DNA of 22,728 nt, taken from IMG/VR virus record IMGVR_UViG_3300038299_000034, positions 1 through 22,728 of that record; one strand, written 5' to 3'. This document shows, piece after piece, positions 1 to 22,728 of this stretch. A program made the translations under genes and the position numbers. Position 1 is the stretch's first letter. Each line of letters opens with the position of its first letter. The notes under the pieces were generated by a model. It was not told the origin of the DNA. It worked only from the letters and a program-made list of their open reading frames with translations, and searched no databases. This stretch comes from a virus.

Positions 1-276
1 AAATGCTAAAGTTAGTGGTCTCACGTTACAAGATAGCCAGCTTCCAGACTGAGCGTCTGCAACCCAACGTTTAGTAATACCATCAAACTCGTGTATCTCT
101 TGTTCTAGTTTTTTAAGTGCTATTTGCTTATCTGCTTCACTTAATTGAGAACCACTAATAATAGTCCTTATAACGTTTCCTACAGGAGTATTTCCTGCTA
201 AAGATCCAACAACATCTGGAATCTTCTCAAGAAGAAACTGACCTACCTTAGTATCCTTAAACGCTTTCTTACTCAT
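1..276 (-). CDS. Holin of the 3TM gene-transfer type, partial (N-terminal 92 residues)
   Basis: The gene starts at ATG 276-274, 26 bases after the endolysin stop, and runs off the left edge of the window, so its C-terminal membrane part is missing. The visible 92 residues form a soluble N-terminal region with a charged helix around residues 45-65. This leads into the motif SGSWLSCNVRPLTLAF at residues 77-92, where the first membrane helix begins. A 'D-x-x-S-x-S-W-L-S-x-N-x-R-P-L' signature just before the membrane segments is what I remember from the holin-of-3TMs family (PF11351-like) in phages and gene transfer agents, which permeabilises the inner membrane so that endolysin escapes. Its place directly behind the endolysin fits. 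The membrane helices themselves lie outside the window, so the call rests on the motif and context. Confidence 0.7.
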   Translation of the reverse strand, partial: MSKKAFKDTKVGQFLLEKIPDVVGSLAGNTPVGNVIRTIISGSQLSEADKQIALKKLEQEIHEFDGITKRWVADAQSGSWLSCNVRPLTLAF

Positions 277-302
277 ATATTAAAGTGTTACCTGCAGTAC
301 AA

Positions 303-656
303 CTAATAGAGCCACACAACATTTTGGTCTTTGTCGGGGTCGTTATCTGTATGAATGAAGGAGTCCGAAATTCCAAATCTTGTAAATCCGACCTCACGGA
401 GTGCATCAAGTATGATTGCTCTTCTTCTTGAATCGGTACAATGGATGTCGACCGCATATCCGTACAGGTGTGAGGAATATTTTGCTCCTCCAATATACGC
501 ATTATGCGATTTAGTTCTGAAGCCCGAGTTGATTTTAAGGGGAATCCCTGCAATTTCACGTGCATTGTCGAGCATTTGTAAAGTAGAAGGCTGCATACGA
601 GAACCACTACCAACTTCATCTGGGGAGTCAAATTCGGATATATCAAAATATAACAT
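303..656 (-). CDS. Peptidase M15-type endolysin (D-Ala-D-Ala carboxypeptidase/endopeptidase fold)
   Basis: This 117-aa protein is a minimal M15_3-type zinc peptidase that should cleave peptide cross-links of peptidoglycan at host lysis. The visible signature is SGFRT (residues 44-48), then SSHLYGYAVDI (61-71) supplying zinc ligands H63 and D70, then FIHTD (100-104) supplying H102. Length and motif spacing match the single-domain members of the family. There is no signal peptide or membrane segment, so it should need a holin to reach the wall. It lies 22 bases after the 122-aa membrane protein and is followed by the 3TM holin, forming a lysis cassette. The start ATG 656-654 follows an A-rich leader rather than a Shine-Dalgarno. 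Zinc ligands and fold are family knowledge; the lysis role is inferred from context. Confidence 0.9.
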   Translation of the reverse strand: MLYFDISEFDSPDEVGSGSRMQPSTLQMLDNAREIAGIPLKINSGFRTKSHNAYIGGAKYSSHLYGYAVDIHCTDSRRRAIILDALREVGFTRFGISDSFIHTDNDPDKDQNVVWLY

Positions 657-678
657 ATTTGTTTTTTTTACTAAAATA

Positions 679-1047
679 CTACTTTTTATTCTTTAAATCA
701 AAGATAGAATCAAAAGCTACTGTTCCTGCCAAAGATAACTTATCAATAATGTCAGATTGTAAAGTTATCATTTGCTTTTCATAGGCATCCTTTTGCTGCA
801 CCAACATATCAATATGCTTTGACTGTGATTCTACTTTAGATTGTAATTGAGCAACTTCATCTGGATTACGTCCTATAATTGCGTATATAACCACAGATAA
901 ACTACCTACTATCATTCCTGTAATAGAGACAAATATATCTTTATTGTCAGCAGGAATAGAGTTGTTAGCTAAATATAACAATAGTAAAACTACCATTAAA
1001 AAAATACCTGCAGCTCCGCAATAATGGATTAAATCTCTTTTTTTCAT
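679..1047 (-). CDS. Two-TM membrane protein with C-terminal coiled coil, candidate holin or lysis accessory
   Basis: A 122-aa protein with a short charged N-terminus (MKKRD), a first hydrophobic helix at about residues 11-27 and a second at about 39-59. A polar, heptad-like region (about 64-104, rich in Q, K, S and L) probably forms a coiled coil. Two membrane spans directly upstream of the endolysin make it a holin or lysis-accessory candidate, but I see no family-defining motif. Its ATG (1047-1045) overlaps the stop of the 48-aa membrane gene as ATGA, so the two are translationally coupled. An alternative is a spanin-like or superinfection-related membrane protein. The gene is certain from its coupling and position; the function is only inferred. 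Confidence 0.75.
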   Translation of the reverse strand: MKKRDLIHYCGAAGIFLMVVLLLLYLANNSIPADNKDIFVSITGMIVGSLSVVIYAIIGRNPDEVAQLQSKVESQSKHIDMLVQQKDAYEKQMITLQSDIIDKLSLAGTVAFDSIFDLKNKK

Positions 1048-1190
1048 TTTTTATTCGCTTTATTTATATTAATTGAAGTGTATATTATAGTTAGAACTAA
1101 TACAATAAATTGTAATGCAGGATTTATGTCGCTAAACCCTGTTAAAAGACTAAATAAACTCAAAGCATATATTTTCAAATCTTGTATCAT
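1044..1190 (-). CDS. 48-aa single-TM small protein, coupled between tail and lysis genes
   Basis: A short gene of 48 codons that is easy to miss. Its ATG (1190-1188) shares a base with the stop TAA (1192-1190) of the LamG tail gene, and its own stop TGA (1046-1044) overlaps the ATG of the 122-aa membrane gene. The product begins MIQDLKIYAL and carries one hydrophobic stretch at about residues 24-40 (ALQFIVLVLTIIYTSI), ending in a short Lys/Asn-rich tail. Perfect end-to-end coupling with both neighbours makes it very likely translated. Similar short single-pass proteins sit beside tail and lysis genes in other Bacteroidota phages as far as I recall. A role as a small holin or anti-holin is possible but unproven. 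Confidence 0.8.
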   Translation of the reverse strand: MIQDLKIYALSLFSLLTGFSDINPALQFIVLVLTIIYTSININKANKK

Positions 1191-4100
1191 TATTCCCCTT
1201 CGTTATATAAAGCTGTTATCTCTGCTTGTGTTAATGCTCTAGTATAGTGTTTGGTTTTACTAATTTTGCCAGTACCATAATAAGCTGAAGCCTCTCTACC
1301 TTTTTGAATTCTATGTTTTACAGATGATGAATAACTAGGATAAGAAATCCAACTACTATCTGTTGCTGAACCTGCATTACTTTTTGTGATTGTTCTTTTT
1401 ACTCCGTCAATATATATCTGTCTTTCATCTCCGTCTAATTGAAATACATAGTGATGCCAATTAGAATCTGGAGCTGAGTTTGTTGCTCTGTCTAGAAATG
1501 AATTAGTGGTGCCTCCATCTCTACATTGAATAAAAACTCCATTACTATCATTTCTAACTTGACAAGTAAAATAATCGTTTCCGTTATTAATCGAAGATAC
1601 TGTATAAAGCATTGCTCTAGTTCCAGAGTCTAACTTAACCCAACCCGTTATTGATTTTACACTATTAGTTTGAACAGCGTTACTACTATAAGGGTGTGAT
1701 GAAGTTAAATCTATGTCATCATTACTTCCGTCAAACTGAAAAAATCCAGATACAGCATTACCAAAAGCACCGTTTATAGTTGCATTAAATCCATTCGGAT
1801 AATTACGTTTAGTAAAATTGTAGTTTTGTCTTATTTGGTCTTGTGTAAGGGCTAAAGAACCATAAATTCTTACTTGACCAACCTTAATAGGAGAATAATT
1901 AGCGAAATTTCTACCTATATAAATGTTCTGAGAACCTGAGTTGTATTGAAGTGAACCTGATTGTGAGGAATTAAATCTTAACTCTCCGCTAACGTAAAGT
2001 TTCATAAAAGAACCGTCGTAAGTATAAACTAAATGCTCCCACTTATCTTTAACAATACTAACTCCTGAACTTAAAGAAGTCCAAGTACCCGACTTGTTCA
2101 TAGATATACCCCAAGTATCTTCGGTATAATGGTTATAAATCATCCATCCCCCATAAGGAGATGTTCCATTAGTTGCACTAACAACCCCCCAGTATTTATT
2201 TTCTGTATTACTTTTTGCATTTACCCAGACTTCAACTGAAAAGGCATTACCTGCAGGAATTATGCTTGAAGCACTACCTATCTCTACATAGTCATTACTA
2301 CCATCAAAATCTAAATAGTTACCTAATTCAGAATCAAAAGTAGCTCCCGAAATAGTTGCATTACTTCCACTTAAAGCAGTCCAAGTAGATGGAGTATTAC
2401 TATATCCACTTTCTCCATATTGTGGGAAACTAGCTGCATCTAAATGTAAATCTAAATCAACTGCGTTGTATATTCTTGTAGCATCGTAGTTTGATTTTAT
2501 TTGTTCTTGTGTTAAGACTGATGAGTATATTCTAACTTGACTTACCTGTCCATTTAACCATTTAGTCCCAGCAGTTGACTGACCTCGTCTATCATTACCA
2601 ATACTACCGTAAAGAGGACTAGAAAAACCGTTAAAACTTTGACTTACAGTCGCATCTAGTTCGCCATCAATGTAAATTTTGAGTTCAGAAGATGTTAATG
2701 TAACTGCAATATGTGTCCATTTATTAGTTACTAAATCCGTATTCCCACGAGCTATATTTATATGTGCCGAACTTCCAAATACCATTAATTTATTATTTGT
2801 ATTCGACTTTGATAAACCTATAAAATTAGCATTATTTGAAGTAAAATCGTGAAAATACAAGTGCCTACTTTCTAATAGATTATCTAGTTTAACCCAATAT
2901 TCAAAAGTACAATTGTTAAAAGTTGATGCGGATATATTATTCCCACTATTTAAACGTACCTCATCATTACTGCCATCGAAATTAAAATAATCAGCACTAT
3001 CATTATTAACATAAGTAGCACCTGTAATAGTTCCATCGTAGTCATTTGAAGTGCCGTCTAACCAATTACCAGAACCTGAATAGCTATTAGCATCTAAGTT
3101 TAATTCTAAGTCAGTAGTCAGAACACTACCTGCTGTAAAGTTATCTTTATCTGGTATTAAACTTGTTTCGTTAGTGCTTTTAGCTACTGCGTAGTATATA
3201 AAATGTTGGCTATTATTATTAAAAGATACTCCGTTAAAAGAAAAACCATCTCTGTGGATGTTTATACTAGTACTAGGTGTAGCAGTAGTACCAGTTGTGT
3301 TTGCTCTAAGGTATTGATTAAATTCACCAGAAGTTGTACTTGTTTTATTATCTACTATCCACCAATCTTGAACCCCATCTGCTCTCTTAATCATAATAAA
3401 AGCAGGTTCAAAACCAGTATAAACTTTATTTCCTGCCGCACTTGTTCCCCAATAACTACCTACTTTACTTACACCTCTTTTAGAAGCGAAGCAGTAAGCT
3501 ATATTTTCTCCGTTAGCTGGGTCGTGTCCGCTATTAGTAGAAAGCCTAAAAACAGAGGCATCAGGAGAACTCGCGCCCCAATAATTAGAAATGGATATAT
3601 TTGCTCCGTTGGAATTAAGTTGTATTAACTTATCTTTTCCTAATGATTTATGATAACATTGCCAATTAGAGTCAGCGCCTGTTCTTTTAGTTATTATAAA
3701 TTCAGGTGGCACGCTTAATCCGTGTCCGACCGTACCCGAAGCTGTTCCTGTATATTCAACAATACTAAAACCTAAATCATTATTAGCACTAACTTGCGAA
3801 GTTATACTTCCATCCGTATTAGATACCGCAGCACCTCCTGCTTTAAAACACCAATTAACGTAGTTGTAGCTACCACGATTGAAGTAATAAAACCCTGATC
3901 CAGTTCCTTTTGTAGCTGTAAATCCATCCGAATCAAAAGAGCTTATATAACCATTTACTCTACCATCAAAACCTGATTGACCATTAGTTAAGGATGTCGA
4001 TAACATTCTTTCTCCAGCCGAATTTACACCATTACCAACGCCCCGAACAGAATCATATACTGAATTTATTTGAGTTGCATTTCTGGCTTTTGTTATAACC

Positions 4101-4372
4101 AAGTCGGGTTGAAAACCTACTCCAGTTATTTGTCTAGTAGTTCCACTACTATTTCCATTATGAAGAACAGTATTAAAATGTTCCGATACATTGTTAGCAG
4201 GTGTATATTCGTGGTCAGTTATATCAACCCATTCTGAACCGTCTCCGTCGTAGCTATCTACATCATTGGCATCTAAATGAAGTATCAATCCTTCTTCCTG
4301 ATTCCCAGTTCCTGCTCCACCGCTTCCTGCTGCTGCAACCTCTGTATCTATAAGTCTTTCGTTAATCGCCAT
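1190..4372 (-). CDS. LamG (concanavalin-like) repeat tail protein with DUF7483-like region, probable receptor-binding protein
   Basis: A 1060-aa protein, probably displayed at the tail tip and binding surface glycans. Domains in order: a Gly/Ala-rich linker (about 13-24); an isolated LamG-like opening (LILHLDAND, 29-37); a long region at about 62-400 resembling DUF7483, with repeated 'GFxPxxxITKR/MIKR' strands at 86-96, 222-230 and 320-330 and several W-containing strands; then three concanavalin-like LamG domains at about 421-636, 638-856 and 861-1058. Each LamG carries the strand FDGSND (465-470, 689-694, 880-885), a KW/NWxH strand and an IYIDG or LYVSG strand. Each ends with LTQ(E/D/A)xI near its C-terminus (620-625, 842-847, 1047-1052). 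It follows a fibre-assembly-like gene and precedes the lysis genes. Glycan binding is family-level inference; no catalytic residues were recognised. Confidence 0.85.
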   Translation of the reverse strand: MAINERLIDTEVAAAGSGGAGTGNQEEGLILHLDANDVDSYDGDGSEWVDITDHEYTPANNVSEHFNTVLHNGNSSGTTRQITGVGFQPDLVITKARNATQINSVYDSVRGVGNGVNSAGERMLSTSLTNGQSGFDGRVNGYISSFDSDGFTATKGTGSGFYYFNRGSYNYVNWCFKAGGAAVSNTDGSITSQVSANNDLGFSIVEYTGTASGTVGHGLSVPPEFIITKRTGADSNWQCYHKSLGKDKLIQLNSNGANISISNYWGASSPDASVFRLSTNSGHDPANGENIAYCFASKRGVSKVGSYWGTSAAGNKVYTGFEPAFIMIKRADGVQDWWIVDNKTSTTSGEFNQYLRANTTGTTATPSTSINIHRDGFSFNGVSFNNNSQHFIYYAVAKSTNETSLIPDKDNFTAGSVLTTDLELNLDANSYSGSGNWLDGTSNDYDGTITGATYVNNDSADYFNFDGSNDEVRLNSGNNISASTFNNCTFEYWVKLDNLLESRHLYFHDFTSNNANFIGLSKSNTNNKLMVFGSSAHINIARGNTDLVTNKWTHIAVTLTSSELKIYIDGELDATVSQSFNGFSSPLYGSIGNDRRGQSTAGTKWLNGQVSQVRIYSSVLTQEQIKSNYDATRIYNAVDLDLHLDAASFPQYGESGYSNTPSTWTALSGSNATISGATFDSELGNYLDFDGSNDYVEIGSASSIIPAGNAFSVEVWVNAKSNTENKYWGVVSATNGTSPYGGWMIYNHYTEDTWGISMNKSGTWTSLSSGVSIVKDKWEHLVYTYDGSFMKLYVSGELRFNSSQSGSLQYNSGSQNIYIGRNFANYSPIKVGQVRIYGSLALTQDQIRQNYNFTKRNYPNGFNATINGAFGNAVSGFFQFDGSNDDIDLTSSHPYSSNAVQTNSVKSITGWVKLDSGTRAMLYTVSSINNGNDYFTCQVRNDSNGVFIQCRDGGTTNSFLDRATNSAPDSNWHHYVFQLDGDERQIYIDGVKRTITKSNAGSATDSSWISYPSYSSSVKHRIQKGREASAYYGTGKISKTKHYTRALTQAEITALYNEGE

Positions 4373-4381
4373 ATAAGGGAT

Positions 4382-4891
4382 TTAAAAGTTAATATCGTAC
4401 TTCAAAATAGAAGCCTTTGTAGTAAGTGCGTTTATTTCACCCTCTTTAGTTGTTACGCTTGTTCTTATACCATCACGTTCTGTTACTATATCAGAAGGTA
4501 TGTCAGTACCTTTTTCAGCCTTTCTAATAGCATACCAGTCAGTTGCAGATAGTTTATCATAGGCAACCTTTTTAAGTTCTTCTATTCTACTTGTTTTAAG
4601 CTGTGCTACTGTTTCAGAAATTACCTTCGTTTTTTTATCGTAGGTAAACACTTCTCTTGTAGCTTCGTTTCCATCAATATCAGTATAGGCATAAGCGCTG
4701 TCGAAATGTAGATTATAAACAACCTCTGTTACTGAATCGTATGTCGGTGTTATAACATCAAAGAACCCTAACGCTTCAAGTTCATCTGTTGTTAATCTCT
4801 TTGCATTTGTTATGGTTTTAGTTGGCTCAAACAACGTTTCTGGAATGCTTGAGTACTTTACTATTTTACCGCTTTCTAATCTTGCTTTCAT
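4382..4891 (-). CDS. Tail fibre assembly-like protein
   Basis: A 169-aa protein whose second half reads KLSATDWYAIRKAEKGT (about 113-129) followed by IPSDIVTERDGIR. This is the 'L-x-x-TDW-x-x-x-R-x-x-E-x-G-x-x-IP' signature seen at the C-terminus of many phage tail-fibre assembly and fibre-associated proteins, which help fold or attach the fibre. The N-terminal half (about 1-90) is a variable beta-rich region containing a Y-D-S-V-T-E strand. Its ATG (4891-4889) shares a base with the stop of the 854-aa fibre gene, so it is translated right after the fibre it presumably serves, and the LamG protein follows ten bases later. It could instead be a minor structural component of the fibre complex. 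Confidence 0.7.
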   Translation of the reverse strand: MKARLESGKIVKYSSIPETLFEPTKTITNAKRLTTDELEALGFFDVITPTYDSVTEVVYNLHFDSAYAYTDIDGNEATREVFTYDKKTKVISETVAQLKTSRIEELKKVAYDKLSATDWYAIRKAEKGTDIPSDIVTERDGIRTSVTTKEGEINALTTKASILKYDINF

Positions 4892-7455
4892 TATGCTGTA
4901 TAATTTGATATAGTAGCAAAAATTTCAGTACTACCGTTAGTTGATATTAATTGAATTACATTAGTCGCTGTACCTGAATATGTTCCGTTTAGTGTCTTAA
5001 CACTACTTGGCAAAGTTAATGAATAATCTCCACTTATAACTAAAGTTTTGACCATTCCTGTACTTACATTTGAAAATGTCAAAGTAGTGTTAGCTGACAA
5101 TGTTTTAGTAAATATTGATGCGGCGCTAAAATCTACACTTGAAGCTGAGATTGCAGAGCTAGTTGTAAATTCGTTAGCTAATTTTGCGCTTGTTATAACA
5201 TCGTTTGCTATAGTTAAAGTAGTAAGACCTGTAACCTCTCCTCCTGTATGAGTAATATTTGTATTAGTGTCTTGTGCTAAGTCTCTCCATGAAGACCATG
5301 TACCGTTATAATAACTTCTATTATAAAAAGCGCTACTATTATACTGGTCATAGGTTTGTGTGACGTGAGTTGAATTTCCATTAGCCTGAACGACAGTAAG
5401 AACACCAGCGGCAGCTACTGGATAATTACTTCCATTAGTTGCGTCTGAATTTGAATTCTGCGTATAATATCCAGTATTGACATAATTATTTAAGTTTTCA
5501 TTCGAGGGAATAACGCCTCCTGCAACTTTAAACATATTAACGTCTAACTCTATACCGTTTCCAGCACTATACGTTGTGTCGGTATCAGTAGAGGATATCA
5601 CTCCGCCTGAAGTTATAGCAATATTATTTCCAGCAGAAAATTTACCTCTTACTTGCGAATCACTAAGCTGGGTATTTGTATCAGTAGATGATATAGTACC
5701 GTCTGAACCTATAGCAATATTAGAACCTGCTGTAAATACATTTATTACTTCTGAGTCAGTTAACTGAGTGTTTGTGTCTGTAAATACTGCTCCAGAAGGA
5801 ACTGGAGTCTTAACATTATCATAAGCCCAGTTTGAACTAATTGAAGTAGTTGTTGCGGCGTCTACAGGACTGTCGTGTATTGCTCTTTGAGTATTTGTAT
5901 CTGTAAATACTGCGTTAGCTGGAACTGCTGTCTTAACGTTGTCATATGCCCAGTTTGAAGAGATAGATGTAGTTGTAGCTCCATCTATTGGAGTATCGTG
6001 TATTGGTCTTTGAGTATTTGTATCAGTTGCAGAAATCTCTCCGCCTGAAGTTATACTAATGTTAGACCCTGCAGAAAATGCTCCTCTTGCTCTGGCAGTA
6101 GTATGATACAAATTAGTCGAACCTTCATCAACATCATCTGTGTCTAGTGATACTACTCCAGCTGCACCGTTTACAGAAGTAACTAAATTACTGTCATCTA
6201 ACAAGGCTGACAAATCTAAAGTAAATGTGGTATTATCGTCTCTTGTGAAAGTAACAATTCCTGTAGCGGCTGCAAGTGTACCGCTTGTAATAGACCTAGA
6301 ATCTTCATCTAAGTATGCCGCTAAATTAACAGTGTCTGTAGAACCATCCCCTCTAGTTAATGTTAAATTGTTACCAGATATACTAAGTACTGTAGAGCCT
6401 GAGCCTAAAGCTTGGCTACTACTACCTTCAACTAAACCGCTAATATTTGGTTTATTAAGTATCTGAGAAAGTCCAGAGGTTGAATTCCAGTCAGATTGTA
6501 CGTTAGAGACTTTAGCACTGTTTGCTGTGATAGCACTAGCTTGAGCAGATGTTATTCCTGTTTTTCCAGTGTTAGCCGATATAGCACTAGCTTGAGCGGA
6601 TGTTATTCCAGTTTTAGCTGAATTAGCGGATATTGCTGAGGCTTGAGCAGATGTTATTCCCGTCTTACTTGAATTAGTGGATATTGCTGAGGCTTGAGCG
6701 CTTGTAATAGTAGTAGTATCTCCAGCGAGTGCATCTGTAGCTGTTGTGCCTACAGTTAATAAAGTTGGTAAGTTTGAAATATCTGAAGTATAATCAACTT
6801 GTCCTACTGAAATTTCTTGACCGCTAATTGTTAAATAATCTTGACCAGTTAAAGTAACATCAGTAGAGTTATCAGTTCCAGCAGCATCTACTCCTAAAGC
6901 TGTTCTTGCACCTGAAGCAGATGTGCTTCCCGTACCTCCAGAAGATACAGGCAAAGTATTTGTCACTCCAGAAGATAAGTCAACATCATCTACTGATAAG
7001 ACACCACTTGAATAAGTAAGTCCACCTCCAGCGACAGAACTAGCTAAAGCAACATCATCACTATTAACAGTTATACCGTCTCCTGCACCTACATTTAAAG
7101 TAGCAGCACCTCCAGCTTCGTTAGTTCCAGTTAAACCGCTACCTGCATTTACATCTGTAATATCTGCTGAAACATCAAAGTCTAGTGTTCCATCACTATC
7201 GTCATATGTAACAGTTATATTGTTTTCTGTATTTCCAGTAACCATACCACCAATAACATCTTGAATCTTCTCAGTAATATGCGTATCAAAGTTAGTTGAA
7301 GGTACTATTTCAGAATCGGTTAGATTTTCTGCATCAGTATCTCCATATATCTCAGCGAACATCTTTCTTACTTTTCTAAAAGCTGCTCTTAATACATCTC
7401 CATCATTAGCATTGTCTGCCGAGCCGAGATTAATGTTTTCTTGATTTGTTGCCAT
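4891..7455 (-). CDS. Tail fibre with tandem repeats and pyocin-knob-like domain
   Basis: An 854-aa low-complexity fibre rich in S, T, N, D, G and A. The N-terminus (INLGSADNANDGDVLRAAF, 8-26, then FAEIYGD) matches the common phage-fibre opening 'INxGxxxNDGTGDxLRxAFxKxNxNFxELY', probably the tail attachment part. The shaft contains four tandem SAQASAI repeats (residues 250-315), two 41-residue repeats ending AVFTDTNTQ (483-523 and 524-564) and three 'FxAGxNIxI' units. Residues about 650-728 (NENLNNYVNTGYYTQ, later YNGTWSSWRDLA) look like a pyocin-knob domain, a receptor or glycan-contact module. The C-terminal 90 residues form a beta-rich cap with VKTLVISGDYSLTLPSSVK. It is preceded two bases upstream by the stop of the 53-aa gene. 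Fibre identity is strong; the receptor is unknown. Confidence 0.88.
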   Translation of the reverse strand: MATNQENINLGSADNANDGDVLRAAFRKVRKMFAEIYGDTDAENLTDSEIVPSTNFDTHITEKIQDVIGGMVTGNTENNITVTYDDSDGTLDFDVSADITDVNAGSGLTGTNEAGGAATLNVGAGDGITVNSDDVALASSVAGGGLTYSSGVLSVDDVDLSSGVTNTLPVSSGGTGSTSASGARTALGVDAAGTDNSTDVTLTGQDYLTISGQEISVGQVDYTSDISNLPTLLTVGTTATDALAGDTTTITSAQASAISTNSSKTGITSAQASAISANSAKTGITSAQASAISANTGKTGITSAQASAITANSAKVSNVQSDWNSTSGLSQILNKPNISGLVEGSSSQALGSGSTVLSISGNNLTLTRGDGSTDTVNLAAYLDEDSRSITSGTLAAATGIVTFTRDDNTTFTLDLSALLDDSNLVTSVNGAAGVVSLDTDDVDEGSTNLYHTTARARGAFSAGSNISITSGGEISATDTNTQRPIHDTPIDGATTTSISSNWAYDNVKTAVPANAVFTDTNTQRAIHDSPVDAATTTSISSNWAYDNVKTPVPSGAVFTDTNTQLTDSEVINVFTAGSNIAIGSDGTISSTDTNTQLSDSQVRGKFSAGNNIAITSGGVISSTDTDTTYSAGNGIELDVNMFKVAGGVIPSNENLNNYVNTGYYTQNSNSDATNGSNYPVAAAGVLTVVQANGNSTHVTQTYDQYNSSAFYNRSYYNGTWSSWRDLAQDTNTNITHTGGEVTGLTTLTIANDVITSAKLANEFTTSSAISASSVDFSAASIFTKTLSANTTLTFSNVSTGMVKTLVISGDYSLTLPSSVKTLNGTYSGTATNVIQLISTNGSTEIFATISNYTA
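5764..6009 (-). repeat. Two tandem 123-bp repeats coding 41-residue fibre units
   Basis: Two adjacent 123-bp units (6009-5887 and 5886-5764) encode near-identical 41-residue segments that share the core TSISSNWAYDNVKT and end in AVFTDTNTQ. They differ at about eight residues. The DNA differs at many third positions, so the copies are not a recent duplication. They are shaft modules of the tail fibre. Confidence 0.85.
6511..6708 (-). repeat. Four tandem 45-51-bp repeats coding SAQASAI units in the fibre
   Basis: Three 17-residue units and a 15-residue last unit encode 'ITSAQASAI(S/T)xN(S/T)xKTG' in the tail fibre (residues 250-315). Similarity is also clear at DNA level (gcttgagcagatgttattcc and variants on the plus strand). 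Such short alanine/serine repeats are typical of elongated trimeric shafts. Confidence 0.9.
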
Positions 7456-7456
7456 T

Positions 7457-7618
7457 TTAGTTTATTCTATTTGTTATGCTATCTATTAATATGTTAACAC
7501 TATCTATTAGTATTGTTACAGCTGACGCAGTTAACGCAGCAGCTTTATTAAAACCTATATGGATAAAAGATTGTATTCTACCCCAGTTAGTTGTTTCGTA
7601 TATCTTTCCCCAGCTCAT
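7457..7618 (-). CDS. 53-aa small protein between connector and fibre genes
   Basis: A 53-codon frame starting at ATG 7618-7616 and ending one base before the fibre ATG, with a purine-rich stretch (AGAAAGAAAT) ahead of the start. The product opens MSWGKIYETTNWGRIQ. The 'SWGxIYxxTxWG' opening recalls short proteins encoded just upstream of fibres in marine phages. The second half (about 24-48) is amphipathic to hydrophobic with the repeat ILIDSVNILIDSI. It could be a small baseplate or fibre-adaptor piece. It has no cysteines or clear membrane span. Tight spacing to the fibre and the absence of any competing frame support a real gene. The 84 bases upstream, back to the connector gene, contain nothing I can name. 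Confidence 0.65.
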   Translation of the reverse strand: MSWGKIYETTNWGRIQSFIHIGFNKAAALTASAVTILIDSVNILIDSITNRIN

Positions 7619-7702
7619 TATATTTCTTTCTAATATAACTAGAAAGTTTAACTTCGTTCTTTTGTTTTGGTTTATATTGACCTATTTTTTTTCTCTCTCT
7701 CA

Positions 7703-8206
7703 CTACAAAACCCAGCTAGTATAAATTGTATCTTTATCTGGATATATATCTTCGTTATTATTAGAGTAGTACTCTGGGAACTTACTAGAAGCATTATAGT
7801 TCATATAATCTATAAACTTGTTAGAGTAGTACTCAGCGTAATCTCTTTCTTTAGCAACAAGATGATCCACCTCTCTTTTTTCTGCAGTCTGACTATTCTC
7901 ACTACTATGCTTATGGACACCACTATTAGATATAGTATATGAAGCAAAAGGTAAGTATTCTGCCATTGCGTAATGAATTAACATAGGCACAATATAATCA
8001 TTTTTTAATGCTAGATAATCTCCAGAAAGGTTATTTGATTCAATATCCGAACTTATTCTATCATACAAATCCGTACCTAAGAAATTACGAACATGTATCT
8101 CTTGTGCCAATTTTATGAATTGAATAAATTTATCAGTATCAACACTACCACTAAGTGCAGTATTTTTTACTAAGTCTTTTCTTGTTATAAATAGTGCTGT
8201 AGCCAT
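7703..8206 (-). CDS. Head-tail connector-like protein (DUF6712-like)
   Basis: A 167-aa mostly helical protein that begins with ALFITRKDLVKNTALSGSVD and contains FIKLAQEIHVRNFLGTDLYD (28-47). It then has a YIVPMLIHYAMAEYLPF helix (71-87) and a polar insert rich in S, H and E. This pattern matches the DUF6712 family as I remember it, small proteins next to the portal in Bacteroidota phages that resemble head-completion adaptors. Its ATG (8206-8204) shares a base with the portal stop (TAATG), so it is coupled to the portal. In that position it most likely forms the ring below the portal that joins head and tail. The family name is from memory; the connector role is contextual. Confidence 0.72.
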   Translation of the reverse strand: MATALFITRKDLVKNTALSGSVDTDKFIQFIKLAQEIHVRNFLGTDLYDRISSDIESNNLSGDYLALKNDYIVPMLIHYAMAEYLPFASYTISNSGVHKHSSENSQTAEKREVDHLVAKERDYAEYYSNKFIDYMNYNASSKFPEYYSNNNEDIYPDKDTIYTSWVL

Positions 8207-9435
8207 TATTCTTCTATTTGTTCTTCTACTATTTCTTCGCTAGACTCTTCAGTAGTCTTTTTAACACCTGTTTCTTTCTCTATCTCCTGATCAGTAATAG
8301 CGTTAGTTAGATCGGTAAATTCAAGAGGCTGTAACGTCTTAAAGTATAACTCTAAATTTATATTGTTATATTCTAATATTTTTTCTAATTCATCTATAAT
8401 AGTAACTTGCATTGGTCTAATAACAGTATTATCCATCAACAAGGAAGCTGTTTGTAATTCATCTGCATTATTACCTAAACCAGAATTATCTTTTATTCCC
8501 ACTAACATTGGAGATACAATACGGTGAGAAACCATTACTTTTCTCATACTTTCATCAGACAAAAACTGATACTGTTGGTGAGCATCGTTTAGTATTACTG
8601 GCTCTATAGTTGCAGAAAGTTCTTTACTGTCGTTAAAAGCTAAAATAAATTTTCCTGCATTTGAACTTCCACTAAACTTTTCATATATAGCTCTCTCAAT
8701 CTCATCACGCTGCTCCTTATCTGGAGTACCATTATTAAAGTTAATAAGCATACTTGGTTGCAAACCATTCTGTATGTTGTTTATATGGTAGTTAGCTATC
8801 TCTTCTTCAAGTTCAGAATACTGTAAACCTCCCTGATAATCTACAGGAGAGTAGTAATAGAATCCTGCTCTATAAGGTCTAATATATAATATCTCTATAG
8901 AATCTTTACTCGTTCCAAATGCCGAAATGCGCTTAGGTCTTTCATTTCTTTTTAACTCAGCCCAATCTGGATGATAGAAGTAACCTCTAATCTCACCATC
9001 TTTAGACTTTTCTGCTCTAAGAGTTTCAATAGGCATATGCTCCACTTGAACAACACGAGAACGGTCTTTACTATATATTACTTGAACAGCAGCCTGTCCC
9101 ATCATCTTGTAATCGTAACAAAGCTTTTTTATACAATGCTTCTTGAATATATTTTTCATTTCAGCATAATCAGAAGAATTCTCCTCACTATCAGTAGCAT
9201 CTAAACCTCTACCATAAATCATCTCCGCTATACCATTTATAGCAGCATTATTAGTAGGAGAACCATTATATCTATCTATTAAATATTGAAAGTAATTATT
9301 GTCATCACCATAGGCAATCCAATCATTTCTAGCGTCCTCAATAACCTGAGGAGACGAATAAGATGTTAAATTTAGAACGTGAATACTATCTTTAACCTTT
9401 TTAACTTGTTTATTACTTGGACTTTTTCTAGCCAT
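8206..9435 (-). CDS. Phage portal protein
   Basis: A 409-aa protein that should form the dodecameric DNA entry ring at the capsid vertex. Visible portal features are an N-terminal region with NDWIAYGDDNNYFQYLIDRY (about 37-56) and the wing region GMAEMIYGRG-like segment (IAEMIYGRGLD, about 69-79). There follow the beta strands MMGQAAVQVIYSKDRSRVV and VEHMPIETLRA, the ELEEEIANYHINNIQNGLQPSM helix region, and SHRIVSPMLVGIKDNSGLG followed by NADELQTASLLMDNTVI, which is typical of the portal crown and stem. The C-terminus is acidic (EEIVEEQIEE). Its ATG shares a base with the stop of the 111-aa gene. The oddity is position: it lies downstream of capsid and tube genes and behind a terminator rather than before the protease. 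Confidence 0.88.
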   Translation of the reverse strand: MARKSPSNKQVKKVKDSIHVLNLTSYSSPQVIEDARNDWIAYGDDNNYFQYLIDRYNGSPTNNAAINGIAEMIYGRGLDATDSEENSSDYAEMKNIFKKHCIKKLCYDYKMMGQAAVQVIYSKDRSRVVQVEHMPIETLRAEKSKDGEIRGYFYHPDWAELKRNERPKRISAFGTSKDSIEILYIRPYRAGFYYYSPVDYQGGLQYSELEEEIANYHINNIQNGLQPSMLINFNNGTPDKEQRDEIERAIYEKFSGSSNAGKFILAFNDSKELSATIEPVILNDAHQQYQFLSDESMRKVMVSHRIVSPMLVGIKDNSGLGNNADELQTASLLMDNTVIRPMQVTIIDELEKILEYNNINLELYFKTLQPLEFTDLTNAITDQEIEKETGVKKTTEESSEEIVEEQIEE

Positions 9436-9770
9436 TACGCAAATATATAATCATTATCGTAAGTATCATCCATAACATATTCATCTTTATTGACATAATA
9501 CTTATCTAAATCTGTTTGATCGGTACAGAAAATTAAACCTCTATAAATCACTTCTGATCCATCTTTAACTTTAAAACTATATGACTCACCTTCTCTTAAA
9601 GAAAATTCACCAGACAGCTTCATATACTCACCCTCTGTAGTCTTAGTTACTGAAACAGTAGATGTAGTTCTTTTTGATTTATCTGTAAGCTCAAAAATAG
9701 GACTGCTAGAATCTCTTCTAGGTACTATCTTTATATTTTGAGTTTCAGTAGATGTTGTTAATACCTCCAT
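9435..9770 (-). CDS. 111-aa beta-rich structural protein upstream of portal
   Basis: A 111-aa protein with an all-beta look. There is a Thr-rich N-terminal strand region, then FSLREGESYSFKVKDGSE (about 56-73), then VIYRGLIFCTDQTDLDKY (about 74-91), and an acidic, Asp/Tyr-rich C-terminus. I recall similar 'EGxxYSFxVxDxxxxxYRGxIFxTxQxDxxKY' proteins immediately before portals in flavobacterial phages, but I cannot assign a named function; a small head decoration or portal-associated protein is plausible. It opens the third transcriptional segment, right behind a terminator, and is coupled to the portal by TAATG. No Shine-Dalgarno precedes its ATG. Confidence 0.75.
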   Translation of the reverse strand: MEVLTTSTETQNIKIVPRRDSSSPIFELTDKSKRTTSTVSVTKTTEGEYMKLSGEFSLREGESYSFKVKDGSEVIYRGLIFCTDQTDLDKYYVNKDEYVMDDTYDNDYIFA

Positions 9771-9818
9771 ACCAAAGTAATAAATATCTATTGTTTTGTT
9801 TTCAGTAAAGATAATAAA

Positions 9819-9847
9819 AAAAGGGTAGCTATAAAAACTACCCTTTT
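9819..9847 (-). terminator. Rho-independent terminator after the tail-tube gene
   Basis: On the minus strand a perfect 10-bp stem (AAAAGGGTAG paired with CTACCCTTTT, 9-nt loop) is followed by a run of Ts (TTTTTTTATT). It lies 21 bases past the stop of the 190-aa gene and before the 111-aa gene. Confidence 0.9.
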
Positions 9848-9868
9848 AATAATTAATCAATATGTATA

Positions 9869-10441
9869 TTATACAGCTGTTGGAGTTCCAATAGTAATTG
9901 TTCCGTCTAAAGCTGCCATAGCATCTACAGGGAAATTAGCAGTTCCGCTACCTGCAGTCTCAACAAAGTTTGGAGGAGAAACTTCTTGTGCAGTAAAAGT
10001 TAAGTTATAACCATTAAAGTCACCTAAAGCATTTCCAGTAGAAACAGTACCTGCTGTTACGTCAGCACCATTTTCTTTACCCATTAAGAATACATTGTCA
10101 TTTTGGTCAACAACAAAGATGTGAGGTCTACCTGCAGCTAATAGCTTTAATTCCTTATTATCTTCTTTAGTTAACTTCTTCAATGTAATGTTAAGAACTT
10201 GCTCGTAGAATACAGTACCATTCTCACGAGATGCATTAACTGTAGTTTCAAATGAGTTATTCCCTTTCACTTCGTAAGTATGAAGAGTTAAAGCTCCAGA
10301 TACTCCAGTCAAGTCTGTTACTTCGTCATTCGTTAAGGTGATAGCACCTAAATCACCGAAATCTGCAAAGTATATTTTTTTAATCCCTGCCACCGTATCT
10401 TTACACGCTTCGGCACGAGATCTAGTTAAATTACAAGCCAT
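9869..10441 (-). CDS. Probable major tail tube protein
   Basis: A 190-aa beta-rich protein starting MACNLTRSRAEACKDTVAGI, then KKIYFADFGDLGAITL (about 21-36) and a later YEVKGNNSFETTVNASRENG segment (56-75). A conserved-looking 'RxExCKDxVAGIKxIYFxxFGD' opening is what I associate with the tail-tube (major tail) proteins of flavobacterial siphophages. Size and abundant small residues fit a tube subunit. It follows the capsid gene and is flanked by rho-independent terminators (10464-10494 upstream, 9819-9847 downstream), which is consistent with separate control of an abundant protein. The leader has the A-rich repeat AAAAACTAAAAACT before ATG, without a Shine-Dalgarno. The alternative is a head decoration protein. 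Confidence 0.7.
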   Translation of the reverse strand: MACNLTRSRAEACKDTVAGIKKIYFADFGDLGAITLTNDEVTDLTGVSGALTLHTYEVKGNNSFETTVNASRENGTVFYEQVLNITLKKLTKEDNKELKLLAAGRPHIFVVDQNDNVFLMGKENGADVTAGTVSTGNALGDFNGYNLTFTAQEVSPPNFVETAGSGTANFPVDAMAALDGTITIGTPTAV

Positions 10442-10463
10442 AGTTTTTAGTTTTTATATAAAA

Positions 10464-10494
10464 AAAGGGTAGGTAGATATTCCACCCACCCTTT
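10464..10494 (-). terminator. Rho-independent terminator after the major capsid gene
   Basis: The minus-strand transcript can form a 13-bp stem, AAAGGGUGGGUGG with CUACCUACCCUUU, with two G-U pairs and a 5-nt AAUAU loop, followed by Us. It lies 22 bases past the capsid stop and 23 bases before the tail-tube ATG. Confidence 0.9.
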
Positions 10495-10515
10495 CTTATT
10501 AATTATTAATTATTC

Positions 10516-11511
10516 TTAGTTAGCAGAGTTTGTGATTCCGTAAGTAGTTATGTCAGAAATCTGAGCATACTGTACACCTGCAGAAAAACGCATTACTAAA
10601 CGAGCATTCTGAGAACCATCAAGGTCAGCCATATCTAGTAATTTAACTTCATTAAGATCTGATAATAACCCAGTTCCAAAGAAGATGTTACTCTTCTCTA
10701 CAGCTACAGCTTTGTTATCTCCTAATCCGTTAGCAACAAAGATTTTTACACCATCGAAAGATAAACCTCCTCCATTGTACCACATTGTTCCTTGAGAGTT
10801 GATTCCATTTCCACCAACACCTGCGATTCCAACGTTTTCGTCAGAAGCAGCATTTTGTTGAGTGACAGCTGCGAATCCACCTAAACTACGGATGTATGCA
10901 CGAGCAATGTTTTGAGAAACATATAAGTGTAAATCATCTTTTCCGTAAAGTGTAGAAGGGATTGCATCAACTAGTTTCCCAAGCTCAGCAACAACATTTG
11001 AAGAAGTAATAGCTACTCCTGCAACTTCTTGTGCAGCAGGTAATCCTGCATCAGCAGCAATCTTTGTAGTTAGACCATCAAATTGTCCGTTTGTAGCAGT
11101 AGAACCTTCCCAGATTGACTTCTCAGTACGCTCTGCTACTTTAGCAGCGATATGTCCGATGATGAAGTCAGCGAATGAAGGAGGTAATGAGTCGAAGCTC
11201 GAGTAACCCATTTGTACAGCTTCCCAATCTGATGCGAAGTCTTTCTTACATAATTGTAAGTTTACTTGCTGATCTTCTGGCTGAAGGATAGCCTCTGTAA
11301 GAGTTAGAGTTGATGTTGGATCAAAGTCACAAGTTGCATCTTTAACGATATCGTCAACAGACACTTTCTTTATAACTTCCTTGAATTTTACGTTAGGCTT
11401 AACGGTAATCCCTCCTTGAGCGATAGTGTTAGCTTCAAGTAAAGCTGCAGCGATATATTGTCCTGCCGCTTCTCCTGCGTAAGTTGTTGTAATTGAAGTA
11501 GTTGTAGCCAT
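10516..11511 (-). CDS. Major capsid protein (HK97 fold)
   Basis: A 331-aa protein with the layout of small HK97-fold capsid proteins. The N-terminal segment runs through KFKEVIKKVSVDDIV (about 43-57) and the DFDPTSTLTLTEAILQPEDQ E-loop-like region (62-81). A helical P-domain stretch follows (SFADFIIGHIAAKVAERTEK, about 111-130, with SIWEGS), and then an A-domain with LHLYVSQNIARAYIRSLGG. Near the end are GVKIFVANGLGDNK and LVMRFSAGVQYA strands. Position right after an acidic scaffold and an XkdF-like protease, and before a strong terminator, supports the call. The leader is A-rich (AAACAAAAAAGAA) without Shine-Dalgarno. Codon use looks less AT-biased than in its neighbours, as expected of a highly expressed gene. 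There is no obvious N-terminal delta domain, since scaffold is a separate gene. Confidence 0.9.
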   Translation of the reverse strand: MATTTSITTTYAGEAAGQYIAAALLEANTIAQGGITVKPNVKFKEVIKKVSVDDIVKDATCDFDPTSTLTLTEAILQPEDQQVNLQLCKKDFASDWEAVQMGYSSFDSLPPSFADFIIGHIAAKVAERTEKSIWEGSTATNGQFDGLTTKIAADAGLPAAQEVAGVAITSSNVVAELGKLVDAIPSTLYGKDDLHLYVSQNIARAYIRSLGGFAAVTQQNAASDENVGIAGVGGNGINSQGTMWYNGGGLSFDGVKIFVANGLGDNKAVAVEKSNIFFGTGLLSDLNEVKLLDMADLDGSQNARLVMRFSAGVQYAQISDITTYGITNSAN

Positions 11512-11522
11512 TTCTTTTTTGT

Positions 11523-12026
11523 TTATTTATTGTTTAATCTATTAAATACTCTATCTAAAGTATTAGTAGGTCTATTTTTCCCATAACTAAATACTTGTTT
11601 GTTTTCTCCAGATGATTCTGGGGAGTGTTTGATTGGTTCTGCTGCAGGTTCTGAAGCTAGGTCAGATGAAAGTTTTTCTACCTTAGAAGATAGTTCTTCT
11701 TTCTCTTTTACCAAGCTACTCATTTGCTCTTGAACCATAGCTTTAATAGAAGCTAATTCAGCCTCCATTTCACTAACTTTACTTGCAAATGCCTCTTCTG
11801 TAACATAACCTGCTTCTAATGAAGCTTCTTCTTCTAACACCTCTTCGGTGTACTCTTCTGGTGCTTCTGCTAACTCTTCTGTAGCTTCAGCTACTTCTTG
11901 AGCTTCTTCCTCCACAGCCTCTACTTCTTCTAAAATAACTACTTCTTCTGTAGCCTCTTCTTTAGTAAGCAAAGACAACTTCTGTAGAATCTCATTCAGT
12001 AATGATGTTGCTTTTGGACTTTCCAT
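11523..12026 (-). CDS. Capsid scaffold-like protein
   Basis: A 167-aa very acidic protein. Residues about 22-75 are dominated by Glu with Ala and Val. Residues about 75-125 form a likely coiled coil (SKVSEMEAELASIKAMVQEQ, then KEKEELSSKVEKLSS). The C-terminus turns basic with KNRPTNTLDRVFNRLNNK (150-167), the kind of short positively charged helix by which scaffolds contact capsid subunits. It sits between the protease gene and the capsid gene and ends 11 bases before the capsid ATG, the standard scaffold position. It should be removed by the protease during maturation. A perfect inverted repeat lies 16 bases upstream of its ATG and may mark a regulatory site. No enzymatic motif is present. 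Confidence 0.82.
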   Translation of the reverse strand: MESPKATSLLNEILQKLSLLTKEEATEEVVILEEVEAVEEEAQEVAEATEELAEAPEEYTEEVLEEEASLEAGYVTEEAFASKVSEMEAELASIKAMVQEQMSSLVKEKEELSSKVEKLSSDLASEPAAEPIKHSPESSGENKQVFSYGKNRPTNTLDRVFNRLNNK

Positions 12027-12042
12027 AATTTTAATAAATATT

Positions 12043-12060
12043 TATAGTTAAGTAACTATA
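12043..12060. promoter_or_regulatory. Perfect 8-bp inverted repeat upstream of scaffold gene
   Basis: TATAGTTA-AG-TAACTATA is a perfect dyad with 8-bp arms and a 2-bp spacer. It lies in the 69-bp gap between the 53-aa Cys-rich gene and the scaffold ATG. It has no G/C-rich stem or T-run, so it is not terminator-like; a protein-binding operator or activator site is more likely. Its half-site resembles the ATAGTT boxes at 22118-22194. Confidence 0.45.
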
Positions 12061-12095
12061 GGTTAGTAAAGTGTTCTATTTTTACGATTTCTTAA

Positions 12096-12257
12096 TTAAG
12101 GTTCTGTGATCTGACCAGTTATATTTCCTATCCCTTGCGCTCTTAGACTTCCGTCACAACACTTAGATGAATATGTCTTGCCATTTGCACATAAACACCC
12201 TCTTTTGCCGCCTTTAGGACTAGACTTACTTTTGTATGAACTCTTACGATTTATCAT
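12096..12257 (-). CDS. 53-aa Cys-rich small protein (CLC...CC motif)
   Basis: A 53-codon gene starting at ATG 12257-12255 inside the last codons of the protease gene (14-bp overlap, different frame) and ending at TAA 12098-12096. The product has a basic N-terminus (about ten K/R in 20 residues) followed by KRGCLCANGKTYSSKCCDGS (18-37) and LRAQGIGNI. The four cysteines C21, C23, C33 and C34 suggest a small metal-binding knuckle. The motif 'GCLCxxxTYxxKCCxGxxxxQGIG' is one I recall as a short conserved protein in Bacteroidota phage structural operons. Its function is unknown; basic residues plus a metal knuckle would suit nucleic-acid or protein binding during head assembly. The overlap with the upstream gene supports translation by coupling. 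Confidence 0.78.
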   Translation of the reverse strand: MINRKSSYKSKSSPKGGKRGCLCANGKTYSSKCCDGSLRAQGIGNITGQITEP

Positions 12258-13167
12258 TCTCTATTGATTTTATTTTAGATTTTGACCAAGAAAGTGCTGA
12301 CTTACCACCCCAAGCATCATACATTAATTTACCACAACCATCATCATACGACTTAGAAGAATCTAAATCCCCTGCGTGACGAGAAAGGAAGCTATACATT
12401 CTCTTTATAGTTGATAATGTGATCGCTGCTTTTGAAGCTAACTGGTTTGCTCTACGTTTCCCTACAGAAGTTCCACAAGAACCCCAACCATTCTCTTCAG
12501 CCCATTTTAAAGCCCTTTTAGCGTTGTTTGATACAGAGTCTGGATAATCACTATAAGAAGCTAATTTAAGTGCCTTAGACTCTAACTCATCGGCAATCTC
12601 CTCAAGCAGAGATATAGCCTCTGGACTATTCAATTCATCATCTTCACTCATCTCAATTTTATCAGTAAAATATCCTTCTATAGAAAACCCACTAACCTTT
12701 CCAGTTTTAACATAGTTCTCCCATACCTCATCATTATTTACCTTCATAGAAACCATCCAAGTTCCTACTGGCAAATCCATATTAAATTTACGAGACTTAT
12801 CGTGAACATCATCCTCAATAATCCAAGACTCTACTACAGATAGACCATGAAGTTTTGCTTCGTGCTCTAAAGTAGATTGATTTTGATTACCTCTCATTAA
12901 AAACAACTGAGATGCTTGTCTAACTGTTTCATCTGAAAAGTATATATAGTATTCCTCTTCTCCGTTAGTACGGTAGATATTCTTGTTAGGTATCAAAGCA
13001 GCACCCATAAGAATACGCTTCTCATTATCTACCTCTGCTAGTTCAACCTTATGCTCTTTAGATAAAGCAATAAAGTTTTCTTCTATAGCAGGTCTATCCA
13101 CTATTGAAATTGCTTCAATACCAGAAAAGTCTGCCTCTTCATCAATTAGTAATTCTATTATTCTCAT
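12244..13167 (-). CDS. XkdF-like prohead protease with C-terminal extension domain
   Basis: A 307-aa protein. Residues 1-170 resemble the XkdF-type phage serine protease: an opening with IIELLIDEEADFSGIEAISI, the segment SIVDRPAIEENF (21-32), ILMGAALIPNKNIYR (52-66) and a helix with LEHE (100-103). Later comes KVSGFSIEGYF (157-167). By analogy H102 and S162 are the catalytic candidates. It should process scaffold and capsid during head maturation. Residues about 205-300 form a second domain with W222, W228GSCG, RRANQLASKAAI, C278GKLMYDAWGG and W294, seen fused to phage head proteins. Its ATG overlaps the tape-measure stop (ATGA). Oddly it follows tail genes instead of a portal gene. Confidence 0.82.
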   Translation of the reverse strand: MRIIELLIDEEADFSGIEAISIVDRPAIEENFIALSKEHKVELAEVDNEKRILMGAALIPNKNIYRTNGEEEYYIYFSDETVRQASQLFLMRGNQNQSTLEHEAKLHGLSVVESWIIEDDVHDKSRKFNMDLPVGTWMVSMKVNNDEVWENYVKTGKVSGFSIEGYFTDKIEMSEDDELNSPEAISLLEEIADELESKALKLASYSDYPDSVSNNAKRALKWAEENGWGSCGTSVGKRRANQLASKAAITLSTIKRMYSFLSRHAGDLDSSKSYDDGCGKLMYDAWGGKSALSWSKSKIKSIENDKS

Positions 13168-15494
13168 AGTCCTGCTGTATTTATTATTGTTCTATCTAAC
13201 TCTTGTTGGTTTGTTATATCTTTACCTACTACATATGCTTTTAGTGGCTCATTTACTTTTCCTGACACAGCTTGAGCTAACTGATCCGTAGAAGATGTTC
13301 CTACTACATTGAAGTCTGGTGCTTGTACAACATTACCACCGCCACCACTAGAAGAACCTCCAGATGGTTTTTTGAATGAGCTAATTGTAGTAGCTAATAT
13401 ACTTGCTATACCAATACCTGCACCTACTTTAGTCATCAAAGTTTCTTTGGCAAACATAGCTTCATTTGCAGCTATTTGAATAGCACTAAACGGAATAGGT
13501 AGAGACATTGCAGCTGTATTAGCAACACTTGTGTTTGCTCTTGCTCGTGCTATACTTGAGTGCGCATCAATAACAATACCTCCTATTGCTGCTCCTTTCT
13601 CTAAAACTAACGCTGCTTTCTGAAGAGCTTCATTTTCACCTGCTAATTTAGACATTATTTGACCAATACCCAAAGTGTAATTAACATAAGCCGTATTAAT
13701 CCTCTTCTTCTCTTCTATAGAAGCAATTTCTTTCTGTAAGCTGTTTTGTCTCAACTTATCTTCTAAGTTGAACAATTCTACTTGTGCTTGTGCTTTTAGA
13801 AGACTTCCCTGTTCATACGCACCAACAATCCTTTTTTGCTGCTCAATATCTTTACTTAAAGCATCTTCTCTAGCTTTATAATAACTCTCTTCATCACCTA
13901 AGCCTAACTTTAAAATATCAGCAGAGTCAAGCCTGAACTTTCTTAAAATATCTAGTCTCTTGTCATTTTCTTTTTCAGCTATATTTGCATCCTTACGAAT
14001 TTGTAAAGTCCTTAATGACGAGATAAAATTAAGAACCTCAACTTCTAGTGATTTTCTTTTTTCAGCAGTATCCTCTATAGATTTTAAATATTCCGCATCC
14101 GCATCCGCTGACAACACATCAGCTTCCTCTTGAGTTATATTCTTAGATTTAACATCTTGAGCCAACTGATCTTTATAATCCGCAAGTCTTAATTGTTGTC
14201 TACGAACAAAAACCTGTTCGATTATATCAATCTTAGCCATCTCATTTTGTTGAGTCTGTGCTAATATCTCTTGATCAGTAAGTAATTCTGACCTCTGAGA
14301 CCGCTCTCTATATCTCTGTTCTATTTTCTCAAAATCAGTGTATTTAGCTTCAAATATCTTAGTCTGAAACTCAGAGCCATCTTTAGCTATTTTACTTTTC
14401 TTTTTCTCTGTTATGTCAATTAGAGTTATAAGGAAGTCTAATTTATCATTCTCTGATTTAATCTCATCCTTAGATGCCTCATCAATCTTAGCTACAGCAT
14501 CTACATAAGCTTGAGCCTTCTCTTCTTGAGACACCATGATTGTTTGACCATTCTTAAGTTCTTGCTTAATTAAAGCTCTACCATTTTTATATAGAAACTT
14601 ATCCCTTTCAACAGTTTTATCTACCTCTTTTTGAAGCTCTATTTCAACTATCTTTCCAGATATTTCCCTGAATTTATTTTCAGCAGCTTGAGACAAAGCT
14701 CTTCTCCTTAAAGAATCTATGTATAAATTTTGAACCCTAGTAGCTTCTTTTGTATTAGTTATCTCTTGTAAAACACTAGCATTAAAGTCTGGATATTCTT
14801 CATTCAGCTTTCTTAAAGCTATAGCTCTTTGCTCCTCTGATTCGTTTGCATCACTTAATATTCTAGTGTATATCTTAAAATTACCTATTAATGACTCTGC
14901 GTTTTCAGAGGCAGATTTAGTTAAGTCAGATAATGTTTTTATATTTCCATTTAAACCTCCTATAGATTTTATAAAATCTAAAACCCTCTTATCCTGAAAT
15001 AAACCTATTAATATTTGAAATCCAAGCAAAAGACCTCCAATACCGAACAACGACTTTCTTAACTCACCCAAAGCAGAACCTAAGCCTCCAGTAGTATTTA
15101 CGAAACTACCTCCTAAAGACACTATTTGAGATAAGTTGTTTGCTATAGCTGTAAATCCGTAGGAAGCATCTGACGCCAATCTACCCGTTTCTAATAAGAT
15201 GGCGTTATTTAAACCTGCTTGAGTTCTGAATTGTTTAGTTCCTGCACCTGCCTTTTTAGTGGATAGTTCGTATGTAGAAGCAATCTTACCTGCATTCTCC
15301 ATTTCATAATTCAACTTCCTTTGCTGTTCAGCAGCTAACTTTTGCTCACCTCTAAGTGATGCCTGTTCTTTATTTACTTTATTAGTTTGGTTAGCTAAAA
15401 CACCAAATGACTTACTTAACTTACCTGAACTTACCTCAGCTTTTTTGCTAGATACATCAATCGTTACGAATATATTCTTATTTCCTGCTGCCAT
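13164..15494 (-). CDS. Tape measure protein
   Basis: A 776-aa protein that sets tail length and is ejected with DNA. The N-terminus (NIFVTIDVSSKKAE) is followed by a long helical, Q/K/E/A-rich region. A hydrophobic helix stands at about 148-168 (LFGIGGLLLGFQILIGLF). Extended coiled coils run about 330-640. A second Ala/Ile-rich hydrophobic stretch (around 640-720, including GAGIGIASILATTI) follows, then a Ser/Gly-rich linker and the tail QAVSGKVNEPLKAYVVGKDI. This architecture is characteristic of siphovirus tape measures. At about 1.5 angstrom per residue it would predict a tail of roughly 115 nm. It overlaps the 50-aa gene upstream by 17 bp and the protease downstream by 4 bp. I see no lysozyme or peptidase motif inside it. 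Confidence 0.88.
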   Translation of the reverse strand: MAAGNKNIFVTIDVSSKKAEVSSGKLSKSFGVLANQTNKVNKEQASLRGEQKLAAEQQRKLNYEMENAGKIASTYELSTKKAGAGTKQFRTQAGLNNAILLETGRLASDASYGFTAIANNLSQIVSLGGSFVNTTGGLGSALGELRKSLFGIGGLLLGFQILIGLFQDKRVLDFIKSIGGLNGNIKTLSDLTKSASENAESLIGNFKIYTRILSDANESEEQRAIALRKLNEEYPDFNASVLQEITNTKEATRVQNLYIDSLRRRALSQAAENKFREISGKIVEIELQKEVDKTVERDKFLYKNGRALIKQELKNGQTIMVSQEEKAQAYVDAVAKIDEASKDEIKSENDKLDFLITLIDITEKKKSKIAKDGSEFQTKIFEAKYTDFEKIEQRYRERSQRSELLTDQEILAQTQQNEMAKIDIIEQVFVRRQQLRLADYKDQLAQDVKSKNITQEEADVLSADADAEYLKSIEDTAEKRKSLEVEVLNFISSLRTLQIRKDANIAEKENDKRLDILRKFRLDSADILKLGLGDEESYYKAREDALSKDIEQQKRIVGAYEQGSLLKAQAQVELFNLEDKLRQNSLQKEIASIEEKKRINTAYVNYTLGIGQIMSKLAGENEALQKAALVLEKGAAIGGIVIDAHSSIARARANTSVANTAAMSLPIPFSAIQIAANEAMFAKETLMTKVGAGIGIASILATTISSFKKPSGGSSSGGGGNVVQAPDFNVVGTSSTDQLAQAVSGKVNEPLKAYVVGKDITNQQELDRTIINTAGL

Positions 15495-15630
15495 AGTAGT
15501 ATCTCTTTAATTGTTTTTTCATATCTTCTACAGTACCTATAGCTTTGTATTTTCCTTTGGCAATATCAACCTCTTCTGATACTCCGTACCAGTCATCAAT
15601 ATTTAGTAACTCTATAATTTGTTTTACCAT
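15478..15630 (-). CDS. 50-aa small protein coupled to tape measure gene
   Basis: A 50-codon frame whose ATG (15630-15628) shares a base with the stop of the 784-aa gene and whose end overlaps the tape-measure start by 17 bp. The product begins MVKQIIELLNIDDWYGVSEE and continues with DIAKGKYKAIGTVEDMKKQL and a Lys/Arg/Tyr-rich end. It has one helix with DW, a beta-like GKYKAIGT segment and a basic helix. I recall comparable 'IIxLLxxxDWxxVxEExDIxxGKYKAIGT' proteins directly before tape measures in flavobacterial phages, without known function. It occupies the slot where siphophages often keep tail chaperones, but those are accounted for elsewhere here. Coupling at both ends makes it a confident gene. 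Confidence 0.78.
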   Translation of the reverse strand: MVKQIIELLNIDDWYGVSEEVDIAKGKYKAIGTVEDMKKQLKRYYYGSRK

Positions 15631-17984
15631 TATATTATCTCGTCTGAAGTTAGGTTAATTAGTTCTAATTCTGTTTTACCTGTAGTAAGGTTTGTAGTTA
15701 TAGAATTAATACGATACACCACATCATGTACCTTTAGTTGGTCGTTTAACTTATAACTAATTAGTATACTTGGAGGAAGGTATGCGTTAAACTTAAATAT
15801 TCTTTTATCTTTATCAAAAACACTACTTATATAATTCTTATAGAATTTATTAAATAAAGAATTCGAGCTTCTTCCGAAGTCATTTAAAACAAACTCATCA
15901 ATCTCAGCATCAAATGTCAAGGCGTAACTTGGAGCAGTAGTGAAAGCTCCACCACCATCAACCACAGCAGTTTCATTAGTATTAGATGGTCTGTAATATT
16001 GGCTTGTAATTACACCTGCCTGAGTCCCTGAATAACTTCCAAACATAAAAGGAGTGTCAGTCGTTTCTCTCACTCCGTAAAATAATAATGGTTTTATGTT
16101 TTCAGAACTATAATCACCTTCTGGCATTGTAGGATTGGAGCTGTCTGAAAAGTCTCCATCTTTTGCATCAAAGTCACCTCCTGCTGCATACCCCCACTGA
16201 AGGTTAGTACCCTCTATTCTTTCATATTTAAGTATAGTAAAAGGAAGTTTAACCTCATAACTTTCTCCAAAGAAGAAATCTGTATCAGGATACTGTTCTG
16301 CTATAGATAAACTAGAATCTCCAAATACTTTACCAAAAGTATCTAGATGATTCTTTTTTATTACAGTATCATTCTCTTCGTAAGAAAATATAATTTCTGA
16401 AAATGGTAATGAAGTGTTTATATTATTAGAACTTACATCGATATATTTAGTTATATCTATAGTTCCTTTACTTTGATTATTAATAGCATCAGCATAAAAA
16501 TCATCTAAAGTAGTTATCTTTACAACATTCGGATTTCCATTAGAGTCAGTTCCATATTCAGAATCTGTTTCATCATCAATAAGATACGCTGTAAGATTAA
16601 ACATCTTAAATAAACCAGTAATGAAGTCTATAATCTTCATATCAGGAAGTTCGTTCTTTATAGTTATATTCTTTTGGCTAGTATCAAAACCTACATTAGA
16701 ACCAAACTTAGTAGTATACATTTCAAAATCCGAAGGTTGATTCCACCAAAGAAACTCTCCATTATCCTCTCTTGCCTCAAAGATAATTTCAGTTTCTGAC
16801 ATAGCAGCTTCCGAAGAAAACTCTATATAATACACTTGATCATCGTCTAAACCAAAAGGTATAGTTACTAGTGCTTTCTTACTCCCAGAACCTTTTATAA
16901 CTTGATATCTACCAGTATCTTTATTAACTAGTTTAACCATCCAGTTTATATGAGAATATGTAGGTGTAGGGTTAACGTGTATTTTGAAGTCAAAGTCATA
17001 TGCCCAATATGAATTTACTGTGTTGTTAGAAAAACCATCTTTTACACCTCCTTTTATAGTAAATTCTCCATTGCTTTCTGACAGCCAAACGAAGTCTTCA
17101 TCTGATTGAGAGTGATTACCGAAGACTGTAGGTATCCCAGTATAAAAGTAGTTGTCCTCACCTTCATTATTAACCATACTACCAGAAGAATTACTTATCC
17201 ATAAATACAAGTTAGAAATAGCCTCATTCTGAATAGATAGGAAGTCTTTAGTTCCTGCATTATCATTAGGTATAAGAACTAAGTCAAACTTACTTTCAAT
17301 AGCTTTTATTATATGGTAGATTTTTATAGCAGGTTTTAAATCACTCTCATTAACCCCTCTTAAAGCATATAACTTTAGGTCATTAGGATCTGTAGGTGGG
17401 TAAGAATCAGGTACGTGTAAATTACCACTAAAGTTTTGATTAGATGTTATTGATAAGTTAGGGTTATAAAACAATCTTTTTTTAGATGTTATAAGAGGGA
17501 ATATTAGAGCGGAGTTATCTCCGTTAACAGTCTTACCAGTTGATAAAAATATATTCTCTATATTATTATGTGAAAACTCAAAATCAAAGCTAGATAGATC
17601 TAAAGAGCTTAATTTATTATCTTTAAACTTATCTTTCAAAGAAACGGTATTACCGTAGAAAGTAATCCTGTATGTATGGGCAACGTTATTCTTCATGTCA
17701 ACACCCTCAAGAAATACCTTACCTTTCTTAAATAGAAGAGTGTTTATGAATATTTTAGCTTCGTGACGAACTCTACCATCAAAACCACCATCTATATTAT
17801 GATTATAGAAGTGTTTAAATATTTTATTATTTTGAGATGATGCAGGTATTGAAAATGTTTGACTATAATCAGTAAATACTTTACTTATGTCTTTAGCGTC
17901 TTGAATTGATGATTTCACTTCTATACTCTCATCATTAAACAAGTCTACTCTTTTATCTTCTATATATAATTGTACCTGTCTCAT
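15630..17984 (-). CDS. Large tail/baseplate protein, Bacteroidota-phage type
   Basis: A 784-aa protein opening MRQVQLYIEDKRVDLFNDES and followed by DISKVFTDYSQTFSIPAS (about 32-49), KHFYNHNIDGGFDGRVR (56-72) and YRITFYGNTVSLKD (about 105-118). It ends with a typical line of beta structure, VVYRINSITTNLTTGKTE. This combination is the large tail-tip/baseplate protein I know from flavobacterial siphophages, where it is encoded just before the tape measure or its small partner. By size and position it could serve as the baseplate hub or tail-tip protein (Dit/Tal-like), though I see no enzymatic motif. A membrane segment and signal peptide are absent. Its start abuts the 371-aa gene stop with no gap and its stop is coupled to the 50-aa gene. 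Confidence 0.78.
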   Translation of the reverse strand: MRQVQLYIEDKRVDLFNDESIEVKSSIQDAKDISKVFTDYSQTFSIPASSQNNKIFKHFYNHNIDGGFDGRVRHEAKIFINTLLFKKGKVFLEGVDMKNNVAHTYRITFYGNTVSLKDKFKDNKLSSLDLSSFDFEFSHNNIENIFLSTGKTVNGDNSALIFPLITSKKRLFYNPNLSITSNQNFSGNLHVPDSYPPTDPNDLKLYALRGVNESDLKPAIKIYHIIKAIESKFDLVLIPNDNAGTKDFLSIQNEAISNLYLWISNSSGSMVNNEGEDNYFYTGIPTVFGNHSQSDEDFVWLSESNGEFTIKGGVKDGFSNNTVNSYWAYDFDFKIHVNPTPTYSHINWMVKLVNKDTGRYQVIKGSGSKKALVTIPFGLDDDQVYYIEFSSEAAMSETEIIFEAREDNGEFLWWNQPSDFEMYTTKFGSNVGFDTSQKNITIKNELPDMKIIDFITGLFKMFNLTAYLIDDETDSEYGTDSNGNPNVVKITTLDDFYADAINNQSKGTIDITKYIDVSSNNINTSLPFSEIIFSYEENDTVIKKNHLDTFGKVFGDSSLSIAEQYPDTDFFFGESYEVKLPFTILKYERIEGTNLQWGYAAGGDFDAKDGDFSDSSNPTMPEGDYSSENIKPLLFYGVRETTDTPFMFGSYSGTQAGVITSQYYRPSNTNETAVVDGGGAFTTAPSYALTFDAEIDEFVLNDFGRSSNSLFNKFYKNYISSVFDKDKRIFKFNAYLPPSILISYKLNDQLKVHDVVYRINSITTNLTTGKTELELINLTSDEII

Positions 17985-19100
17985 TTATCTTACGCTTTGT
18001 ATGAAGTCAGAATCAGCTTCAAATTCAAGTGTATATTCTATTAACTTATCATCCCTTCTTGTTTTAATATCTAAAGAACTAGTTATTACTGAAACAGGAA
18101 TTGCCAAAGGAAATGAAGAGTCTGTAGGACTTCTTCTTGCAGAATGAGATATATAAACATACTCAGAAACTAACATTTCTTTTATAACTTCATTGTAAGA
18201 CTCATCAACAAAACCAGTATTCATTGTTATTTTTTCTTTACCTTGATTCTCTAAAACTACGTTTTGATGGGAAGATATATCATAAGATACAGAAGAATTT
18301 ATGTTTAGTATAGACTTTTTGTAAGATTCATTTTTACTAGAAAAAGAGTCTTTTCTTTTAGCAAAAAACCATATATCTTGCATAACACCAAATTTATTAA
18401 TAAAGGAAACTTTATTAGGTATATTTTTACATTCTTCTATACATTGTATTTTTATGACTTTAGTTGTTCCATCGGAAGAAGTGATTACTACTTCGTCAGC
18501 ACCTTCAGATAATAATGTAGTGCTTATAGTATTATTATTAGAAGATGTTGTATCAAAAGTTTTATCTATAGTTAAAATGTCTGTTGCAGGAGGATTTAAA
18601 TGTACCCCTTGAGCTATAGTAAATCTTTCAGAACTACCAGTCACAATAGACTCTATTTCAGATGATCCTTGAATATAAGTTACATCTGTAACTCCACCTT
18701 CGCCATATGAATATACAGGTAAAGTCATGTATTGTCCACACAAATTACTTACTGTTGTGTTAGACATCATAACATCTTTAGAAAGCTCTGGATTTACACC
18801 ATCAGATATATTACCATAACCTCTAAAAGCTATAGCGTGTTGAGTAAATGTATCTGTAGAATTGTCAGAATAAGTCCTGACTACTATCCATTTAGCCCAT
18901 TTACTTTGAACTATAGTATTATAATCTCCATTGAACTCTATATCTACATGATCTTTAACTAATTCAGATATTTCAAATGTTATTATATCTTCTGTACTTA
19001 GCTTTGTTTTACTTAAAACATATTGTGGCTCTTCAGGAACTGAAGCTATACTTCCCCCCCAAACATATAAACTTAATCTTGCACTTACTAACTGTTCCAT
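17985..19100 (-). CDS. Tail protein, Bacteroidota-phage type (371 aa)
   Basis: A 371-aa beta-rich protein. Its N-terminus carries LYVWGG and PEEPQYVLSKTKLS (about 12-34), then FEISELVKDHVDIEFNGDY (42-60). A central region around residues 220-250 has two cysteines and CKNIPNKVSFINKFGVMQDIWFF-type strands (split here as CKNIPNKVSFIN and KFGVMQDIWFF). The C-terminus is EYTLEFEADSDFIQSVR. I recognise these as elements of a tail protein family common in flavobacterial phages and coded just before the 784-aa type gene; the exact structural role is not known to me. It starts three bases after the 382-aa gene and abuts the 784-aa gene, so all three probably act together at the tail tip. Confidence 0.7.
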   Translation of the reverse strand: MEQLVSARLSLYVWGGSIASVPEEPQYVLSKTKLSTEDIITFEISELVKDHVDIEFNGDYNTIVQSKWAKWIVVRTYSDNSTDTFTQHAIAFRGYGNISDGVNPELSKDVMMSNTTVSNLCGQYMTLPVYSYGEGGVTDVTYIQGSSEIESIVTGSSERFTIAQGVHLNPPATDILTIDKTFDTTSSNNNTISTTLLSEGADEVVITSSDGTTKVIKIQCIEECKNIPNKVSFINKFGVMQDIWFFAKRKDSFSSKNESYKKSILNINSSVSYDISSHQNVVLENQGKEKITMNTGFVDESYNEVIKEMLVSEYVYISHSARRSPTDSSFPLAIPVSVITSSLDIKTRRDDKLIEYTLEFEADSDFIQSVR

Positions 19101-19103
19101 ATT

Positions 19104-20252
19104 TTATTGCTGATTAGTCAGACCATTTATTTTAGATACATATCTTTCCCCATTACGAAAAATATCTTGAGTGGCAAGAGGTCTGAGTGAAATAGTATCA
19201 AAAATTATTTTTACATTAGATTTATCTCTATATTCATAGTGTGTAAACCATATACCTACACTATACCCTGCTACACTAGGCAATAATGTACGAACTCCAT
19301 TTATAACCTCAACAGGTCTTCTAGCCATTCTAAAAGTTAAACCAAGAGTTCCTTCTCCTCTAGGAGCGTCAACTATAATCTCTTGATTTAATTGACCAAA
19401 GTTTAGGTGAGATAAATGTGTTAATGTCATACCAGAATAATCCCACTCTTTATGAGATTTATTATACAGGGCTCCAGTCGAAGGGTAAGGGAAGGAATTG
19501 GACTCTGGAGCAATCAATGGTGTTTGATTATCAAATATAAGTCTAATACCATCACCAGTAGACTTATTAGAGGATAAGTCATAATTTGTACCATCTACAG
19601 AGACACTGAATTGACTTAATGTAGCAGGTGTTCTATGTTCTATAGTTAAAACGTTAACATATCCAGTTGTAACAGGAGACTCTATACCTACCATATCTTG
19701 ACAAGATAAGTTATGTGTAAGCCCTAAAGCTCTTAAGGGAAATTGCTGTTCAATTATTAAGTTTGTTCCAAAATTATCTGACTCATTTTGAGTGTAATTG
19801 TATGTTAAACTTTTACTTATAACTGGGTATTGCCCGTTAGACTTAGGTGTTAAAGTAGTAGGAGACTCTCCAGTAGCGGCTAACCATAAAGATGCGTACT
19901 CATCTCTTCCTACAGTATAAAAATCAGGAGGAACAGCTCCTTCATTATAAATCCTTATTTTCATAGGTACTTTTACATCATCCACAGTATAAGTAAATTG
20001 ACCAAACTGACGACCTGCCATTTTATGCCTATATTTGTGAACTCCAGTAGCACTTCCAATTGAATAATCAACTCCACAACCTAAGTCGTAAATAGGAACG
20101 ACTGGTTCTGTTGGTGGGTCTGGATCTGGAGGTATTATTTCAACAACTGGATCAAATGGATCTGGATCAACTACTGGAACTACATAAGCGTTCCCTACAT
20201 TTACATAGTAAGGACTTCTTACGTTTATTTTCTTTATGTTATTTATTGCCAT
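19104..20252 (-). CDS. Tail-associated protein with Pro/Asp-rich linker (382 aa)
   Basis: A 382-aa protein beginning MAINNIKKINVRSPYYVNVG, followed by a proline/aspartate/valine-rich linker at residues 26-53 (PVVDPDPFDPVVEIIPPDPD and onwards) and then a beta-rich body. Notable segments are YDLGCGVDYSIGSATG (about 55-70), HKMAGRQFGQFTYTVDD (76-92), LTIEHRTPATLSQFSVSVD (205-223), and SVGIWFTHYEYRDK near residue 335. The linker suggests an anchoring N-terminus and an exposed C-terminal domain, perhaps a tail-tip or minor fibre protein. I do not recognise the body domain. The N-terminal 'NINxRSPYYVN' string normally opens the family represented by the next gene. It starts two bases after the gp10-like gene and has no Shine-Dalgarno. 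Confidence 0.68.
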   Translation of the reverse strand: MAINNIKKINVRSPYYVNVGNAYVVPVVDPDPFDPVVEIIPPDPDPPTEPVVPIYDLGCGVDYSIGSATGVHKYRHKMAGRQFGQFTYTVDDVKVPMKIRIYNEGAVPPDFYTVGRDEYASLWLAATGESPTTLTPKSNGQYPVISKSLTYNYTQNESDNFGTNLIIEQQFPLRALGLTHNLSCQDMVGIESPVTTGYVNVLTIEHRTPATLSQFSVSVDGTNYDLSSNKSTGDGIRLIFDNQTPLIAPESNSFPYPSTGALYNKSHKEWDYSGMTLTHLSHLNFGQLNQEIIVDAPRGEGTLGLTFRMARRPVEVINGVRTLLPSVAGYSVGIWFTHYEYRDKSNVKIIFDTISLRPLATQDIFRNGERYVSKINGLTNQQ

Positions 20253-20254
20253 TA

Positions 20255-20821
20255 CTATATAATAAAATTATCTCCTTTTTTAACATACCCTGACTTAATC
20301 AGTATTTCTTCTATATTTAGATTAATATCTTCGACTATAGGATTACCTATGTCATCTAGTTGATTTACCATTTTATTTAGTGCCTCAGATATAAAACTAG
20401 CTTTGTAGACACCTCTTGCTTGTATCTTTTTAGTAATAACGTTAGCTAGTGATTGTACTCTACTTTCTGGAACTCCACTAATTACTGATCCTGTTTTTAA
20501 ATCACGCAACATTACAGGCTTTCTTCGGATCCAGTCCGCTATATCAGCAACCCTTACATCTGGTATTCCTACATCAGAACCTTCATCCAATACTTTACCA
20601 TAAGAATTACCTTCAATATTAAAAGAAAACCCATCTGGATTAGCTTTATACATACTCATTATAGAATTAGCTAAAGAACCACTAGATTCTATAGGAGCTG
20701 TAAAGGAACCATACTTACTTTGTCTCTGCTTTGCGTTTTTAAGTTCTAAGCGTAAAGCCTTAACTAACTTCTTAGAGAAGTTATTCATGTATGCTTTTGT
20801 ATTTGAGAACTTATTTACCAT
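20255..20821 (-). CDS. HK97 gp10-like head-tail joining protein
   Basis: A 188-aa protein. A long N-terminal helix rich in Lys and Arg (about 14-38) precedes ESSGSLANSIMSMYKANPDG (45-64). Then come the strand-turn motif NSYGKVLDEGSDVG (72-85), where 'YxxxLDEGT' is the usual gp10 turn, and VADIADWIRRKPVMLRDLKT (91-110). Further on it has SLANVITKKIQARGVYKA (125-142). This arrangement fits the HK97 gp10 / minor tail completion group that sits at the head-tail interface. Its ATG shares a base with the stop of the 163-aa gene (TAATG). Homology is from motif memory, so a related tail-completion protein is the main alternative. Confidence 0.68.
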   Translation of the reverse strand: MVNKFSNTKAYMNNFSKKLVKALRLELKNAKQRQSKYGSFTAPIESSGSLANSIMSMYKANPDGFSFNIEGNSYGKVLDEGSDVGIPDVRVADIADWIRRKPVMLRDLKTGSVISGVPESRVQSLANVITKKIQARGVYKASFISEALNKMVNQLDDIGNPIVEDINLNIEEILIKSGYVKKGDNFII

Positions 20822-21312
20822 TAGCAGTCAGATGTTCCGTCAGCGTTAATCAATCCCATATCATTATTAGGCATATTAATTGTTAAATCCATAGACCAAC
20901 CAGTAAGAAGATTCTCAAACCTATCCTCAAATAGATTGGCACTAGCAGGACTATCTATTTCCACATTTGCATCGTTAAGACCTCCTCTTCTAAGGGAGCT
21001 TTGTAATCCATTTATAACCGTTAGCATTGTATTTAAAATATCTTGTTTATTGTCAAGTCCTAGATGTGGTTTTGCCAATGATAATTTATCTTCTTTATCC
21101 TCGTCAACAACATCCATAGCAACTATGTTTATATTAAAAGTAACTATATACTCATCGAATGTTACGGACTGTACGTTAATATGGGCAAGAGGGAATATTG
21201 TTTGGTTTGCTAGATCAATATCCATTATATCTCCTAAAGTAACCGTATTTATAGATTTGTTACCATTTAGATAGTTGTAGATATAATTTACTAATTCGTA
21301 GTATGTTTTCAT
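20821..21312 (-). CDS. Tail terminator-like protein (163 aa)
   Basis: A 163-aa protein with an N-terminal helix (YYELVNYIYNYLNGNKSIN, about 4-22), then TVTLGDIMDIDLANQTIFP (23-41) and an alternating strand pair FDEYIVTFNINIVAMDVVDED (52-72, given as FDEYIVTFNINIVAM and DVVDED). A helix with DILNTMLTVINGLQSSLRRG (about 90-109) and a final strand LLTGWSMDLTINMPN complete it. Mixed alpha/beta of this length beside a gp10-like gene fits a tail terminator or tail completion protein. Its ATG (21312-21310) overlaps the stop of the frameshifted chaperone extension, so its translation is coupled to the -1 frame and not to the shorter zero-frame product, whose stop is 65 bases away. No specific family signature was recognised. 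Confidence 0.6.
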   Translation of the reverse strand: MKTYYELVNYIYNYLNGNKSINTVTLGDIMDIDLANQTIFPLAHINVQSVTFDEYIVTFNINIVAMDVVDEDKEDKLSLAKPHLGLDNKQDILNTMLTVINGLQSSLRRGGLNDANVEIDSPASANLFEDRFENLLTGWSMDLTINMPNNDMGLINADGTSDC

Positions 21313-22057
21313 TTGTATTGGTTTTTTATCATTTGAGCTTCTAACTCATTTTTCTCTTTTTCAAACACTAAGTATGTTAAACATTTGTGGAGCGGTTGTG
21401 CTGTAACTTCGTCAAATTTAAGTAAGTCTCCTCTAGCGATTCCATAAATAGATTGATACCAACCCCATTTTGCTCCAAAGCCTGACGAAGCTGAGTATTG
21501 TCCTCTTTCTTCAGAGTCATTTCCGTATACCTCAGGGTAGCCTTCGACAACTGAATCCCTAAACGATAAAAAAAAACCATAGCGCTCATTGTGGCACTAA
21601 GAGGCATTTCTTTCATTATTTCTTCTATCTCTTCATTTGGCGAATAAGGTGCTATTGTGTACTTATCTCCCTTCTTGAAGTTTACAGGACGATACAGAAC
21701 CGCCATAGCTTTATGTATTTGTTGCCAATCAGTAATAGTACTCTCTAGATCTATAAATTCACCTAAAGAAATATTGTCTAGTTTTGGGATAAAACCAAAC
21801 TCAACATCTCGCAACGTAAAATGCTTCATTAATTCCCTATCCTCCTCAAAAGCTATTTTAAGCACTTCTAAGACCTTTTCTACATCCATAATGGGTATAG
21901 AGTCCACTTCACTCATATCTACACCGCAGAACAGCTCTATAAGCTTCTTATTGACATACTGAGCATCCTCATCATCTGCGATATTTAAATACTCTTGGTA
22001 TTGCCATAGTTGAATCTCATCTAGAGATGTTGGTACGGAAAGGGTTATTGTTGCCAT
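21309..22057 (-). CDS. Tail assembly chaperone, long frameshift form (GT-like, 249 aa)
   Basis: The first 163 residues are those of the 226-aa frame. A -1 slip on TTTTTTT (21575-21569) then continues into a second frame with 86 further codons, giving 249 residues and stop TGA at 21311-21309. The extension begins LSFRDSVVEGYPEVYGNDSE and contains SASSGFGAKWGWYQSIYGIA and RGDLLKFDEVTAQPLHKCLT. It ends with a Lys/Glu-rich helix. The W-G-W-Y block with 'DxxKFDEVTxxPLHxCLTxLxFEKxKNE' is what I recall of the T-type half of tail chaperones in Bacteroidota phages. The -1 frame has a TAG at about 21598 and no ATG, GTG or TTG before the slip, so it cannot be translated alone. Its stop overlaps the next gene's ATG. 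Such G/GT pairs chaperone the tape measure and tail tube during assembly, as in lambda. Confidence 0.85.
21377..22057 (-). CDS. Tail assembly chaperone, short form (G-like, 226 aa)
   Basis: Zero-frame product of the same gene. The acidic helical N-terminus contains LDEIQLWQYQEYLNIAD (12-28), and a central part has TDWQQIHKAMAVLYRPV (109-125). YSPNEEIEEIMKEMPLS (138-154) leads to the slip site at V161-F162-F163. After the slip site the zero frame gives 63 residues, YRLGIQLSKATLRYTEMTLK and on to NGVGINLFMESLEE, ending at TAA 21379-21377. The pattern 'LYRPV ... Y ... A..MPL..A..A..FF' resembles the tail-chaperone family of Bacteroidota siphophages. ATG 22057-22055 follows a 220-bp non-coding region, so this is the first gene of the tail operon. 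The short form should be the major product, as in lambda gpG. Confidence 0.82.
   Translation of the reverse strand: MATITLSVPTSLDEIQLWQYQEYLNIADDEDAQYVNKKLIELFCGVDMSEVDSIPIMDVEKVLEVLKIAFEEDRELMKHFTLRDVEFGFIPKLDNISLGEFIDLESTITDWQQIHKAMAVLYRPVNFKKGDKYTIAPYSPNEEIEEIMKEMPLSATMSAMVFFYRLGIQLSKATLRYTEMTLKKEDNTQLRQALEQNGVGINLFMESLEETYLNLTKLQHNRSTNV
21569..21575 (-). other. Programmed -1 frameshift site (T TTT TTT)
   Basis: Nine consecutive Ts (plus-strand As 21568-21576) place a canonical X XXY YYZ heptamer, T TTT TTT, in the zero frame over codons V161-F162-F163. Two tRNAs decoding TTT can re-pair on TTT after slipping back by one base, and the next codon becomes TTA. I did not identify a stimulatory downstream structure. 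Confidence 0.82.
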
Positions 22058-22084
22058 ATTAAAGTAATTTTTATCTTGTTAATT

Positions 22085-22097
22085 GTACCTTTGGTAC
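22085..22097. promoter_or_regulatory. GTACC-TTT-GGTAC inverted repeat upstream of tail operon
   Basis: A perfect 5-bp inverted repeat with a 3-bp centre lies 27 bases upstream of the chaperone ATG. It has no T-run on either side, so it is not a terminator. It could be an operator or a leader hairpin. Confidence 0.3.
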
Positions 22098-22117
22098 GTT
22101 TTGGCACTTCATACTAA

Positions 22118-22235
22118 ATAGTTACTATATTTAAATAGTTTAATATTTTAATAGTTCTATATAGTACTACAGATAGTACTATACATAAATAGTTCTATAT
22201 AGTACTTCTAATAGTACTAATACTATTAATAGTAC
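22118..22235. repeat. Iterated ATAGTAC / ATAGTT boxes in the non-coding leader
   Basis: The 220-bp gap between the 80-aa gene and the chaperone gene is nearly pure A/T apart from iterated boxes. ATAGTAC occurs at 22161, 22173, 22199, 22211 and 22229, and ATAGTT at 22118, 22135, 22151 and 22189. An exact 18-bp direct repeat, atagttctatatagtact, stands at 22151-22168 and 22189-22206. The first four ATAGTAC units keep a 12-26-12 spacing. Candidates are binding sites for a late-gene regulator or a replication origin. Confidence 0.7.
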
Positions 22236-22242
22236 AAATATA
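22235..22242 (-). promoter_or_regulatory. Candidate Bacteroidota -7 box TATATTTG (leftward)
   Basis: On the minus strand TATATTTG fits the Bacteroidota consensus TAnnTTTG. It would start a transcript at about 22228, with a leader of about 170 bases running through the box array to the chaperone ATG. There is no TTTG at the expected -33 position, so it may need an activator or be a chance match in AT-rich DNA. Confidence 0.35.
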
Positions 22243-22277
22243 TAATAACTATTTATATTTACTGTGCCATATAGGCA

Positions 22278-22520
22278 TTAAGAGATATTTGAATTGTTAT
22301 AATCATAGAAGTGGCAATACAACTCATATATCTTAGTAGCTACATCATCCTTTGGATACTTTTCTTCTGAAATAGTCTTTGTGCCATTATTCCAAACTTC
22401 TATAGCGCATTCTGATGATCTATAATTTGACGACTTAGGAAATATCTTTATACCTCGATTAATACACCAATTCATCGCTAGTAATTGATCCTCCCTGAAA
22501 TAATTCTTTATCTTTTTCAT
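22278..22520 (-). CDS. 80-aa conserved-looking small protein, function unknown
   Basis: An 80-aa protein opening MKKIKNYFREDQLLAMNWCI, then NRGIKIFPKSSNYRSSECAI (19-38), EVWNNGTKT (39-47), a KYPKDD turn and a C-terminal helix-like IYELYCHFYDY (66-76). A 'YFRExQLLAMNWCxxRGIxxxPK ... LYCxxYD' outline is one I recall among small uncharacterised proteins of flavobacterial phages. It has three cysteines without a clear metal motif and no membrane span. It is the first leftward gene in the window and precedes the tail operon, separated by the 220-bp repeat-bearing region. The start has no Shine-Dalgarno. It could be regulatory, but nothing in the sequence proves that. Confidence 0.65.
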   Translation of the reverse strand: MKKIKNYFREDQLLAMNWCINRGIKIFPKSSNYRSSECAIEVWNNGTKTISEEKYPKDDVATKIYELYCHFYDYNNSNIS

Positions 22521-22656
22521 ACCGCTAAGATAATGATTTTTAATGAGACAGTTGGCACTAGGAGATTATGTTGTATTTAGACAGTAGGTTAATATCGTAT
22601 AACACCTTGCGACCTGTCAGAGTACCCTTATTTAGAGCTTATTTAACGGCTTATTA

Positions 22657-22664
22657 TATATTTG
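22657..22664 (+). promoter_or_regulatory. Candidate Bacteroidota promoter TATATTTG (rightward)
   Basis: TATATTTG on the plus strand matches TAnnTTTG, with a weak -33-like TTTA at 22631-22634 (22-bp gap). It would start transcription at about 22671, 44 bases before an ATG at 22715. The 22521-22728 gap otherwise holds only short repeats (GACAGT at two places, GTGCTCTTAAA and GTGCTTAAAA). Confidence 0.4.
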
Positions 22665-22714
22665 CAGTAGTTATGTATTAAAATTGTCTGAAGTGCTCTT
22701 AAATCGTGCTTAAA

Positions 22715-22728
22715 ATGAGAAACAAACG
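22715..22728 (+). CDS. Possible start of a divergent plus-strand gene (MRNK...)
   Basis: ATG at 22715-22717 follows an A-rich stretch (TTAAA) and opens MRNK before the window ends. Only four full codons are visible, so nothing can be said about the product. It would be divergent from the structural operon and driven by the TATATTTG promoter candidate. Confidence 0.25.

Follow-up and report, generated by a model that had tools for sequence, protein, structure and literature searches.

A predicted programmed -1 frameshift in a putative tail chaperone gene of Bacteroidota phages opens onto DNA selected in two reading frames

The first gene of the tail cluster in a 22,728-nt stretch of viral DNA (IMG/VR record IMGVR_UViG_3300038299_000034, positions 1 to 22,728, hereafter the window) carries a slippery heptamer that opens a long -1 frame. 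The frameshift site was confirmed at the level of sequence, and a programmed -1 frameshift is very strongly supported by comparison, as the heptamer, the missing start and the conserved extension recur in >150 distinct relatives and in two isolated phages. Comparison of the relatives further shows that about 190 nt after the slip are dual-coding, giving a shared N-terminal domain two alternative C-termini, both of them selected.

We infer that a fusion protein is produced here by ribosomal slippage of low efficiency. Most ribosomes on the gene starting at 22057 would keep to the zero frame and yield a protein of 226 aa, while for a minority a backward slip of one base on U_UUU_UUU would lead to a protein of 249 aa, with the first ~163 residues in common and a different C-terminal domain of 86 residues. 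The two products may work together as a tail assembly chaperone pair of the G/GT type: coating of the tape measure protein would fall to the shared domain, and recruitment of the tail tube subunit to the rarer -1 domain. The unshifted product would have its own selected helical tail of 55-90 residues, encoded in the same ~190 nt. A ribosomal -1 slip, a G/GT-type chaperone pair and two selected C-termini are together the best explanation overall, and one that we consider probable.

Results

Layout of the gene and its slip site

The zero-frame gene (21377..22057, minus strand) encodes a G-like product of 226 aa, with homologues in 38 IMG/VR relatives and in the Nonlabens phages P12024L and P12024S. 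It contains a T9 homopolymer (21568..21576, minus strand), within which the heptamer T_TTT_TTT (21569..21575, minus strand) lies in zero-frame register, the surrounding codons being ATG GTT TTT TTT TAT. The sequence through FF (21569..22057, minus strand) encodes the domain of about 163 residues common to both products, as delimited by AlphaFold2 and alignments. From the slip the -1 frame is open to a TGA at 21311-21309, and the resulting T-like extension (21309..21569, minus strand) comprises 86 codons and the stop, or 88 codons if the two slip codons are included. Upstream of the slip the -1 frame consists of seven codons following a TAG (21599-21597), among which ATG, GTG and TTG are absent, leaving the extension with no usable start. 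Its TGA overlaps the ATG of the next gene (20821..21312, minus strand; 163 aa, phrog_30964) as ATGA at 21312-21309; the zero-frame stop lies 64 nt short of that gene. The heptamer, the 86-codon frame, the lack of a start, the ATGA overlap and the apparent 64-bp gap had all been reported in the initial annotation, and each held when the coordinates were measured. With this overlap between the -1 stop and the next ATG, stop-start coupling, if it occurs, would be available to frameshifted ribosomes alone.

The initial annotation had overlooked the length of the overlap. The zero-frame gene extends far past the slip, with 189 nt between the heptamer and the zero-frame stop, compared with mean distances of 26 nt (SEA-PHAGES) and 36 nt (Xu set) in published tail chaperones (PMC10885494). 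Positions 21377..21568 (minus strand) therefore encode both residues 164-226 of the zero-frame product and the first part of the -1 extension.

Conservation of the slip site and of the extension

A scan with the zero-frame protein, confirmed by tblastn, gave 38 loci, all of which contained the heptamer (38/38). Scanning with the -1 extension gave at least 80 viral loci and two loci in Bacteroidetes MAGs. The third scan used the WGWY domain only and was blind to the slip, and a T run of 9 or 10 was present in each of the best 80 of >500 matches. Because the scans matched >500 loci, the group of relatives is larger than the one listed. The run was 9 T in 97 of 102 distinct relatives and 10 T in the other five. 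No prophage relatives beyond the two starting MAG contigs were found among 459 whole genomes searched. The relatives form a Bacteroidota phage group of very large size, and the window appears to come from a virus of Bacteroidota-type bacteria.

Across 155 distinct sequences the codon preceding FF was GTT, CTT, TTT or ATT throughout, its third-base T being invariant. The first F codon was TTT in 155/155 and the second in 154/155; the exception, L112, has TTC, and its heptamer TTTTTTC is still slippery and its T10 run retained. At valines a few codons upstream GTA was as frequent as GTT, and Phe codons elsewhere were TTT in 78% of cases, so the third-base T's at the slip site are held by something besides the protein. 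Elsewhere in the long ORFs of the relatives only two T9 runs occurred in 296,745 nt, versus 55 slip sites. Loss of the T run in close relatives, which the initial annotation had named as evidence against a frameshift, was never seen, the sole variant being the TTTTTTC of L112. A -1 start before the slip was absent in most relatives.

The W/G/Y-rich sequence that had merely looked conserved in the window proved to be a conserved domain, with the motif string KWGWYQSIY...CLxYLxFEKEKNELE, and its conservation starts at the slip. The -1 domain of the window was 46-70% identical to those of the alignment representatives and 30% identical to that of P12024L. AlphaFold2 gave a helical model for the extension alone (pLDDT 68). 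The start of the next gene overlapped as ATGA in 92 relatives and took the form TAATG in 34.

Some loci departed from this pattern. A premature TAG lies within the extension of L003 (4588-4590). The two halves lie in a single frame in L179 (1-340) and L234 through apparent indels, L234 having an upstream frame break as well; these were the only single-ORF forms among the relatives, and each is best explained by an indel. A scan for the T10 pattern found 26 loci that keep the shift by a motif test and seven left unclassified by it, six with the same frame layout and L234, which is in frame.

Ribosomal or transcriptional slippage

No stimulatory RNA structure was conserved within 60 or 100 nt downstream of the slip in 51 relatives (mean z -0.41 and -0.29, respectively), and an alignment fold of the downstream region gave 0 conserved pairs. 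An SD-like element before the slip was found in only 11/155 sequences and was not conserved. Such structures or SD elements are usual, but not obligatory, for programmed -1 frameshifting. Slippage at a low level is what a U_UUU_UUU site without such aids would be suited to, as in tail chaperones for which 6-7% has been measured (PMC3711429).

The missing RNA structure and SD element would equally agree with slippage during transcription, whereby RNA polymerase stutters on T9 and adds an extra U to some mRNAs, generating the same -1 fusion without a ribosomal slip. No relative measured has a run shorter than 9 T, a length near the slip range of bacterial RNA polymerase, homopolymers of eight or longer being prone to slippage (PMC3711429, which cites Wagner 1990), and L112 keeps its T10 run with TTC in the heptamer. 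However, the outer two T's are fixed by conserved residues (V, L, F or I before, Y or W after, and Leu in the -1 frame), and since these residues force the flanking T's the run length is not independent evidence. Ribosomal slippage is preferred, as the likelier of the two, because the characterised tail chaperones of other phages frameshift on the ribosome (PMC5009743). Slippage by RNA polymerase appears unlikely here, but it is an alternative that deserves consideration.

Selection in both frames after the slip

Beyond the slip, nearly all relatives keep the zero frame open for a further 55-90 codons, and P12024 for about 26. When codons were redrawn from usage with the -1 protein kept, the zero frame closed after a median of 8 codons, and the observed length was reached in 0.25% of draws (median p about 0.0025). 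Synonymous change between pairs of relatives, as observed over expected, was ~1.0 (saturated) before the slip and 0.75 in the last ten columns before it; the ratio dropped to 0.19 in the 10 codons that follow the slip, lay at 0.46-0.85 across the overlap and was back at 1.01 beyond the zero-frame stop. The suppression thus coincides with the overlap and ends at the end of the zero frame.

Conservation of the zero-frame tail was assessed over 707 pairs of diverged representatives, against draws in which the -1 protein was preserved and stops were disallowed. Identity was 0.365 compared with 0.286 ± 0.005 (sd) expected, where the draws do not model the phylogeny in full and the sd's are not p-values; the BLOSUM mean was 1.32 compared with 0.79 expected, and -1 synonymous differences were 0.41 compared with 0.53. 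In the control, a single-coding stretch of the same gene, the corresponding values were 0.263 against a null of 0.263 and 0.541 against a null of 0.533, which suggests that relatedness adds little to the statistic. Because conservation of the tail exceeds what the -1 protein and stop avoidance would produce, the zero-frame tail is a selected protein segment, not a mere open frame.

Were only the -1 domain of importance, the zero-frame continuation would be a passive by-product of an open frame. The tail is indeed less conserved across relatives than the -1 domain (identity 0.48 vs 0.61), its AlphaFold2 model is helical but of low confidence (pLDDT 54-69), and in P12024 it is short. Against this stand an openness beyond chance, a conservation in excess of a null whose control was calibrated, and a synonymous constraint that stops where the zero frame stops. 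This explanation is disfavoured, and we regard it as improbable.

The gene in isolated phages

Homologues of the window protein (31% identity) are present in the Nonlabens (Persicivirga) phages P12024L and P12024S, where two hypothetical genes are annotated, gp40 (175 aa) and gp41 (55 aa). These occupy 23946-24640 in P12024L (JQ823123; 4010-4704 of L040) and 23136-23830 in P12024S (JQ823122; 3995-4689 of L041). A T9 site is found in gp40 about 25 codons before its stop, from which the -1 frame runs through gp41, including the annotated ATG, and contains WGWY. The pair, classed as phrog_32199 and phrog_38404, is a true homologue of the window gene; it differs in its short zero-frame tail and in lying directly after the terminase gene. 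Most simply, gp40 and gp41 would be one T9-frameshifted gene missed in the record, as the initial annotation had expected of any frame-by-frame annotation: the site was entered as two unrelated genes. A scan led by P12024 gp41 returned one locus, and later alignments were computed without the P12024 row.

The P12024 record offers the alternative of two separate genes, with the extension translated from its own start. The gp41 ATG of P12024L lies in a TAATG overlap with gp40, and an extension with its own start in a related phage had been named beforehand as evidence against the frameshift. An annotated ATG does exist in both phages, but the T9 slip is also present and the -1 frame is open upstream of and through that ATG; the annotated start is most likely an artefact. 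Moreover, ATG, GTG and TTG are lacking from the -1 frame ahead of the slip in the window and in most relatives, and the slip is also where conservation sets in. Two separate genes are therefore very improbable. A homopolymer sequencing error, in which the true genome would be T10 with one fused ORF, is refuted in practice: T9 runs are error-prone and contig L234 has T10 with both parts in one frame, but T9 is found in isolates and in >150 distinct sequences, T10 and T12 runs preserve the -1 relation, a fused frame would not keep the downstream zero frame open and conserved, and L234 carries its additional frame break.

Flavobacterium phage 6H (L125, 10050-10927, minus strand) encodes a protein (AGN89393; BFVD R9VW65) structurally similar to the N-domain of the window protein (E 1.1e-4), and past the stop of its gene the -1 frame is open but unannotated. 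Unlike the window, it has no T9 run; a candidate slip region in 6H lies near GCACCCGATAA.

Tail chaperone assignment and operon context

The AlphaFold2 model of the zero-frame protein had a pLDDT of 82 overall, mostly 81-96 over residues 1-170. A structure search of viral models (BFVD) returned 34 relatives at E <= 0.001, all uncharacterised or unnamed, including the P12024S and 6H proteins, and, as a weak hit, a protein that bears the name tail assembly chaperone (A0A8S5V8Z8, E 0.065, prob 0.85). At least five predicted viral proteins (A0A6J5N0W0, A0A516L5A8, A0A6J7WDG4, A0A6J5SVK3 and A0A6J5MY57) matched both half-models, which suggests that they are single-ORF fused forms in distant phages; homologues with both halves in one product, the absence of which would have spoken against the initial annotation, thus seem to exist. 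Profile searches of Pfam and NCBIfam gave no significant tail chaperone match, PF10109 reaching only E 0.17, and a fold search of the PDB gave no match.

The gene heads the tail cluster, and a tape-measure-like gene (13164..15494, minus strand; 776 aa, phrog_30292, function unknown) lies further downstream in this operon, separated from it by five genes. By eye, the length of its product and its coiled and hydrophobic stretches point to a tape measure protein, presumed to be the partner of the chaperone. The identification as a tail chaperone made in the initial annotation fits the frameshift architecture and the position ahead of the tape-measure-like gene, while the profile searches lent it no significant match; on the former grounds a G/GT-type role appears quite likely.

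The minus-strand operon of the window also encodes a portal protein (phrog_33693, E 4e-87), an XkdF-type head protease, a capsid candidate, a tail fibre and an M15 peptidase. Its order is unusual, as the chaperone, tail and tape-measure-like genes precede those for protease, capsid and portal (8206-22057), and a tail-tube-like gene of 190 aa (9869-10441) lies between the capsid candidate and the portal. At 269-656 two long minus-strand ORFs overlap, the M15 peptidase (117 aa) and a 125-aa frame that is probably spurious.

Discussion

Tail chaperones made by frameshifting are textbook knowledge for long-tailed phages, and a short zero-frame continuation past the slip is typical, if not strictly defining, of G/GT chaperones. 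In phage P2 the E/E+E' frameshift likewise uses a T-rich site (T_TTT_TTG) and an extension without a start; to our knowledge its sequence is unrelated to that of the window gene. In lambda, gpG and gpGT arise by a -1 slip at a heptamer in a tail-cluster gene upstream of the tape measure gene (Xu, Hendrix and Duda 2004; reviewed in PMC5009743), and the domain added in the longer product has no start of its own, as is predicted for the window gene. A sequence relation to lambda is not detectable, and the window differs in that its unshifted product has its own selected tail and its tape-measure-like gene is not adjacent. The kind of frameshift is thus known; the length of the overlap and the selection on both frames set it apart and are unusual. 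No report of a dual-selected overlap in tail chaperones was found in the open-licence literature.

Long dual-coded overlaps defeat frameshift predictors, as such programs prefer a zero-frame stop close to the slip; of 43 genes with >51 nt, PRFect found 2 (PMC10885494). The site described here corrects the annotation of isolated phages, and phrog_32199 and phrog_38404, the two halves at present held as unrelated unknown families, should be linked. It also gives a large group of Bacteroidota phages a frameshift that bears a function, and supplies an uncommonly clear natural example, ~190 nt long, of prokaryotic virus DNA selected in two frames. On balance, we favour the interpretation that in this group frameshifting selects one of two functional C-termini encoded by ~190 nt of dual-coded DNA, instead of adding a single one, and is possibly driven by RNA polymerase slippage on U9. 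This raises the question of whether the tail of the unshifted chaperone has a role that is absent from lambda gpG.
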